A DNA stretch of 64,000 nucleotides from an uncultured Aquimarina sp. (GTDB lineage Bacteria > Bacteroidota > Bacteroidia > Flavobacteriales > Flavobacteriaceae), in contig NZ_CANMED010000001.1 of NCBI RefSeq assembly GCF_947496855.1, positions 434,001-498,000 on the forward strand. Direction: 5' to 3'. A program made the position numbers and the translations under genes. This document shows, piece by piece, positions 1 to 64,000 of the stretch; positions within the stretch are counted from its first letter, which is position 1, and every line of letters starts with the position of its first letter. The notes under the pieces are model-generated. The model searched no databases. It saw only the letters and a program-made list of their open reading frames with translations, and was not told the origin of the DNA.

Positions 1-567
1 GGTATTATTGCAATTGGTGCTCCACAAAAAGATACATTATACCTCATAGTAAATGAAAAGAATGAAGAAGTTGGTATTGGTCAAACCGGTGAATTATGCT
101 TAGGTGGACCTCAGATAACACCTGGATATTGGAAAAATGAAGAACGTAATATCCAAAGTTTTTTCACAAGAGAAGAAAATGACAAGACTGTTAGGTATTA
201 TAAAACTGGAGACCTTTGTCTAAAAGATGAAGAAGGAGATTTTTTATATGTAAGCAGAGCAGATTTTCAGGTAAAAATTAGAGGATATAGAGTAGAACTT
301 GCAGAAATTGAGTTCCATGCAAAATCCAAATCTGATAAAAAAGTGAATATGGTGGCACTCGACATTACTAATAATTTAGGTAATGCAGAATTAGGTCTAG
401 CCATAGAAAGTGAACCATTTGATACTAAAGAAATATTTGATTATTTTAAAACTAAAATGCCGGACTACATGATCCCTGGGCATGTAAGATTTATAAAAGA
501 ATTTCCGCATAGTATTAATGGAAAGGTAAATAGGAAAAAATTAAAGGAGTATTTTGACATAAATTAG
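1..567 (+). CDS. Adenylation (AMP-binding) domain enzyme, C-terminal part, cut by window edge
   Basis: The reading frame is open from base 1, so about 188 C-terminal residues are present and the start lies outside the window. Visible ANL-superfamily motifs are the GELCLGGPQ and PGYWKNEE stretch, YKTGDL (A7), IRGYRVELAEIE (A8) and the A10 motif NGKVNRKKL with its catalytic Lys. These enzymes activate an amino or carboxylic acid as an acyl-adenylate and load it on a carrier thiol. The substrate-specificity residues lie outside the window. A free carrier protein follows after 9 bases, so the two probably act together. The polysaccharide genes downstream suggest the activated acyl group is attached to a sugar; that is inference. 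Confidence 0.9.
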   Translation, partial: GIIAIGAPQKDTLYLIVNEKNEEVGIGQTGELCLGGPQITPGYWKNEERNIQSFFTREENDKTVRYYKTGDLCLKDEEGDFLYVSRADFQVKIRGYRVELAEIEFHAKSKSDKKVNMVALDITNNLGNAELGLAIESEPFDTKEIFDYFKTKMPDYMIPGHVRFIKEFPHSINGKVNRKKLKEYFDIN

Positions 568-576
568 TAATGAATA

Positions 577-816
577 ATGAATAAAGAAGAGATTTTATCT
601 AAAGTGACGGAAGCATTTGTATCTGTATTAGAACATAAGAATTTTCAACTTACTGACGAGACAACTGCCGCTGATGTAGATGGATGGGAATCTATTACTC
701 ATATGATGATTATATCTGAAGTTGAACAAAGATTTAAAATAAAATTTAAACTTATGGATTTAATGAATATGAGTAATATCGGAGATTTGATAAGTATTAT
801 TGAATCAGAGTTGTAG
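577..816 (+). CDS. Acyl carrier protein
   Basis: This 79-residue acidic helical protein has the length of a stand-alone acyl or peptidyl carrier protein. Helix 2 carries the phosphopantetheine site as W-E-S-I-T-H (Ser39), the variant common in carriers of surface-polysaccharide clusters in place of DSL. It follows the adenylation enzyme by 9 bases and is probably co-transcribed with it. It would carry the activated acyl or aminoacyl group as a thioester for one of the acyltransferases downstream. The cargo cannot be read from the sequence. Confidence 0.88.
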   Translation: MNKEEILSKVTEAFVSVLEHKNFQLTDETTAADVDGWESITHMMIISEVEQRFKIKFKLMDLMNMSNIGDLISIIESEL

Positions 817-1073
817 TCTTAATTGAGTTGCTCATGCATGGTTCTAATTAAAAATTTTTTGGTGATAAAATGTTTGTTTTTTGGTACTTTATAAAATCGT
901 ATATTATGAATTCAGAGATATTTTTGTTGACAATCTGAATTTGAAGGTTTTGTATTTCGAAAAAAATGTAATTAGAGCTTAATGATAACAATTCGGATAA
1001 AAATAAATTTAAATAAATTTTGAAAAAAGGGTATATATAAATAATCGTTATTAACTAAGGTCTATTAAAACAT

Positions 1074-1742
1074 ATGGATAAAATCCTTATAATAGGTGCA
1101 TCTGGTCACGCTAAAGTAATAATAGAAACTGTAGAATTAAACAGAAATTATCAAATTTATGGACTCATAGATTCCTTTAAAACTAAGGGAAGTAAAGTAT
1201 TTGGACATGAGATTATTGGTGACGAAAATTGTATTCTTGATTTATTCGATAAGGGTGTTAATAAGGGAATTATAGCGATAGGAGATAATTGGGATAGGTA
1301 TTTAATGTATAAAAAAATCATAGAATTAGTTCCTGATTTTGAATTTATATCAGTAATTCATCCTTCTTCAGTAATTTCCCCTAGCGTAACGATAGGTGCG
1401 GGAACTGTCATTTTAGCCTCTGTAACTGTTAATGCAGACGCAAGAATTAATAATTTTTGTATTCTAAATACAGGTTGCAATTTTGGTCATGATAGTAGTC
1501 TTTCAGATTTTTCAAGTTTAGCTCCTGGGGTTTCCGTTGGTGGAAACGTGAATATTGGTAAGTGTACGGCAATATTTTTAGGAGCAAATATTATTCAAAA
1601 TATTAATATTGGTATGCATAGTGCGATTGGAGCGGGTTCGTTAATTATAGATAATGTTGAAGATTTTAAGCTGTATTATGGAGTTCCAGGAAAGGAAATA
1701 AGAGTAATAAAAAAAGGGGAAATTTTTTTAAGAAAAAGATGA
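1074..1742 (+). CDS. PglD/NeuD-family sugar O/N-acetyltransferase
   Basis: This 222-residue protein has the two parts of the NeuD/PglD family. An N-terminal Rossmann-like nucleotide-sugar domain starts with IIGASGHAKV. From about residue 95 a left-handed beta-helix of hexapeptide repeats follows. The general-base His sits in NTGCNFGHD (His139), and the C-terminal GVPGK coil is typical. Family members acetylate an amino sugar nucleotide or sialic acid with acetyl-CoA. It is the first of two such genes here (the other at 3593), and the two differ clearly, so they probably act on different positions or substrates. A 257-base gap upstream suggests its own promoter. Confidence 0.85.
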   Translation: MDKILIIGASGHAKVIIETVELNRNYQIYGLIDSFKTKGSKVFGHEIIGDENCILDLFDKGVNKGIIAIGDNWDRYLMYKKIIELVPDFEFISVIHPSSVISPSVTIGAGTVILASVTVNADARINNFCILNTGCNFGHDSSLSDFSSLAPGVSVGGNVNIGKCTAIFLGANIIQNINIGMHSAIGAGSLIIDNVEDFKLYYGVPGKEIRVIKKGEIFLRKR

Positions 1743-1777
1743 CTAGAAAAAGAAAATTATACTTTTAAGAGGCGAGA

Positions 1778-2821
1778 ATGTTAAAAATAAGCGAAATCAC
1801 TTCGAAGAATGATTGGGATCATTTTTTGATAGGAATTAAACACTATGATTTTTATCATACGTTTGACTATCATCAAATAGCGAAGAATGAGAATGATCTG
1901 GCGGTATTGTTAACATACAAAAAAGGAGATTTAGTGATTGGTTTTCCTATTGTTATTAGAAATATTCCCGAAACTACTTATTATGATGCAACTAGTGTTT
2001 ATGGTTATTGTGGCCCTATAGTAAACAAAAACATAGAAGATTTTAATAATGAAGAATTCATAGAAAATTTAAATGAATACTTTAAAAATAAAAATATTGT
2101 ATCTGTATTTAGTCGTCTTAATCCTTTTATTGAAAACCAAAATCTTATTCTGAATAGTTATGGGGAAATAGTTTTACAAGGTAAATTGGTTAATATTGAT
2201 ATTACTGCCAGTGCAGATGTTCAACATCATAACTTTCAAAATAGATTAAGGACTCATATTAATAAGTCTAGACGAAATTGTATCGTTAAAAAAGCAACTA
2301 CTAAGGAAGAAATTTTAGAGTTCATAGATATTTATTATGAAAATATGAAGCGTGTTGATGCCGCATCTTTCTATTTTTTTAGTACAGATTATTTTTTTTC
2401 TCTGATTGCAAGTAAGAGCTTTGAAACAGAGGTTTTACTCGCATTTGATAAAGAAACTAACAAGAGTATTGGAGGTAGTATATTTATAAAAACAAATAAG
2501 ATTATTCAATATCATTTGTCGGGAACAAAAAATGAATATTTACATTTGATGCCAAGTAAGTTATTGATTGATGAGATGAGGATACAAGGCACTGAGCAAA
2601 AATATGAAGTTTTCAATTTAGGAGGTGGGTTAGGAGGTAGCAATGAAGATTCTTTATTTCGTTTTAAATCTTCATTTTCTAAATGTTTTAAAGATTTTGA
2701 AATATGGAAACTAGTAATTAATCAGTCAGTTTATAATGAATTAGTTAAAAAACAAGGACTTATTAATATGATAAACGATATTAATTTTTTTCCGTTATAT
2801 CGATATTCAGAGCATAGTTAA
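1778..2821 (+). CDS. FemAB/GNAT-like acyltransferase
   Basis: This 347-residue protein has the layout of the FemAB-like/BioF2-CelD acetyltransferase group (Acetyltransf_6). A first GNAT-like half is followed by a basic stretch near FQNRLRTHINKSRRN. The second half has the acyl-donor fold and ends in the NLGGGLGG...DSLFRFKSSF signature. It is a paralog of the genes at 5864 and more distantly 6952. Proteins of this type transfer an aminoacyl or acyl group to an amino group, in cell wall or exopolysaccharide chemistry. The adenylation-carrier pair upstream could supply the activated group; this is inference. The start is the first ATG after a 35-base gap. Confidence 0.72.
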   Translation: MLKISEITSKNDWDHFLIGIKHYDFYHTFDYHQIAKNENDLAVLLTYKKGDLVIGFPIVIRNIPETTYYDATSVYGYCGPIVNKNIEDFNNEEFIENLNEYFKNKNIVSVFSRLNPFIENQNLILNSYGEIVLQGKLVNIDITASADVQHHNFQNRLRTHINKSRRNCIVKKATTKEEILEFIDIYYENMKRVDAASFYFFSTDYFFSLIASKSFETEVLLAFDKETNKSIGGSIFIKTNKIIQYHLSGTKNEYLHLMPSKLLIDEMRIQGTEQKYEVFNLGGGLGGSNEDSLFRFKSSFSKCFKDFEIWKLVINQSVYNELVKKQGLINMINDINFFPLYRYSEHS

Positions 2822-2919
2822 ATATGAATCAGTTGTGAAGTTGATTTTAGTTTGGTTAAAAAGAATACCTAAAAGCATAAAATGCTGTTAATATTATCAT
2901 TATAAGTTACATTTGTCAT

Positions 2920-3525
2920 ATGTATTACCCATATATAAAACGATTATTAGATTTCATTATATCTTTATTAGGACTTCTAATGCTTTCGCCTCTTATTTTA
3001 TTAATCGTATTAATATTACTTTTTGTAAACAATGGTAAACCTTTTTTTTTACAGTTAAGACCAGGAATAAATGGAAAGCCTTTTAAAATTATTAAATTTA
3101 AAACGATGTCTGATTTAAAATTAGATGATAGTAACAATGAACATAATATTTCTCGCATTACGAAAGCAGGAGCGTTTATTAGAAAATACTCATTAGATGA
3201 ATTGTTACAGCTCATTAATGTTTTTAAAGGTGATATGAGTTTGGTCGGTCCCAGACCGTTATTGGTAGAATATTTACCCTTGTATAATAATGCTCAGAAG
3301 AAGAGGCATTGGGTTAAGCCAGGTATAACTGGTTGGGCTCAGGTTAAAGGAAGAAATACTATAAGCTGGAATCAGAAATTTGAATATGACGTGTGGTACG
3401 TTGATAATATAAGTTTTATTTTAGATGTTAAAATTTTGCTTTTGACAATTCTAAAAGTTGTTAAAAAAGAAGGGGTAAACACCGATCAAAATGTAACCAT
3501 GAAAGCATGGAAAGGAAATGAATAA
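2920..3525 (+). CDS. PglC-like initiating sugar-phosphate transferase
   Basis: This 201-residue protein is the length of a monotopic phosphoglycosyl transferase. A hydrophobic N-terminal re-entrant helix (about residues 8-34) is followed by KPFKIIKFKTM, the catalytic Asp-Glu in SLDELLQL, and LVGPRPL and KPGITGWAQV. The family moves a sugar 1-phosphate, often diacetylbacillosamine or another N-acetyl sugar, from UDP-sugar to undecaprenyl phosphate at the inner membrane, the first committed step of glycan assembly. PglD-, PglE- and PglF-like genes lie nearby, which fits a diamino-dideoxy sugar as the first sugar; the exact substrate is inferred. Confidence 0.9.
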   Translation: MYYPYIKRLLDFIISLLGLLMLSPLILLIVLILLFVNNGKPFFLQLRPGINGKPFKIIKFKTMSDLKLDDSNNEHNISRITKAGAFIRKYSLDELLQLINVFKGDMSLVGPRPLLVEYLPLYNNAQKKRHWVKPGITGWAQVKGRNTISWNQKFEYDVWYVDNISFILDVKILLLTILKVVKKEGVNTDQNVTMKAWKGNE

Positions 3526-3592
3526 TATTAATTTATCCTTTGACAATAAATTGAATAACCAACGATTAACTTAAATATTGAAGTATAACGAA

Positions 3593-4234
3593 ATGAAAGT
3601 AGTAGAAAAATCTAATAAAATAAGGATTTATGGAGCAGGAGGGCATTCTCAGGTCATTCAAGCTGTATTAGAAGATAATGGGTACGAGGTGACTGATACT
3701 TTTGACGATAAACCTTCTGATAGTCATTATGCTTCTAAAAATGTGACTTCTGGAGCGAGGGGGAATCTAGAAGCATTTCCACATGAAGGACATCCCGTAA
3801 TTGTTGCTGTTGGTATTAATGCAGAGAGAGCAGAAATTGCTGGTTTTCTGAATAGTCGATTCGAGAGGGCAATACATAAGTCTGCCATTGTTGCTTCTAC
3901 TGCAAAAATAGGGCAAGGGACCGTTGTTTTTGCTGGAGCTATAATTCAACCAAATACATCTATTGGCGAGCATGTAATTGTAAATACAGGTGCTAGTATA
4001 GATCATGATAATATTATTGGTGACTTTGCTCACGTTTCTCCCAAGGCAGCTCTATGCGGTCATGTAGAAGTTGGTGAAGGTTCACATGTTGGAGTAGGTG
4101 CTGTGGTTATCCCAAAAGTAAAGATTGGTAAGTGGTGTACAATTGGCGCGGGAACAGTTGTTTTAAAGGATGTTCCAGATTATGCAACAGTAGTAGGGAA
4201 TCCTGGGAAAATTATCAAAATAAAACAATCATAG
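3593..4234 (+). CDS. PglD-like acetyltransferase (second copy)
   Basis: This is an N-acetyltransferase of the UDP-4-amino-sugar type. It opens with the nucleotide-sugar domain motif IRIYGAGGHSQV, and a left-handed beta-helix with NTGASIDHD (His138, the general base) follows. It ends in VVGNPGKII. The frame also allows a TTG start at 3578, but ATG 3593 is a normal start for the family. The base composition is unlike its neighbours: 25 of 60 bases are G or C in the line from 4081, against 15 of 60 from 4261. This may mean strong conservation or a different history. It fits the PglC/PglE/PglF genes of this locus. The next gene starts 3 bases after its stop. Confidence 0.88.
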   Translation: MKVVEKSNKIRIYGAGGHSQVIQAVLEDNGYEVTDTFDDKPSDSHYASKNVTSGARGNLEAFPHEGHPVIVAVGINAERAEIAGFLNSRFERAIHKSAIVASTAKIGQGTVVFAGAIIQPNTSIGEHVIVNTGASIDHDNIIGDFAHVSPKAALCGHVEVGEGSHVGVGAVVIPKVKIGKWCTIGAGTVVLKDVPDYATVVGNPGKIIKIKQS

Positions 4235-4237
4235 TTC

Positions 4238-5806
4238 ATGCTTTTTGAAAATAAAACTAAAATATCTGATATCACTTTTATAGGATCAGGTATTTCTTCG
4301 TCATTTACTATTTTACATTTTCTTGATCGATTAAAAAAACAAGCAATAAGAAAGAAAATATCAATAACTATTATTGATAAATATCCAGAATTTTATACAG
4401 GAATACCCTATGGTGTGAGATCTGGTTTTTCAGTTCTTTTAATTACATCTTTAAAGAATTTCTTACCTGAGCCGGAATTAGGTAAATTTATTAAATGGCT
4501 TAATGTAAATAAAGAATGGCTACTAGAAGAATTTAGGTCTGATGGTGGTGCTTTGTCTTCGGATTGGCTTTCTAAACATGAGGATAAGCTTAAAAATAAC
4601 GAATGGGGAGATCTTTTTATTCCTCGTCGCTTTTTTGGTAGCTACATTGATCAAAAAACAAAGAAGTATATTAAGGAAGCTGAGGAGAGAGATAGTATTG
4701 CGGTAAACTACATTAATACAGAAGTAATTGATATAGATAAGACTGACAAATTATATTCATTATCACTTGGAAATGATCAGGAGATTATTTCAGAGAAAGT
4801 TGTTCTTTCTTTAGGTTCGCTTCCTACCGTACATTTATGGAAAAAAGAAGATTTAATTACAAACGATAATTTATTTTTTGTTAATAATCCCTATAAACCT
4901 TCTTTAAAAGAGGTTTTTGCGCAACTTGAAACTTTCTTAGTAGATAAGCCAAAAAAACAGCTAAATGCTTTAATTGTAGGAGCAAATGCTAGTGGGTTAG
5001 AAATGCTTTATAAACTTAATGATCACGATCATATTAAATCCAAAATTAATAAGTTTACTTTACTTTCTACGCAAGGATTATCCCCGGATTCTATAATTGA
5101 TGAAGAAGGAAAAAAGAGATATTCACCGAATAATTTACTTTCTCTAGCCGATCATGAAAACTTAACAGCTAAGCAAATTGCTGATGCAACTTATAGAGAC
5201 CTAGACTTAGCGGATGAAATTCACTTGGGAGCAGCCTCTACAGTAGATGTTATTTCCAAAGCCTTTGGTTCCCTGTTGAAAAAACTAGATAGGGAAGAGC
5301 TAAAAAAGTTTGCATGTTTATATGGTAATGATATAGGAAGAAGGCAGCGATGTGCTGGGTATCATTATTCTAAAACTATAGAGATTTTAAAAAAAGAAAA
5401 TCGTTTTGATCATATTGCTGGAAGATTTATTGATATAAAGAAAAATGCTGATAATATATATTCTTTAGAATATTTGGATACAAAATCAAAAACCAATAGG
5501 ATAAGCAAAGACTCTGTACATATTATTTTTAATTGTATCGGTAGTACAAACTTAATTGCTTCAGACATACCCCCGTTACTGAAAAAAGTTATAACAAAAA
5601 AATTATGTGCTCCAAATGAATCAAATATAGGTTTTGAGGTTAATGAATCTTTAGAGACATCAGATAATCTGCATATTATAGGACCATTATTAGCAGGTAA
5701 TATTTTTGAAGGAAACGCTGTTTGGCATGTAGAGCACTGCGGAAGGATTATATGGCTTTCGGAACTTTTAGCTGAAAAAGTATATAATTATTTTAATCAA
5801 AAGTAA
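4238..5806 (+). CDS. FAD/NAD(P)-binding protein (NAD_binding_9 type)
   Basis: This 522-residue protein begins with a dinucleotide-binding beta-alpha-beta unit, ITFIGSGISSSF, followed by the strand ending IIDKYPEFYTGIPYG. It has a second Rossmann signature near LNALIVGANASGLEML and a late VHIIFNCIGSTN stretch. This matches the FAD-NAD(P)-binding family (PF13454-like), whose members are mostly uncharacterised flavoproteins related to N-hydroxylating monooxygenases. It starts 3 bases after the PglD-like gene, so the two are translationally close. A role in oxidising the sugar or its acyl decoration is possible, but no reaction can be assigned. Confidence 0.7.
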   Translation: MLFENKTKISDITFIGSGISSSFTILHFLDRLKKQAIRKKISITIIDKYPEFYTGIPYGVRSGFSVLLITSLKNFLPEPELGKFIKWLNVNKEWLLEEFRSDGGALSSDWLSKHEDKLKNNEWGDLFIPRRFFGSYIDQKTKKYIKEAEERDSIAVNYINTEVIDIDKTDKLYSLSLGNDQEIISEKVVLSLGSLPTVHLWKKEDLITNDNLFFVNNPYKPSLKEVFAQLETFLVDKPKKQLNALIVGANASGLEMLYKLNDHDHIKSKINKFTLLSTQGLSPDSIIDEEGKKRYSPNNLLSLADHENLTAKQIADATYRDLDLADEIHLGAASTVDVISKAFGSLLKKLDREELKKFACLYGNDIGRRQRCAGYHYSKTIEILKKENRFDHIAGRFIDIKKNADNIYSLEYLDTKSKTNRISKDSVHIIFNCIGSTNLIASDIPPLLKKVITKKLCAPNESNIGFEVNESLETSDNLHIIGPLLAGNIFEGNAVWHVEHCGRIIWLSELLAEKVYNYFNQK

Positions 5807-5863
5807 TGAAAGAATAATATAAGAATCAATCTATAAACGAATCACTAATAAACCACCCGAGCA

Positions 5864-6955
5864 TTGAACAAAAATTACAAAATACTAATAAAAGATCTTG
5901 ATGACAGTTCGGAAGTTGTGAAATATAAATCACTTCTTAAGAGAGAATGGAATAATAATGTATATTATTCAATTGAGCATTTACGTCATTCTGAAAAAGA
6001 TTCTGATGAATTAAGATGCTTTTTGTTTGAAAAGAATGATGTACCTATCATATTGATGCCCTTTGTTTTAAGGAAGATAAAAATACACGAAAAGGAACAT
6101 CCATATTATGATGTTATTAGTCCATATGGATACAGTGGCCCCTTGTATAATGATGATGTTTCTTCAGAGGATCTTGCTCAATTTTGGGATCATGTAGATA
6201 CATGGTATAAGGAAAACGAGATTGTAACAGAGTTTGTTCGTTTTAGTCTTCATGAAAATCACCAAAATTATTCCGGTTCACTTATAAAAACACTTTCTAA
6301 TGTAAAAGGTCATTTATTAGAGAATTTTGAAGATCAATGGAATGCATTTCTTCCCAAAGTTAGAAATAATTATAGAAAAGCAATAAATTATAATTTGAGT
6401 TTTAAGGTTTTTCATAAAAATCAAATTACTAAAGATGTTATAGAAATCTTCCATGATATCTATGTAGATACAATGACAAGAAATAAGGCGGATAGTATTT
6501 ATTTTTTTTCAGGGACTTATTTTGAAGATCTTATATTATCTAATTTAGATAATTTTTCCATCGTTATTGTCTATTATGAAGACGTTCCAATTTCAGTAGA
6601 GCTTATTATTAATTATAAAGACATAATTTTCGCATTCTTAGGAGGTACTAATGCAGAGTATTTTAGTTATAGGCCAAATGATTTCTTAAGAGTGAAAGTA
6701 ATAGAATGGGCTGTGGAAAATGAAAAAAAATATTATGTGCTCGGCGGAGGAATGAAGGATGGAGATGGATTGTATAAAAATAAAAAGTCACTATTTCCTA
6801 AAGATGATGATGTAATGTTTTGTACAGGTAGAAAAATAGTAAATGAAGAAGTGTATGATGAATTATGTCTGGCTTCAGATAGCGAATATGAAAATATCAG
6901 GAAGGAAGATCTAAAAAATTATTTCTTTCCATTTTATAGATTGAACAATAGATGA
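5864..6955 (+). CDS. FemAB/GNAT-like acyltransferase (second copy)
   Basis: This 363-residue protein aligns by eye with the gene at 1778. Both share a YDVISPYGYSGPL-like segment, the middle region with FFSGTYFEDLI, and the VLGGGMKDGDGLY signature near the end. The only start that keeps the N-terminus is TTG at 5864; the next Met is about 65 residues in. It is probably an aminoacyl- or acyl-transferase acting on the polysaccharide or its precursor. Its stop overlaps the next start in ATGA, so the two genes are translationally coupled. Confidence 0.7.
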   Translation: MNKNYKILIKDLDDSSEVVKYKSLLKREWNNNVYYSIEHLRHSEKDSDELRCFLFEKNDVPIILMPFVLRKIKIHEKEHPYYDVISPYGYSGPLYNDDVSSEDLAQFWDHVDTWYKENEIVTEFVRFSLHENHQNYSGSLIKTLSNVKGHLLENFEDQWNAFLPKVRNNYRKAINYNLSFKVFHKNQITKDVIEIFHDIYVDTMTRNKADSIYFFSGTYFEDLILSNLDNFSIVIVYYEDVPISVELIINYKDIIFAFLGGTNAEYFSYRPNDFLRVKVIEWAVENEKKYYVLGGGMKDGDGLYKNKKSLFPKDDDVMFCTGRKIVNEEVYDELCLASDSEYENIRKEDLKNYFFPFYRLNNR

Positions 6956-8109
6956 AAAAAGACAATATAGATTATTTTTTCGAACTTTTTGAAAAATGTT
7001 CAATTCCAAAACTATTCTCAGAAGTAAACTCATTAGAAAACGATAAATCGATAACTAATCCTAATTATGATAATAGCCTAGAGAAGAATCCAGATAAAAT
7101 GTATTCTGTTTTTTTTATTCCGAATTATTTAAGACCAATTATTAAAAGTGACATTTTTGTAATCAAGAAAGTAGAACAGTTTTTTAAAGGTTACGCTATT
7201 TTTCTTGATGGTTTTGCAAGTGCTGATGCTTATATCAAGCATCGTTTTAGAAGTAATGCAAAAGGAATCAGAAGAAGAATAAAACGATTAGAGTCTTGTT
7301 TTGATATTTCGTATAAGACATATTATGGAGCAATAGAGGGGGAGGATTATGAGTTCTTGATGAATTGTTTAGAAAAAATGTTAGTCAGAAGATTCGAACA
7401 GCGCAATGACGTAAGTCAGAGTCTTTTGAGATGGGATTACTATAAGCAAATGTATTTTTCTTTAATTAATGAAAAAAAGGCATCAATGTTTGTGGCTTTT
7501 GAAGATAATCAACCTATTATCGTTTCCTTAAACCATCATTTTCAAAATAGATTATTTAGTGCAATTTCATCATATGACATTGATTATTCAAAGTTTAGCT
7601 TAGGAAGTGTAGAGATATATAAAAAAATAGATTGGTTGATAGAGAACAATCATAAATCATATGAGATGGGAATGGGAGATCTAAGTTATAAAAGAGAGTG
7701 GTGTAATCATATATATAATTTTGAACATCAAATCATATATCCAAAAAAATCAATTGTAGGTTTTTTTAAAGGAAATATAGAGTATACAAAAGTAAAACTA
7801 AAAGAATTTGTTTTTAAACTTACTTATGTCCGCTATAAAAAGTACAAGACAAAGCGAAAGACACAATCTATCGCTTTTACCGAAGAACATCAAGTCTCTC
7901 CTATAGAGGAGGCAGTTTATGATAAAGGATTACCAACGATAGACTATAATTGCGAAGAACATAAGGGACTTAGAAAAATCGTATTTAATTTTCTTTACAC
8001 AAGTATTGATAATGTTATTAATGTAAAGGTGTTAGAAGTTTCTAAAAAAGAAAAGACTTATTTAATTGTGGGGAGATCGAAGATGCAAAAAGTTACATTG
8101 ATAAAGTAG
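6952..8109 (+). CDS. GNAT/FemAB-like acyltransferase (third, divergent copy)
   Basis: This 385-residue protein belongs to the same broad BioF2/CelD-like acyltransferase group. A basic helix (SNAKGIRRRIKRL) precedes the acceptor region, followed by LLRWDYYKQMYFSL and the closing YEMGMGDLSYKREW signature, where the more usual proteins have a GGG motif. A C-terminal extension of about 110 residues is lysine-rich and not recognised. It overlaps the upstream gene by four bases (ATGA). Its TAG stop directly abuts the stop of the convergent gene on the other strand, leaving no intergenic base. Confidence 0.62.
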   Translation: MKKDNIDYFFELFEKCSIPKLFSEVNSLENDKSITNPNYDNSLEKNPDKMYSVFFIPNYLRPIIKSDIFVIKKVEQFFKGYAIFLDGFASADAYIKHRFRSNAKGIRRRIKRLESCFDISYKTYYGAIEGEDYEFLMNCLEKMLVRRFEQRNDVSQSLLRWDYYKQMYFSLINEKKASMFVAFEDNQPIIVSLNHHFQNRLFSAISSYDIDYSKFSLGSVEIYKKIDWLIENNHKSYEMGMGDLSYKREWCNHIYNFEHQIIYPKKSIVGFFKGNIEYTKVKLKEFVFKLTYVRYKKYKTKRKTQSIAFTEEHQVSPIEEAVYDKGLPTIDYNCEEHKGLRKIVFNFLYTSIDNVINVKVLEVSKKEKTYLIVGRSKMQKVTLIK

Positions 8110-9081
8110 TTATTCTTTGATTAGTTCTTTTTTCTTAAGATATTCACTTATAGCTTTTGCAATCAAATCTCTCCCGTAATTGTTCCAATGTCTATCATAA
8201 ATCAAAGTTGTAGGGTGATCACTTTTTTCAAAATATTCTGAAAAATCAATATAGTTATAATCATTTTCCTTTAAATGAGATATGAAAAGTCTACTAGTAA
8301 TTCTTGAATCTAAAAGAAGTGTAAAACGATTTTTATCATAACCATATTTACTAACAAGACTATCAAAATTAGCTAAATATTGATTTTCTTTCTCTTTTTT
8401 GATACGTAATATTTCCTCTTCACTTACGGATTGGGTTTTAGGTGCAGGGTTTAATATATTCATTAATCGGTACAACAATTTTTGTGGGGAATTCAAAATA
8501 CCAATGCTTTTGGAATACACAAGCAGTTTACTTTTTTTAAGTAATTTATTTATAGGAGATTCTAGTGCCAATCGGCTAGTAACAACCTGATATTCTCCTC
8601 TGGTTAAATCATTAGAGAATTTTATCCCTAAGACAATATGATCAATTGTTTCAAACTCTTCCTTATAAGCATGAATAAGATGTAGTTGGTCTGCAAAATC
8701 ATAGCCTGCATATCCATATTCATACACTTCAATTTCTGGAATAGATTTTTCAACTTTTTTACCGATAGAATTGTAATAGTTTTGATGGAATCCTTCTATA
8801 AATGAATCTCCTACAAGGGCAATTTCTATGTTTTTTTTAGTTGGTGTAAACTCTCGGTAGGAGTTGAATCCAGAGTTGTTTATCCGATATTCAGAGAAAT
8901 TCTGTCTTCTATTTCCTGTTACAGAATAACCATTTTGATTAGGCATCCATTTCTCTACTTTGTATTCATCCAGTATTCTGGTCGGTGTATCTTTTCCTAA
9001 ATGAAAAAGGCGAACTAATAACTCTAATGAAATGAGGAATAGAAAAATATATAAGCCGCTTTTTAGAATAAGTTTTTTCAT
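8110..9081 (-). CDS. SGNH-hydrolase-like, AlgJ/AlgX-type protein
   Basis: I chose the ATG at 9081 because it begins with a clean membrane anchor (MKKLILKSGLYIFLFLISLE). A longer frame to 9159 would overlap the neighbour. The SGNH block I Ser is in LVGDSFIEG, and the Asp-His pair is in the late DRHWNNYG motif. A conserved GYAGYDFADQ segment also fits. AlgJ/AlgX-like proteins work at the outer face of the inner membrane, taking an acetyl group from the MBOAT partner and placing it on a polysaccharide. The MBOAT gene lies directly upstream on the same strand, as expected for such a pair. Confidence 0.75.
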   Translation of the reverse strand: MKKLILKSGLYIFLFLISLELLVRLFHLGKDTPTRILDEYKVEKWMPNQNGYSVTGNRRQNFSEYRINNSGFNSYREFTPTKKNIEIALVGDSFIEGFHQNYYNSIGKKVEKSIPEIEVYEYGYAGYDFADQLHLIHAYKEEFETIDHIVLGIKFSNDLTRGEYQVVTSRLALESPINKLLKKSKLLVYSKSIGILNSPQKLLYRLMNILNPAPKTQSVSEEEILRIKKEKENQYLANFDSLVSKYGYDKNRFTLLLDSRITSRLFISHLKENDYNYIDFSEYFEKSDHPTTLIYDRHWNNYGRDLIAKAISEYLKKKELIKE

Positions 9082-9115
9082 TTTTTCAGTTCCGTTTTTT
9101 AATAAACTTTTATGT

Positions 9116-10567
9116 TTAAAATTGAAAGTAGATAAATGATCTATCAATATTGTCATCAAAGAAAAGAAGCATACATAAAATTACTAAAGTATATGCTATA
9201 AATCGGACTATCCTTGATTTAAATTTAAAAGGAGATCGTTCATCTCTTCTTATTCTAAACTCGTATAGGGTAAAAAGTCCTAAAAGCACAAAGTAGTCAA
9301 TCATACGGTAACCTAGAGGATGTTCATATATTTCAAAACTAAAATTATTATATATCTGTTCTAAAAATCCAAAGGCATCGGTTATGGATTCTGATCTAAA
9401 AAATATTCTAGAAAATGTTATTAATGAAAAAGTTAGGAGTATTTGGAATATCTCTTTAATAGGAGGAAACCAACTATTTTCTGCGACTACGTTATCCATA
9501 TAAATTCGATTACGCCCCATCAGAAAAACGGGGATATATAGAAGTGCATGAATTCCTCCCCAAGCGATAAAAGTCCAATTCGCGCCATGCCAAAAACCAC
9601 TTACCAAAAAAATAATACAAATATTTCTTATTGATTTTAGTTTGTTAACCCGACTTCCACCAAGAGGAATATATACATAATGTCTAAACCAGGTTGATAA
9701 TGATACGTGCCATCGTTGCCAATATTCTGCAACATTTCTGGAAAAATTTGGAAATTTAAAATTAGACATTAGTTCTATACCAAACAATTTAGCAGTACCA
9801 ATTGCGATATCAGAATAACCGCTAAAATCTCCATATACTTGAAAACTAAACAAAGTAACACCTAGTATAAGAGTAGAGGCGGGGTAGTTTTCGTAATTAG
9901 CGAAAATGTCATCAACAATTGGCGCAATAGAATCAGCAATCACTACTTTCTTAAATAATCCCCATATGATGAGTTTTAGACCTTCTGTACATTGCTTATA
10001 ATTAAAAGTTCTTTTTGTTGTAAGCTGAGAGAGTAAATTAGAGGCTCTCTCAATCGGGCCCGCAACTAATTGCGGAAAAAAACTAACAAACGTAGCAAAT
10101 GAAATAAAATCCTTAGAAGGAGTGAGTCTTTTATAATAAATGTCTAGTGAATAAGACATGGTCTGGAAGGTATAAAAAGAGATTCCAACAGGAAGTATAA
10201 TTTGTAAGGTCCAAGAGCTTTGTAGTTTATAGCCAAAAATATGAATAAGATCTACCCAGGAATCTACAAAGAAATTGTAATATTTAAAAAAACCTAATAG
10301 TCCTATATTAAAAATTACACTAACCCACAACCATCTCTTTCTTTGTTTATTAGAATCACTATTATGGATATATTGAGCAACGAAATAATCAACTGTAGTA
10401 CTAGCCAAAATAAGAAACAGGAAACGCCAATCCCATATTCCATAGAATAAATAACTAGCAATCAGGATAAAAATGTTCTGAAGCCTTAAGTTTTTATAGA
10501 AGAAGAACCAATATGCAATAAAAACAACTGGTAAAAAAATAAAAAAATCTAATGAATTAAATAACAT
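9116..10567 (-). CDS. MBOAT O-acyltransferase (AlgI-like)
   Basis: This 483-residue polytopic membrane protein has the family core. GDFSGYSDIAIG is followed by YWQRWHVSLSTWFRHYVYIPLGG, and the catalytic His is in FWHGANWTF. AlgI-type proteins pass acetyl groups across the inner membrane to a periplasmic acetyltransferase, which is probably the SGNH-like gene downstream. The pair would O-acetylate the polysaccharide made by the surrounding genes. It is the first gene of a two-gene minus-strand unit, with its promoter presumably in the 0.9 kb gap to the right. Confidence 0.93.
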   Translation of the reverse strand: MLFNSLDFFIFLPVVFIAYWFFFYKNLRLQNIFILIASYLFYGIWDWRFLFLILASTTVDYFVAQYIHNSDSNKQRKRWLWVSVIFNIGLLGFFKYYNFFVDSWVDLIHIFGYKLQSSWTLQIILPVGISFYTFQTMSYSLDIYYKRLTPSKDFISFATFVSFFPQLVAGPIERASNLLSQLTTKRTFNYKQCTEGLKLIIWGLFKKVVIADSIAPIVDDIFANYENYPASTLILGVTLFSFQVYGDFSGYSDIAIGTAKLFGIELMSNFKFPNFSRNVAEYWQRWHVSLSTWFRHYVYIPLGGSRVNKLKSIRNICIIFLVSGFWHGANWTFIAWGGIHALLYIPVFLMGRNRIYMDNVVAENSWFPPIKEIFQILLTFSLITFSRIFFRSESITDAFGFLEQIYNNFSFEIYEHPLGYRMIDYFVLLGLFTLYEFRIRRDERSPFKFKSRIVRFIAYTLVILCMLLFFDDNIDRSFIYFQF

Positions 10568-11486
10568 GCAAAATCATTAATATAAGATCGGGGGTGTTAA
10601 ATTGAAATTATCATTAGATAATCCCTTTGTTTTTCTGAAGCTTGTAAATTTTGTTTATTTAATTTAATAAATCAAATATTCTAATCAATTTTTATTAAGA
10701 AATATGCTTAAGTAGATATAACAACAACAAAAGTGCTGTTCGGAATATAAAGATTCACCCTATAGTGTATTACGTTTTAAATGTGTGACGAAAACTCATT
10801 GTGTGTAGTTTATCGAAATAATGAGTGCATTAGCTCTTTTATGTATTCTTTTTGTGATCATTTTTTTGGTTACTTGGTTAGCTTAATTACTTTTGTTATA
10901 TTATAAGGACAATTATTTTATTAATGACATAATTAAAATATAAAGATATAAGAATAGAAAATTACAATTCATTTTCAAGAAGAAGGGAAAAAACCTGTTT
11001 AAAAAACAGGTGAATCACTGCGCATTTTATCAAATTTAACTAGTATTATTGAAACATTCTTTATGACTAACTTAAAGTAGGAAATTACGGTTATATTTTT
11101 TGTAAAAATTAGTTAAAAAGTGTTAAAATATGGAATATTAACGATATTAGTTAAATAAAAAAGGGTGTTTTGTAAGTTTTCACCTATAACTAAGGTTAGT
11201 TTTTATAGTACTTTTCTTACGGGAAAACCCTCGTTCGGTAAATTATCAGGAAGCACTAATGCTGTTAAACGCCTTTTTTGAGTATTCTATCTAAAAAGTT
11301 GTTTTTTCTAGTAATATTAAACGTAACTGAACTATTTTAGCGCCGGTTAAAGCAAGTAAGAGTAAAATACAATTTTTGGAAGTGCTACCCCCCTTCTTCC
11401 TTATATTATTAGATTGTCATAAAAATATTCGGTAATTATAACGGTAATGTTATGGTTATAGAGGATAAAATATTGTTCATTAATTA
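10568..11486. other. Long non-coding gap inside the polysaccharide locus
   Basis: This 919-base stretch has stops in all frames and separates divergent transcription units. It must hold the promoters for the MBOAT gene (minus) and the aminotransferase gene (plus). Visible elements are a hairpin at 10993-11011, a GGGTG/CACCT-containing segment at 11165-11184, and several CGGT/ACGG segments near 11430-11450. I recognise no named regulatory family here. Confidence 0.6.
10993..11011 (-). terminator. Short perfect hairpin, possible minus-strand terminator
   Basis: The arms ACCTGTTT and AAACAGGT pair perfectly over 8 bases around an AAA loop. Read on the minus strand the stem is followed by TTTTT, as in an intrinsic terminator. 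No minus-strand gene lies to the right, so it may end an antisense or leader transcript, or act as a protein site instead. Confidence 0.35.
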
Positions 11487-12632
11487 ATGGGAAAAATTAT
11501 GAATGCAGTAGAATCCAAGAGAATATGGCTTTCTTCACCACACATGGGGGGAATGGAGCAAAGCTATGTTAAACAAGCTTTTGATACTAATTGGGTTGCA
11601 CCATTAGGACCAAATGTAGATGGTTTTGAGAAGGATATCGAGAATTTTCTTGGTAGTAACAATTTTGTAGCTGCTTTGAATTCTGGTACCGCAGCTTTAC
11701 ATTTAGGACTCAAGCTTTTAGGTGTTTCGCGAGGAGATGAAGTAATATGTCAGAGTATGACATTTGCTGCTTCTGCTAATCCTATTGTTTATTTAGGAGC
11801 AAAACCAATATTTGTGGATAGTGAAATGCAAACTTGGAATATCTGTCCAGAGCAATTAGAATTAGCTATTAAGGATAGAATAGCAAAGGGTAAAAAACCA
11901 AAGGCTATTATCGCCGTGCATTTATATGGTATGCCATATAATGTTGATGCCATACACAAAATAGCTTCAGAATACAAAATTCCGGTTTTAGAGGATAGTG
12001 CAGAATCGCTAGGGAGTTCTTATAACGGTGTTAAGTGTGGAACTTTTGGAGATATTGCTATACTTTCTTTTAATGGAAATAAAATTATTACTACTTCAGG
12101 TGGTGGAGCATTAATAGCCAAAACGCCTGAACATAAAGAGAAAGCTATTTTTCTTGCCACTCAAGCTAGAGATAATGCTCCGCATTACGAGCATACCGAA
12201 ATTGGGCATAATTATCGAATGAGTAATATAATTGCTGGAATAGGAAGAGGGCAGATGCAGGTTTTAGAGGAGCATGTAAACAACAGACGAGATAACTTTA
12301 ATTTTTATAAAAATAACCTGAGTAGCTCTGCTGAAATTAAATTTTTGGAAGAACCTACTGGTTTTCACTCTAACAGATGGCTGACTTGTATAGAGACCAC
12401 ATCTTATGAATTAAGAGAAGGTCTAAGATTAGCTTTGGCAGAAGAAAACATAGAATCACGACCACTATGGAAACCCATGCATCGTCAACCTGTTTTTGCA
12501 GATTGTGATGCTTACCTCAATGGAATTTCTGACGACCTATTTGATCGAGGGCTTTGCTTACCCAGCGGGTCTAATCTTAAAAAAGAAGATTTATTTAGAA
12601 TTGTATCGGTAATTAAAAATATATTGAGATGA
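11487..12632 (+). CDS. DegT/DnrJ/EryC1 sugar aminotransferase (PglE-like)
   Basis: This 381-residue PLP enzyme has the DegT-family order. NSGTAALHLGL binds cofactor phosphate, VLEDSAESLGSSYNG carries the pyridine-binding Asp, and the Schiff-base Lys199 lies in SFNGNK. A late HNYRMSNI motif is also present. PglE-like members transfer an amino group to C4 of UDP-4-keto-6-deoxy-GlcNAc. The dehydratase that makes that keto sugar is the next gene, overlapping by four bases (ATGA), and PglD-like acetyltransferases lie at 1074 and 3593. A second ATG at 11499 is also possible as the start. Confidence 0.9.
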   Translation: MGKIMNAVESKRIWLSSPHMGGMEQSYVKQAFDTNWVAPLGPNVDGFEKDIENFLGSNNFVAALNSGTAALHLGLKLLGVSRGDEVICQSMTFAASANPIVYLGAKPIFVDSEMQTWNICPEQLELAIKDRIAKGKKPKAIIAVHLYGMPYNVDAIHKIASEYKIPVLEDSAESLGSSYNGVKCGTFGDIAILSFNGNKIITTSGGGALIAKTPEHKEKAIFLATQARDNAPHYEHTEIGHNYRMSNIIAGIGRGQMQVLEEHVNNRRDNFNFYKNNLSSSAEIKFLEEPTGFHSNRWLTCIETTSYELREGLRLALAEENIESRPLWKPMHRQPVFADCDAYLNGISDDLFDRGLCLPSGSNLKKEDLFRIVSVIKNILR

Positions 12633-14557
12633 TTAAGGACTACATAATTAATAATTCACATAAGCATGCGTCAAAATGGGTAGTGTTATCTATCGATATT
12701 GCAATTACGATCTTTAATTTCTTTTTAGCATATGTGGTTAGGTTTGGTATAACCCTTGATTTTGATAAGACAAATTTCATTTATCAAATACCGGTAATGA
12801 TAGCTATAGCTGCAATTAGTTTCTTGATGATAGGTTCCCATAAAGGAGTAGTAAGACATACTGGAATGAGGGATGCATATAATTTGTTTTTGGCAGTTAC
12901 AGTAGTAATTTCTTTAAGTGGAGCTTTAATGGTGTCAAGTAGATTATCTTTGATTCCAGAGCTTCTTAACATTCCTGTATCTATTATTTGTGTGCATTAC
13001 CTATTAAATATTATTAATTTAACCCTTAGTCGATTAGTATTTAAATATTGTTACCATTTTGTAAAGTCAAAACTTGGGGATTCTTCTAGAGTAATGATTT
13101 ATGGAGCAGGAGATTCAGGTTTAATAACCTTGGCAGCTATTACAAATGACTCACATAAGTCTGTTACCGTAGTTGGTTTTATAGATGATAACCCTCAAAA
13201 AGTTGGAAAAACAATTAACGGTATTACTGTTCACCGTTCGAAAACGATTACTCAAGGGTATATTACAAAAAATAATATAACTGAGATTATTGTATCAATC
13301 CCTCATATTGATAAACAGCGCTTATCAGAAATTTCGGATAATTTACTCAAGCTCTCCGTGAAGGTTAAGATTATTCCTGCAATTAATGATTGGATTGATG
13401 GGAAATTAAATGTCTCTCAGATCAAACAAATCCAGATAGAAGATTTATTAGATAGAGCTCCAATTGCATTAGAAAACCAAAACATTAAAAAAGAACTTGA
13501 TGATAAGGTAATTTTGATTACTGGTGCAGCAGGTTCTATTGGAAGTGAAATTGTTAGACAGGCGTCTTTTTATAGTTATAAACACTTAGTCCTAGTGGAT
13601 CAGGCAGAGTCACCTTTATATGATTTACAGCAAGAGTTGTTAAGTAAAGGAGTTAATAATTTTACGCCGATTGTTGCCGATATTAGGGATCACCAGCGTA
13701 TAGAAACGATCTTTAAGAGATTTAGACCTAATATGGTATTCCATGCCGCTGCATATAAGCATGTGCCGTTAATGGAAAATAATCCTTGTGAAGCAATTAA
13801 GATAAACGTTTTAGGTACGCGGAAATTAGCAGATTTATCGTCGGAGTTTGGTGTAGATAAATTTGTTTTTGTCTCAACCGATAAAGCCGTGAATCCAACC
13901 AATGTTATGGGAGCAACCAAAAGAGTTGCAGAGATGTATATAAAATGTCTACATAAAAGAAGCAAGACTAAATTTATTACTACAAGATTTGGAAATGTTT
14001 TGGGATCTAACGGTTCTGTAATTCCTTTATTCAAAAAACAAATAGATAAAGGTGGGCCTCTTACTGTAACTCATAAAGATGTTACTCGCTTCTTTATGAC
14101 GATACCAGAAGCTTCTCAATTAGTTATTGAAGCAGGAACAATGGGTAATGGTGGTGAGATCTTTATTTTTGATATGGGTGAATCGGTGAAAATATTCGAT
14201 TTAGCTAAAAAAATGATTAGACTATCGGGACTTAACTATCCTAATGATATAGATATAGAGATCACCGGATTAAGACCAGGAGAAAAACTATATGAAGAAC
14301 TATTAGCGGATACAGAGAATACCTTACCAACATACCATAAAAAAATTATGATTAGTAAATTTGATGATGCAGATTGTCATTTAGTAATGGATAAAATTGA
14401 TGATCTCTGCATTATGAATTTATTTAATCAGGATCATCAAATTGTCGGGAAGCTAAAAGAGATAGTACCTGAATTTATTTCTAAGAATTCTACTTTCGAA
14501 AGTATCGATATTAAGAACGAAGAAATTAATAGTAAAAAAGGGAAAGTATTAGTCTAG
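12629..14557 (+). CDS. PglF/FlaA1-like UDP-GlcNAc 4,6-dehydratase, membrane-bound
   Basis: This 642-residue protein has four N-terminal membrane helices (to about residue 150), then a CoA-binding-like Rossmann domain (MIYGAGDSGLIT). An SDR catalytic domain starts near residue 295 with LITGAAGSIGSEIV. The active-site region STDKAVNPTNVMGATKR is that of the PglF/WbpM/CapD group, in which the usual SDR Tyr is replaced by Met before the Lys. The reaction converts UDP-GlcNAc to the 4-keto-6-deoxy sugar at the inner membrane. It overlaps the aminotransferase gene and is probably translated with it. Confidence 0.92.
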   Translation: MIKDYIINNSHKHASKWVVLSIDIAITIFNFFLAYVVRFGITLDFDKTNFIYQIPVMIAIAAISFLMIGSHKGVVRHTGMRDAYNLFLAVTVVISLSGALMVSSRLSLIPELLNIPVSIICVHYLLNIINLTLSRLVFKYCYHFVKSKLGDSSRVMIYGAGDSGLITLAAITNDSHKSVTVVGFIDDNPQKVGKTINGITVHRSKTITQGYITKNNITEIIVSIPHIDKQRLSEISDNLLKLSVKVKIIPAINDWIDGKLNVSQIKQIQIEDLLDRAPIALENQNIKKELDDKVILITGAAGSIGSEIVRQASFYSYKHLVLVDQAESPLYDLQQELLSKGVNNFTPIVADIRDHQRIETIFKRFRPNMVFHAAAYKHVPLMENNPCEAIKINVLGTRKLADLSSEFGVDKFVFVSTDKAVNPTNVMGATKRVAEMYIKCLHKRSKTKFITTRFGNVLGSNGSVIPLFKKQIDKGGPLTVTHKDVTRFFMTIPEASQLVIEAGTMGNGGEIFIFDMGESVKIFDLAKKMIRLSGLNYPNDIDIEITGLRPGEKLYEELLADTENTLPTYHKKIMISKFDDADCHLVMDKIDDLCIMNLFNQDHQIVGKLKEIVPEFISKNSTFESIDIKNEEINSKKGKVLV

Positions 14558-14573
14558 TCTTCTTTTAAAATTG

Positions 14574-14605
14574 TTGTAATAAACGAGAATATTATCATAT
14601 TTTTG
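14574..14605 (+). promoter_or_regulatory. Bacteroidota-type promoter upstream of the export genes
   Basis: A TTG at 14574-14576 and a TATTTTTG box at 14598-14605 are separated by 21 bases, matching the known Bacteroidota TTG / TAnnTTTG pattern. It lies 37 bases before the Wza-like gene start and would allow the export pair to be expressed apart from the sugar-synthesis genes. Confidence 0.5.
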
Positions 14606-14641
14606 TTTGCTTATTAAAATGCCCTAAAGAATTTAAAAAAT

Positions 14642-15433
14642 ATGAACTTATATAAGTTTTTACTTTTATTAGTAATATCAATATTTATTTTTTCCTGTAA
14701 AACCCCTACTGATGTGGTGTATTTTCAGAATTCTAAAGATTTAGAAAAGATAAAATCGACGAACTCATTTACTCCTGTTTTTAAAGTAGATGATGTTGTT
14801 AGTATTTTGGTTTCTGCAACAGATATGGATGCAGCCAGACCTTTTAATTTAATGCAAGGTGCTAGTTTACCTCCCCCATCAGGAGAAATTACTGCTACAG
14901 CGAGTGTAACGAGTGGAACAGAACCTACATATCTTATTGATGAAGAAGGAACTATTGATTTTCCAGTTATTGGAAAATTAAAAATAGCAGGATTGACTCG
15001 AGTGCAGGTCAAAGATATGTTAAAAGAACGGTTGAGAATTTATATAAAAGATCCTATAGTAAATGTTAGACTCAAAAATTTTAAGATTACAGTTATTGGC
15101 GAAGTTGATAGACCAGGATCATTTACCATTCCTAATGAAAGAGTAACAATTATAGAAGCTATTGGTTTAGCAGGAGATCTTACCATTATGGGGAAAAGAG
15201 GTAATGTGATGGTCATTAGAGAAAATGATGGTGTGAATACATATCATAAGGTTGATCTCACTTCCAAATCAATTTTTGATTCACCTGTTTATTATTTAGC
15301 ACAAAATGATGTATTATATATAGAACCAAATAAGACTCAAGTAAAAAATTCTAAAGGTAGAGATAATACAGTGGGAGTTGTTTTAAGTGTTATAAGTGTG
15401 GGTCTAGCAGCTTTAGCACTTTTTTTAAGATAG
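14642..15433 (+). CDS. Wza-like polysaccharide export outer-membrane lipoprotein
   Basis: This 263-residue lipoprotein has a signal peptide ending in a lipobox (IFIFSC, Cys19). A Poly_export domain (YLIDEEGTIDFPVIGKLKIAG) and an SLBB-like segment (ITVIGEVDRPGSF) follow. A C-terminal hydrophobic helix (VGVVLSVISVGLAALALFLR) would cross the outer membrane. Such proteins form the outer-membrane channel for capsule or exopolysaccharide. The tyrosine kinase gene follows after 7 bases, and the two products normally form the trans-envelope export complex. Confidence 0.92.
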   Translation: MNLYKFLLLLVISIFIFSCKTPTDVVYFQNSKDLEKIKSTNSFTPVFKVDDVVSILVSATDMDAARPFNLMQGASLPPPSGEITATASVTSGTEPTYLIDEEGTIDFPVIGKLKIAGLTRVQVKDMLKERLRIYIKDPIVNVRLKNFKITVIGEVDRPGSFTIPNERVTIIEAIGLAGDLTIMGKRGNVMVIRENDGVNTYHKVDLTSKSIFDSPVYYLAQNDVLYIEPNKTQVKNSKGRDNTVGVVLSVISVGLAALALFLR

Positions 15434-15440
15434 AAAATTT

Positions 15441-17792
15441 ATGATTTCTAATACGAATTCTGATAATAATACTCCCGTGAATACACCGAAGTCTAGTTTC
15501 AATTTCAGAGATGAAATTCTAAAATATGTAAAGAAATGGTACTGGTTTTTGCTAAGTGTGTTGGTTTTCGGGACGTTAGCATATTTATACGTAAGATACA
15601 CGATTCCAAAGTATAATGTTTCTGGAACCATTCTGATATCCCAAGAAGAAAGTGTTAGTGAATCTGAACTATCTGCTTTTAAAGACCTTGGTTTACTTGA
15701 TGATTCGCAAAATAAAATAGAAAATGAGATTCAGATTCTAAAATCAAGAACATTATTAACTAATGTTGTAAATAACCTGAAACTAAACGTTCAGTATTTT
15801 ACGAAAGGTAGAGTACTTGAATCAGAAAATTATCCTAAATCTTTGATAGAGATTAATTTTTTATCTGCAGATTCGATTGTACATACCAAATCAAAAAGCT
15901 TTAGAGTACTTATTAATTCAGAAACTTCTTTTTCATTTGTGGATAAGGAGGGGAAAAACATTAGTGATCATTCTTTTGGTAAGACCATAAACACTAGTGT
16001 TGGAGATATTATCATTACTCCAAGTATTGAAGACATCACTTCTAATAAGGGAAATATAATTCATATTAAAATAACTCCCGTTAATATTGTTGCCCAAAAT
16101 TACAGAAATAGAGTATCTGTTACTACGATTGGAAAAGGATCTTCAATTGTAAGAATGTCTCTAAATGACCCTGTTAAAGAGAAGGCCAAAGATATTATAA
16201 ACGATTTGGTAGAAGAGTATAATAAATATACGATTAAAAATAAAAAACAAACCTCTGCAAGAACTGCCGATTTTATAAATGAAAGATTAGAACTTATTTC
16301 TGGAGATTTATCTGAGGTTGATGATGAAGCGGCAGGTTATAAGTCTAAATTTGGATTAACTAATGATGTTTCTGCTCAAACTCAGCGCGTTGCTGACATT
16401 GATTCTAGGAATATTCAGGAGATTAATAGCTTAGAAACTCAACTAAGAAAAATAGAGTCTACTAGACGTTTTGTATTAAGTCAGGATGGAAAATATGATA
16501 TTTTACCTTCAACTCTTGGATTTGATGATCCATCTGTATCCGGAACTGTAGCGCGATACAATGGATTGATAAGCCAAAGAAAAAGATTATTAAAGTCATC
16601 AAGCGAGCAAAACCCAGTAGTAGTTAATATAGATGAACAGATTGGTTCATTACGCCAAGGACTAATTGCTAGTTTAAATGGAGCTAAAAGTTCTATAAGT
16701 ATAAGTTTAAATAGTTTAAGAACTCAGGATAAATACTTTAGTGGGCAATTGTATAATGCTCCGCTAAGACAAAAAGAATTGACAGCCATTGGTCGTGAAC
16801 AGGGGATTAAAGAACAACTGTACCTTTATTTACTACAAAAACGTGAGGAAGCGGAAATCACAAGTCATATTACATTATCTAATGCACGGGTTATTGATAG
16901 GGCTTCTACCTTGGGTTCGTATCCGGTTTCTCCTAACAAGAAAATGATCTATTTTGGTGCTATATTTCTAGGATTAGTACTTCCTTTTTTAATAATTTAT
17001 TTATTGGATTTATTTAATACTAAAGTAAACTCAAGAGAAGATTTAGAAAGTGTGCTTTCCATGCCAATTTTAGGGGCTATCCCAAAAACGAAAAATAAGA
17101 AAAGTAAAATAGTAGTTTCTAGAAACAGCAGATCATCTGTAGCAGAGGCTTTTAGAATTCTTAGAACTAACTTAGGTTTTTTAATGGCTGGAACTAATAA
17201 GGAAACAGGTAAAGTTATATTTGTAACTTCTACTATTTCCGGAGAAGGTAAGACATTAGTCTCATCTAATTTAGCTAAGACCTTAGCTATTTCAGGCAAA
17301 AAAATAGCATATTTAGGGACTGATTTTCGTGATCCAAAATTTCATAATTTCTTTGAATTGCCAAAGGGGAAAGACACCCCAGGATTTACTAATTACATTA
17401 TGAATTTGGATATTAAACCTGAAGATATTATATATGAGCAAGGTGAAAATGATCCTATTTTTGTAGTTCCTTCAGGAGCTATCCCTCCTAATCCTGCAGA
17501 ACTTCTAATGAATGATAGAGTGAAAGAGATGTTTGAATATTTAGGAGAAAACTATGATTATATTGTTGTAGACACAGCACCTGTTAGTTTAGTAACAGAT
17601 ACACTGTTAATTGGTCATTTTGCAGATCTAAGTATATATATTGTAAGAGAAAATTATTCAGATAAAAGAATTTTACAAGTACCTGAAAACTTTTATAGAG
17701 AAAAACGCTTGCCTAATATGGCAGTCCTTCTTAATGCTGCTGGGGATAAAGTTGGTTATGGTTATGGGTACGGATATGGAGCAAAGGACTAA
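15441..17792 (+). CDS. Wzc-like polysaccharide co-polymerase with tyrosine autokinase domain
   Basis: This 783-residue protein has an N-terminal Wzz domain with a first membrane helix near residue 35. A long coiled periplasmic part leads to a second helix (near 510), and a cytoplasmic BY-kinase domain follows. Walker A is SGEGKT (Lys604) and Walker B is YIVVDTAP. Walker A' reads LGTDFRDP, with Gly in place of the first Asp of the classic DxDxR. The C-terminal Tyr cluster is the short run GYGYGYGYGAKD. The protein controls chain length and export. Its stop is interlocked with that of the convergent phosphatase gene. Confidence 0.92.
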   Translation: MISNTNSDNNTPVNTPKSSFNFRDEILKYVKKWYWFLLSVLVFGTLAYLYVRYTIPKYNVSGTILISQEESVSESELSAFKDLGLLDDSQNKIENEIQILKSRTLLTNVVNNLKLNVQYFTKGRVLESENYPKSLIEINFLSADSIVHTKSKSFRVLINSETSFSFVDKEGKNISDHSFGKTINTSVGDIIITPSIEDITSNKGNIIHIKITPVNIVAQNYRNRVSVTTIGKGSSIVRMSLNDPVKEKAKDIINDLVEEYNKYTIKNKKQTSARTADFINERLELISGDLSEVDDEAAGYKSKFGLTNDVSAQTQRVADIDSRNIQEINSLETQLRKIESTRRFVLSQDGKYDILPSTLGFDDPSVSGTVARYNGLISQRKRLLKSSSEQNPVVVNIDEQIGSLRQGLIASLNGAKSSISISLNSLRTQDKYFSGQLYNAPLRQKELTAIGREQGIKEQLYLYLLQKREEAEITSHITLSNARVIDRASTLGSYPVSPNKKMIYFGAIFLGLVLPFLIIYLLDLFNTKVNSREDLESVLSMPILGAIPKTKNKKSKIVVSRNSRSSVAEAFRILRTNLGFLMAGTNKETGKVIFVTSTISGEGKTLVSSNLAKTLAISGKKIAYLGTDFRDPKFHNFFELPKGKDTPGFTNYIMNLDIKPEDIIYEQGENDPIFVVPSGAIPPNPAELLMNDRVKEMFEYLGENYDYIVVDTAPVSLVTDTLLIGHFADLSIYIVRENYSDKRILQVPENFYREKRLPNMAVLLNAAGDKVGYGYGYGYGAKD

Positions 17793-18523
17793 CTAAAAGA
17801 ACGGTTGTTTTTCATTAATTCAGATATTTTAGATGCGTATTTCGCAGTAAATCCCTTTTCTAAGACTTCAAACTGTTGGTGATTATGTACATCAGAACCA
17901 GCAAAATCAAAAAGGTTTTCAGTCAGTAATTTCATCCCCATATCTTTCACTTTTTCACCATAATAACCTGAGATAGAAAGTAAATTAAGTTGAAATAAAA
18001 AACCTGATTCTTTTAATTTTATAAATTTATTGATATCATCTTTGTAGAAAGAGTAACGCTCTGGATGAGCTAGAATAGGAGTGAAACCGGCCAATTTAAT
18101 TTCAAACAGTATTTCATCTAAATTAATAGGAGGATTAAAAGTAGACATTTCTACCAAGATATATTTTTGATGCAATGGTATAATATCTTTGTTTTTTATT
18201 CTTTTATAAAAGAGATCGTCTAGCATATATTCCGCACTGGATTCTAATGATACTTCAATATCTAGAGAGGACAATACTTTTCGCATTTCGGTATGTTTAG
18301 ATGTAATAACCTCTGAGGTGTTGGGCCATACATCTTGCATCACGTGAGGTGTAGTAATTATTTTGTTTACGCCTAGTTTCTCAAATTGTTCAATAATAAA
18401 TGCAGACTGATACACTGTTTTTACTCCGTCATCTATTCCGGGTAGCAAATGTGAATGCATATCTACATAACCTTTGGGTATGAATTCTTTAAGTGGAATT
18501 TCTTTTTTAGATAAAAAATGCAA
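17789..18523 (-). CDS. CpsB/YwqE-type PHP tyrosine phosphatase
   Basis: This 244-residue PHP-fold metallophosphatase has the metal ligands in VDMHSHLLPGIDDG, in HPERYSFY and in the late GSDVHN motif. Homologs remove phosphate from the C-terminal tyrosines of BY-kinases, so it probably opposes the Wzc-like kinase encoded convergently next to it. The frame opens with TTG at 18523; the first ATG lies inside the HSH motif and is too late, so TTG is the likely start. The stop codons of the two genes overlap in CTAA. Confidence 0.88.
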   Translation of the reverse strand: MHFLSKKEIPLKEFIPKGYVDMHSHLLPGIDDGVKTVYQSAFIIEQFEKLGVNKIITTPHVMQDVWPNTSEVITSKHTEMRKVLSSLDIEVSLESSAEYMLDDLFYKRIKNKDIIPLHQKYILVEMSTFNPPINLDEILFEIKLAGFTPILAHPERYSFYKDDINKFIKLKESGFLFQLNLLSISGYYGEKVKDMGMKLLTENLFDFAGSDVHNHQQFEVLEKGFTAKYASKISELMKNNRSFS

Positions 18524-18633
18524 AATGTACTTCTTGTTTTGGGGTAAATTAAAGCTGTAACCTTTTAATTTATGATGAGTATTACTTATAACTTAATAAA
18601 AAAGTTATATACAAAAGTAAAGATTATTATACG

Positions 18634-18674
18634 TAAAAAAAACTGCTTAAGAAGCTAAACTCCCTAAGCAGTTT
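18634..18674 (-). terminator. Intrinsic terminator of the sigma/DUF2807 operon
   Basis: The arms at 18640-18649 (AAACTGCTTA) and 18665-18674 (TAAGCAGTTT) pair perfectly over 10 bases. On the minus strand they are followed by a run of seven or more T. It lies 25 bases after the stop of the DUF2807 gene. Confidence 0.8.
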
Positions 18675-18698
18675 CGAATTATTGAAATATGCTTCTTT

Positions 18699-19433
18699 TT
18701 AATGTTTTGTTATATCTCCAGATCCAGAAACCTTTTTATCTTCTTTTTCTGGATTTCCTTGATAATCAATATCTCCAGAACCTGTAACGCGAGCTTTTAG
18801 TGAATATGTAGATGTTAGTTTAATATCTCCAGAACCAGTCACAGATGCGTCCACATTTTTTGCCTTTAAATCATAAGCTCTTACATCTCCAGAACCAGTC
18901 ACATTAAATTCTAGATTTTCTGCTGATCCTTTTAGTGTTAGATCTCCGCTTCCAGAAACAGATCCTTCCAGCTCATTTGCTTCTACTGCTAATCGAACAT
19001 CTCCAGAACCAGAAACTCTTGTTTCAAAGGAGTTAGCTTTGATAATATCCTCAGAATAAATATCACCAGAGCCAGATAAACTCACTTTAGAGATATCTTT
19101 AAAAGGAACGGTGATTAATATTATCTTATTTCTGCTTGGTTTTAGATAATAATCCTTTTCTACATAAATCTTTAGTATATCACCTTCAACTTCGGTAACT
19201 ACATGTTGGATTAGATTACTTTCTGCTTCAATTTTAATATTTCCTTCTGTTCCAGCTACCAGCGCTACGTCTAAACTACCTTTTAGTTTTATTTGATCAT
19301 AACTGGATAGATTTCTGGTTTTGGTTACTACATTACCATTTCCTTCTACTTTTTCACCTTTTCCCCACCATTGTGCGTTTACTGATGTAATGCTACATAA
19401 TGCTAAGCCTAAAATGATTGTTACTGTTCTCAT
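18699..19433 (-). CDS. Secreted head GIN domain (DUF2807) protein with GSGD repeats
   Basis: This 244-residue protein has a signal peptide (cleavage after VNA is likely) and then a right-handed beta-type repeat domain. The motif S/T-G-S-G-D recurs seven times from about residue 113, mostly every 18-21 residues, ending in KVSGSGDITKH. This is the DUF2807 / putative auto-transporter adhesin head GIN family, whose function is not known. It is the last gene of a four-gene unit headed by an ECF sigma factor, so it may be a target or an envelope sensor of that system. Confidence 0.85.
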   Translation of the reverse strand: MRTVTIILGLALCSITSVNAQWWGKGEKVEGNGNVVTKTRNLSSYDQIKLKGSLDVALVAGTEGNIKIEAESNLIQHVVTEVEGDILKIYVEKDYYLKPSRNKIILITVPFKDISKVSLSGSGDIYSEDIIKANSFETRVSGSGDVRLAVEANELEGSVSGSGDLTLKGSAENLEFNVTGSGDVRAYDLKAKNVDASVTGSGDIKLTSTYSLKARVTGSGDIDYQGNPEKEDKKVSGSGDITKH

Positions 19434-19454
19434 AATTGATTGAATATTTGATGA

Positions 19455-20555
19455 TTAATTTTTTATAAGTTTTACTCCACCATAACTGGTAGAAATGCTA
19501 ATAGTAGCTCCACTATTTTTTTGTCCTCGATACCCTTGATAATCTTTACTGGAGTTTTCTTTATTCTTTTTCATAATACTGATGTCGTCATCAAGGTTGA
19601 TTCCACCATACGAAGTTTTAATAACAAAGTCAAAATTCAGATTACTGCTATAACCGATATCAACACCAGTATAATCAGTTCTTATTGTTACGTTTTTGGT
19701 TGTAGACTCTAAATTTTTAATATCAATAGAACCATAATCAGTGTTGATGTTTACACTATTACTTACATTTCCAATATTTGTATCCAGATAATCTCCATTT
19801 CCTTTAAATACTCCGACATTCTCAACTTTTAAACTTCCATAGTCACAATTATAATTAAGTTCTTTAACCGACATTATCTTAGATTGTGTATAATCCGCAT
19901 TGAGCAGAATTTCATCACCTCTTTCTAAAGTAAAATCAGAATAATCAGCGTTGATTTTTCCATTTTTCATATATCTAATGGTACTATTGTTTGTGTAATC
20001 TATATTTATAGAATTATCATTTCCCATTAATTCACCAACAATTATCTGTCCATAATCACAGTTGATTTTTGCATTACCTTTAATTTTATCAAGCGTAATA
20101 CTTCCGTAATCATTGTTAAGGTTTATGTTGTTAGTAGCAGGAATTTTTACGGTATAGTTAATTTCTAATTTTAAATTATTCCCGCCCCAATCATTGGAAA
20201 ATTTTGACCACCATGATTTTTCATTTTTATCAAAAGTTGTTCTTGCACTAACTAATTGTGAGCTAGCTTCAAAAATTACATCTATATTTTCTAATTTTTT
20301 TATTACTTTTTCCTCATCATTTCCATTAACTTTTATATTAATTTCCATAACAATCCTATCTTTATCCCAAGAAGTAATATCGAGATTCCCATAGTCATTA
20401 CTAATTTTTAGTAAAGCATTACTGTTTACAGTAAATTCTTTTTTGAGTGATTTTTCTTTGGTATATTTCCCTTTTTTTCTAACATCTCCATTTCCAAGCG
20501 AGATTGCAGGAACAAGAAATAATAAGCATATTATTTTATAGTATATTGGTTTCAT
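19455..20555 (-). CDS. Secreted DUF4097-like repeat protein
   Basis: This 366-residue secreted protein has a signal peptide ending near ISLG. A repetitive beta-structure follows in which short units around N-x-D-Y-G or x-D-Y-T occur about eleven times (NNDYGNLDI, NNDYGSITL, NCDYGQIIV, NTDYGSIDI, STSYGGVKL). The pattern is that of DUF4097 / adhesin-like beta-solenoids. Its start overlaps the anti-sigma gene by 20 bases, and the DUF2807 gene follows after 21 bases. Two solenoid-like secreted proteins in one sigma operon suggest a shared envelope role; no function is proven. Confidence 0.75.
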   Translation of the reverse strand: MKPIYYKIICLLFLVPAISLGNGDVRKKGKYTKEKSLKKEFTVNSNALLKISNDYGNLDITSWDKDRIVMEINIKVNGNDEEKVIKKLENIDVIFEASSQLVSARTTFDKNEKSWWSKFSNDWGGNNLKLEINYTVKIPATNNINLNNDYGSITLDKIKGNAKINCDYGQIIVGELMGNDNSINIDYTNNSTIRYMKNGKINADYSDFTLERGDEILLNADYTQSKIMSVKELNYNCDYGSLKVENVGVFKGNGDYLDTNIGNVSNSVNINTDYGSIDIKNLESTTKNVTIRTDYTGVDIGYSSNLNFDFVIKTSYGGINLDDDISIMKKNKENSSKDYQGYRGQKNSGATISISTSYGGVKLIKN

Positions 20556-21099
20556 TTTCTGATAATTTTAATTTGTTGACATTGTTAATTTTTTCTAACA
20601 CTTTTTCTAGTAAAGAAGCACGTTTCTGAAAGTTCTTAATCATCGCGCTGATTACTCTTTTATCATTACTACTTTCTACTAGATCTTTTTTTAGAATTTC
20701 ATAACTAGATTCTAATTTTTCTAATTGTCTCATTGCATCAATAACTAATTCGGTTGTTTCTGCAGATGAATTTTTGTCTATTTCTTCCAGTTGAGTTTTA
20801 ATTGCAACTGTAAAGAAATTTTGGGTTTCCTCCATTTGTGGAGAAACACTTGCTAAATCGGCTTTCTCATTATCACTAAAAATAGGAGCTACCGATATCA
20901 CGCCTATAAGCATTGCAATAGAGGCAGCTAGAGCCAGTGGCTTCATCCAATTTCGCTTCTTAGGTTGTAATGTAACTACCTTATTTTGCTTGTGTAGTTT
21001 TTCTAAAAAACGTAATTTATGATCATCTGATGGTTCAAATACATCAAGTTGATTTTCCATGCGTTCAAATAATTTCTCTATTTCATCTTCGGTTTTCAT
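20536..21099 (-). CDS. Probable membrane anti-sigma factor
   Basis: This 187-residue protein has one membrane helix at about residues 52-72 (LALAASIAMLIGVISVAPIF). A charged cytoplasmic N-terminal part precedes it, and a periplasmic part with helical heptad-like stretches follows. There is no zinc-finger HxxxCxxC motif. It is read as an anti-sigma factor from position: it overlaps the ECF sigma gene by four bases and is the second gene of the unit. Confidence 0.65.
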   Translation of the reverse strand: MKTEDEIEKLFERMENQLDVFEPSDDHKLRFLEKLHKQNKVVTLQPKKRNWMKPLALAASIAMLIGVISVAPIFSDNEKADLASVSPQMEETQNFFTVAIKTQLEEIDKNSSAETTELVIDAMRQLEKLESSYEILKKDLVESSNDKRVISAMIKNFQKRASLLEKVLEKINNVNKLKLSENETNIL

Positions 21100-21647
21100 G
21101 CAACTAATAATTTTTTTCGTAAACTTTCTTTCGCGCGAGAAATAAGTGTACGACAGTTAGAATATGATATATTCAAAATTTCACAGATCTCTTCATAATC
21201 ATATCCTTCTATTAAATGTAATGATAATGCAGTGCTATAACTTTCTTTTAATTCTTTTAATGTATTTAAAACGGCATTCGCTTTAACACTGGTTAAATCT
21301 TCTCTTACAACCCCTTCTGTTTCATCTGTAAGTGCATATTCTACGGTTTCTAAAGGGACCTCACCATAAATATTACGCTTACGAGATATTGTAAGACTCG
21401 AATTGATAACTATTTTTTTTAACCAAGCTCCAAACAATTTACCGTCCTCTAACATTGATAACTTTGTGAATGCTGTTAGAAAAGCCTCCTGCATTATGTC
21501 CTCAGCTTCTGCAGAATCCTTTATAATCCTAAAGGCACTATTGTACATAACTTTATAATATCGATTATAAATTTCCATTTGCGCTCCCTGATCGGACTTA
21601 CGGCATCTTTCTACCAGTTGCTCGGTATTTAGTTTGGTTAGTGTCAA
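21096..21647 (-). CDS. ECF-type RNA polymerase sigma factor
   Basis: This 183-residue protein has sigma region 2 (YKVMYNSAFRIIKDSAEAED, then IMQEAFLTAF) and region 4 with the helix-turn-helix (YDYEEICEILNISYSNCRTL). This two-domain layout is typical of ECF sigma factors. The start must be TTG at 21647: an in-frame stop lies shortly upstream and no ATG precedes region 2. It heads a unit with an anti-sigma-like gene and two secreted repeat proteins, and probably drives its own operon in response to an envelope signal. Confidence 0.9.
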   Translation of the reverse strand: MTLTKLNTEQLVERCRKSDQGAQMEIYNRYYKVMYNSAFRIIKDSAEAEDIMQEAFLTAFTKLSMLEDGKLFGAWLKKIVINSSLTISRKRNIYGEVPLETVEYALTDETEGVVREDLTSVKANAVLNTLKELKESYSTALSLHLIEGYDYEEICEILNISYSNCRTLISRAKESLRKKLLVA

Positions 21648-21865
21648 AAACTTCAGTTTACTTTATATAAAGATATGGATAGATACACTTTGTTACAGTT
21701 TTAAAAATATTTTTTTGAAGTTTATGGCATAACAATTGAAATATCTAAATAGAATCAACTATAAATGGCTTATTTTGTTATTATTATTGATTCTAAAATC
21801 AGTTTTATTTAATTTTTAAAGAATGTTGTTTTGACTTAATGACAAAATGACTTTGATATATACTT

Positions 21866-24316
21866 ATGACGAAATCCAAATTAACAACTCTTGACAGTTT
21901 GTCATTACAAGGAATAAATGAAGATGCCGAATTAATACCTTTAATGACTCCTGAAGACGAGGAGGAAATAGATAAAGAAGATTTACCAGAAACTCTCCCT
22001 ATATTACCACTTAGAAATACGGTGCTTTTTCCTGGTGTGGTAATTCCTATAACAGCTGGTAGAGATAAATCAATAAAGCTACTAAATGAAGCCAATAATG
22101 GAAATAAAACTATTGGTGTCGTTTCTCAAAAAGAAGAAGATGTAGAAAATCCGACATCAAAAGATATAAATAAAGTTGGAGTAGTGGCAAGAATCTTAAG
22201 GGTTCTTAAGATGCCTGATGGAAATACTACCGTTATTTTACAAGGTAAAAAGAGGTTTAAGATCGATGAAATTTTAGAAGAAGACCCTTATATCAGAGCA
22301 AAAGTATCAGAAGTTCCTGAAAATAGGCCTTCTAAGGAGAATCAGGAATTTAATACAATTATTGATTCTATTAAGGAATTAGCTTTAGAGATTATTAAAG
22401 AAAGTCCTAATATTCCTTCTGAAGCATCTTTTGCTATAAAAAATATAGAAAGCAATTCCTTTTTGATCAATTTTGTTTCTTCTAATCTTAATTTACCTGT
22501 TGATGAGAAACAAAAAATATTAGAAATAAATAGTATAAAAGATAGAGCACTTGCTACACTGAAGTATATGAATCTAGAGTTTCAGAAATTGGAACTTAGA
22601 AATGATATTCAAAACAAGGTGCAGCATGATATGAGTCAACAGCAACGTGAATATTTTCTTCATCAACAGATGAAAACCATTCAGGAAGAGCTTGGCGGAG
22701 TATCACATGAAGATGAAATAGAGGAGATGCAAGCCCGTAGTAAGGATAAAAAGTGGGATGAAGATGTAAAGAATCACTTTGACAAAGAATTATCTAAAAT
22801 GCGGCGTATGAATCCGCAGGTAGCGGAATACTCTATTCAACGAAACTATCTTGATCTATTTCTAGATTTACCTTGGAACGAGTTTAGTAAGGATAAATTT
22901 GATCTGAAACGTGCAAAGAAAATTCTTGATCGTGATCATTATGGATTAGATGAAGTAAAAAAACGTATTATCGAGTATTTAGCAGTATTGAAGCTTCGTA
23001 ATGATATGAAATCTCCAATATTATGTTTGTATGGACCTCCAGGAGTTGGTAAGACCTCTTTAGGGAAATCTATTGCAGAAGCGCTAGGTCGAGAATATGT
23101 TCGTATTTCGTTAGGGGGATTGCGTGATGAGGCTGAGATTAGAGGGCATAGAAAAACGTATATCGGTGCGATGCCGGGTAGAATTGTTCAAAGTCTTAAA
23201 AAAGCAGGAACTAGTAATCCTGTATTTGTTTTAGATGAAATAGATAAACTTTCTGTAGGAAATCAAGGAGATCCTTCTTCCGCTTTATTAGAAGTTTTGG
23301 ATCCTGAACAAAACTCTGAGTTCCATGATAATTTCTTAGAAATGGGATTTGACCTTTCTAAAGTAATGTTTATAGCTACTTCTAATAGCCTGAATACGAT
23401 ACAACCCGCATTACGTGATCGTATGGAGATTATTAATGTAACTGGATATACAATCGAAGAAAAAGTAGAAATAGCAAAACAACATTTACTTCCAAAACAA
23501 TTGGTAGAACATGGATTAGATAAGTCACATCTTAAAATAGGAAAAGCTCAATTAGAAAAGATCGTAGAGGGATATACTAGAGAATCAGGAGTAAGAGGCT
23601 TAGAAAAGCAGATAGCAAAAATGGTGCGATATGCAGCTAAGAACATTGCAATGGAAGATTCATACAATGTAAAGGTTAGTAATGAAGATGTTATAGAAGT
23701 ACTTGGAATTCCTAGATTAGAGCGTGACAAATATGAAAACAATGAGGTAGCAGGTGTAGTAACAGGTTTAGCTTGGACGAGTGTAGGAGGTGATATTTTG
23801 TTTATAGAATCTATTCTTTCTAAAGGAAAAGGAAACCTTACAATAACTGGTAACTTAGGTAAAGTGATGAAAGAATCTGCCACTATTGCTATGGAATATA
23901 TTAAGGCAAATGCAGATATACTAGGAATCAATCAGGATATTTTTAGTAACTATAATGTTCATATTCACGTTCCAGAAGGAGCAACTCCCAAAGATGGACC
24001 AAGTGCGGGTATAACGATGTTAACTTCGTTAGTATCATTATTTACACAAAGAAAGGTAAAAAAGAGCATTGCGATGACCGGAGAGATTACATTAAGAGGT
24101 AAGGTATTGCCAGTAGGAGGGATTAAAGAAAAAATTCTAGCTGCAAAAAGAGCACATATCAAAGAAATATTGCTTTGTGAAGATAATAAAAGAGATATTG
24201 AAGAAATAAAATCAGAATATCTTAAAGGATTGAAATTTCACTACGTAAAAGAAATGAGTGAAGTATTAGAATTAGCATTGACTAAAGGCAAGGTTAATAA
24301 TGCTAAAAAACTATAA
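21866..24316 (+). CDS. lon: ATP-dependent Lon protease
   Basis: This 816-residue protein is full length for Lon. The N-terminal substrate domain begins at [19 protein letters not shown]. The AAA+ module has Walker A GPPGVGKT (Lys396) and Walker [10 protein letters not shown]. The protease domain has the Ser-Lys dyad in PKDGPSAG (Ser713) and in GGIKEK (Lys756). It degrades misfolded and regulatory cytosolic proteins. It stands alone, facing away from the sigma operon, and is followed by a strong terminator at 24430. Confidence 0.97.
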
Positions 24317-24429
24317 TCAATTAATAGATTATAATGTAATTACAGATATTTAACTTAAAACAAAAAAAACGTTTATTCAAATTGTTTTCAGAGTAAATAT
24401 TGAAAAATTATCTGTTGCCAACGAATATT

Positions 24430-24470
24430 AGATCTATTAGGTTTTAAAAACCTAATAGATCTTTTTTTTA
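24430..24470 (+). terminator. Intrinsic terminator of lon
   Basis: The arms at 24430-24445 and 24447-24462 are perfect inverted repeats (AGATCTATTAGGTTTT and its complement), giving a stem of about 13 pairs once a small loop is allowed. A run of eight T follows at 24462-24469. Confidence 0.9.
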
Positions 24471-24652
24471 AATAATTAAACGCTTGAATCTATTGATTCT
24501 ATTGCATATTTATGATTTTTAGATAATTACTTAAAAAAAAATAGAATAAATATGTAACAAATTTTAACAATGCTCGTCATATATGTAAACAGTAGAGAAA
24601 TTAACACTATATTTTAGTAGATCATCAAAAGTTGAATTGATATTGAAAGGGG

Positions 24653-24680
24653 GTTCATCCTTATACATCTTGGGATGGGT
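24653..24680 (+). ncRNA. Hairpin element, copy 1
   Basis: The arms GTTCATCC (24653-24660) and GGATGGGT (24673-24680) enclose a 12-base loop TTATACATCTTG. An outer AAAG/CTTT pairing may extend the stem. The loop matches 9 to 10 of 12 bases with the element at 24767, and the stem changes keep pairing. This supports a conserved RNA structure rather than chance; the family is not identified. Confidence 0.45.
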
Positions 24681-24766
24681 ACTTTTAAAATGAAGTATTA
24701 TATTTAACTAGCAATCAAAAACGTAATTTACTTTACTAATAATTACAAGTTCGAACAATATTTTTT

Positions 24767-24802
24767 GAGCGTTTATCCTGATACTACTTGGGATGAGCGC
24801 TT
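24767..24802 (+). ncRNA. Hairpin element, copy 2
   Basis: The arms GAGCGTTTATCC (24767-24778) and GGATGAGCGCTT (24791-24802) pair over 12 positions including two G-U pairs. They enclose the loop TGATACTACTTG. Several T follow, so this copy could also act as a terminator. It lies about 114 bases after copy 1 and has the same loop plan T-K-ATAC-W-W-CTTG. Confidence 0.45.
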
Positions 24803-25037
24803 TTCTTATTTTATAGGGTAAATCAACCATTTTAGTCCACTTTTTTTGAGGTTTACGCGCATCAAAAAGTTGTATAAATATCTTACTTTTATTCCGTAAA
24901 CCAGACTTTGTTTTTCAATACATGTTTTTATCAACCAACATATATATTACACGTGAAAAACTTTTAAAACCTAATTTTGAAATGTCACACCTATAGTATT
25001 CCTCGATAGGTTCATTAGCTAAAGAGTTTTGGTTAGT

Positions 25038-25068
25038 CGGGATTGTTAAAAGCAATCCCGTTTTTTTT
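25038..25068 (+). terminator. Intrinsic terminator before rlmI
   Basis: CGGGATTG (25038-25045) pairs perfectly with CAATCCCG (25053-25060), followed by eight T. No gene ends just upstream on this strand, so it probably closes a non-coding transcript or attenuates a leader of the next gene. Confidence 0.85.
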
Positions 25069-25114
25069 GTCATATATTCCCATAAGCTAAAAAATATCAT
25101 TAATCTTGCAGACT

Positions 25115-26329
25115 ATGAATATAGTATCTGATATAAAGACTCAAAGATTGGCAATAAAACTCAAACCTTCTGCAGAAAAGATGGTGAAACGTGGACATCC
25201 TTGGATTTTTGAAAACAGTATTCTTAAACAAAATGTAAAAGGAAATGCCGGTGACTTAACTATTATATACGATCATAAAAAGAATATAATATTGGCCATA
25301 GGACTATATGATCCCCACTCTCCAATTAGGATTAAACTGATCCAGTTTAAAAAAGCTGCACAGATTAATAGTGATTGGTTTGGTAATAAAATACTGGAAG
25401 CTTATGCTATAAGGAAACCTTTACTAGAGACTGATACGAATAGCTATAGATTATTGTTTGGTGAGAATGACCAGATGCCTGGTTTTATAGCGGATGTTTA
25501 TGATACGGTTTTGGTTATAAAATTATATTCTCATATTTGGTTTCCATATCTTAATTGGATAGTCCCTCATTTGATTAAACAATCTAATTGCAAAACGGTT
25601 GTGGTTAGATTAAGTAGGTCTTTACAAACGATAGGGGGGACTTATGGTCTGGAAGATGGTAAGATAATTTATGGAAATCTGGAGAATGAAGTTGTAGTTT
25701 TTAAAGAACATGGTGTCTTATTTTCTGCTAATGTAATTAAAGGACATAAAACTGGTTATTTTCTGGATCATAGACATAATCGTAAACGAGTAGGAGATTT
25801 ATCTAAAGGAAAAACAGTATTAGACGTTTTCTCATATGCAGGTGGATTTTCTATTCATGCTTTAGCTGGTGATGCAAAAGAAGTTATAAGTTTGGATATT
25901 AGTAGACAAGCATTGGAAATGGCAGAAGATAATGCTTCTTTAAATGAACATTCAGGAAATCATACTATTATGGTCTCGGATGCTTTTGAAGGTTTACAGG
26001 GGTTAATCCATCAGAAAAAGAAATTTGATGTTGTTGTGATTGATCCACCATCTTTTGCGAAAAGAGAAAGTGAAATTAAAAAAGCTAAAAACAGTTATGC
26101 CAGATTGACTAAACTTGGTGCGCAATTGGTAAAAACTAAAGGAATTTTAGTCTTAGCTTCTTGTTCATCAAGAGTAGTAGCAGAAGAGTTTTTTGAAATT
26201 TGTGAAGAAAATATTTCTAATACTGGAAAAGGATTTAAATTATTAGATAAGACATATCACGATATTGATCATCCTATCACTTTTCCAGAAGGTGCGTATC
26301 TGAAATGTGGATATTATCAAATAGATTAG
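25115..26329 (+). CDS. rlmI: 23S rRNA m5C methyltransferase RlmI-like, class I SAM enzyme
   Basis: This 404-residue protein has an N-terminal PUA domain (about residues 10-85, with KRGHPWIFENSI) and a C-terminal Rossmann methyltransferase domain. SAM motif I is LDVFSYAGGFSIHAL, motif IV is VVIDPPSFAK, and the ASCSS segment follows. This is the RlmI/YccW group, which methylates a cytosine of 23S rRNA. The frame opens at TTG 25106, but ATG 25115 is preferred. It appears to be a single-gene unit. Confidence 0.88.
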   Translation: MNIVSDIKTQRLAIKLKPSAEKMVKRGHPWIFENSILKQNVKGNAGDLTIIYDHKKNIILAIGLYDPHSPIRIKLIQFKKAAQINSDWFGNKILEAYAIRKPLLETDTNSYRLLFGENDQMPGFIADVYDTVLVIKLYSHIWFPYLNWIVPHLIKQSNCKTVVVRLSRSLQTIGGTYGLEDGKIIYGNLENEVVVFKEHGVLFSANVIKGHKTGYFLDHRHNRKRVGDLSKGKTVLDVFSYAGGFSIHALAGDAKEVISLDISRQALEMAEDNASLNEHSGNHTIMVSDAFEGLQGLIHQKKKFDVVVIDPPSFAKRESEIKKAKNSYARLTKLGAQLVKTKGILVLASCSSRVVAEEFFEICEENISNTGKGFKLLDKTYHDIDHPITFPEGAYLKCGYYQID

Positions 26330-26431
26330 AAAAGTATACAGAAAAATAATAAACCTGAGTCTAATTGAAAAAGTAAGTATTTACGTGATATATTATAACC
26401 AATGTAGACTCAGAATATTATTATGTAGTTA

Positions 26432-26839
26432 TTAGTGCATTCCAAAAACGTGAACTTTTGCTCGTTTTTTGGATAGATTTTTAGTATCGTAGAAAAAAGT
26501 AATATTTCTTATAATTCGTTTATTACCTTTTAGATCAATAAGTCTTGTTACTTCACCTTTTTTAAAGTTTTTTCTAATTTGAATAACTTGTTTTTCTCTA
26601 TTCTCATATTCCACCACAATTCTATGCATGTTTAATGAGCCATTAGTGATCTTTACTTTTAACTTTTTAAATGCTCCGTCTATGGCAGTTACTTTTATAA
26701 CATCACGATCTATCTTATAGTTTACGGTTCTAGAACCTAAATGTTCCCATTTTACAATGTTTGACGTAAAACTACTTCCTACTAAAAAGATAATGATGAA
26801 GAATGGCAATGCTATTTTTTGTATTCCTAAATTTTTCAT
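26432..26839 (-). CDS. Secreted DUF2541-like protein
   Basis: This 135-residue protein has a signal peptide or N-terminal membrane segment (IALPFFIIIFLVGSSFTS). A small beta-rich domain follows: VKWEHLGSRTVNYKIDRDVI, then HRIVVEYENRE and LIDLKGNKRIIRNITFFYD. This pattern resembles the DUF2541 family, whose function is unknown. The tail is basic. It is transcribed alone; the next minus-strand gene upstream is far away. Confidence 0.65.
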   Translation of the reverse strand: MKNLGIQKIALPFFIIIFLVGSSFTSNIVKWEHLGSRTVNYKIDRDVIKVTAIDGAFKKLKVKITNGSLNMHRIVVEYENREKQVIQIRKNFKKGEVTRLIDLKGNKRIIRNITFFYDTKNLSKKRAKVHVFGMH

Positions 26840-26935
26840 AGTTCAAATTTTAATGTTCTGTAATATGACTTTATAAGTTCTAAAAGGTTTAATAGTGCAT
26901 ACTTTTTCAGTTTACTTTGGTGTAGACATTTAGAT

Positions 26936-26970
26936 AAAAGAAAAACCACATATAATTAAAGTATGTGGTT
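26936..26970 (-). terminator. Intrinsic terminator of the HEIGH peptidase gene
   Basis: AAACCACATA (26942-26951) pairs perfectly with TATGTGGTTT (26961-26970). On the minus strand the stem is followed by TTTTCTTTT, 28 bases after the stop of the gene at 26998. Confidence 0.75.
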
Positions 26971-26997
26971 TCGAGTAATATGATTAAGCCTTAATAT

Positions 26998-27834
26998 CTA
27001 ATATAATATGTTTAAAGCTGTTTTGTCTGTATCTGTGAATTCACCGTCTTCATTAGGCCCAAAACATGCTAGCATTAAAGAATCTGCAAATGACGAAATA
27101 GGGGTGCCTGGAATCCAAATAGCAGGCGGTTCTGCAGGTAGTGAACCAGTGTAACCACAACTTTGACGATTATACCAGTCTTGATGTCTTAGTCCAATAC
27201 AATGCCCAATTTCGTGCCCAATTACATGCTCATTTACGTTTACATTAAATGTATCTGTTCCAGAATTTATTCTTATCCATTTGTACGGTTCACCTTGAGC
27301 ATTTGGAAAACCTGCACTTCCGCCACCACCAGCATTATTTACTTTATATACTACAATATCTGCTGGGCCAAAGTTTGTGCCAAATGTTAGATTAAAATTA
27401 AGAGTATTAGGTAATGCATTATAATTATTAACTGCCCAGCTTAGTGCTGTTTGCATTTTTGAAGTTAGTGCAAAACTACCGCCAGTATACCCAAGAATAT
27501 TAATATTTCTATTAGCAGGAGATACTATGTTTACGTCTCTATATTGTTTGTCACCTCCATCCAAAGATTTTAATTCAGGATACGAATTTAAGTCTGATAT
27601 AAGTACTAGTATATCTCCAGATACTAGGTATTTACAAGTTTTTCCGTCTAAATTGGTGATTTCTTCTATAGAAACATCATCAATGTTTATACCCATACTC
27701 AATAATTTATTAAGCTGTTCTTTAGTAGGTTCAAGAACAATTTCCTGCGCTTCTTCAGTAATTTCTTTTTTTTGGCAAGAGAATGTAATTGCCAGAACAA
27801 TTGCACAAAGTGCTAATAATTTAATTTTTTTCAT
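26998..27834 (-). CDS. HEIGH-motif (M57-like) zinc metallopeptidase, lipoprotein
   Basis: This 278-residue lipoprotein has a signal ending in AITFSC. A leader region resembling a propeptide follows (residues 20-110), and the catalytic domain has the zinc site HEIGHCIGLRH, where three His bind zinc and Glu is the base. This is the Peptidase_M57 'HEIGH' group, secreted metallopeptidases common in Bacteroidota. It is a single gene with its own terminator. A shorter HEIGH lipoprotein lies at 53593. Confidence 0.85.
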   Translation of the reverse strand: MKKIKLLALCAIVLAITFSCQKKEITEEAQEIVLEPTKEQLNKLLSMGINIDDVSIEEITNLDGKTCKYLVSGDILVLISDLNSYPELKSLDGGDKQYRDVNIVSPANRNINILGYTGGSFALTSKMQTALSWAVNNYNALPNTLNFNLTFGTNFGPADIVVYKVNNAGGGGSAGFPNAQGEPYKWIRINSGTDTFNVNVNEHVIGHEIGHCIGLRHQDWYNRQSCGYTGSLPAEPPAIWIPGTPISSFADSLMLACFGPNEDGEFTDTDKTALNILY

Positions 27835-28314
27835 TTTAATATATTTAGTTGTGGTTGATTATTAATGTTCTTTACAGAATAATTATTCGAATTCACTTTA
27901 TACAATAGAACTTGGTTATTAAGTTTTGAGACTCAATAAATATTAGATTTTTCATGATTTTAGTATAGTAACGCTACGGTGAAATCAAAAAAAGTAGCGA
28001 AACAATAGTATTTTAACACCTCACAGATGAAATAGTTTTTCTATTTCATAAAGTAGGTTTCAGAGGGATATTCTATTAGAAACCTTTTAATAAAGAGGCT
28101 GTAATAGAAATAATTTTAGGATAGGAACATAACTAGAGTATAGAATTATACCCTTTTTATTGTTTTCAAAAATAAGATGAAATAATAAGCAGAAAAAGGG
28201 GTGAAAAACCCTTATTAGTGGGGTAACACCCTTTATTTTTTAATACTTTATGAAGAAATGATTTTATATAAAAAGATTTAGGTACCTAACTTATCTGTCA
28301 GGATTATTAACAGG
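27835..28314. other. Non-coding region upstream of the HEIGH peptidase gene
   Basis: 480 bases without a credible gene. It holds a 9-base perfect hairpin (28027-28035 with 28041-28049, loop TTTTT) and, near 28196-28233, a cluster of GGGG/ACCC blocks (GGGGTG, AACCC, GGGGT, ACACCC). The cluster resembles elements at 37569 and 53350. Confidence 0.5.
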
Positions 28315-28761
28315 TCATTCGATTCTTATGTAGTTTTCAGACTGATAATATTGTCCATTTTCATCTACTGTGATCTGCTGATAGGAATTTTTATCCATTA
28401 CTAGTTCAAATTTGAAAACCTGAATTGTGTCTATAATTTTCATCATAGGACCTGAGGCATATTCTAATCTTTCTTCTAATATATTACCTTTAATCACGTA
28501 TGATCCGTACCCAAACCATTCATTGCTATCAGCTGGATCAAATCGAGTCCACATCACTTTTCCTTTACTGTAGACTTTTACCTGGCGGTATCCATTGGTA
28601 TTAAATATTGTATCCGAAACTTGATTCTGGTCATATAATAACTGATGCTTTAGATTCCATACGCCTTCGAGATTATAGACATCAATTGAGGGAGTAGAAT
28701 TAGTGTTTTTAATAGTGGTAGTAGAAAATAATCCGAGAATAATCAATACAAATATTTTCAT
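28315..28761 (-). CDS. Secreted lipocalin-like hypothetical protein
   Basis: This 148-residue protein has a signal peptide from ATG 28761 (the frame opens at TTG 28767). The rest reads as a small beta-barrel: LEGVWNLKHQLLYD at the start, GNILEERLEYASG in the middle and ENYIRIE at the end. The GxW opening and alternating strands are like lipocalin-type secreted proteins of Bacteroidota. The ligand and role are unknown. It stands alone. Confidence 0.6.
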   Translation of the reverse strand: MKIFVLIILGLFSTTTIKNTNSTPSIDVYNLEGVWNLKHQLLYDQNQVSDTIFNTNGYRQVKVYSKGKVMWTRFDPADSNEWFGYGSYVIKGNILEERLEYASGPMMKIIDTIQVFKFELVMDKNSYQQITVDENGQYYQSENYIRIE

Positions 28762-29000
28762 GGTCAAGAGGTTTTAAGTTTGAACCTTAATAAGTTACAA
28801 AAATTTTGTGAGATTATTTTGTTTTGAAATGGCTTTATAATTTATTTGGGAGTGATTGTGAATAAGAATTTGATAACATACAAGACCTACTGATAAAAGT
28901 AGTAATCATAAAAAGTAACTTTGAAACTTGATAATATAGATATAAGGTTTTTAATATTTATAATTAAAAACACATTCTAGCTTGAAAACGAGAATATAAT

Positions 29001-29189
29001 ATGACTGAATATGTGTTATTAACTGATAATCAAACCTATTTTGTAGAATATCTTATAGGAGAGTTGATTTTATCTAATAGTATCAGTGAAGCAATGAAGT
29101 TTAATGATGAGCATTTGGCATTAAAATTTAAGCAAATGCTTCATAGTTCTTGTAAATTAACTACCAGTGTTAATACATATATTGGTTAA
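29001..29189 (+). CDS. Small hypothetical protein
   Basis: This 62-residue ORF starts with ATG and ends 29 bases before the glycosyltransferase start, on the same strand. It has no signal peptide, membrane helix or motif that I recognise. The position suggests co-transcription with the next gene. It could also be a chance ORF in the leader of that gene. Confidence 0.4.
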   Translation: MTEYVLLTDNQTYFVEYLIGELILSNSISEAMKFNDEHLALKFKQMLHSSCKLTTSVNTYIG

Positions 29190-29218
29190 TATCTGTTTTA
29201 CAACCATAATTACTTAGT

Positions 29219-30280
29219 TTGAAAATATTATATGGAGTTCCCGGAGAGGGAATGGGGCACGCAACAAGAGCAAAAGTAATTCTTACCCATTTGACTAAAA
29301 GTCATGATATAAGAATTGTATCAAGTGATCGAGCATATCAATTTCTTCAGAAAGCATTTCCGGATCAAACTTACGAAATAAAAGGATTTCATTTTTCATA
29401 TAAAGATGGAATCGTCTCTAGATCTAGAACATCCATCGATATCATAAAGCATGCGCCAGAAAATTTAATGACTAATTTTAAAAAATATAAAGACCTACAG
29501 GATGATTTTAAACCAGATATCATCATATCTGATTTTGAATCTTTTACTTATCTGTATGCGAAGTATCATAGGGTTCCTATAATAAGTATCGATAATATGC
29601 AGATTATTGATCGTGGTGAAATAGATGTCAATATACCTGAGTCTGAAAAATTGAATTATAAAATAGCAAAAGCGGTAGTAAAAGCAAAACTTCCTAATTG
29701 TAATCAATATTTGATATCCTCCTTTTTTAATACCAAAGTAAAGAAAAAGAATAGTTGTTTAATCCCACCAATAATTAGAAAAGAAATTCTGGATGCTAAA
29801 CGAGAGATAAAGAATCATATATTAATATATCAGTCATCCTGTAGTGAAAAAAGAATGATACATCTTTTAAACAAACTACCTGAGGAAAATTTCTTGTTGT
29901 ACGGTTTTAATAAAGAAAAAGTTCATGGAAATGTATCGTTGAAGAAATTTAGTGAAACTGAATTTATTGATAATTTTAGAACAGCTAAAGCCGTTTTCTG
30001 TAATGGGGGATATTCTTTTATAACAGAAGCATTATTCTTGAATAAACCTATCTGTACTGTTCCTATCAAGAATCAGTTTGAACAATACCTAAATGGCGCT
30101 TATATAGAAAAATTAGAATATGGAAAAATGCTTAAAGATTTTGAAATAGATGGAATACATGATTTTTTAAACGATCTGTCTAAATTTCAAAAGAAAACAA
30201 AGGAATATCAACAGAAGGATAATAGTTTATTGTTTAATACATTAGATAATAAATTGATGAGTATTACAGAACTAAAATAA
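29219..30280 (+). CDS. Glycosyltransferase of the MJ1255/VC2487-like family
   Basis: This 353-residue GT-B-type protein begins directly with the first Rossmann strand and loop, KILYGVPGEGMGHATRA. Its C-terminal half has the nucleotide-sugar region FCNGGYSFITEALFLNKP. This is the Glyco_trans_1_3 (MJ1255/VC2487) family, related to UDP-GlcNAc transferases such as MurG; acceptor and donor are unknown. The start must be TTG at 29219, because an in-frame stop lies 10 bases upstream and the next Met falls in the glycine loop. Confidence 0.82.
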   Translation: MKILYGVPGEGMGHATRAKVILTHLTKSHDIRIVSSDRAYQFLQKAFPDQTYEIKGFHFSYKDGIVSRSRTSIDIIKHAPENLMTNFKKYKDLQDDFKPDIIISDFESFTYLYAKYHRVPIISIDNMQIIDRGEIDVNIPESEKLNYKIAKAVVKAKLPNCNQYLISSFFNTKVKKKNSCLIPPIIRKEILDAKREIKNHILIYQSSCSEKRMIHLLNKLPEENFLLYGFNKEKVHGNVSLKKFSETEFIDNFRTAKAVFCNGGYSFITEALFLNKPICTVPIKNQFEQYLNGAYIEKLEYGKMLKDFEIDGIHDFLNDLSKFQKKTKEYQQKDNSLLFNTLDNKLMSITELK

Positions 30281-30293
30281 TTATTGAAGACAA

Positions 30294-30328
30294 AAAAAGG
30301 GATGAGTATAAAGTACTCATCCCTTTTT
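30294..30328. terminator. Bidirectional intrinsic terminator
   Basis: A perfect 15-base inverted repeat (30294-30308 with 30314-30328, core GGGATGAGTA / TACTCATCCC) has A-run and T-run flanks. It lies between the convergent glycosyltransferase and OmpA genes and can serve both. Confidence 0.92.
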
Positions 30329-30347
30329 GTTATAAATTTATATGATT

Positions 30348-31181
30348 CTAATTCGATGATAACATCGCAAAGAATTTGTCTAGATTGGGTAACAATACGA
30401 TTCTTGTACGTCTATTAATAGCCATATTTTCTTCAGTATCATTTTCAACTAGTGGTTGATAGCTACTTCTTCCTGATGCTATTAACTTAGCCGGATCCAC
30501 ATTGTACTTCTTCTGTAATAATCTAGTAATAGAAGTTGCTCTTTTAACACTTAGATCCCAGTTATCTTCTAATGCAGGAGTGCTAATTGTTCTTGGGTCT
30601 GTGTGACCTTCGATCATAACATCAAGACTAGGTTCAGAATTAATAACCTGTGCTAATTTTTCTAAAACATCATTCGCTTTGTTGCTTATTCTATAGCTTC
30701 CGCTATTAAACAACATTTTATCGGATATAGAGATCATAACTACGGTATTATCAATATCGATAGAAATATCTTCATCCTCTTTCAAACTGTCATCTAAAGA
30801 GCTTTTTAGATTATGAGAAACGGCAAGATTCATAGAATCTTCAAGGGTTCTAGCTCCCTGAAGTTTTTCTGGATCTACTTGAGCCAATGTTTCTTTCATC
30901 TTCTCTTTAGTGTTTTTGGAAATTACGGCAAGGTTATCAACCATTACCATTTTCTCATCGTTAGATTCTCTTAGCGAATTAATTTTTGCATTGTAATCAG
31001 AAACTCTAGCTTCGATTTTTGCAAATTTAGACTCTAACTCTTCTTTTTCTACAGTGGTTTTCTGTAACGTACTTCGAGTATTGTTTAAATCAGTCTCTAG
31101 CGCTAGATACTTCTTTTTAGATACGCAAGAGGTAGTCATTAAAACTCCCGATAATACGATTAGTGTGATTACTTTTTTCAT
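30348..31181 (-). CDS. OmpA-family lipoprotein with coiled coil
   Basis: This 277-residue lipoprotein has a lipobox (LMTTSC, then VSKKKY). A long coiled coil (about residues 25-105) leads to a C-terminal OmpA peptidoglycan-binding domain with MIEGHTDPRTI and the NRRTRIVLLP arginine motif. It is probably anchored in the outer membrane and binds peptidoglycan, helping to hold the envelope together. It is a single gene sharing a terminator with the gene before it. Confidence 0.9.
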   Translation of the reverse strand: MKKVITLIVLSGVLMTTSCVSKKKYLALETDLNNTRSTLQKTTVEKEELESKFAKIEARVSDYNAKINSLRESNDEKMVMVDNLAVISKNTKEKMKETLAQVDPEKLQGARTLEDSMNLAVSHNLKSSLDDSLKEDEDISIDIDNTVVMISISDKMLFNSGSYRISNKANDVLEKLAQVINSEPSLDVMIEGHTDPRTISTPALEDNWDLSVKRATSITRLLQKKYNVDPAKLIASGRSSYQPLVENDTEENMAINRRTRIVLLPNLDKFFAMLSSN

Positions 31182-31514
31182 GGTTATTTAATTAATCTTT
31201 TATACCTAACTAAAACTGCTTCTTGTGCGTTTTATTATATTTTCACCTACTAAACTTTTCATATCGAATTCTTAAAAATTGTTAAAAAAAATTGTTAAAA
31301 TTAATATACCGTACTATTTTTACGGTAAATTTATTGCTTTGTTATTATTAATAAACTGAATAATAATACTTTAATGTTTTTTCTAGTATGATTGAAAGAT
31401 TCTTATTCGAAACTATTTTTTTTATTGTTGTAACGATATTAAAAATGTGTCGTCTTATTATAAAGCAAAACCCTGAATCAATTTTACTTTAAATTTAAAA
31501 ATTTTTGAAAGTTC
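31182..31514. other. Divergent promoter region
   Basis: 333 bases between divergent OmpA and M23 genes. ACCGTA and TACGGT near 31306-31325 form a short inverted repeat around a T-rich centre. Nothing else is clear. Confidence 0.45.
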
Positions 31515-32486
31515 ATGTTTTTGAATAAAAGAAAATTATTCCTGTTTGGAATTTTAATTTGCGTAGCATTTATAAATACATCTGCACAAATAACCGAAAA
31601 TAATGGTGATAAGTTATTGTTGAGATATAAGACGATAGTGTTAGACGGCACCATTACGTACTTACCAATATATAAGTTGAATCAAGAAAGTATTATCGCC
31701 AGAATTAATTCTAATAATATACTTGAATCCAAAGATTTCAAAACGGTTTATGATAAAGACTGGAGTAATACAGTTTTTAATGTTTTCTGGTTAAAAAAGT
31801 CTATAGATCCTTTTGTATTAAATTTTGAGGATGAAGTTTTCTCATCACCCGTAGAACATAAAATGGTAGTGACTTCCAGATATGGTTGGAGGAGAGGTAG
31901 GCCGCATCAAGGAATCGATATAGACCTTAGAACGGGTGATAATGTAAGAACATTGCTTAGTGGAAAAGTAAGATATGCGAGACGTCATGGAGGTCATGGA
32001 AAAACTATTGTAATTCGTCACGATAATGGTTTGGAAACTGTTTATGCACATCTTTCTAAATATTTAGTAAAAGAGAATGATATTGTAGAAAAAGGTCAAG
32101 TTATAGGTAAAGGCGGTGTGTCGGGCAATGCCAGAGGCAGCCATCTTCATTTAGAAGTGAGATATAAAGGAAAAAGTATTCATCCAGAGTATCTTTTCGA
32201 GTTTGATCAAGAGACTAAAGTTAGATCAAAAGATATTGCTGTTACAAAAAAATGGATGACCCCAAGATCACATCGGTCAACTAGAAAAAGTAAAATTGTC
32301 GTTCAAACAAATATTGAAGAAATAACAAATGAAACTCCTACTAAAAGTGTATATATAGTAAAGAGAGGAGATACCTTGTATGGGATTGCGAGAAAGCATG
32401 ATATCGAAGTATCTGAAATATGTAAAATAAATGAAATTAGATACAACTCGGTTCTGAATGTAGGACAGGAAATTGTAATTTATTAA
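31515..32486 (+). CDS. Secreted M23 peptidoglycan endopeptidase with LysM domain
   Basis: This 323-residue protein has a signal peptide (to about residue 24, INTSAQ). The M23 domain contains RPHQGIDIDL and the HLHLEV motif, which carry the zinc ligands. A basic linker leads to a C-terminal LysM repeat (VYIVKRGDTLYGIARKHDI). It cuts peptide cross-links or acts as a hydrolase regulator in the periplasm. Its TAA stop is interlocked with the stop of the convergent kinase gene (TTAA), leaving no room for a terminator. Confidence 0.93.
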   Translation: MFLNKRKLFLFGILICVAFINTSAQITENNGDKLLLRYKTIVLDGTITYLPIYKLNQESIIARINSNNILESKDFKTVYDKDWSNTVFNVFWLKKSIDPFVLNFEDEVFSSPVEHKMVVTSRYGWRRGRPHQGIDIDLRTGDNVRTLLSGKVRYARRHGGHGKTIVIRHDNGLETVYAHLSKYLVKENDIVEKGQVIGKGGVSGNARGSHLHLEVRYKGKSIHPEYLFEFDQETKVRSKDIAVTKKWMTPRSHRSTRKSKIVVQTNIEEITNETPTKSVYIVKRGDTLYGIARKHDIEVSEICKINEIRYNSVLNVGQEIVIY

Positions 32487-33721
32487 TTCCTTACATATTT
32501 GTGTATCATTTCTAATAAAACGCTTTTGTCATAAGGTTTTAATATGTAGTCATTTAATCCTGCTCTCATAATTTGTCTATTTAATTGAGTAACATCAACG
32601 GCAGTTAATGCAATTACAGGAGTTGTGCCATCAAATTCTCTAATTCTTTTTGTAGTACCTATACCGTTAAGTTTTGGCATATTGATATCCATAAGAATAA
32701 TATCATAAGAATTATCTTTTGCTAATTCTATAGCATCAAAACCATTGTCTATAGTGGTGCATTCAAAATTTTCTTTTGAAAGAATTTTATCTGCAACCAA
32801 TAAATTCAATTTATTATCATCAACGATTAGTACTTTTTGCCTATCACTACTACCCGCAGTTTGATTAGTTTCATCGTTAGGATTAAATGTTTCTAGATCC
32901 ACAACAAAAGCATATTCAGATCCCGATTGAGAATTATTTTGTAGTATGATTTCGCCATTTAAAGATTTAGCGAGTCTTTTTACTATAGTTGAATTAACAC
33001 TGGTGCCCAGATATGATTTCTGAACATTTTCAATACCAATAAACTCTTGATATATCGACTTTTTATCTTCCTCTGAGACTTCGTTTCCATCATGTGTTAC
33101 TTTAAAAGAAATATGATTGACATTCCCTTTTTTGTTGATTAGATGTGCCGAGAAAACAACATTTCCATTTCTGGTAAACCTTAGGGCGTTACTGATGAGA
33201 TTCATCAATATCTGAGAAATAATAGCAGGATTGCCATTTAATGTTTCAGGTAGATCAGGATCGAACTCTGAATGTAATGAGTTATCACTATTTTCGATCG
33301 CATAACTAAAAGAATTTATAATATTTTCAGTTAACTCCTTTAAATTAAATGGTTTTTTAATGGGCGTAATTTCTTCGGATTCTAAAACATTAATCTGAAG
33401 TACATTATTAATGAGCGTTAATAAGTAGTCTCCTGAAAATTTTAATGATCTAAGATTTTTATTGCTTTCCAATTGCGGGTGTTCATTAGCTAGAATATTC
33501 GTTAAACCCATAATTCCATATAACGGTGTTCTTAATTCTTGGCTTAGAGAAGAAATAAATTCTTGGTTCATTTGGGTCTTTTTCTCGGTAGAACTAAGCA
33601 GCGAATCTAACTCATTGTTCTTATTTTTAAGTTTTTTACTTAATATAAAACATCGATAACCTAAATAGATAATACCGAATAAAAGGATAATTCCGATGAT
33701 GTAATAAATCATTTGAAACAT
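32483..33721 (-). CDS. Hybrid histidine kinase-like protein with degenerate kinase core and intact receiver
   Basis: This 412-residue protein has one N-terminal membrane helix (residues 4-22), a short coiled linker, HisKA, HATPase and receiver domains. The HisKA motif reads SLSQELRTPL, so the phospho-accepting His is Gln61 (codon CAA at 33539-33541). The HATPase keeps the N box (NLISNALRFT), but the G1 region reads THDGNE and the G2 region GTSVNSTI, both lacking the usual glycines. The receiver looks complete (LIVDDN, LMDINMP, ALTAVD, LKPYD). It probably cannot phosphorylate itself and may be a docking protein or a receiver fed by another kinase. Confidence 0.85.
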   Translation of the reverse strand: MFQMIYYIIGIILLFGIIYLGYRCFILSKKLKNKNNELDSLLSSTEKKTQMNQEFISSLSQELRTPLYGIMGLTNILANEHPQLESNKNLRSLKFSGDYLLTLINNVLQINVLESEEITPIKKPFNLKELTENIINSFSYAIENSDNSLHSEFDPDLPETLNGNPAIISQILMNLISNALRFTRNGNVVFSAHLINKKGNVNHISFKVTHDGNEVSEEDKKSIYQEFIGIENVQKSYLGTSVNSTIVKRLAKSLNGEIILQNNSQSGSEYAFVVDLETFNPNDETNQTAGSSDRQKVLIVDDNKLNLLVADKILSKENFECTTIDNGFDAIELAKDNSYDIILMDINMPKLNGIGTTKRIREFDGTTPVIALTAVDVTQLNRQIMRAGLNDYILKPYDKSVLLEMIHKYVRN

Positions 33722-33904
33722 TTTATAGCAAAATAAGAGATATCAGATTTATCTTACAAGTTTGAAACCGTATTTTTTTGGTAATTAGAGCTTTTTTTAA
33801 TTTTTAACTTGACAAAGAACCAGTTTGGTTGAGTTTTTGATTACAAATAATAAAAAAAAGTAAGGGATTGATTACCTTTAACGACTTATATGCATAAAGG
33901 AACT

Positions 33905-34555
33905 ATGAAGATAAAATATACATATGTATCAGTATTAGCAGTTTTTTTTGTGATCTCTATGAATGCACAAATAGAAAAACCTTTATCTTCTTTAAAAGTT
34001 GATGAGAATAGTAATTTAAGTACTAGCAAATACAGTATCTCTTCAGGGTTGACTAAACCTAAAAATAATTTTACCTTATATAACAATTCAAAAGATTCGA
34101 TTCGGTTTAATAGAACACAGAAACCTTTTGATATGACTGGAGATAATGGTCTTTTACAGCCAAGTTTTAAAGTTGTGCCTAAACATTTTCAAAAGGATAA
34201 AGAAATAAAAGAAGAGTATAAGTCCGATCAATATCTAGGAGATTTTAAAAGTACATCAGAGTATGTATATCTTATTTATAGAGATCATCAATCGGTAGAT
34301 GGAGACTTGGTTCGAATTTTTATTAATGACGACGTAATTAAATCTAACGTTTATTTAGATGCTGTTTTCAAAGGATTCAAGATTAACCTTGTCAAAGGAT
34401 TTAATAAAATAGATATCCAAGCACTAAATCAAGGTACTTCTGGCCCTAATACTGCAGAATTTCAATTACATGATGATTTAGGAAATATAGTTACTGCTAA
34501 CGAATGGAATCTTACTACTGGAGTAAAAGCTACAATTATAGTTGTTAAAGAGTAA
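33905..34555 (+). CDS. Secreted hypothetical protein
   Basis: This 216-residue protein has a signal peptide from ATG 33905 (TYVSVLAVFFVISMNAQ); a longer ATG at 33890 adds five residues. The C-terminal half, from YLGDFKSTSEYVYLIYRDHQ to FQLHDDLGN, reads as a compact beta-sandwich with conserved-looking segments (DGDLVRIFINDDV, KGFNKIDIQALNQGT). I recognise no named family. It stands alone. Confidence 0.6.
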   Translation: MKIKYTYVSVLAVFFVISMNAQIEKPLSSLKVDENSNLSTSKYSISSGLTKPKNNFTLYNNSKDSIRFNRTQKPFDMTGDNGLLQPSFKVVPKHFQKDKEIKEEYKSDQYLGDFKSTSEYVYLIYRDHQSVDGDLVRIFINDDVIKSNVYLDAVFKGFKINLVKGFNKIDIQALNQGTSGPNTAEFQLHDDLGNIVTANEWNLTTGVKATIIVVKE

Positions 34556-34851
34556 TCCTTCATTTATTTAAAGCTCTTGTTGGAATAACAAAACCTATTT
34601 CTCATTCGAGGTGGGGTTTCTTATTTGTTTAACTTTTTCACCTAAATTAATTCTTCGCTAATTTTTATAGTAAATGTATCTTTAAGGATTACATTATTTT
34701 TTTGCTGTTATTTTCATACGCTAATTAGTAATAATTTTTATAGTGTTTATAGGGTGTTGGATATATTTAGTTCATCGTATTCATAATATTTTTGAAATAT
34801 TATGTGATTTTTTTTATAAATAATATACTAATAATAAAAAACAAACTCAAT

Positions 34852-35340
34852 ATGAGTAAAGAAGAAGAGTTTACTCGAATAATTAAGAAGAATGAAGGTG
34901 TTATTTTTAAAATAACTACTGTATATACTGATCGATCAGAGGATCAACAGGATTTATATCAGGAAATCGTATATCAATTATGGAAAGCCTATGATTCGTT
35001 TAGAGGAGATTCTAAAATAAGCACTTGGATGTATCGTGTAGCACTAAATACAGCCATCACAAGACTTAAGAAGGAAAAAAGAATGGGTAATAAAGTTGGA
35101 ATCGATCAAGTAGTATTAAAGCAAACAGAAAACTATAATATAGAATTCGAGGAGAAATTAAGAATTTTATATGCTCATATCAAAATGCTTAGTGATCTTG
35201 AGAAAGGGTTAATTCTATTGCTTTTAGAAGGAAAGAAATATGAGGAAATTGCTTTGATTACCGGATTGACTCCATCCAATGTAGGAACTAGAGTATCTAG
35301 AATCAAGCAAAAGTTAAAAACTCAAATAATAAAAGAATAA
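34852..35340 (+). CDS. Sigma-70 family (ECF) sigma factor
   Basis: This 162-residue protein has region 2 (DQQDLYQEIVYQLWKAYDSF, then STWMYRVALNTAI) and region 4 (KYEEIALITGLTPSNVGTRVS). The frame opens at a TTG at 34792, but ATG 34852 is the natural start just before the conserved region. The next gene, a membrane protein, starts 5 bases after its stop, the usual place for an anti-sigma or partner. A GGGTGTTGGAT segment about 100 bases upstream resembles other elements here. Confidence 0.88.
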   Translation: MSKEEEFTRIIKKNEGVIFKITTVYTDRSEDQQDLYQEIVYQLWKAYDSFRGDSKISTWMYRVALNTAITRLKKEKRMGNKVGIDQVVLKQTENYNIEFEEKLRILYAHIKMLSDLEKGLILLLLEGKKYEEIALITGLTPSNVGTRVSRIKQKLKTQIIKE

Positions 35341-35345
35341 GGGCT

Positions 35346-35957
35346 ATGGAATTAGAAGAAATGCAAGAAGTATGGTCTGAGATAAGTGGCCAATTAGAAA
35401 AACAAAAAAAGTTAACTGATAAAATGATAATTATGATGACACAGGAACGGTACAGAAAAAAATGGAACAAAATAGTATACCCAGAAATATTTGGTACAAT
35501 TATTTGCTTTAGTGTAGCGATATTAATTCTATTCAATATTTCTAAATTAGAAACTTGGTATAATATATTACCTGGTATTTTGTCAGCTATTATCTTACTG
35601 GTTTTACCAATATTCTCCTTACGATCTATCAATAAAATGAGTGGGATAAATTTTTACAAAAATAGTTATAAGGATACCTTAATAAAGTACACTAAAAATA
35701 AAAAACAATTCCAATCTCTTCAGAAAGCCTCTTATTATTTAAGTTTTTTATTAATCTTTTTAATACTACCGGTAACATCTAAAATCATAGGTGGAAAGGA
35801 TATGTTTACAGGTGTAAAGAATATTTGGCCTTTGATGATTTTTATTCCTTTAGGAATTACATTCTTTGTGTTTTTTGCCAAATGGGCTAAAAAATGTTAT
35901 GGAAAAAATATCGATGAAGCAGAAAGTATATTAAGAGACCTACAAGCCGAAGAATAA
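35346..35957 (+). CDS. Membrane protein linked to the sigma factor
   Basis: This 203-residue protein starts with a charged cytoplasmic helix (MELEEMQEVWSEISGQL) and then has two pairs of membrane helices, at about residues 50-93 and 127-178, ending in a charged tail. No enzymatic motif is visible. Position directly after the sigma gene suggests an anti-sigma or signal partner with no zinc finger; that is inference. Confidence 0.6.
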   Translation: MELEEMQEVWSEISGQLEKQKKLTDKMIIMMTQERYRKKWNKIVYPEIFGTIICFSVAILILFNISKLETWYNILPGILSAIILLVLPIFSLRSINKMSGINFYKNSYKDTLIKYTKNKKQFQSLQKASYYLSFLLIFLILPVTSKIIGGKDMFTGVKNIWPLMIFIPLGITFFVFFAKWAKKCYGKNIDEAESILRDLQAEE

Positions 35958-35981
35958 TTTTTTAAATATATTTTAAAACAA

Positions 35982-36009
35982 AACCAGAATCTAATACTAG
36001 ATTCTGGTT
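35982..36009 (+). terminator. Hairpin after the sigma/membrane-protein unit
   Basis: AACCAGAATCT (35982-35992) pairs perfectly with AGATTCTGGTT (35999-36009) around a short loop. The trailing sequence is only partly T-rich, so termination is likely but not certain. Confidence 0.55.
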
Positions 36010-36103
36010 CTATATATAATAGGATTTATGAAATCTGACTCATTAATTAAAAGGGAATGTAATGTTTTTGTACTTTTAAGGAATAACTAATGATTTTTAT
36101 AAA

Positions 36104-36526
36104 ATGAATTCTGGATTTAATATTAATAGAAAATTTCAATATTTAATTTTTGGCATTTTATTACTCAGTGCTATTTCTTGTAAAGATTCTACATCAAATG
36201 ATAATCAGTTTGATAAAAACTTTGTTCATACAGTATATATTTGGCTGAATAATCCAGAGAATGAAGAAGATAGAAAGCTTTTCGAAGAGTCATTATCAAA
36301 GTTTCTGAAAACATCAAAGTATGCAAAAACTAACTTTGTTGGAACTCCTGCGGGGACGGATAGAGAAGTAGTCGATAATTCATATACTTATGCAATTGTA
36401 GTTACTTTTTCTTCTAAAGAGGAGCAGGATTTATATCAAAAAGAAGAAGCACATCTTTTGTTTATTAAAGAGGCTTCTTCTTTGTGGAATAAAGTACAGA
36501 TATATGATGCATTTGGTTTAGATTAA
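36104..36526 (+). CDS. Dabb (stress-responsive A/B barrel) domain lipoprotein
   Basis: This 140-residue lipoprotein has a signal ending at LLLSAISC. A Dabb domain follows, typified by FVHTVYIWLNNPENEEDRKL at its start and a late EEAHLLFIKEASSLWNKV stretch with the conserved His. Dabb domains form dimeric alpha-beta barrels of mostly unknown function. It stands alone between a sigma unit and the ArsR operon. Confidence 0.78.
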   Translation: MNSGFNINRKFQYLIFGILLLSAISCKDSTSNDNQFDKNFVHTVYIWLNNPENEEDRKLFEESLSKFLKTSKYAKTNFVGTPAGTDREVVDNSYTYAIVVTFSSKEEQDLYQKEEAHLLFIKEASSLWNKVQIYDAFGLD

Positions 36527-36545
36527 AATTTCTTAACCATTATTT

Positions 36546-36869
36546 CTATGACTTTTTATCTAGATAGGATCCTAAATTAGTAAGTGTATCATCCCAGAAT
36601 TGCTCATAGAACTTCAACCATTGATTTACTTCTTTAAGTGGTTTTGTGTCTGCAAAACAAAACCGTTCTCTCCCCTTAGAATTTATTCGAACTAAGCCTG
36701 CATCCTCAAGTGTTTTAAGATGCTTAGTTACTCCCTGACGACTCATTTCAAATTGACTTGAAATCTGAGTAATGGGTAGGGCAGTAGCAGCCAATACCAA
36801 GGCGTGAAATATTTCTCTCCTAGTTGGATCGGCTATTGCCTTTAGTATTTTGGTGATTTTATCTTGCAT
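36546..36869 (-). CDS. ArsR-family winged-helix repressor
   Basis: This 107-residue protein is a complete ArsR-type winged helix: LKAIADPTRREIFHAL, then PITQISSQFEMSRQGVTKHL as the recognition helix, then AGLVRINSKGRERFCF. No metal-binding cysteine pair is visible, so it is of the non-metal type often paired with SRPBCC proteins. Its start overlaps the SRPBCC gene by 11 bases. Two inverted repeats upstream of the unit (37314 and 37355) are good candidates for its operator. Confidence 0.9.
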   Translation of the reverse strand: MQDKITKILKAIADPTRREIFHALVLAATALPITQISSQFEMSRQGVTKHLKTLEDAGLVRINSKGRERFCFADTKPLKEVNQWLKFYEQFWDDTLTNLGSYLDKKS

Positions 36870-37287
36870 GCACTTCTTGTGTTAAATATCCAGATAGTTG
36901 GTTGATACAGTTATCCCATCCACCATTAAAGCTCTTAAACATGGTTATAACATTGTCTACTGGGTAGTTAGAAATACCTGAGTGCTCCAGATATAATTTA
37001 GTTCCTCCTTCGATTTTTTCTAACTTCCAGGTAACTGTAGTCTCTACATCTGTATTTGCCACTATCCAAGTGTAAATCAAAGTATAAGGACTAGCTTGTT
37101 TTACGGTACCTGTAATTTGCGAACAATTTTCTTTATCAGCAGAATTAAAGCTATAGTTATAACCAACTTCGGCTTTAAAATCTGCAGGTATAAACCAAGT
37201 AGATATTTCTTCAGCTTTAGAAATGGCATTCCATATTTTGTCTATAGAATGTTTGAAAATGTGTTCTTTAGTGATACGATCTTTCAT
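36859..37287 (-). CDS. SRPBCC (AHSA1-like) domain protein
   Basis: This 142-residue protein matches the SRPBCC/AHSA1 fold. It opens KEHIFKHSIDKIWNAISKAEEISTW-like, with FNSADKENCSQITGTV in the middle and MFKSFNGGWDNCINQLSGYL as the long C-terminal helix. The fold makes a deep hydrophobic pocket that binds small ligands. SRPBCC-ArsR gene pairs are widespread, and the SRPBCC product may sense or handle the inducer. It is the first gene of the pair. Confidence 0.88.
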   Translation of the reverse strand: MKDRITKEHIFKHSIDKIWNAISKAEEISTWFIPADFKAEVGYNYSFNSADKENCSQITGTVKQASPYTLIYTWIVANTDVETTVTWKLEKIEGGTKLYLEHSGISNYPVDNVITMFKSFNGGWDNCINQLSGYLTQEVHAR

Positions 37288-37313
37288 TTTGAATCTGATT
37301 TTAAATTAATAAA

Positions 37314-37329
37314 GCAACTATATGGTTGC
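37314..37329. promoter_or_regulatory. Operator-like inverted repeat 1
   Basis: GCAAC and GTTGC arms with a 6-base centre (TATATG), 27 bases upstream of the SRPBCC-ArsR unit. A matching copy lies 41 bases away, about four helical turns, which suggests two repressor dimers on one DNA face. Confidence 0.55.
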
Positions 37330-37354
37330 AAATTTAATCAATTTGTTTAGTTAA

Positions 37355-37370
37355 GCAACTTTTTGGTTGC
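37355..37370. promoter_or_regulatory. Operator-like inverted repeat 2
   Basis: The same GCAAC/GTTGC arms with a TTTTTG centre. A T-run follows on the plus strand, so a terminator is a weaker alternative reading. Confidence 0.5.
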
Positions 37371-37696
37371 TTTTTTGTTAAAGTCCTGTTTTTATGATTT
37401 TATAGCTACTGTATATTAATGAATTGCTAAAAAATTGCAAAGTGATTTTTTTAACTGAATATTTCTTATTACTTTGATAGTCCTCAATCGTAAGTATATT
37501 TTCCCCATTTTTTAATTATTAGTATCAAAGTGAAAAACACTTTGATGATTTTGAATACATATACATACAGGGTGTTTTAACTAAAATACCCAATAATAGG
37601 TATGTTATACATATTCAAAATTATAGAAATTACAAATGCTAATTTGTACTCAGTTAGATAATAAGAAATAATTTCTTGTTACATGTTTCTCTGACA

Positions 37697-38875
37697 ATGA
37701 CGCATACAAACACTAATTATTATATGGCATTGATTTATGATCAAATAAATGGGGAAGCTCAAACTCACGTACTAATTATAGGAGTAGGAGGCTATCGTTA
37801 TCTTTCTGAAGGAACAGAAGAAAAGGTTCAGAATTACGAAAGAGTTGGTATTTTGAAACAATTATCATCACCTCCTAAATCAGCTTTGGCTTTTAGAGAT
37901 CATTTACTAGAAATTGAAAACGATGAACAAAAAGGATTTGTCAAACCTTTAGGAAGTATTGAGTTATTGATTTCTCCTTCACCTAAAGATCCGTTTCCAG
38001 GTGAGGATGGAGAACAGTTTGAAGCCTCAAATTTTGATAATGTTTCACGGGCGTATAATGATTGGAAACAACGTTGCGATAGTCATGTGGATAATGTCGC
38101 TATTTTCTTCTTCAGTGGTCATGGGGTAGAAAAAAAAGATCATTATCTGTTAACTGAGGATTTTGGAGCTAATCCTAATAACCCTTGGTTAAATGGAAGT
38201 TTTACTTTCAATAAAACCAGAAATGCATTTCATTCATGTAAAGCGTCTACTCAATGTTTTTTTATAGATTCTTGTAGAAAGATTAACGCAGGTATGCTCC
38301 AAAGTGATCTTCCTGATATTCCTTTGGATGTTCCTTTATTAACAACTCCAGATTGCAAACATGATCTTACAATGAAAGCAGCAGCACATAATGAAGCTGC
38401 GTATGGCCCCCAAAAAAAACCTTCTTTTTTCACACAGTCTATTATAAAAGCTTTACAAGGTTATGCAGCGGATAAAAGAGGAGGACAATGGGCTGTAAAT
38501 ACAGGTGATATTGCTATGCAGATTCATAATATTCTTCGTATGATTAAATCTACTGAAGGATATAAACAGCGATGTGTCTATACAGCTAGTGAACCTTCTG
38601 GTATAATTACTTTTAGTAAAGCACCTCCAGCACATCTATCTGTGGCTTGTGATCCAGCTGAAGCAACAAATGTGTCTAAATTGAAATGTAAAGCTCTTGA
38701 AGGAGAAACTGAATTTACAGAAGATCCAAAATCGGAATCTTGGGAATTAGATATGATTGCCGGATACTATACATTACAGACGGAATCACAAAGTGAGGAA
38801 TTTAACAATGGAGAAACACTAGCCTTAGTACGCGCATTAACTAACGAAAAAATAAACTGTTCCCGAAATGAGTAA
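37697..38875 (+). CDS. Caspase-like cysteine protease (peptidase C14 family)
   Basis: This 392-residue protein from ATG 37697 has the caspase core. The first strand is THVLIIGVGGYRYL, the catalytic His142 is in FFFSGHGV, and the catalytic Cys193 is in FFIDSCRK. About 80 C-terminal residues (from HLSVACDPAEATN to IAGYYTLQTES) read as a PEGA-like beta domain. TTG 37676 and ATG 37724 are other possible starts. Caspase-like proteases in bacteria cut after Arg or Asp residues and often act in conditional cell death or regulation. It opens a four-gene unit and overlaps the next gene by eight bases. Confidence 0.85.
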   Translation: MTHTNTNYYMALIYDQINGEAQTHVLIIGVGGYRYLSEGTEEKVQNYERVGILKQLSSPPKSALAFRDHLLEIENDEQKGFVKPLGSIELLISPSPKDPFPGEDGEQFEASNFDNVSRAYNDWKQRCDSHVDNVAIFFFSGHGVEKKDHYLLTEDFGANPNNPWLNGSFTFNKTRNAFHSCKASTQCFFIDSCRKINAGMLQSDLPDIPLDVPLLTTPDCKHDLTMKAAAHNEAAYGPQKKPSFFTQSIIKALQGYAADKRGGQWAVNTGDIAMQIHNILRMIKSTEGYKQRCVYTASEPSGIITFSKAPPAHLSVACDPAEATNVSKLKCKALEGETEFTEDPKSESWELDMIAGYYTLQTESQSEEFNNGETLALVRALTNEKINCSRNE

Positions 38876-40355
38876 TCTATCTATACATATTGTAACACAT
38901 GGAAATGATTCTTTCCGTATTCCTAAGAAGATTACTATTCTCAATTCTATACTAGAGGAGATTGATTCTTTTTGGATGAGTTATGATAATTACAAAAACT
39001 TAGAGGTAGAACCGGGAGTTTACGGAGTAGTGCTTACATTGGCTTCTGGTAAGAAAATGGAGAAAGCTGTCATAGTGAAGCCTAATTTAATAGGAAAAGT
39101 AACGTTCAACTTATCTGGATTAAGTCCAAGGGAAACACAGGAATGGGCATATTTATCCAAAAACCTATCAACCCGTATTGATAAAGAAAAAGATTTAGTA
39201 GATAATATTTATTTAGGTGCCTGGATTCGATTATGGAAAAAAGAAGGAGAAAACTGGAAAGTTGTTAATATTCCAATTCAAGAATCTAGTTCTTGGGACG
39301 AAGAGGGTGTAAGTTATGAACTAAATGTAGACCGTAGTCAACAATTTTTACAAGTAGGAGGTCCTAAAATTCCTTGGAGATTAATCGCATTACCTCCTAA
39401 TAGCAATTTGATGTGTCTAATCCGACCTAATGAAGGTCCTAAAAGCATAGTACATCCTTTAGAAGTCACAGTAACTTCAGAAAACTGGCACGCAGAAACT
39501 ATTTTAACCTTACTAAATCAAGATTCTAGATCGAAAGCACAAGATCTTTATGACAATTCAGGACTGAAATCATCTTCTGCAGAAGACTTGTTATACGGAA
39601 AGATGTCGGATCCCGCTGCCGCCGCAATAGGAGGGTATTATTTACTAAAAGCCGGAGAATTAGATCGATTACATAACTGGGCTGAAAATCTAGCCAATTG
39701 GATGCCGTGGATGTCAGATGGTTCAATTATCTGGGCGTGGCAATTGATCAAAGAAGGAAGGAATAATGGTAATATGGATATTATCGAAATCAAATCACGT
39801 TTTCTGGAAGCTACAAAAAGAGGAATACCTCTATATACAGAAGGTTTAAGGTTATTATGGAAGGGGTTAAAAATATTATTTGATAATGATAATTTAGACT
39901 CAGAAATTGAAGAAGCATTAAAAATAGTAGAAAAATACGCTGAAGCCGCAGACTGGACAACAACTACCACTACTTTTAATGGAATTGATCCTCAGCAACC
40001 TCGTAAAAAGGCAAAGAAGGGAACACCTCACAACAAGGATTTTATAGCATATATCTATGATGTTCCTATAAAAGAGTTAATAAAAGATACGGTACTTGAT
40101 CCTATTGATGATAACATGGAAATATATACAGGAGATACCGTTTTCCAAAGATTCAAGATACAATCTGATGGTAGTATCAGATCAGATGAAGGAATAAAGT
40201 TTGATTCTATTTATAAAGCAGCAAAGGAACTCAAGGGACAAGGAACTATGGACGGAGTTATAAACGAAAAATTAGAAAATATTCATATTAAATTTCCTAA
40301 AAAAGACTTTGATTCTGAAATAAGAAAATACAGAATGGGAAAAGGAAAACTATAA
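38868..40355 (+). CDS. Large unknown protein of the caspase operon
   Basis: This 495-residue protein has no family I recognise. It has no signal peptide or membrane helix. The first 90 residues are beta-rich (from SIHIVTHGNDSFRIPKKITI to KVTFNLSGL) and similar in style to the C-terminal domain of the caspase gene. The middle (about 205-345) is helical, with a Trp-rich part around LHNWAENLANWMPWMSDGSI that resembles a repeat scaffold. A Lys-rich linker and a small C-terminal domain follow. Overlap with the caspase gene and a 4-base gap to the MBL gene suggest the products act together, perhaps as substrate, adaptor or effector. Confidence 0.75.
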   Translation: MSNLSIHIVTHGNDSFRIPKKITILNSILEEIDSFWMSYDNYKNLEVEPGVYGVVLTLASGKKMEKAVIVKPNLIGKVTFNLSGLSPRETQEWAYLSKNLSTRIDKEKDLVDNIYLGAWIRLWKKEGENWKVVNIPIQESSSWDEEGVSYELNVDRSQQFLQVGGPKIPWRLIALPPNSNLMCLIRPNEGPKSIVHPLEVTVTSENWHAETILTLLNQDSRSKAQDLYDNSGLKSSSAEDLLYGKMSDPAAAAIGGYYLLKAGELDRLHNWAENLANWMPWMSDGSIIWAWQLIKEGRNNGNMDIIEIKSRFLEATKRGIPLYTEGLRLLWKGLKILFDNDNLDSEIEEALKIVEKYAEAADWTTTTTTFNGIDPQQPRKKAKKGTPHNKDFIAYIYDVPIKELIKDTVLDPIDDNMEIYTGDTVFQRFKIQSDGSIRSDEGIKFDSIYKAAKELKGQGTMDGVINEKLENIHIKFPKKDFDSEIRKYRMGKGKL

Positions 40356-40359
40356 ATAT

Positions 40360-41442
40360 ATGTTTAATATCAAATTTTTACCGGCAAGATTTGGCGATTG
40401 TATCTGGATAACTTATGGTCCAGAAAATAATCCTAGTCGTATTCTTATTGATGGGGGTACTGGAGGCACAAGACATAGTATTAAAAAATTAGTGGAAGAA
40501 CTCCCTGAAAATGAAAGAAAGCTTGAATTATTAGTCGTAACGCACATAGATAGAGATCATATCGAAGGTATTCTTAAATTGTTAGAAGAAGAAGAATTAC
40601 CTTTTAGTATACGTGATTTATGGTTTAATGGCTGGGGGCATTTGAGTGCACCAGTTAATGGAGAAATAGAAGTTTTTGGTGCAGTACAAGGTGAACGTCT
40701 TTCGACTGCCATATTAAAGCATAATTTATCTTGGAATGGAGATTTTGATAAGAAAACTATTGTAGTAGATAATGAAGAGTTACCAAAAGTAACGCTTCCG
40801 GGAGGTATGCAACTGACACTTCTATCTCCTGCACCAAAGCACTTGTCAGAACTTAAAGATAAGTGGGAGTGTGAGGTAAGAAAAGCTAATTTGTATCCAG
40901 GTGTTGGTTTAGCAGTTAATGATGAAGAGGAGACCGATGATGGAATTGATAGCTTTGGAGGTGAAGAGATACCCAATATAGATATACTATCACAGGAAAA
41001 TTTTGAAGAAGATACGTCTGCGGGAAACGGTAGTAGTATTGCTTTTTTAGCAGAATATGAAGGAAAGAAAGTATTGTTTTGCGGAGATGCGTTTCCTAGT
41101 CAGCTATTGGATACGCTTAATATAATAGCTCCAGATGAAAAAATAGATTTAGATCTTTTTAAAGTATCACATCATGCCAGTTCTCATAATACAAGCCCAG
41201 AATTGTTAGACAAGGTGAACTGCAAGAATTTTGTTATTTCTACAAATGGAAGAATCTATAAACACCCTAAAGAAGTAACTATAGCCAGAATCTTAAAATC
41301 TAGCGGAGCCAATGTCCAACTTATTTTTAATTATAAGTCCAAGATTAATAAGATTTGGGATGAAAGTTTTATGAAAAACAGATATAATTATACAACAATG
41401 TATCCAGATTCAGGAATGGAAATAGTACAAATAAATATTTAA
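40360..41442 (+). CDS. MBL-fold metallo-hydrolase, ComEC/Rec2-like type
   Basis: This 360-residue protein has the metallo-beta-lactamase fold in the ComEC-like form. It begins FLPARFGDCIWITYG, and the metal motif THIDRDH (His62, Asp64, Asp66, His67) has Asp in place of the second His. Further ligands are in VLFCGDAF and in FKVSHHASSHNTS. An acidic insert (about residues 185-225) is probably disordered. Relatives are nucleases or phosphodiesterases, and stand-alone forms occur in several bacterial conflict systems. It could hydrolyse a nucleic acid or nucleotide signal here; the substrate is unknown. It is cytosolic by appearance. Confidence 0.82.
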   Translation: MFNIKFLPARFGDCIWITYGPENNPSRILIDGGTGGTRHSIKKLVEELPENERKLELLVVTHIDRDHIEGILKLLEEEELPFSIRDLWFNGWGHLSAPVNGEIEVFGAVQGERLSTAILKHNLSWNGDFDKKTIVVDNEELPKVTLPGGMQLTLLSPAPKHLSELKDKWECEVRKANLYPGVGLAVNDEEETDDGIDSFGGEEIPNIDILSQENFEEDTSAGNGSSIAFLAEYEGKKVLFCGDAFPSQLLDTLNIIAPDEKIDLDLFKVSHHASSHNTSPELLDKVNCKNFVISTNGRIYKHPKEVTIARILKSSGANVQLIFNYKSKINKIWDESFMKNRYNYTTMYPDSGMEIVQINI

Positions 41443-41491
41443 AATCACCCCTAATAAACTAATATAGAGCACTTTTTTAAATCAAAAAATT

Positions 41492-43237
41492 ATGAGTGAT
41501 TCAACTAAAAAACCAATCATAAACTGCCACGCCCATATTTTTAAAGGAGAACATGTACCTCCTTATCTTGCCAAAACATTTGTTCCTTGGCCATTTTATC
41601 GTTTGCTTAGTACTCCGCTGATATTAAAACTGTATAAGCGTAGTGTAAAGGATAGTAATAAAAAATTCCAGGATCCTTATCTAGAAAAAAAGCGAAATAA
41701 AGTAATAAGAAAAATTAATCTTCGACGAAATAAATTACTGAACGGTACTTTGTCACTTATTGGATTTGTATTAACGTATCATGTATTGTTTATTATTTTT
41801 GAGTGGTTATCTCTTGTTTTTAGTCCTGAAAAGAATGATGTTATCAAATACGGATTGTTATTGAAGGAATGGGTGGAATCCATATACCTTTTATACCCAA
41901 TAAAAAATATTATATTTAAAATAGCACTGGCCACAATATTGTTTTTGTTTTTTAAAAGTGGTAGAAATTTAATTTGGTTTATTCTTCGTAAAACATTGAA
42001 GTTTTTTTCCATTTTACCAGGAAAAATGACACGAGATTTATTAGAACGGTACTTATTATTAGGACGTTTTACGCTATATGAACATCAAACAAGAATCTTT
42101 TCAGTAATGAAAAAACAATATCCGCCTCGTACTAAATTTATTGTTTTACCAATGGATATGGAGTATATGGGGGCAGGTAAATTGGATCCTAATTTTTCAT
42201 ATAAACATCAAATGCAGGAAATTGCAGATATCAAAGAAAGAGGAAAACATAAAAATGAAATACTTCCTTTTATATTTGCAGAACCTAGAAGAATCCGAGA
42301 AGAACAAGATCATCTTAAATTTACATTTGATAAAGGAAAAGTAACACTTCAGGATTGTTTTATAAAAGAATATATAGAAGATAAAAAATTTGATGGATTT
42401 AAGATTTATCCAGCACTGGGATATTACCCTTTTGATGAAGCATTATTACCATTATGGAAGTATGCTGCCGATCGAGGTATTCCTATCATGACACATTGTA
42501 TTAAGGGAACTATATTTTACCGAGGTGCGAAGAAAAAAGAATGGGATGAGCATCCTGTTTTTAAAGAGACAATTAGATTACAACCTCCAACTTATGGCCC
42601 TCTATTATTGCCACAAGTAAAAAATAAAGATTTCTCACTTAATTTTACACACCCTCTAAATTACTTGATACTATTAAAAGAAGAGTTGCTTAGGATTTAT
42701 GTAAGTACTTGCAGTGATGAAACAAAAAAATTATTTGGGTTTAAAGATTTGGACACAAAATTGGACCATGATCTTTCTAAATTGAAAATATGTTTTGCTC
42801 ATTTTGGAGGCGAAGATCAATGGAATCGTTTTCTTGAGTTTGATAGATATGGATATAGTAATGATTTACTTAAGAATCCCGATCATGGAATAGAATTTTT
42901 ATATACAAAAACTGATCAGGAGAATATAAGTTGGAAGAAACTAGAAGATTGTTGGAAGTATGTAGATTGGTATTCAATTATTTGTAGTATGATGTTACAA
43001 CACGATAATGTATATGCAGATATCAGTTACATACTTCATGATGAACATATTTTTCCGTTACTAAGACAAACTATCAATCACCCTAAGTTAGGAAAGAAAG
43101 TTTTGTTTGGTACTGATTTTTATGTGGTAAGAAATCATTCTGCAGAGAAGAATTTGGTTGCTACAACAACTGGTAATTTAACAGTAGAAGAGTTTGATAT
43201 TATAGCACGTAATAATCCTGCTGAGTTCTTATCTTAA
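41492..43237 (+). CDS. Amidohydrolase-family protein with inserted membrane helices
   Basis: This 581-residue protein has metal-binding His13 and His15 in INCHAHIF at the N-terminus. The rest of an amidohydrolase_2-type barrel appears only after residue 200: FDGFKIYPALGYYPFD, GIPIMTHCIKGT, KICFAHFGGEDQW, and the last Asp in LFGTDFYVV. Between them lie two or more hydrophobic helices (about residues 80-165), which should bind it to the membrane. Such an insertion into the barrel is uncommon. It starts 49 bases after the MBL gene and probably ends the caspase operon; its stop is interlocked with the convergent gene. Confidence 0.78.
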   Translation: MSDSTKKPIINCHAHIFKGEHVPPYLAKTFVPWPFYRLLSTPLILKLYKRSVKDSNKKFQDPYLEKKRNKVIRKINLRRNKLLNGTLSLIGFVLTYHVLFIIFEWLSLVFSPEKNDVIKYGLLLKEWVESIYLLYPIKNIIFKIALATILFLFFKSGRNLIWFILRKTLKFFSILPGKMTRDLLERYLLLGRFTLYEHQTRIFSVMKKQYPPRTKFIVLPMDMEYMGAGKLDPNFSYKHQMQEIADIKERGKHKNEILPFIFAEPRRIREEQDHLKFTFDKGKVTLQDCFIKEYIEDKKFDGFKIYPALGYYPFDEALLPLWKYAADRGIPIMTHCIKGTIFYRGAKKKEWDEHPVFKETIRLQPPTYGPLLLPQVKNKDFSLNFTHPLNYLILLKEELLRIYVSTCSDETKKLFGFKDLDTKLDHDLSKLKICFAHFGGEDQWNRFLEFDRYGYSNDLLKNPDHGIEFLYTKTDQENISWKKLEDCWKYVDWYSIICSMMLQHDNVYADISYILHDEHIFPLLRQTINHPKLGKKVLFGTDFYVVRNHSAEKNLVATTTGNLTVEEFDIIARNNPAEFLS

Positions 43238-44610
43238 TTTGAATTGGAGCCATCAGTGGCATACCATTTAGCGATAGTGTTTTCGGCGGGTTTAAACCTT
43301 GGAGAAAAATCTAAATTAGTAGGTGCATTTTCCTTATTTGATCTGGTATTCCATTGCCAGATATATGTTCCAGCAAACCAATCTTTATTCCATAATGTTT
43401 CATAAAGGGCTTGATATGCTATTTGCTGTGTCTTGTCAGACTTTTGTTTTGATAAAATACTGAGTGCTGAACCCCATTCCCAAGGTTTGATGGTTGCCGA
43501 TACTTCACTTTTATATCCTATTTCCGTAAACAATATTGGTTTTTTATGCTTTTTTGATAACAATTCTAACATTTCTACATGTGTCTCCCAACCTTCTTTT
43601 ACTGTATTTAGATCAGGATTCGAACCCTCGGTTAACGGAAAATATGCTTGGACTCCTATATAATCTAGTTCATTCCAAAAATCGATGAATTCATATTCGT
43701 CATCCCAATTTGCTGCATACGTGAGTTTTCCTTTATATATAGTTTTAATTTCTTTTATTAGATCCTTCCATTTTTCCGGTTGGGCCATTAGAGAACTTTT
43801 TAATTCTGTACCTATACAAAGTAGTTCCGCGTTAGTTTTAGCAGCCATAGTTGTATAATGTATCATATTTGTGCGGTAAGATTCAAACCAAGTATCCCAA
43901 TTAGCAACATTGGAATGTTTTACGTTAGATCTCCATCCAGAACTTAACCAAAGGTGAGGTTTTAGCATTATGTGAATATTTCTATCCTTAAGCTCTGTAA
44001 TTGTATTTATAAATACACTGTCTCTACGAGACCATTGACCAATTTTTTTTGGAGTGCTCATTTTTAATGTTTCCTCGTCTTCTTGGTCTAAAAAAGGTAC
44101 CACCGCTACCCATTCTATATTGGATCGAACTAAGTTATCAATAGCATCTTTATTATTCTCATTATGATTCCAACCAAATACCGTCATTCCACGATGTTTT
44201 TTATCAATTTGATATAAATTCTTAGAAATACCACTATTGTTTTCTAAGGATGAAATCCAGTTGTATTGAAAGTCTTCTGAACTATTTTTGATTATAATAA
44301 ATTTGAATACTCCAAATAGAACTAGTGCAGGAGTAAATAATTTTAAAGAAAAATGTTTTAGCATCACTGTGGAGCCTTTCTTTTTTTGTATCCGAATAAA
44401 ATATCTAAGAATTAGGAATAATAAATATAGTATTATAAAAAAGATGTGAATTACAAAAACAAATTTTAATCTTGTTAGCATCTTTCCGAAATATTGTAAA
44501 GATTCTGAAAAAGTAAGCCCAGTTAATATTGCGCCTATAACAAAAAGAATTAAGCTCACTAACCAAGTGAAGACATATACTTTAAAAGCTGCAAAAAGTT
44601 CGTTTTTCAT
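43234..44610 (-). CDS. Membrane-anchored GH113-like glycoside hydrolase
   Basis: This 458-residue protein has three N-terminal membrane helices (to about residue 110) and then a TIM-barrel domain. Key segments are MTVFGWNHNENNKDA, IMLKPHLWLSSGW, the likely acid/base Glu in LCIGTELKS, WNELDYIGVQAYFPLT, and the likely nucleophile in ILFTEIGYKS. This is the pattern of GH113-type beta-mannanase-like enzymes and related 'TIM-barrel-like' proteins. The catalytic part would lie outside the cytoplasm. It converges with the caspase operon, the stops overlapping in TTAA. Confidence 0.8.
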   Translation of the reverse strand: MKNELFAAFKVYVFTWLVSLILFVIGAILTGLTFSESLQYFGKMLTRLKFVFVIHIFFIILYLLFLILRYFIRIQKKKGSTVMLKHFSLKLFTPALVLFGVFKFIIIKNSSEDFQYNWISSLENNSGISKNLYQIDKKHRGMTVFGWNHNENNKDAIDNLVRSNIEWVAVVPFLDQEDEETLKMSTPKKIGQWSRRDSVFINTITELKDRNIHIMLKPHLWLSSGWRSNVKHSNVANWDTWFESYRTNMIHYTTMAAKTNAELLCIGTELKSSLMAQPEKWKDLIKEIKTIYKGKLTYAANWDDEYEFIDFWNELDYIGVQAYFPLTEGSNPDLNTVKEGWETHVEMLELLSKKHKKPILFTEIGYKSEVSATIKPWEWGSALSILSKQKSDKTQQIAYQALYETLWNKDWFAGTYIWQWNTRSNKENAPTNLDFSPRFKPAENTIAKWYATDGSNSN

Positions 44611-44803
44611 ATACTGAATTACTAACTAAATATATTAGAATAAAAATGCATTGTAATCTTACATAGATCTTAGATGAATATCACTTTTTAAATGTAAATA
44701 AATTATAAACTTTTCATAAATTAAGTATTTAAAGTTTAATTAATCGATATTTTAATTAGGTTAACCATCAAACAATCAGCTGTAAATATAAAATAGAAGG
44801 TAT

Positions 44804-45451
44804 ATGGAGTTGCATAATAAATTTTTGGGAGTACTAATTTTGATTGGAGTCCATTTTGGACAAGCTCAATATAAAGAGAACGATTGGAAAGAAAGAGATA
44901 CCTGGATGAATGTGTCAAAGATATTGGAGATAGCCGAAATCAAAAAAGGTGATAAAGTGGCAGACATAGGTTGCCACGAAGGTTACTTATCGATTCATAT
45001 AGCTAAGGAGGTTGGAGCATCAGGAAAAGTTTTTGCAGTAGATGTTAGAAAAGATAGATTAGAGAAGCTAGATGAACATCTGGAGAAACGAAAAATCAGA
45101 AATGTAAAAACTATTCTAGGAGATTATAATGATCCAAAGCTACCTGATACTTCTTTAGATGTTGTTTTTATTTTGGATACTTACCATGAAATGGATGATT
45201 ATAAAGAAATATTAACGCGCGTTAAAAAGGCTTTGAAGCCAAAAGGACAGATTGTACTTATAGAGAAATTTAAGAAGCATATGCTTAATAAATCTAGAGA
45301 TGAGCAAACGGATGAACATACGTTAGCTATGCGTTATGTAAAAGAAGAATTGGAGACAACTGGATTTACTATTAAAACGCAGATTAAGGATTTTGGTAGA
45401 TGGAAAAATGAAGAGGATAAGCGAATGTGGATTTTAGTAGGGACTAAATAA
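44804..45451 (+). CDS. SAM-dependent methyltransferase with N-terminal signal-like segment
   Basis: This 215-residue class I methyltransferase has motif I VADIGCHEGYLSIHIA, the acidic end of strand 2 in VFAVDVRKDRL, and a motif IV region reading VVFILDTYHEMDD. It begins with a hydrophobic stretch (FLGVLILIGVHFGQAQ) that looks like a cleavable signal peptide, which would place a SAM enzyme outside the cytoplasm where SAM is not expected. The start is the only good ATG. It stands alone; the substrate is unknown. Confidence 0.8.
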   Translation: MELHNKFLGVLILIGVHFGQAQYKENDWKERDTWMNVSKILEIAEIKKGDKVADIGCHEGYLSIHIAKEVGASGKVFAVDVRKDRLEKLDEHLEKRKIRNVKTILGDYNDPKLPDTSLDVVFILDTYHEMDDYKEILTRVKKALKPKGQIVLIEKFKKHMLNKSRDEQTDEHTLAMRYVKEELETTGFTIKTQIKDFGRWKNEEDKRMWILVGTK

Positions 45452-45554
45452 TAGTCAACAATTGAATCCTGTATTTTAATATAGTGTATTTGCTGGGAAA
45501 TTTCAAAATAAATAATATAAGATCAACAGCTACTCAATTACATTAGATTTCATC

Positions 45555-45562
45555 TATCTTTG
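45555..45562 (+). promoter_or_regulatory. TAnnTTTG-type -7 box
   Basis: TATCTTTG ends 8 bases before the ATG of the DUF6660-like gene, so the transcript would have a very short leader. No good TTG is visible at the -33 position. Confidence 0.4.
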
Positions 45563-45570
45563 TAAACGAA

Positions 45571-45888
45571 ATGAAGTTTATTACAATCATATTATCTGTT
45601 TTTATATTAGGCTTGGTGCCGGCACCATGTTCTGATGAATTTAATTCAGAGCATCAGGAAGAAATATCTTTTAGTGAAAAGCACGATAATTCTGAGGATA
45701 CGGATGATTCCTGTCATTCTATATGTATATGTGCTTGTTGTGGGTTAACAATTGCTTATGAATTGCTAAAACAATATAATGTAGATATAAGGACTGTTAT
45801 CATTTCTAAAGATGATTGTATCTATCAATCAGACTATACTTTTTATTTCTTTCCTAATATATGGCAACCACCTCAAGTGATTAGCTAA
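45571..45888 (+). CDS. DUF6660-like small Cys/His-rich secreted protein
   Basis: This 105-residue protein has a signal peptide (FITIILSVFILGLVPAPC). A His- and acid-rich middle follows, and then DSCHSICICACCG, a strong metal-binding candidate. The size, Cys pattern and place just before a TonB receptor match the DUF6660 family of Bacteroidota. It probably binds a metal in the periplasm for the receptor encoded 70 bases downstream; the metal is not known. Confidence 0.7.
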   Translation: MKFITIILSVFILGLVPAPCSDEFNSEHQEEISFSEKHDNSEDTDDSCHSICICACCGLTIAYELLKQYNVDIRTVIISKDDCIYQSDYTFYFFPNIWQPPQVIS

Positions 45889-45958
45889 GAACTCAGTTGG
45901 CTTACGCGAAAATTAGCCATATATCAAATTTGGAGAATTTAAAAAACTAAAGTTTAGA

Positions 45959-48139
45959 ATGAAAAATATAATATGGGGCATACTGCTCTCTATATCAATG
46001 TGTGCATATGCTAATGCGCAAATAAATACATTAAAAATAAAGATACTATCAGAATCAAATAATCAACCCCTTGTTGGAGCTACTATTTATTCAGCGCAAA
46101 TAGAAAAAGGATCTGTGACGGATCTTGATGGTATGGCAGCTTTATATTCGATTCCAGGCGGAATTTATGATTTTACGATTTCATTTTTAGGTTTTGAATC
46201 TGTAAAAAGAACCATAGAGATTCCATATACAGAAGTATTAGTTATAAAACTTAAAGAAGACGATGAATCTTTAGAAGAAGTAGTTTTACAATCCAACCGA
46301 AGTACTAGAACTATCCAAAGAATTCCTACTAGAATTGAATTAATTGGAGCAGAAGAGTTGGGTGAGAAAAATGCCATGAATGCTACAAATATTTCGATGG
46401 TATTAAGAGAAAGTACCGGGATACAAATGCAGCAAACATCATTAAGTAGTGGGAATTCTAATATTAGGATTCAGGGGCTTGATGGGCGATATACGCAGCT
46501 ATTAAGAGATGGCTTTCCTTTATATGGAGGATTTTCTAGTGGTTTGAGTATTATGCAGATACCACCTTTGGATTTAAAACAATTCGAAATTATAAAAGGA
46601 AGTTCTTCTACGCTTTATGGAGGAGGTGCCATTGCAGGATTGGTAAACATGATCTCGAAAACCCCTGAAGAAGAACCTGACTTAGATATTATGCTTACAC
46701 AAACACACGCATTAGGAACTACAGGGAATGTTTTTTATAGTAAGCGAAATAATAAATTTGGAGTTACTTTATATGGGTCTGGTCATTATCAAAAGGAATT
46801 TGATCCGGAAGATGATGGGTTTAGTAATTTACCAAGAACAAAATCGGTATCAATTAACCCAAAATTATTTTATTATCCATCAGAAAAAACTACTTTTTGG
46901 TTTGGAATAAACGGAACATATGATGATAGGATAGGAGGTGATATAAATGCAATCAGAAATAATGGAAATAGTAATTTGTACACAGAAGAAAATATTTCCA
47001 AACGTATTAGTACGCAAGCTATATATACCACAGAAATAGATACTATACGTTCATTAAATATAAAAAATAGTTTTGCCTATTTTAATAGAAATCTTATTGT
47101 TCCAAGCCTAAATTTTAAAGGAAATCAATTCAATTCTTTTACAGAAATAGCTTATAATGAGCAAGGATTAAGAGCTGATTGGATTTTAGGTGTAAATTTA
47201 TATACAGTAGATTTTGATGAGGAATCCACTACCTCAGAACGTGACCAAAATGATATATCAGCTGGACTGTTTATAAATAACATCTTTGATATTACTGATA
47301 ACTGGATAGTAGAGACAGGTTTTAGAGCAGATTATGCAAAAGACTGGGGATTTTTTCCTTTACCAAAAATATCGCTGCTATTCAAAGCGAATAATTCATT
47401 TTCAAGTAGGATAGGAGGGGGTTTAGGTTATAAAATTCCGGATATTTTTACAGAAGAGGCTGAATTTATTAATTTCAATAATATATTGGCTATTGATAAA
47501 GATGGTTTAGAAGCTGAACGTTCTTATGGTGTAAATTTGGATTTTAATTACGACACTTATTTAACTAATGAAATAGGGTTTTCAATAAATCAATTGTTTT
47601 ATGTAACGGCTATTCAGAATGGTTTATTACTGACTGATACTACAACTGGTTTTTTTGAGTTTGAAAATGCGCAAGATGATATCGTTAGTAAAGGAGCAGA
47701 GACTAATATTAAATTCACATACAAAGATTTGAAATGGTTTCTTAATTATGCTTTTATTGATACTCGCTTAAACTATCTCAATGGTAATCCACAAAAGCCA
47801 TTAACAGCAAGGCATAATGCTGGTAGCGTAGTGATGTATGAAAACGAAAAATGGAGAATAGGTTTTGAGACTTATTATACGGGTAAGCAATTACTTTCTA
47901 ATGGAACAAAAACTACAGATTTTGTTTTAATGGGGTTATTAGGAATGCGTAATTTCGGTTGGGGAACTATCTTTGTTAATTTTGAAAATTTCACAGATAG
48001 AAGACAAAGTAGATTTTCTCCATTAGTATTACCTCCAACCAATGATCCTACATTCACAGAAATTTATGCTCCAGCGGATGGTTTTATATTTAGTGCCGGT
48101 ATCATTATAAAGCCTTTCGGGCAAAAAGAACATCATTAA
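45959..48139 (+). CDS. TonB-dependent receptor, probably for a metal or metal complex
   Basis: This 726-residue outer-membrane receptor has a signal peptide and a carboxypeptidase-regulatory-like domain (about residues 24-95). The plug domain (NIRIQGLDGRYTQLLRDGFP, then EIIKGSSSTLYGGGAIAGLV) is followed by a 22-strand barrel. The last residues (FGQKEHH) end in two His. Energy comes from TonB-ExbBD in the inner membrane. Pairing with the Cys/His-rich DUF6660-like protein suggests metal uptake; copper, cobalt or zinc cannot be told apart. Confidence 0.9.
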   Translation: MKNIIWGILLSISMCAYANAQINTLKIKILSESNNQPLVGATIYSAQIEKGSVTDLDGMAALYSIPGGIYDFTISFLGFESVKRTIEIPYTEVLVIKLKEDDESLEEVVLQSNRSTRTIQRIPTRIELIGAEELGEKNAMNATNISMVLRESTGIQMQQTSLSSGNSNIRIQGLDGRYTQLLRDGFPLYGGFSSGLSIMQIPPLDLKQFEIIKGSSSTLYGGGAIAGLVNMISKTPEEEPDLDIMLTQTHALGTTGNVFYSKRNNKFGVTLYGSGHYQKEFDPEDDGFSNLPRTKSVSINPKLFYYPSEKTTFWFGINGTYDDRIGGDINAIRNNGNSNLYTEENISKRISTQAIYTTEIDTIRSLNIKNSFAYFNRNLIVPSLNFKGNQFNSFTEIAYNEQGLRADWILGVNLYTVDFDEESTTSERDQNDISAGLFINNIFDITDNWIVETGFRADYAKDWGFFPLPKISLLFKANNSFSSRIGGGLGYKIPDIFTEEAEFINFNNILAIDKDGLEAERSYGVNLDFNYDTYLTNEIGFSINQLFYVTAIQNGLLLTDTTTGFFEFENAQDDIVSKGAETNIKFTYKDLKWFLNYAFIDTRLNYLNGNPQKPLTARHNAGSVVMYENEKWRIGFETYYTGKQLLSNGTKTTDFVLMGLLGMRNFGWGTIFVNFENFTDRRQSRFSPLVLPPTNDPTFTEIYAPADGFIFSAGIIIKPFGQKEHH

Positions 48140-48148
48140 AGGTATAAT

Positions 48149-48185
48149 ATAGGATACCTTGTTTATTAATAACAAGGTGTCCTAT
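48149..48185. terminator. Long hairpin between convergent genes
   Basis: A 15-base stem (ATAGGATACCTTGTT with AACAAGGTGTCCTAT, one G-U pair) lies between the TonB receptor gene and the convergent regulator gene. It has no T-run on either side, so it may be a terminator of a less usual kind or an RNA-stabilising end. Confidence 0.5.
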
Positions 48186-48254
48186 AAGTTTCGAGCTCTT
48201 AAAGATTAATCTGAATTTTTGTTTAAGTATAGTTGTATCTTAATCTTATATGGA

Positions 48255-49145
48255 TTATAGTGTATTTTTGTTAGCTGTTTCAAGTCTATAGCCTACCCCG
48301 TGGACGTTTATAATTTTAACCTCCGAATCTTTGCCGAGTTTTTTTCTTAATTTAGAAATAAACATATCTAGACTTCTGCCTACAATAACACCATTATCCT
48401 CCCATACTTGTTTGATAAGTTGTTCTCTTTTAACAATCTGATTAGGATGTTGCGCAAAAATAGCTAGTAGTTCACTTTCTTTAGCTGTTAAGGAAATTTC
48501 AATTTGATCTTTGTTTAACTTCTGTTGATCCGGATAAAATATAAGTTTACCCAAAACGATTTGGTTGGGCGAAATTATTGGATTATTTTCTCTATGTCTC
48601 TTTTTGAGTAAGGTAGTACTCGTTATTAGAATAATAAACAATATTAATAAAGAAAAGGTATATATATTTCCCATCGCACTATATAAAGAAGAAGTTTCTT
48701 CTTTGAGCATAATAACCCGGATAGTGTAACAGCTTGCTGGAAGCTTTCTGCCAAAGCATGAAATTTCATTATTTTTTAATGGCCCTAATATTTGATAACT
48801 ATATGATATTTCATTGGTTTCACAATGAATTACTTCGGTAATATAATTGTCCGGGAGGCCTGTTTTTTTTAATTCTGCATCAATAATTGTTACTAACACT
48901 TTTGGATCAATTGTTAACTCTTCCTGAAATGACAATTCAAATTTATAATCAGAAATCTCTTTTATCGGTAATACAAGAGATGTAGGGTCATTGTTCTTTA
49001 ATAACAACTGGTTTCCAACAGCTCTTAAAGCTATCTTAATTTTTTCCGTATGAAATAAATCTTCTTTTGGAGAAAAGCTATGGATCGTCATAACGCTCAT
49101 CAATAAGATGATAACGGTTATTAGTATTTTGAATTTATTTTTCAC
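48255..49145 (-). CDS. Membrane-bound winged-helix regulator with N-terminal periplasmic sensor
   Basis: This 296-residue protein has an N-terminal signal or membrane segment (ILITVIILLMSVMTIHSF) and a periplasmic part of about 140 residues with two Cys. A second membrane helix (near residues 155-180, FSLLILFIILITSTTLL) leads to a cytoplasmic OmpR/PhoB-type winged helix (ISLTAKESELLAIFAQHPNQ, then IINVHGVGYRLE). The DNA-binding domain is C-terminal, the reverse of ToxR. It has no receiver or kinase, so it would be a one-component sensor. The start is GTG. It is divergent from the FKBP-YceI gene, which may be its target. Confidence 0.85.
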   Translation of the reverse strand: MKNKFKILITVIILLMSVMTIHSFSPKEDLFHTEKIKIALRAVGNQLLLKNNDPTSLVLPIKEISDYKFELSFQEELTIDPKVLVTIIDAELKKTGLPDNYITEVIHCETNEISYSYQILGPLKNNEISCFGRKLPASCYTIRVIMLKEETSSLYSAMGNIYTFSLLILFIILITSTTLLKKRHRENNPIISPNQIVLGKLIFYPDQQKLNKDQIEISLTAKESELLAIFAQHPNQIVKREQLIKQVWEDNGVIVGRSLDMFISKLRKKLGKDSEVKIINVHGVGYRLETANKNTL

Positions 49146-49275
49146 GTAAAAAAGTTTCTTATTAACAAATAACGAAAAATTTACAATTCCTATACACTTT
49201 TTTACAATTGATTTAGCATTGTAGAATAGACTCCGAATTATTTTCGTCTCAACTAAAATTTAAAATATAAAATAG

Positions 49276-50268
49276 ATGAAAACTAATGTAAGAATTCAAC
49301 TTAATAAATTGAATATCAATATTGTTAAAATATATATAAGTATACTTGTACTTATGGTATTGTTTGGGTGTTCTAATAAGACAGACTTTACTATTACGGC
49401 CTCAGGACTTCAATACAAAATAGTAAAAACTGGTTCAGGCCCTTCAGTTGTAAAAGGTGAAGAAGTCCTTATTCATGAAACCACAAAATACATTAATGAT
49501 TCTTTGGTGTATACTTCTAGAAATAGACCAAGTCCTCTTAAGGTTTTGGTAGGAGGTAATCAAGTTATAAAGGGAGTAGATGAGGGTTTACAGGGGATGA
49601 AAATTGGAGAAATACGTAAACTTATTGTACCACCATCTTTAAGTAAAAGAACCGGAAACGTTACTTTTCCGCATCCTGATTCTACATTACTTTATGAAAT
49701 TGAATTAATAGATATTGTAAAAGAGAAAATAGTACCTAAAACTGTTGATGGCAATATTTTGAAAATTAACAAAGAGAAAAGTATTCTGAAATGGGAAGGA
49801 TTCGATAAACTTCATACAAACGGACATTATGGAACTGTTACTTTCCATAGTGGCGAATTTTATGCAAAAGAGAATAAAATTTTTGGAGGTGAATTCTTAA
49901 TTGATATGAATACTATTATAAACACTGATGGAGATTACAGTGAGTCTCTTGTTGATCACTTAAAAAACGCTGATTTTTTTGAAACAGAAAAATATCCCAT
50001 GGCTACACTCAAAATAATAACCATTAAATATATTGATGATTCTAATGTATCAGTACTGGCCAATCTAACTATTAAAGATATGTTACAACCCGTGGAGTTT
50101 GATGCTCGTATAAGCTATAACGAAAATAAGTTAATCTTTACTTCAAAATTTACAATTGATCGAACACTATGGAATATAGTATATGCATCTGGTAGTATTT
50201 TTGGTAGTTTTGGTGATAATTTGATATCAGATGAGGTACAGTTCGAAACCTCTATATTCACGGAATAA
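49276..50268 (+). CDS. Lipoprotein fusing FKBP-type prolyl isomerase and YceI-like domains
   Basis: This 330-residue lipoprotein has its lipobox Cys32 in MVLFGCSNK. An FKBP-type domain follows (residues 40-150: TASGLQYKIVKTGSGPSV, then VIKGVDEGLQGMKIGEIRKL). A YceI-like lipocalin domain makes up the rest (from SILKWEGFDKLHTNGHYGTV to the ADFFETEKYPMATLKI motif). FKBP domains aid folding; YceI domains bind long isoprenoid-type lipids. The fusion suggests a periplasmic chaperone with lipid binding. It is divergent from the membrane regulator, with 130 bases between. Confidence 0.85.
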   Translation: MKTNVRIQLNKLNINIVKIYISILVLMVLFGCSNKTDFTITASGLQYKIVKTGSGPSVVKGEEVLIHETTKYINDSLVYTSRNRPSPLKVLVGGNQVIKGVDEGLQGMKIGEIRKLIVPPSLSKRTGNVTFPHPDSTLLYEIELIDIVKEKIVPKTVDGNILKINKEKSILKWEGFDKLHTNGHYGTVTFHSGEFYAKENKIFGGEFLIDMNTIINTDGDYSESLVDHLKNADFFETEKYPMATLKIITIKYIDDSNVSVLANLTIKDMLQPVEFDARISYNENKLIFTSKFTIDRTLWNIVYASGSIFGSFGDNLISDEVQFETSIFTE

Positions 50269-50367
50269 TGGGCTTTTAATATTCGATTTTATTCATTAGA
50301 AAACAAATTGTAGAAAAAAAATAACATATTTTATGATAAAAATTCTGCAAAAATGCATAAAAGGAAG

Positions 50368-50375
50368 TAGTTTTG
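50368..50375 (+). promoter_or_regulatory. TAnnTTTG-type -7 box
   Basis: TAGTTTTG lies 21 bases before the helicase start. The -33 TTG is not clear, so this is a moderate call. Confidence 0.35.
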
Positions 50376-50396
50376 CAGCCCTAGAAATGAGAAAAT

Positions 50397-51947
50397 ATGT
50401 CGGATACCACTACAGAATTACAAGAAAAAAAAACAGGTAAGGATTTATATAGTTATCAAAAAGGAGCGATTAATAAGATTTTTAAAAGTTTTGAAGATGC
50501 TCGTGAAGATTACCATTTGTTATACCAATTACCGACCGGAGGTGGGAAAACAGTTATTTTTTCCGAAATAGTAAGACAATATCTTAAGCATCACAATAGA
50601 AAAGTATTGGTGATGACACATCGTATAGAATTGTGTAAGCAAACATCTAGGATGCTTACAGGGTTTGGTGTTGATAATAAAGTAGTTGATAGCAAAGCAA
50701 ATCTGGATGATCAGGATAAGTATAGTTGTTTTGTAGCAATGGTAGAAACATTAAACAATAGACTTACTGAAGGTAAGTTAGATATTTCGGATATTGGCTT
50801 AGTGATTATTGATGAGGCACATTATAATTCTTTTACTAAGTTATTTAAATTTTTTGAAAAGTCTTTTGTTTTAGGAGTTACAGCTACACCGTTAAGCTCT
50901 AATATAAAATTACCAATGAAAGACAATTATGACGAATTAATTGTTGGTGAAACGATAGAATCATTAATTGAGAATGAATTTTTGGCGCGGGCAGATGTAT
51001 TTGCATATAATATGGGATTAACTTCTCTAGAAGTTGGGTCTAATGGAGATTATACAGTAAAATCTTCAGAAGATTTATATACCAATAGTACGATGCTTAG
51101 TCAACTATTACAAGCCTATGAAAAACACTCTAAAGGAAAGAAGGTATTGATCTTTAATAATGGTATTAACACCTCATTACACGTATATGATACGTTTAGA
51201 TCTGCGGGATATCCTATTGCGCATCTTGATAACACAGCTACTAAAAAACAAAGAAAACAAATTCTTCAATGGTTTAAGGAAACACCTGATGCTATTTTAA
51301 CTTCTGTAAGTATTTTGACTACAGGGTTTGATGAACCTACGGTAGATACTATTATTCTAAATCGAGCAACAAAATCATTAACTTTATATTATCAGATGAT
51401 CGGTCGTGGGTCTCGTATATTAAAAAATAAATCTACATTTAATGTTATTGATCTTGGAAATAACTATCATCGGTTTGGACCTTGGGGAGCAGATTTAGAT
51501 TGGCAGAAAATATTCAATTCTCCGGATTATTACATGGATAAACTCCTTAATGATGAGGATATAGAGGATAAATTTAGGCATGAAATGCCAGAAGAATTAA
51601 GAGTTGAGTTTGCTAATTCTGAAGAAGTGTATTTTGATATTAAAGAGACCTATAAAGATTCTGTTAGAAAAGGGGAGTCTTCTAAAGTTGTTTTAGAAAG
51701 ATCTATAGCACAACACGCAAAGATTTGTATAGAGAATAGCGAAGATGTATATGATGCCATAGCTTTAGCTAAAATGTTAGGAGATGATATAGATCACAGA
51801 ATACAAAGTTATGCTAAATGTATAAGTAGAAGTACCTATAATTTTTTATCCTGGTTAAAGGATGACTATAGGAAAAAGCTGAATGCTTATCTAAGAGAAA
51901 ATTTTGATGTAAAATTCGAAGAAATTCACGGTAGACCTCCTGAATAA
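50397..51947 (+). CDS. SF2 DEAD/DEAH-box helicase
   Basis: This 516-residue protein has the SF2 helicase set. The Q-like start is YQKGAINKIFKSF, Walker A is LPTGGGKT, DEAH is in LVIIDEAH, motif III is VLGVTATP, and motif VI is QMIGRGSR. A helical C-terminal part of about 130 residues follows. The layout is that of the RadD/SSL2-like group of small helicases, which act on DNA or RNA; the substrate is not known. It converges on rlmF with a 17-base gap. Confidence 0.9.
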   Translation: MSDTTTELQEKKTGKDLYSYQKGAINKIFKSFEDAREDYHLLYQLPTGGGKTVIFSEIVRQYLKHHNRKVLVMTHRIELCKQTSRMLTGFGVDNKVVDSKANLDDQDKYSCFVAMVETLNNRLTEGKLDISDIGLVIIDEAHYNSFTKLFKFFEKSFVLGVTATPLSSNIKLPMKDNYDELIVGETIESLIENEFLARADVFAYNMGLTSLEVGSNGDYTVKSSEDLYTNSTMLSQLLQAYEKHSKGKKVLIFNNGINTSLHVYDTFRSAGYPIAHLDNTATKKQRKQILQWFKETPDAILTSVSILTTGFDEPTVDTIILNRATKSLTLYYQMIGRGSRILKNKSTFNVIDLGNNYHRFGPWGADLDWQKIFNSPDYYMDKLLNDEDIEDKFRHEMPEELRVEFANSEEVYFDIKETYKDSVRKGESSKVVLERSIAQHAKICIENSEDVYDAIALAKMLGDDIDHRIQSYAKCISRSTYNFLSWLKDDYRKKLNAYLRENFDVKFEEIHGRPPE

Positions 51948-51964
51948 ATTATAATCGTTTATTT

Positions 51965-52840
51965 TTATTCTTTTGGGAATTTCCAGGCTACAAATCGACT
52001 TTGCTTGTTTCCTTGAGACATCTCTACTGTTTTGTGAATCGTTTTTAGTTTAGTAAGCTGTTTGTGAATTTTTGGTAAATTATCTTTTTTGGATACTAAT
52101 GAAGTAAACCAGCCTACCTGAGTTTTGTAATTTATACTTTGTTTAATCATTCGTTTAATAAACAAAGCTTCTCCACCGTTACACCATAATTCGTTAGCCT
52201 GTCCACCAAAATTTAATACTAAAGATTTGCCTTTTGAGCTAATTGCAGACAAATTTCTTAATTTACGAAGTGCACCTTTAGTAGCTTCTTTTTCTGATGA
52301 ATGAAAAGGAGGGTTACACATAGAAAAATGATAATATTCATTAAGTTGAATGACACCTTCAAAAATATTAGCATTATTTTCTTGATGTCTTATCTCAATG
52401 TTGTTCTTTAAATTAGGTGTCAAATCTACATTAGCTTGTGCAGCAGTAACTGCAGTCCTATTAATATCGACACCAACCATTTTCCAGTTGTTTATCTGAG
52501 TTCCTAGAATGGGATAGATACAATTTGCGCCAACACCAATATCTAGCCCGCTTATTTGATAACGAATAGGATCTTCTTCTAATAGATCAGCAATATGATG
52601 AATGTAATCAGCTCTTCCTGGGATAGGAGGGCATAAATAATCTTTTGGGATATTCCAGTCATTTAATCGATAATGATGCTTTAAAATAGCTTTATTCAGT
52701 TCTAGGACAGCTTGGTTGTTAGAAAAATCAATACTTTTTTTTCCAAATGAATTTATAAATACATGTTTTGATAATTCTAGATGTGCTCTTGTTAATGTAT
52801 TAAAATCGTAAGAGGAATTGTGAAGATTTTTTGGGTGCAC
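51965..52840 (-). CDS. rlmF: 23S rRNA (adenine-N6) methyltransferase RlmF
   Basis: This 291-residue protein matches RlmF. It opens HPKNLHNSSYDFNTL, with YLCPPIPGRADYIHHIADLL in the middle. SAM motif I is LDIGVGANCIYPILG and the N6-adenine motif is MCNPPFHSS. It methylates the adenine at the position numbered 1618 in E. coli 23S rRNA. I prefer the GTG at 52840, which puts the start at the family's HPKN segment; an ATG at 52873 would add eleven residues with no family match. Confidence 0.92.
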   Translation of the reverse strand: MHPKNLHNSSYDFNTLTRAHLELSKHVFINSFGKKSIDFSNNQAVLELNKAILKHHYRLNDWNIPKDYLCPPIPGRADYIHHIADLLEEDPIRYQISGLDIGVGANCIYPILGTQINNWKMVGVDINRTAVTAAQANVDLTPNLKNNIEIRHQENNANIFEGVIQLNEYYHFSMCNPPFHSSEKEATKGALRKLRNLSAISSKGKSLVLNFGGQANELWCNGGEALFIKRMIKQSINYKTQVGWFTSLVSKKDNLPKIHKQLTKLKTIHKTVEMSQGNKQSRFVAWKFPKE

Positions 52841-52873
52841 AATAGAATAGATTATAAAGCTGTAAATATACAT

Positions 52874-53592
52874 AATATATAAATGGCCATAAATATCATT
52901 TTTAAAGATTACAGTGTTTTTTTCTATAAAATAATTGAATATTTTTCATATTCTAAAACATAACAAAGCATTCAATTTTCGATTATATTAACTATAATAA
53001 CATGAAAAAAAGTGTTAAAATGGAAATTCTATTAAATATTTTATCTTTTTTTCGATAAAAAGTAGATAAATATCGACGAAATAACAGTTAGTATTGTTAA
53101 AGTTTTCTTAAAAATAATGTTAAATAGCCTATTGTGATCAAGTTAAATAGGTTTAATATAACAGTATTTTTATTACGTTTTTACCGTAATCAAAATATTT
53201 TAACCCAAAAACCTCATCTATCCGCATACCTTTCGTATCCCTATTTCATATAAAATTTAAGCAATTTTTTAACATTTTCAATTTAACATTTCATTTTGGT
53301 AATAAACTGTAAAACAATACTATAAACTATTCTTGCATAATTACGATTAGGGGGAAAACACCCTGTTTAAAAGTTGGATATTTCCCTATATTTGAACAAG
53401 TTGATCAACATACACAAATTATTTCTTATTTTTTTAATAGTCTGCTTTGAAAAGGGTTACTATGAAAAAAGCTTAATTAAACTCATGAATTATTAGGGGA
53501 ATTTTTAGTTTTTATTAATGATAAAAAATGAAATTTCAACTAATTGTTTACATCAATATTGCATAGTGAGTATAAACCAAAATGATTGAGCC
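52874..53592. other. Non-coding region upstream of the second HEIGH peptidase gene
   Basis: About 720 bases with no credible gene. It has an ATTACG/CGTAAT inverted repeat (about 53172-53191). A GGGGGAAAACACCC block at 53349-53363 is followed by TTTCCC, and a TATATTTG -7-like box sits at 53387-53394. The block lies where an activator or repressor site would be relative to that box. Confidence 0.5.
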
Positions 53593-54198
53593 ATGAAATT
53601 TATAAAAATACTATTAATACTATCTGTTTTTCTTTCTTGTACAACTGAAGATGATTTTGTTCCTTTTCAAGTGGAACAGGTGTTTTCTGATAATTTAGAC
53701 AAAGTGATAAAGGTAGATATCATCTATGTACAATCTTCTTCAGGTCATTGTTCATATAATCTGAACGAAACTAATTTTATCCACAATCTTAATGGTAATT
53801 TTTTTCATAGATATGGTATTGGTTTAGAAAAAGGTGTTATCAAAACGATCATCAATGATGAACTATATGATTTACGTGATAACAGAGGACAAGAATCAAG
53901 TGTTTTTTTAACCGAAACACAGGATTCTTATGACGAAAATAGATTGAGTATTTATATAATTAAGAGAGCTCATACGGTTGCTATTGCAGGTATAGGAAAA
54001 GATCAGCGAGCATTGATTACAGATGAATTTCTGGAAACAACTACGGTGCCTCACGAAATAGGTCATGCATTGGGCTTATTTCATTATCATGAAGAGGGAA
54101 ATATCATGGGGCAAATACGTCCTCATATGAGAAAAGAATTCACAAATACTCAGACCGATAGAATGAAAAATACAATAACTAAAATAGTGGGTATATAA
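53593..54198 (+). CDS. Short HEIGH-motif zinc metallopeptidase lipoprotein
   Basis: This 201-residue lipoprotein has its lipobox at VFLSCTTE. A zincin domain with HEIGHALGLFH follows: three zinc His plus the catalytic Glu. A NIMGQIRP segment about seven residues later probably makes the Met-turn. It is shorter than the M57-like gene at 26998 and not closely similar outside the zinc site, but carries the same HEIGH signature. It stands alone, and a decayed partial copy of its C-terminal half lies about 650 bases downstream. Confidence 0.8.
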   Translation: MKFIKILLILSVFLSCTTEDDFVPFQVEQVFSDNLDKVIKVDIIYVQSSSGHCSYNLNETNFIHNLNGNFFHRYGIGLEKGVIKTIINDELYDLRDNRGQESSVFLTETQDSYDENRLSIYIIKRAHTVAIAGIGKDQRALITDEFLETTTVPHEIGHALGLFHYHEEGNIMGQIRPHMRKEFTNTQTDRMKNTITKIVGI

Positions 54199-54849
54199 AG
54201 AACCCACTGCGTTGCCCCAATCATTTGAATTATTTTATGTATTAAAAGTGTCAAGTCGTTGAATAGCAACCATAATTTATGCTGTTATTTTTGACTGAAG
54301 CTAAACAGAAAGAGGCTGACTGATAGTGTACCATTTGTATTTCTTTTCATGTGGCCTTTTTCTAAATGTTTGTGTAGGAAAAAAAAGACATAAAGGTTTT
54401 GAATTTAAGTAAAAGTGACAAGATTAATTTTGATAGACAAACTGAAGATTATCTTATTATGACTAAGATAGTCGAATAGTATTTTTAATAACTTAATAAA
54501 ACTCATTATTGAATGAATAGAATCTCGCCTTTTAGTCCCTTATTGAAAAGTAAGATTTTACCTTCGATTTTAAATCAAAATTAATGCTGATGTATTTCAA
54601 TTGATAATAATTTCAAACCCCAATCAGTATTCTAATTTATTTAGACATCCCCTTTTAGTAAGTTAGTTATTCTTTTAAATTATTATTAGAGTAGCTGTGT
54701 ATAAAGTAAAATCAAACAGGTTGTAATTTTTACGTTGTAATCTGTTTGATTTTTTAAATTTAAAAATAATCTACATAAACACTTAAGGTAATAATTATTC
54801 CGTGTTAATTTGGTTGTTAGTACGATCTATTACATATGATCAAAAGATC
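54199..54849. other. Non-coding stretch between peptidase gene and its decayed copy
   Basis: About 650 bases with stops in every frame. The only clear structure is the terminator at 54710-54755. It may include unrecognisable remains of the 5' half of the duplicated peptidase gene. Confidence 0.45.
54710..54755 (+). terminator. Intrinsic terminator-like hairpin
   Basis: AATCAAACAG (54710-54719) pairs perfectly with CTGTTTGATT (54742-54751), followed by T residues. It lies more than 500 bases after the nearest plus-strand gene, so it may end a long 3' region or an unseen transcript. Confidence 0.6.
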
Positions 54850-55094
54850 TAATATAATACCATAGAAATAGTAGAAATAAGAAAGGATAAAAGAGCTCTT
54901 TGATTACTATTGAGTTTCTTTATAAATCAAGAGTAGCGTACGAAAAAACTTATACTTTAAGTTTATTTTATTATACAACGGAAGGAAATACTATGAATGA
55001 AATAAGACCATGTTTAAGAAAAAAAATTACAAACGAACAGGTAGATATATTGAAAAATAATCGAACCTTATTAGGAAGTGATCATTTTTTTTAA
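54850..55094 (+). pseudogene. Decayed, frameshifted copy of the HEIGH peptidase gene
   Basis: Two frames together match the C-terminal half of the gene at 53593. From 54862 the first frame reads IEIVEIRKDKRAL against VAIAGIGKDQRAL. A frameshift at about 54898 then switches to ITIEFL, which runs to EGNTMNEIRP and TNEQVD, against ITDEFL, EGNIMGQIRP and TNTQTD. All three zinc-binding His of HEIGHxxxxxH are Tyr here (YEKTYTLSLFY). No start or signal peptide is left. It is the remains of a tandem duplicate with no catalytic function. Confidence 0.75.
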
Positions 55095-55174
55095 AATTAG
55101 GATGGTTGATTGAGTGCAGATAAACTGCATTTAGTTAGCTATTTGTAATACGACTAAAAGTTTAATTTAGTTTT

Positions 55175-55594
55175 TTAACTTCCTACTCGAATTGCTTCGA
55201 AAGTTTTAAATAGTATACCCTTATAAGCTCTTATATAGCATAAATCCGTATTGCTTGGGTCAATCCATACTTTTACAGTATATGTTTTTCCACTGTCCGC
55301 ATTATAGATAGTTCCACCAGACAATTCTCCATCTTCAAAATTTAGGTCGTTAAGAATATCGATTCCTAATAGTTGACGTTGTCTAAGAGTAGGATTAGGA
55401 TTTTTATTATCTAATCCATTAAGGTTTGATATGGGGTGTTCTGCTCGTTTATTAATTTTACCAAAAAAACGATCTCCATTTTTATAAATCTCAATTATAG
55501 AGCCACCTTCTATACGCCATTTACCGATATAAGTTTCGGGTTTTATCGACGAGATACAAAGAGAAGTTAAGAAGAGAAAGAGCATTAATCTCAT
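55175..55594 (-). CDS. Secreted DUF2147 protein
   Basis: This 139-residue protein has a signal peptide (MLFLFLTSLCISSI) and the DUF2147 pattern. YIGKWRIEGGSIIEIYKNGD opens it, then LLGIDILNDLNFEDGE, and GGTIYNADSGKTY near the C-terminus. The family makes small periplasmic beta-barrels of unknown function, common in Bacteroidota and Proteobacteria. It stands alone. Confidence 0.85.
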   Translation of the reverse strand: MRLMLFLFLTSLCISSIKPETYIGKWRIEGGSIIEIYKNGDRFFGKINKRAEHPISNLNGLDNKNPNPTLRQRQLLGIDILNDLNFEDGELSGGTIYNADSGKTYTVKVWIDPSNTDLCYIRAYKGILFKTFEAIRVGS

Positions 55595-55786
55595 GAAAAA
55601 GAATGTGTTATTTAGATTAGTTTTCTTTGGAAATATAAGTATAAAAGTTTGATTTTAGTTTTATCTCAATCAATTATGCTAAATATCTCTTGATTATTCC
55701 ATCGAATATAATCCAGAAAAAATACAGCTTACCATTTCTATAGAGCAGCTGCAAAACCAATCATTATAACATTTAAGTGAACTACG

Positions 55787-55993
55787 CTATTTATTTTTAT
55801 CTATGATATCCTTAATATCAACTTCCATATAATCAGCAATTCTTTGTAGTCGTTCAAAATCTTTAGCCAGATTTTTTCTCTTTACTACATAATCTCCTGC
55901 TTGCGGACTTACTCCCAAAGTTTTAGAAATACCGTATACCGTTTTTGCTCCTTTGCTTCTTTTTAGGAGCCTTTTCAAATTCTTATTTATCAT
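55787..55993 (-). CDS. Small XRE/Cro-like DNA-binding protein
   Basis: This 68-residue basic protein reads as a single helix-turn-helix domain: TVYGISKTLGVSPQAGDYV, then DFERLQRIADYMEVDIKDII. It begins directly next to two perfect palindromes (56003-56012 and 56016-56027) and is divergent from a small secreted-protein gene, which fits autoregulation. It could be a repressor of a small regulatory unit or the remnant of a phage repressor. Confidence 0.65.
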   Translation of the reverse strand: MINKNLKRLLKRSKGAKTVYGISKTLGVSPQAGDYVVKRKNLAKDFERLQRIADYMEVDIKDIIDKNK

Positions 55994-56002
55994 AATTCAA
56001 AC

Positions 56003-56012
56003 ATACATGTAT
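56003..56012. promoter_or_regulatory. Palindromic operator candidate 1
   Basis: ATACATGTAT is a perfect 10-base palindrome 10 bases upstream of the small HTH gene. Confidence 0.4.
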
Positions 56013-56015
56013 TTT

Positions 56016-56027
56016 TTGAATATTCAA
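56016..56027. promoter_or_regulatory. Palindromic operator candidate 2
   Basis: TTGAATATTCAA is a perfect 12-base palindrome 4 bases from candidate 1, in the divergent promoter region of the HTH gene and the gene at 56108. Confidence 0.45.
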
Positions 56028-56107
56028 ATAAAATTTTATTAAAAAAATATTTGTATAATCAAATTATATATGTATATTCGTCAGAACAAATCCAAAAAAC
56101 ATCACTT

Positions 56108-56455
56108 ATGAAACTCCTTATTATTACTACATTGTTCTGTGTATCTTTTAGCTATGCAACAACAAATCCGAGAAACGAAAAAGAAAAAGTTGAAAAAGAG
56201 AAGAAGAGTGGTAAAGAAGAAAATTCATTAGTTTCCAAAAATTTTCATTCTGTAAAAAAATGGAAAATGACAATTGAATATACCAGCGGAGAAGTGATTT
56301 CTAAAACAATTACCTTAGATCAAAATTCATACGTTAGTCCAATGGAAAGCGCATTTATTGAAGCGGAAAAATATATGAAAACATTAAAAAATGTAAAAAG
56401 TTATAATGTGTCTCCGGTTGCAGGCAACTCTTTTGTTTTGTTAGCTGGAAACTGA
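56108..56455 (+). CDS. Small secreted hypothetical protein
   Basis: This 115-residue protein has a signal peptide (LLIITTLFCVSFSYA) from ATG 56108; the frame is open further up to a TTG at 56051, but that part does not look coding. A Lys/Glu-rich linker and a small alpha/beta domain follow (KKWKMTIEYTSGEVISKTIT, then EAEKYMKTLKNVKSY). I recognise no family. It is divergent from the small HTH gene and may be its target. Confidence 0.6.
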   Translation: MKLLIITTLFCVSFSYATTNPRNEKEKVEKEKKSGKEENSLVSKNFHSVKKWKMTIEYTSGEVISKTITLDQNSYVSPMESAFIEAEKYMKTLKNVKSYNVSPVAGNSFVLLAGN

Positions 56456-56507
56456 AAACCTCAAATGAGTCTCGAAACTACTACTGAGATGATATACCTA
56501 CTTTGAT

Positions 56508-56538
56508 AAAAAAGGCAGTTAATTAGACTGCCCTTTTT
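56508..56538. terminator. Bidirectional terminator
   Basis: AAAAGGCAGT pairs with ACTGCC-CTTTT with one bulged C, flanked by A- and T-runs. It sits between the convergent genes at 56108 and 56537 and reaches the stop codon of the latter. Confidence 0.7.
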
Positions 56539-57595
56539 AATTTATAGTAAATCTTAATGAATACTGTTGATTAATACTTTCTTTATTAGATCCGTTTTTG
56601 ATTTCCTTATCAAATAATCGACTTAGATTATTACCTGCTAAATCTTCAATTTCCGGATTACATAAAATTTGATAATTACCTTTTTTCCAAGGTTCTTTTG
56701 GTTGGAAAGAAAGTATAGTTTCTTGCTCTAATAGTTGCCACATCCCTTTTACTTCTAGCGTATTACTATCGACTATATTAATATTATCTTGGAGGCTACC
56801 ATAATCCATGGGTTCACTACAATGAACTAAGAGCTTTGAAATAGAATTGATTTTCGGAATATCTATTTTCCAGTCATCTATAGTTGGTTTTATGCGATCC
56901 GTATTTCCTATATTGAAAGAATGTATAAAATCTTTTTGCATAGAAATCCCATTACTATCTTTTATATCCTTTGTAACTATTAAACGATAGGTATCTTTAT
57001 TAAAAACACGTCCTAATTGTTTATTTGGACCTAGACCTCGTTTTTGTCTTCCAGGTTCTATCCATAAGGTTAAGAGTTTTCTATCATTAGAAATAAGTGG
57101 GTTTTCTAATGGAAGTATAGTTCTCGATAGTGTATCCCCTGCTAAGTTGATAAATCTTATGTGATCATATACTGAAGCAGTGTTAATTGGTTTTGAAAAT
57201 CGGATATATAATTTTAAAATATTGGAAGGTAGGATAGGAGTCGAAGGATAGACTTCTGTTACCGAGAGAGATTCGTAGTTTTTGGGAATTGTTAGTTCAA
57301 AATATTCTATAATATGATTATATACTAAAGTGTATTTTTGATTCCATCCAAACGGGACTATAGGTATAAATAGAATTCCTTCATTTGTCTGAAGGGTTTT
57401 TCCCAGAACTGGAGTAGAAGAACCTAGCTTATCCTCAGGGATCTCACCTATAAATGCGACAATTCTTTCTTCTGATACGTTGCCTTTTTTTATAAGAATT
57501 TGGTTTTTAGTAACAGTAAAATCTAGCGATGACTGCGCTTGAGTTACTTGTATTAGACTTATAAAAACTAATAAAATCTCGAAAAAATTCTTCAC
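56537..57595 (-). CDS. Secreted protein with SbsA-type Ig-like domains
   Basis: This 352-residue protein has a signal peptide (IFISL region ending VTQAQS). It has two Ig-like segments of the SbsA/Big_5 type: one around VTEVYPSTPILPSNILKLYI and a second around LLVHCSEPMDYGSLQDNINI with the late PEIEDLAGNNLSR motif. Such domains usually mediate binding at the cell surface. The start is GTG at 57595. It follows the gene at 57642 by 46 bases on the same strand and is probably its operon partner. Confidence 0.65.
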   Translation of the reverse strand: MKNFFEILLVFISLIQVTQAQSSLDFTVTKNQILIKKGNVSEERIVAFIGEIPEDKLGSSTPVLGKTLQTNEGILFIPIVPFGWNQKYTLVYNHIIEYFELTIPKNYESLSVTEVYPSTPILPSNILKLYIRFSKPINTASVYDHIRFINLAGDTLSRTILPLENPLISNDRKLLTLWIEPGRQKRGLGPNKQLGRVFNKDTYRLIVTKDIKDSNGISMQKDFIHSFNIGNTDRIKPTIDDWKIDIPKINSISKLLVHCSEPMDYGSLQDNINIVDSNTLEVKGMWQLLEQETILSFQPKEPWKKGNYQILCNPEIEDLAGNNLSRLFDKEIKNGSNKESINQQYSLRFTIN

Positions 57596-57641
57596 AATAA
57601 AGTTTCAATAAAAAGAAATGAGTTGTGCGTTATGAACCTAA

Positions 57642-58748
57642 TTATTTCACCCACCAACTATTTCCTGTTTTTAGTGCTAAATTTCCATTGGATTCTCTTT
57701 GTACCATAATAAAACTATCACCTAGTTTATCTAGTTGTTGTACATTAACAAATGGCAGGTTTACATAATCTACACCAACGGCAGCTCCTTTTTTAACAAC
57801 AGGTGTGGTAAGAGAGCCTTTATATGCTTCGAGGTCTTTAAAATCTATTTTCATTAATGGTCTATTACTATTAGCAATAAGTAAATAACGATTTCCTTCG
57901 TTTTCAATCTCAATCATATCTATTGGAGAGTTTCCGCTTCCTAGTTCAGCAACAGTTCTACCTTTATTGTGTTCGCTAGGTTTAATTTCATTCATCGGAA
58001 AAACTACTAATGGAGTGCACGTATAGCTAGCAACTAGGTGTGGATTTCCATTAATATCAGTTGGGATAAATGCTTTTATTGGAGCATGAGTCTCGTATTT
58101 TCCATGTGCAGCGTGATAAATTTCTAACGAGCTATAATTTTGTTTTTCACTAAATGGAAAATCAATTGATCTAAATGTAGAAGCAAACTCTTGATTACTC
58201 AAACCAGATAACAACACTTTTCCTTCTATATATTTAATATCAGCCACGGCCCATTTACGTAGTTTTCGGCCTCTACGATCTTTTGCTTCTTCGGTTACGG
58301 GATTTATTAAAATTGTTTTACTATAAGAAACATTATCAAGGGGAACCTGCTTTAGTATATTATCTTCTACTCTTAGTAATATAGGAACTCCTGAGCTGTG
58401 ATTGATAGATAGGTAGATATTGTCATTACCTGGATTAACCACCATATCCGTAATCTGTATCTGATCGATGGTAGTACCCATCATATCAGCTATTAGTTTA
58501 TCTAATTGATCTAATTTCACTTTAGAATTATCTATTTTTGGATGTTCACTAAGATCTACCGCTACAATCTGGGCGGCATTACTGTCGCCAATAAAAAGAA
58601 TACCTTCAGGACCAAACGTCATTTTGTGAATAGAAGTAATGCCTGGATTTCCGGTTTTGAAATTTGTTTTTAATGAAGAATTTGCTTGAGCATTATTAAC
58701 AAAAAAAGATAAGATCAATGAAATAATAAAAGAGGTGAGTGTTTTCAT
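57642..58748 (-). CDS. Secreted beta-propeller-like hypothetical protein
   Basis: This 368-residue protein has a signal peptide (FIISLILSFFVNNAQA). Repeats follow that look like propeller blades (MTFGPEGILFIGDSNAAQIV, MVVNPGNDNIYLSIN, DIKYIEGKVLLSGLSN, NEGNRYLLIANSNRPL). No catalytic motif is visible. It may bind a ligand or partner in the periplasm or at the surface. It heads a two-gene unit with the Ig-like gene. Confidence 0.65.
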   Translation of the reverse strand: MKTLTSFIISLILSFFVNNAQANSSLKTNFKTGNPGITSIHKMTFGPEGILFIGDSNAAQIVAVDLSEHPKIDNSKVKLDQLDKLIADMMGTTIDQIQITDMVVNPGNDNIYLSINHSSGVPILLRVEDNILKQVPLDNVSYSKTILINPVTEEAKDRRGRKLRKWAVADIKYIEGKVLLSGLSNQEFASTFRSIDFPFSEKQNYSSLEIYHAAHGKYETHAPIKAFIPTDINGNPHLVASYTCTPLVVFPMNEIKPSEHNKGRTVAELGSGNSPIDMIEIENEGNRYLLIANSNRPLMKIDFKDLEAYKGSLTTPVVKKGAAVGVDYVNLPFVNVQQLDKLGDSFIMVQRESNGNLALKTGNSWWVK

Positions 58749-58952
58749 GATTTGTGATTTATGAATAGATCAATAGTTTTAAAAGTAATAAAAATGAATA
58801 ATTCTTAGAGTTAAATAATTGCCAATACTGTAGTTGATATCGAACCTAACTGATGAACATCGAGTAACTTTTTGCTTATTTTTAGTCTTTTGAAATATTT
58901 GAAACTGGAAAAAAGGATGCTATTTCCCGGTTCATATTATCATTACTTTTTA

Positions 58953-59279
58953 TTAATTCAATTCTTCCTCACCTACAGGCTCACTAGCTGTAGATATTCT
59001 AGAGTTGTTAAATCCATGGTCATTATTGAAGTATACGTAAATTGGATTTTCATTTCGTAACATGTTAATCAAATGTTGTAATTGATTGTAATGATAAAAG
59101 AAACTATAATAGGAACCGGATTGTTTAGCAACAGGAAGAACTGCATTAAGATCCTCTCTAAACCTAACCGAGCAGGTTTGTTCACTAGATCCTCCTAGAA
59201 TTAAATTTGTTTTACTTGTACTTCTGGAAGACTAATTATAATACGTATACGTTTGAACTTGAAAAGATGATTGCGCCAT
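58953..59279 (-). pseudogene. Small gene interrupted by one in-frame TAG codon
   Basis: Read from ATG 59279 the frame gives MAQSSFQVQTYTYYN, then TAG (codon 16, 59232-59234), then 92 sense codons to TAA at 58953. The part after TAG looks like real protein (LILGGSSEQTCSVRFRED, SGSYYSFFYHYNQLQHLI, NPIYVYFNNDHGFNN). No ATG, GTG or TTG follows soon after the TAG. Either a recent nonsense mutation inactivated the gene, or the amber codon is read through. The family is not recognised. It lies about 100 bases downstream of the LytTR regulator gene on the same strand. Confidence 0.6.
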
Positions 59280-59378
59280 AATTATTTATTTTTGTATAAC
59301 GCAATTTATATTTTGTTAGCTCAAGTATAAAGAGTTCAATAACTGATAATTAGTAGAAAAAAGGCCCTTTTATTCAAT

Positions 59379-60050
59379 TTAAAATAACTGCTCTTTAACT
59401 AATTCATAGTAAGTAGCGCTTACTGGTATTTTTATTTCCGATAAGAAAAGATCTTTTCCTTTTAACGAGGTGACTTTATGTTTATTGATTATAAATGAAC
59501 GATGAACCCTCATAAAAGAGCTATCTGGTAATGTTTCATTAAGAGATTTTAATGTTTGATGGCTCATTACTTTTTTATTGATTGTATTAAAAACAACATA
59601 TTCGCTATCGCTTTCGACATAAAGAATGTCGTTATATTTAATTTTGTACAAATCATATCCTGATTTAATGGTAATGGTCTCTTCGCCATCTACAGATGTA
59701 ATATTTTTTTTAATTTTATTCACAGCAACTAAAAACCGATTAAAAGTAATAGGTTTCAGTAAATAATCTAATGCGTTTAATTCAAATCCTTCTAATGCAT
59801 ATTCAGAATAAGCAGTTGTAAAAATAACTTGTGTGGATGAAGGAATTATTTTTGCGAAATCAGTGCCTTTTAATTCTGGCATTTGAATATCTAAGAAGAC
59901 TAGATCTACAGGTTGTTTTTTAAGCGATTCTATAGCCTCAATAGGGCTTTCGAACGAGCCAACTATATCAATAAAATCTAACTTATTGATATACGTTTTT
60001 AGAAGAGCTCTTGCTAATTCTTCGTCATCTATTATAAGGCATTTAAACAT
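59379..60050 (-). CDS. LytTR-family response regulator
   Basis: This 223-residue protein has an N-terminal receiver (CLIIDDEELARALL; phospho-acceptor Asp in LVFLDIQMPEL; Lys in LDYLLKPI). A C-terminal LytTR DNA-binding domain follows (ILYVESDSEYVVF, then FMRVHRSFIINKHKV). The frame opens at TTG 60056, but ATG 60050 is preferred. It overlaps the kinase gene and is its partner. The target is probably the divergent EF-hand/YHYH/SCO unit, though LytTR sites cannot be assigned by eye. Confidence 0.92.
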   Translation of the reverse strand: MFKCLIIDDEELARALLKTYINKLDFIDIVGSFESPIEAIESLKKQPVDLVFLDIQMPELKGTDFAKIIPSSTQVIFTTAYSEYALEGFELNALDYLLKPITFNRFLVAVNKIKKNITSVDGEETITIKSGYDLYKIKYNDILYVESDSEYVVFNTINKKVMSHQTLKSLNETLPDSSFMRVHRSFIINKHKVTSLKGKDLFLSEIKIPVSATYYELVKEQLF

Positions 60051-61062
60051 TATCAATAAATTTTATGTTTAACATAATCTCAAATATTTCTTTAGATTCA
60101 TTAATTTCTAATTGATGTGATTCTGGATATAATATACTCAATCTTTTTTTAACATTTTCTAATCCAATTCCACCAACATTATCTTTTTGTATCTTTTCTT
60201 TTGGAATACTGTTCTCAATCTGAAATACAATATTTTGTGATGTAACATTAATTCTGATATGTATATAAGAACCATTATTTTTCTCAATATTACTATGCTT
60301 AAATGCATTTTCAATAAAAGGGATGAATAGCATTGGAGCTATCATCAAATTATTGTCAGATACATTAAAATTTGTTTTTATTGGATATGATTTACTGCTT
60401 TTTAGCGAAAATAATTTGATGTAATTTTCGATATAAGTAATTTCTTTTTCGAGAGGTACTAAAGGTCGTTCACATTCATATAAAACATATCGAAGCATAT
60501 TGGATAAATAACTAATGCTTTGTTGTGTTTTATCAGAATCCATTACTGAAAGTGCGTAAATATTATTAAGAGAATTAAATAAAAAATGTGGATTAATCTG
60601 TGATTTAAGAAGTTTAAGTTCAGTCTGAAGGTTTTCATTTTTACTCCGGATAGTTTCTTCTTCTTTCTTTTGTGCAAAAAGGAAAGTCTCTATAAATGTA
60701 GCAATTACATATGAAATGGTTAAAAACAATAATGTAATCAAAAACTTGGATGGAGGTCTTCTAGGTAAACGTCTGAATTCTTCAACCGGAGGCATTCTTG
60801 GGGGAGTAAATAGATTAGAAGAAATAAATGTGCATATACCAATCGCCGAAATAGAGATTACTAAAAAGAGTACATATTTTTTCTTAAATAAAAATTTCTC
60901 TGCAAGATAAAATATAAGGCCTGCTATAAGAAAAACCTGAAAGCTGAACATTAATAAGTTTTCTATAAACAATCTACGATTACCCACTTGACCCAATGAT
61001 AGAATTATCCAGACAGTTAACCATAAAAGTATTTGAAAAAAAAATCTTTTTGATGTACTCAT
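60043..61062 (-). CDS. LytS-type sensor histidine kinase (His_kinase family)
   Basis: This 339-residue membrane kinase has four N-terminal helices (to about residue 130) with a proline/arginine-rich loop between helices. The phospho-acceptor His lies in LKSQINPHFLFNSLNNIY, and an ATPase domain follows (PFIENAFKH, then GGIGLENVKKRLSILYP). It signals to the LytTR regulator encoded downstream. It is divergent from the EF-hand gene with 190 bases between. Confidence 0.92.
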   Translation of the reverse strand: MSTSKRFFFQILLWLTVWIILSLGQVGNRRLFIENLLMFSFQVFLIAGLIFYLAEKFLFKKKYVLFLVISISAIGICTFISSNLFTPPRMPPVEEFRRLPRRPPSKFLITLLFLTISYVIATFIETFLFAQKKEEETIRSKNENLQTELKLLKSQINPHFLFNSLNNIYALSVMDSDKTQQSISYLSNMLRYVLYECERPLVPLEKEITYIENYIKLFSLKSSKSYPIKTNFNVSDNNLMIAPMLFIPFIENAFKHSNIEKNNGSYIHIRINVTSQNIVFQIENSIPKEKIQKDNVGGIGLENVKKRLSILYPESHQLEINESKEIFEIMLNIKFIDNV

Positions 61063-61252
61063 ATTGCAAATTAATGAAAAATAAAGTCAGTGATTTTGTA
61101 AAATCCAATGTAAACCCTTTTTATACATACTTTCTATACGTTAAAAACGATCATCTACTGAAAAGATAGTGTTATTCACTGATAACAGAGATTTATACTA
61201 CTACTTTTGATTAATTTAATAGTCTATATAAGAAATAATAATACGTATAGAT

Positions 61253-61561
61253 ATGAATTTAAGAAGAAACAAAATGAATTTAGGATTGATAATAGGATTG
61301 GTAACTATTATGGTGTCTTGTACATCAAATGCTCAGTCTAAAGACAGAAAAGATAGAGATCAAAAACCTCCAAGTGTAGAAGAAATCTTTAAAATGATGG
61401 ATTCCGACGAGGATGGGAAACTAACTAAAGAAGAAGTAAAAGGACCATTGAAAAGAGACTTTTCTAAAATCGATATGGATGAAGATGGATTCATCACAAA
61501 AGAAGAACTAGAGAAAGCACCTAAACCAGAAAGAAAAGATCCTCCAAACAGAGAACAATAA
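61253..61561 (+). CDS. EF-hand lipoprotein
   Basis: This 102-residue lipoprotein has a signal ending in MVSCTSN, a basic linker and two canonical EF-hand loops (DSDEDGKLTKEE and DMDEDGFITKEE), each with the Asp/Glu set for calcium. It is the first gene of a unit with YHYH, MORN-repeat and SCO-type proteins, divergent from a LytS/LytTR pair. It probably binds calcium in the periplasm; its partner is unknown. Confidence 0.85.
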   Translation: MNLRRNKMNLGLIIGLVTIMVSCTSNAQSKDRKDRDQKPPSVEEIFKMMDSDEDGKLTKEEVKGPLKRDFSKIDMDEDGFITKEELEKAPKPERKDPPNREQ

Positions 61562-61592
61562 TATAACATTAATGAACTAAATCGAAAAAATA

Positions 61593-62369
61593 ATGAATCT
61601 TAACTTGAAAAAAAATAAAATAGTGGCAACAATATTTGGACTATTCGTGTTAGTCATTACTTTAATAGCTTGTAGTAATGATGATAACAACATTGATATT
61701 ACCGATGATGATGGGACAGTAGCTGAGCTTCATGCAGCTTTTGCTGAGTTCGATACAGACGAAACGGATATTTATCTAGATGGCTCTAATGTGGTTATAG
61801 AAACTACCGGAAGACCAAATCATACTAGCTCTTATTGGGGACAAGGTAATGCGTTATACATAGATGAACCTGATGTTGCAGCAACACCAAGTTTGATTCC
61901 TAATTATGATGCCTCCGCTACATTAATGGTTTCTACTGATCCTCAATTGGCTAGTAATACAACTGCTACATCTCTTGGAGCTATTGGGATAGCTATAAGT
62001 GGAGCAGCGCTTTTTAATGATCAAGAAGGTAACGGTGCTTTAGATCAAGCTGCAGCATCCTTAGATTATTCTGGAGGGCATATTGGCCCATCAGAATATC
62101 ATTATCATTTAGAACCGAGAGCATGGTCAGACGATGATGAGGATCTTATAGGAATTATTGCGGATGGCTTTTTTATTTATGGCAGAAAATGTAATTCTTT
62201 AGGAACATACCCAATTGATTTAGATGCGTCTGGAGGACATACAAGTACTACCCAGCATATTGATGAAGCTGAATATCATTATCATATAATCAATGAGTTA
62301 TATTCTACGACAGGTAGTTATATAGTTTTTGCTGGACCATATAATGGAACTCCAAATGCGGTTAATTAA
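61593..62369 (+). CDS. YHYH-domain lipoprotein
   Basis: This 258-residue lipoprotein has its lipobox at VITLIACSND. Two YHYH motifs occur: EYHYHLEPRAW and EYHYHIINELY, with GIIADGFFIYGR between. This is the YHYH family, secreted and possibly metal-binding through the His clusters. It follows the EF-hand gene by 31 bases, and the next gene overlaps its end by 14 bases. Confidence 0.88.
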   Translation: MNLNLKKNKIVATIFGLFVLVITLIACSNDDNNIDITDDDGTVAELHAAFAEFDTDETDIYLDGSNVVIETTGRPNHTSSYWGQGNALYIDEPDVAATPSLIPNYDASATLMVSTDPQLASNTTATSLGAIGIAISGAALFNDQEGNGALDQAAASLDYSGGHIGPSEYHYHLEPRAWSDDDEDLIGIIADGFFIYGRKCNSLGTYPIDLDASGGHTSTTQHIDEAEYHYHIINELYSTTGSYIVFAGPYNGTPNAVN

Positions 62370-62961
62370 AATAAATTATATCGCCATTTTCCTTTGTTTG
62401 ATCAGTTGTGAAAATATTTCAGAGAGTATAGAACTATACACTGAAAATGTTACAAATATTCATAATAAACGGGTGTTTAAGAAAAAGTTGGTTCTTAAAT
62501 CAAATGAAGGAAAATGGTATTATAATAATCAACTTTTTTCTGGATATGCAATGAGTTATCATCCAAATAACGTTTTAGAAGAAAAGGTTGGTTATTATAA
62601 AGGAAAAAAACAGGGAATTGCCCAAAAATGGTTTTCTGATGGAACGCTACGCAAGCAATGTTTTTATAAAAGTAATCGTCTTGATGGAGTAGTAGAAATC
62701 TGGTGGAGTAATGGATCTTTAGCTTCAAAATCAAATTATATAAATGGAAAAAAGCATGGGATTCAGCAAAAATGGTATCCAACCGGACAGTTATCGAAGC
62801 AAACCAATATAAATTATGGGAAAGAAGAGGGGATGCAAAAAGCTTGGTTAGAAAATGGTAAGATATATGTTAACTATGAGGCTAAAAATGGTCGTGTTTT
62901 TGGTCTTAGACGCTCAAATTTATGTTATGAACTGGAAAAAGAAGTTGTACAATATCAATAA
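62356..62961 (+). CDS. YwqK-like MORN-repeat lipoprotein
   Basis: This 201-residue lipoprotein from ATG 62356 has its lipobox at FLCLISCEN. MORN-like repeats follow (GYYKGKKQGIAQKWFSDG, NRLDGVVEIWWSNGSL, GKKHGIQQKWYPTGQL). Homologs are often labelled antitoxin YwqK, but there is no toxin gene here, so that name should not be taken as function. It overlaps the YHYH gene by 14 bases and precedes the SCO gene by one base. Confidence 0.8.
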   Translation: MRLIKINYIAIFLCLISCENISESIELYTENVTNIHNKRVFKKKLVLKSNEGKWYYNNQLFSGYAMSYHPNNVLEEKVGYYKGKKQGIAQKWFSDGTLRKQCFYKSNRLDGVVEIWWSNGSLASKSNYINGKKHGIQQKWYPTGQLSKQTNINYGKEEGMQKAWLENGKIYVNYEAKNGRVFGLRRSNLCYELEKEVVQYQ

Positions 62962-62962
62962 A

Positions 62963-63619
62963 ATGGTATACTTAATTGTTGCTTTATTGGTTTTTATAAG
63001 TGGTTGTAAAGATTATAAAGTAGAAGAAACAAGTAGGGTAGAATCACTACCTTATTTTAATGAAGCTACATTTACTCCACATTGGTTGACGCCCGGTAGT
63101 CAGGAAGAAAAAGAATTTCATGTAATACCGGATTTTACCCTGGTAAATCAACTTGGAGATACGATTTCAAATAAAACTTTTGAAAATAAAATATATATAA
63201 CAGATTTCTTTTTTACTACCTGTCCAGGCATCTGTCCAAAAATGACCGAAAATATGAATAAGCTTCAGAAAGAATTTAAAGCAGATTCAACCATATTGTT
63301 ATTATCGCATTCTGTAACTCCTGAACATGATTCTGTTCCTGTTTTACTAAAATATGCTAAAGAGAAAGAAATTATTGATAATAAATGGCACCTAGTGACT
63401 GGTGATAGAAAGCAGATTTATGATTTAGGAAGGAATCATTATTTTGTAGAAGAGGATCTGGGAGTGGAAAAGGATGAAGAAGATTTCTTGCATACAGAGA
63501 ATTTTTTGTTAATTGATAAAAACAGACATATCCGTGGGATTTATAATGGTCTGAATAGGACGTCAATTAAACAACTTATAGTTGATATTAATACTTTGAA
63601 ATCAGAAACGAATTTTTAA
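62963..63619 (+). CDS. SCO1/SenC-family copper protein, lipoprotein
   Basis: This 218-residue lipoprotein from ATG 62963 has its lipobox at VFISGCKD. A thioredoxin-fold SCO domain follows with the copper motif TTCPGICPKM and the distal His in FLHTENFLL. SCO proteins bind copper and help assemble cytochrome oxidase, or act in thiol redox control. The ATG lies one base after the previous stop. The unit of four lipoproteins suggests a shared envelope metal or redox role. Confidence 0.9.
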   Translation: MVYLIVALLVFISGCKDYKVEETSRVESLPYFNEATFTPHWLTPGSQEEKEFHVIPDFTLVNQLGDTISNKTFENKIYITDFFFTTCPGICPKMTENMNKLQKEFKADSTILLLSHSVTPEHDSVPVLLKYAKEKEIIDNKWHLVTGDRKQIYDLGRNHYFVEEDLGVEKDEEDFLHTENFLLIDKNRHIRGIYNGLNRTSIKQLIVDINTLKSETNF

Positions 63620-63709
63620 AAATTTATTAGCCAAAGACTATAAAACTGAAGATTTAGTATTTTTTGTATTTATGGAAAGATTTATTTTTGAAAGAACTTT
63701 TAATAATAT

Positions 63710-63745
63710 GAAAGGCTGAATCCTTAAGAATTCAGCCTTTCTTTA
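63710..63745 (+). terminator. Intrinsic terminator of the SCO unit
   Basis: GAAAGGCTGAAT (63710-63721) pairs perfectly with ATTCAGCCTTTC (63730-63741), followed by TTTAT. Confidence 0.85.
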
Positions 63746-63871
63746 TATCAATCATCTAGTCTAAACTATTCTTCATAGCAATTTCACCCCATTGACTTTT
63801 CTATCAAGTAGTTTTAATTAAATAATTGATTTATCTATCTATCTATGCTTTTTTATGTATACCATGTTTTA

Positions 63872-64000
63872 TTAGCTGTGATCAAACCAAGATATACTAG
63901 TTTTTGCCGTTACGCATAATTCATTACTAGAATTAAAAAAACTATTTCTAACCGTTAATTTTTGTTGAGTTTCATCAAAAGACAAGAGTTCCATATTTAT
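63872..64000 (-). CDS. C-terminal end of a minus-strand gene, cut by window edge
   Basis: From the window end the minus strand reads in one frame through an ATG at 63994 to TAA at 63872, giving MELLSFDETQQKLTVRNSFF and ending CVTAKTSISWFDHS. The pattern of a beta-strand pair ending in a Trp-Phe-Asp tail is like the C-terminus of hotdog-fold acyl-CoA thioesterases, but this is weak. The true start is probably outside the window. It converges on the SCO unit. Confidence 0.45.
   Translation of the reverse strand: MNMELLSFDETQQKLTVRNSFFNSSNELCVTAKTSISWFDHS

Follow-up and report, generated by a model that had tools for sequence, protein, structure and literature searches.

What are the two similar hairpins that lie between lon and rlmI in a genome of an uncultured Aquimarina species, and do they belong to a functional RNA? 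To our knowledge, the small RNAs of the Bacteroidota have been little explored beyond a few model genera. A first-pass annotation of the window (the whole stretch of 64,000 nucleotides that was analysed) had pointed to two tandem hairpins with a shared 12-base loop between lon (21866-24316) and rlmI (25106-26329), bounded by terminators, and had read them as a selected RNA structure.

Two hairpins between lon and rlmI are predicted to belong to a noncoding RNA gene

Both hairpins are present at the positions given for them, and their common core ATCC-TKATACWWCTTG-GGAT matches exactly at 24657-24676 and 24775-24794. Searched with up to three mismatches, this core pattern occurs only at the two hairpins in the window (2 matches, with 0.07 expected from shuffles, although 2 of 100 shuffles likewise gave two matches). 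The fold of hairpin 2 was not equalled by any of 200 shuffled sequences (z −6.85), and that of hairpin 1 is only moderately better than its shuffles (z −1.74, 9/200 equally good). Two details of the first-pass annotation needed revision: the shared 12-base loop is found in both hairpins, but RNAalifold pairs U-G, G-U and A-U within it, giving an apical loop of 6 nt, and the terminators bounding the region were recovered at 24430-24462 and 25038-25060, but hairpin 2, together with its U-rich tail, is itself among the terminators given by the scan. The Rfam scan that had been proposed gave no match in the window at the gathering score (Rfam 15), and none of the 12 matches at E≤10 overlaps 24553-24812.

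The two hairpins are predicted to be the structured parts of a noncoding RNA gene of approximately 220 nt, located at about 24553-24812 of the window (Table 1). The promoter of this RNA, the terminator role of hairpin 2 and a function were all absent from the first-pass annotation. Hairpin 2 is followed by 8 T in the 10 bases past its stem, and hairpin 1 by 5, a short T-run which no longer makes a good terminator. No coding frame is common to the transcript in the 20 species aligned, and the region has the appearance of an independent noncoding transcript with its own intrinsic terminator. A further conserved noncoding stretch lies 3' of hairpin 2 on the same strand (24838-25068, plus strand; 10 aligned loci of the window's clade), running from ACTTTTTTTGAGGTTTAC to the terminator before rlmI, and could represent another short transcript or else a promoter region.

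Table 1. Features of the predicted RNA gene and of the terminator preceding it (window coordinates; R1 is a covariance model of the hairpin)
Feature	Position	Strand	Basis
Intrinsic terminator 3' of lon, separating lon from the RNA gene	24430..24470	+	Terminator scan; fold z −6.44
Predicted ECF-sigma promoter TGTAAC-N16-CGTC	24553..24578	+	−35 at 24553-24558, −10 at 24575-24578
Predicted noncoding transcript, ~220 nt	24586..24812	+	Start inferred from promoter, end from terminator
Hairpin 1 (stem 24647-24686; loop region UUAUACAUCUUG, 24661-24672)	24645..24690	+	R1 E 1.6e-14; covariation
Hairpin 2, predicted intrinsic terminator of the RNA (stem 24767-24802; loop region UGAUACUACUUG, 24779-24790)	24763..24808	+	R1 E 1.1e-15; z −6.85; terminator scan
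U-rich tail of the terminator, overlapping the last stem bases	24801..24814	+	Sequence; T counts

The predicted RNA gene is found mainly in the genus Aquimarina

A DNA search of 52 same-genus genomes, including that of the window, recovered the region in ten others (77-88% identity over 310-338 bases), with weaker matches in nine further genomes. Aligning 20 oriented loci revealed the conserved blocks TGTAACAA and CGTC (16 bases past TGTAAC) upstream of hairpin 1. A new covariance model and a search of the Flavobacteriaceae had been suggested from the outset, and R1 gave strong matches (E<1e-8) in 30/52 same-genus genomes with a stem that covaries; a further 7 genomes matched weakly (E 2e-6 to 0.01) and the other 15 not at all. 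As 22 of the 52 genomes are without a strong hairpin, the RNA is not universal in the genus. All 30 strong-hairpin genomes, 20 of which came from the DNA alignment and 10 from R1 only, have TGTAAC-N16-CGTC upstream of the hairpin. A scan of named genomes gave 26 records (25 Aquimarina and one Bacteroidia MAG), with the promoter in 25 and the 26th record ending 99 bases upstream of the hairpin; this set is only partly independent, since many of its records repeat genomes of the 52.

The first-pass annotation had considered the presence of other genomic copies to be informative. A third copy did not turn up in the window's own genome, where the zero-mismatch matches to the core are the two known sites only (37 matches with up to three mismatches, compared with 19 for the reversed pattern), but copies are found by R1 in other genomes of the genus. 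Judged from these searches, the predicted small-RNA gene is single-copy and mainly a feature of Aquimarina.

The stem covaries while the loop is nearly constant

The outer-stem differences between the two hairpins had been described as preserving pairing, and the comparative data across the genus agree with this and support the view that the RNA structure is under selection. In a set of 54 distinct hairpins, changes on both sides of a pair were found at 9 of 16 stem pairs with 95.5% of cells paired, none of 500 shuffles attained any of five measures, and sliding the partner by 1-3 columns lowered the pairing to 31-57%. This alignment was itself fitted to the structure; MAFFT alignments agree with its result, giving both-sided changes at 5/16 pairs for hairpins 1 and 2 mixed, at 6/17 pairs for hairpin 1 alone and at 7/16 when anchored on the promoter. 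In all four alignments the covariation score and the percentage of paired cells were not reached by any of 500 shuffles, and 92-96% of cells were paired in register compared with 31-59% for partners slid by 1-3 columns. The numbers of both-sided pairs and of pair types have weaker margins in the mixed and hairpin-1 MAFFT alignments (attained by 9-32 of 500 shuffles), and were attained by none in the promoter-anchored and model-fitted alignments.

The loop UGAUACnnCUUG changes little across the hairpins. Among 63 hairpins the UGAUA and CUUG around the tip are nearly fixed, the two bases between them vary, and the C after UGAUA is replaced by U in 11. Mean column identity is 0.89-0.91 in the loops versus 0.69 and 0.59 in the spacer and tail.

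The RNA occurs in one-hairpin and two-hairpin forms

Of 38 loci (35 from the genus or the MAG, 3 from outside), 14 have a single R1 hairpin and 24 have two, with the hairpins of the two-hairpin loci 65-155 nt apart and mostly about 120 nt. The number of T in the 10 bases past the stem separates the hairpins without overlap, with 7-9 in the 14 single and 24 last hairpins versus 2-6 in the 24 upstream copies. From these counts, the last hairpin retains a terminator tail, and the upstream copy has been kept despite losing its own. Placed on an rlmI tree, the history of the one-hairpin and two-hairpin forms needs three changes, and the doublet could still have arisen once.

The promoter points to an ECF sigma factor of the GFO_1088/PG0214 family

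The motif TGTAAC-N16-CGTC has 16 sites in the window's own 5.8-Mb genome versus 3 for the reversed pattern, and at 10 of these sites an ORF of 60 aa or more begins 8-63 nt downstream. The remaining six comprise the site of the RNA gene, L113 with short ORFs behind it, L123 and L124, where the distance is 188 nt to an ORF and 141 nt to an ECF sigma gene, respectively, L116 within a gene, and L121, which has no ORF in reach. Products of the genes preceded by the motif include M23/LysM and M61 peptidases, MacB/FtsX and ABC proteins, DUF4870, a beta-lactamase-family protein, CarboxypepD_reg and outer-membrane barrel proteins. Besides the copy at the RNA gene, the window has one at 31429-31454 (plus strand), 60 nt before an M23/LysM peptidase gene (L112).

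The sigma factor belongs to NCBIfam NF058625, the GFO_1088/PG0214 family (223.9 bits, cut-off 130). A search of 31 family genomes recovered a member at E≤1e-30 in 27, and 23 of these 27 have the motif within 250 nt upstream of the sigma gene, with no other match on either strand of those stretches. These sequence data are good evidence that the sigma regulates its own gene and that the GFO_1088/PG0214 sigma owns the motif; this sigma very probably uses the TGTAAC-N16-CGTC promoter, which we offer as a promoter consensus for this factor. The window also carries a different ECF-type sigma gene upstream of lon, in the stretch 19455-21647 on the minus strand. It scores 79.3 bits against the GFO_1088 model (cut-off 130), and after it come a 187-aa protein, with no match in NCBIfam, and a 366-aa protein.

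A possible function as an ECF-sigma-dependent small RNA

The reading which we favour, and to which we give roughly even weight, is that of an ECF-sigma-dependent small RNA acting in trans, with both the RNA and its link to the sigma factor deduced from sequence. An envelope-stress sigma apparently turns the RNA gene on: RNA polymerase with the GFO_1088/PG0214 sigma would start at TGTAAC-N16-CGTC and stop at hairpin 2, and the product would be a noncoding RNA of about 220 nt in which one stem-loop occurs twice. The RNA would be induced along with the envelope regulon and would act in trans while the sigma is active. It would do so through its loops (UGAUACnnCUUG) and single-stranded parts close to them, most probably by base-pairing to mRNAs so as to damp the synthesis of envelope proteins. 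In this role it would be the negative, noncoding arm of the regulon, in which the coding genes are for the most part envelope genes. Hairpin 1 would serve as a second copy of the contact site that no longer terminates. Action in trans is favoured because the flanking genes vary among the loci.

A search of the window's own genome with the loop complement did not give a convincing target. The complement CAAGnnGTATCA has 10 non-self exact sites compared with 3 of the reversed pattern, including one within the first 25 codons of an exported-looking protein (L194) and one 122 nt before an ORF (L200), and the best of 18 antisense candidates with three mismatches lies 72 nt past a start (L008). RNAalifold places the loop partly inside the stem, and pairing would thus be hindered. 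Such a search outcome would also fit an RNA that binds a protein, with repeated stem-loops titrating an RNA-binding protein in the manner of CsrB and RsmZ, which are sponge RNAs of this kind and share with the Aquimarina RNA the repeated stem-loops with a fixed loop. The near-fixed loop on a covarying stem and a number of hairpins that varies between one and two are in line with this; however, we think it rather unlikely, as the stem-loop is present just once or twice, has no known protein partner, and does not conserve the GGA of Csr/Rsm-type sites. That triplet lies in the 3' strand of the stem rather than forming a loop GGA, and its first G changes to A together with its pairing base in about a quarter of the hairpins.

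If the hairpins were terminators only, the upstream one would be an inherited relic without a job of its own. The last hairpin is indeed a terminator in every form, and GC-rich terminators of broadly similar build are present in other genomes of the family, where R1 matches them weakly. That the loops hardly vary although the spacer and tail diverge, and that the upstream copy retains the loop and a covarying stem after losing its T-run, makes this quite unlikely in our view. The position of rlmI raises the alternative of a cis-acting leader or attenuator, in which the sigma promoter would drive rlmI through a regulated terminator; within the stretches examined, 24 of 30 same-genus loci have rlmI downstream in the same orientation, as does a genome of another genus (G240). 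It is not always directly downstream, however, being about 2.2 kb away in L156, L168 and L180 and separated by an opposite-strand gene in L034 (same genome as L156), while L070 has a different gene next and L079 has no gene following for about 500 nt. In the window a further terminator (25038-25060) intervenes. The distance to rlmI, the intervening gene, the other contexts and the extra terminator therefore make an independent small RNA likelier than a leader, which we consider very unlikely. That the transcript encodes a small peptide is hardly credible: a 20-codon ORF is common to one clade (L033, L034, L035, L037, L038 and L039), but the best ORFs in the other 14 of 20 species, the window included, agree neither in frame nor in start or sequence, and many of the gaps in the alignment are not in threes.

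Returning to the trans-acting small RNA, a fuller account can be put forward tentatively, although as a whole it is somewhat doubtful: the terminator hairpin would itself be the active unit, with its loop as the functional contact, the RNA would have gained in strength when it duplicated its own terminator and erased the upstream U-tract, and it would be the noncoding arm, in Aquimarina, of the GFO_1088/PG0214 sigma, which is conserved in the Bacteroidota. If this is true, duplication of a terminator hairpin has produced one transcript with two contact sites. The predicted RNA shows a terminator hairpin in duplicate of which one copy has ceased to terminate. As the small RNA is tied to a candidate sigma, a promoter, a coding regulon and a covarying structure in more than 30 genomes, direct experiments are possible.

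Comparison with known small RNAs

MicA, RybB and MicL are the sigma-E-dependent small RNAs of enterobacteria, and resemble the Aquimarina RNA in being small and noncoding, with an ECF promoter, an intrinsic terminator and a coding regulon of envelope genes beside them. They differ from the Aquimarina RNA in that the latter conserves its terminator hairpin and the duplicate of it, and not a 5' seed. The best reading of the comparison is that the RNA would work like MicA or RybB, a likeness of function with no kinship claimed. Within the family, a report on Flavobacterium psychrophilum (PMC9723704) describes an ECF-type motif with a CGT box (SM6) and an ECF-type promoter for the small RNA Rfp11, which has a strong predicted structure and is conserved in other species; its list of such promoters also contains an ECF sigma/anti-sigma pair. 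Rfp11 thus resembles the Aquimarina RNA as a small RNA with an ECF-type promoter (compared by description), and because it has been reported in F. psychrophilum (PMC9723704), this kind of small RNA is already known in the family. No earlier description of the Aquimarina RNA or of its sigma assignment was recognised among the open-licence papers listed (titles and starts of abstracts).

The hairpin and the promoter outside Aquimarina

Few of the matches outside Aquimarina look homologous, whether to R1 (299 family genomes) or to R2, a model of the promoter with hairpin 1 (397 family genomes). R1 matched in 34 genomes at E≤0.01, mostly with weak, terminator-like hits. G240, to which R1 had pointed, carries the promoter in front of its rlmI, and three hairpins recognised by eye come after this promoter; R1 matches the last only (28.4 bits), and the middle one retains UUGAUACUCUUGA on a changed stem. 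G268 has two hairpins with AGTC replacing CGTC, and G052 has the hairpin without the promoter. In a sample of 30 genomes from outside the genus, none of the 10 with rlmI has the promoter upstream of it. R2 matched in 189 genomes at E≤0.1; inspection of 29 of its loci by eye (L127-L155) showed that nearly all represent the promoter before apparent coding genes, with only L127 and L128 looking homologous.

At one of these loci, in a genome of another genus (L130, G324, from about 1501), a terminator comes about 140 nt past the same promoter, with an unrelated hairpin and no obvious gene by eye. This is possibly a non-homologous small RNA from the same promoter class, and as a candidate found by eye it suggests that other genera may drive unrelated short RNAs from this promoter. 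In several genera (L113, L131, L133, L137, L144 and L146), the same ECF promoter also stands before short and partly repeated ORFs whose peptides have about 28 residues, with the motif of L113 at about 1501. These loci have ATAGTACTGTAAC or a similar sequence at the promoter, and the peptides start like MRTLDNNQI and end in NAKRRFR or NKRRYR.
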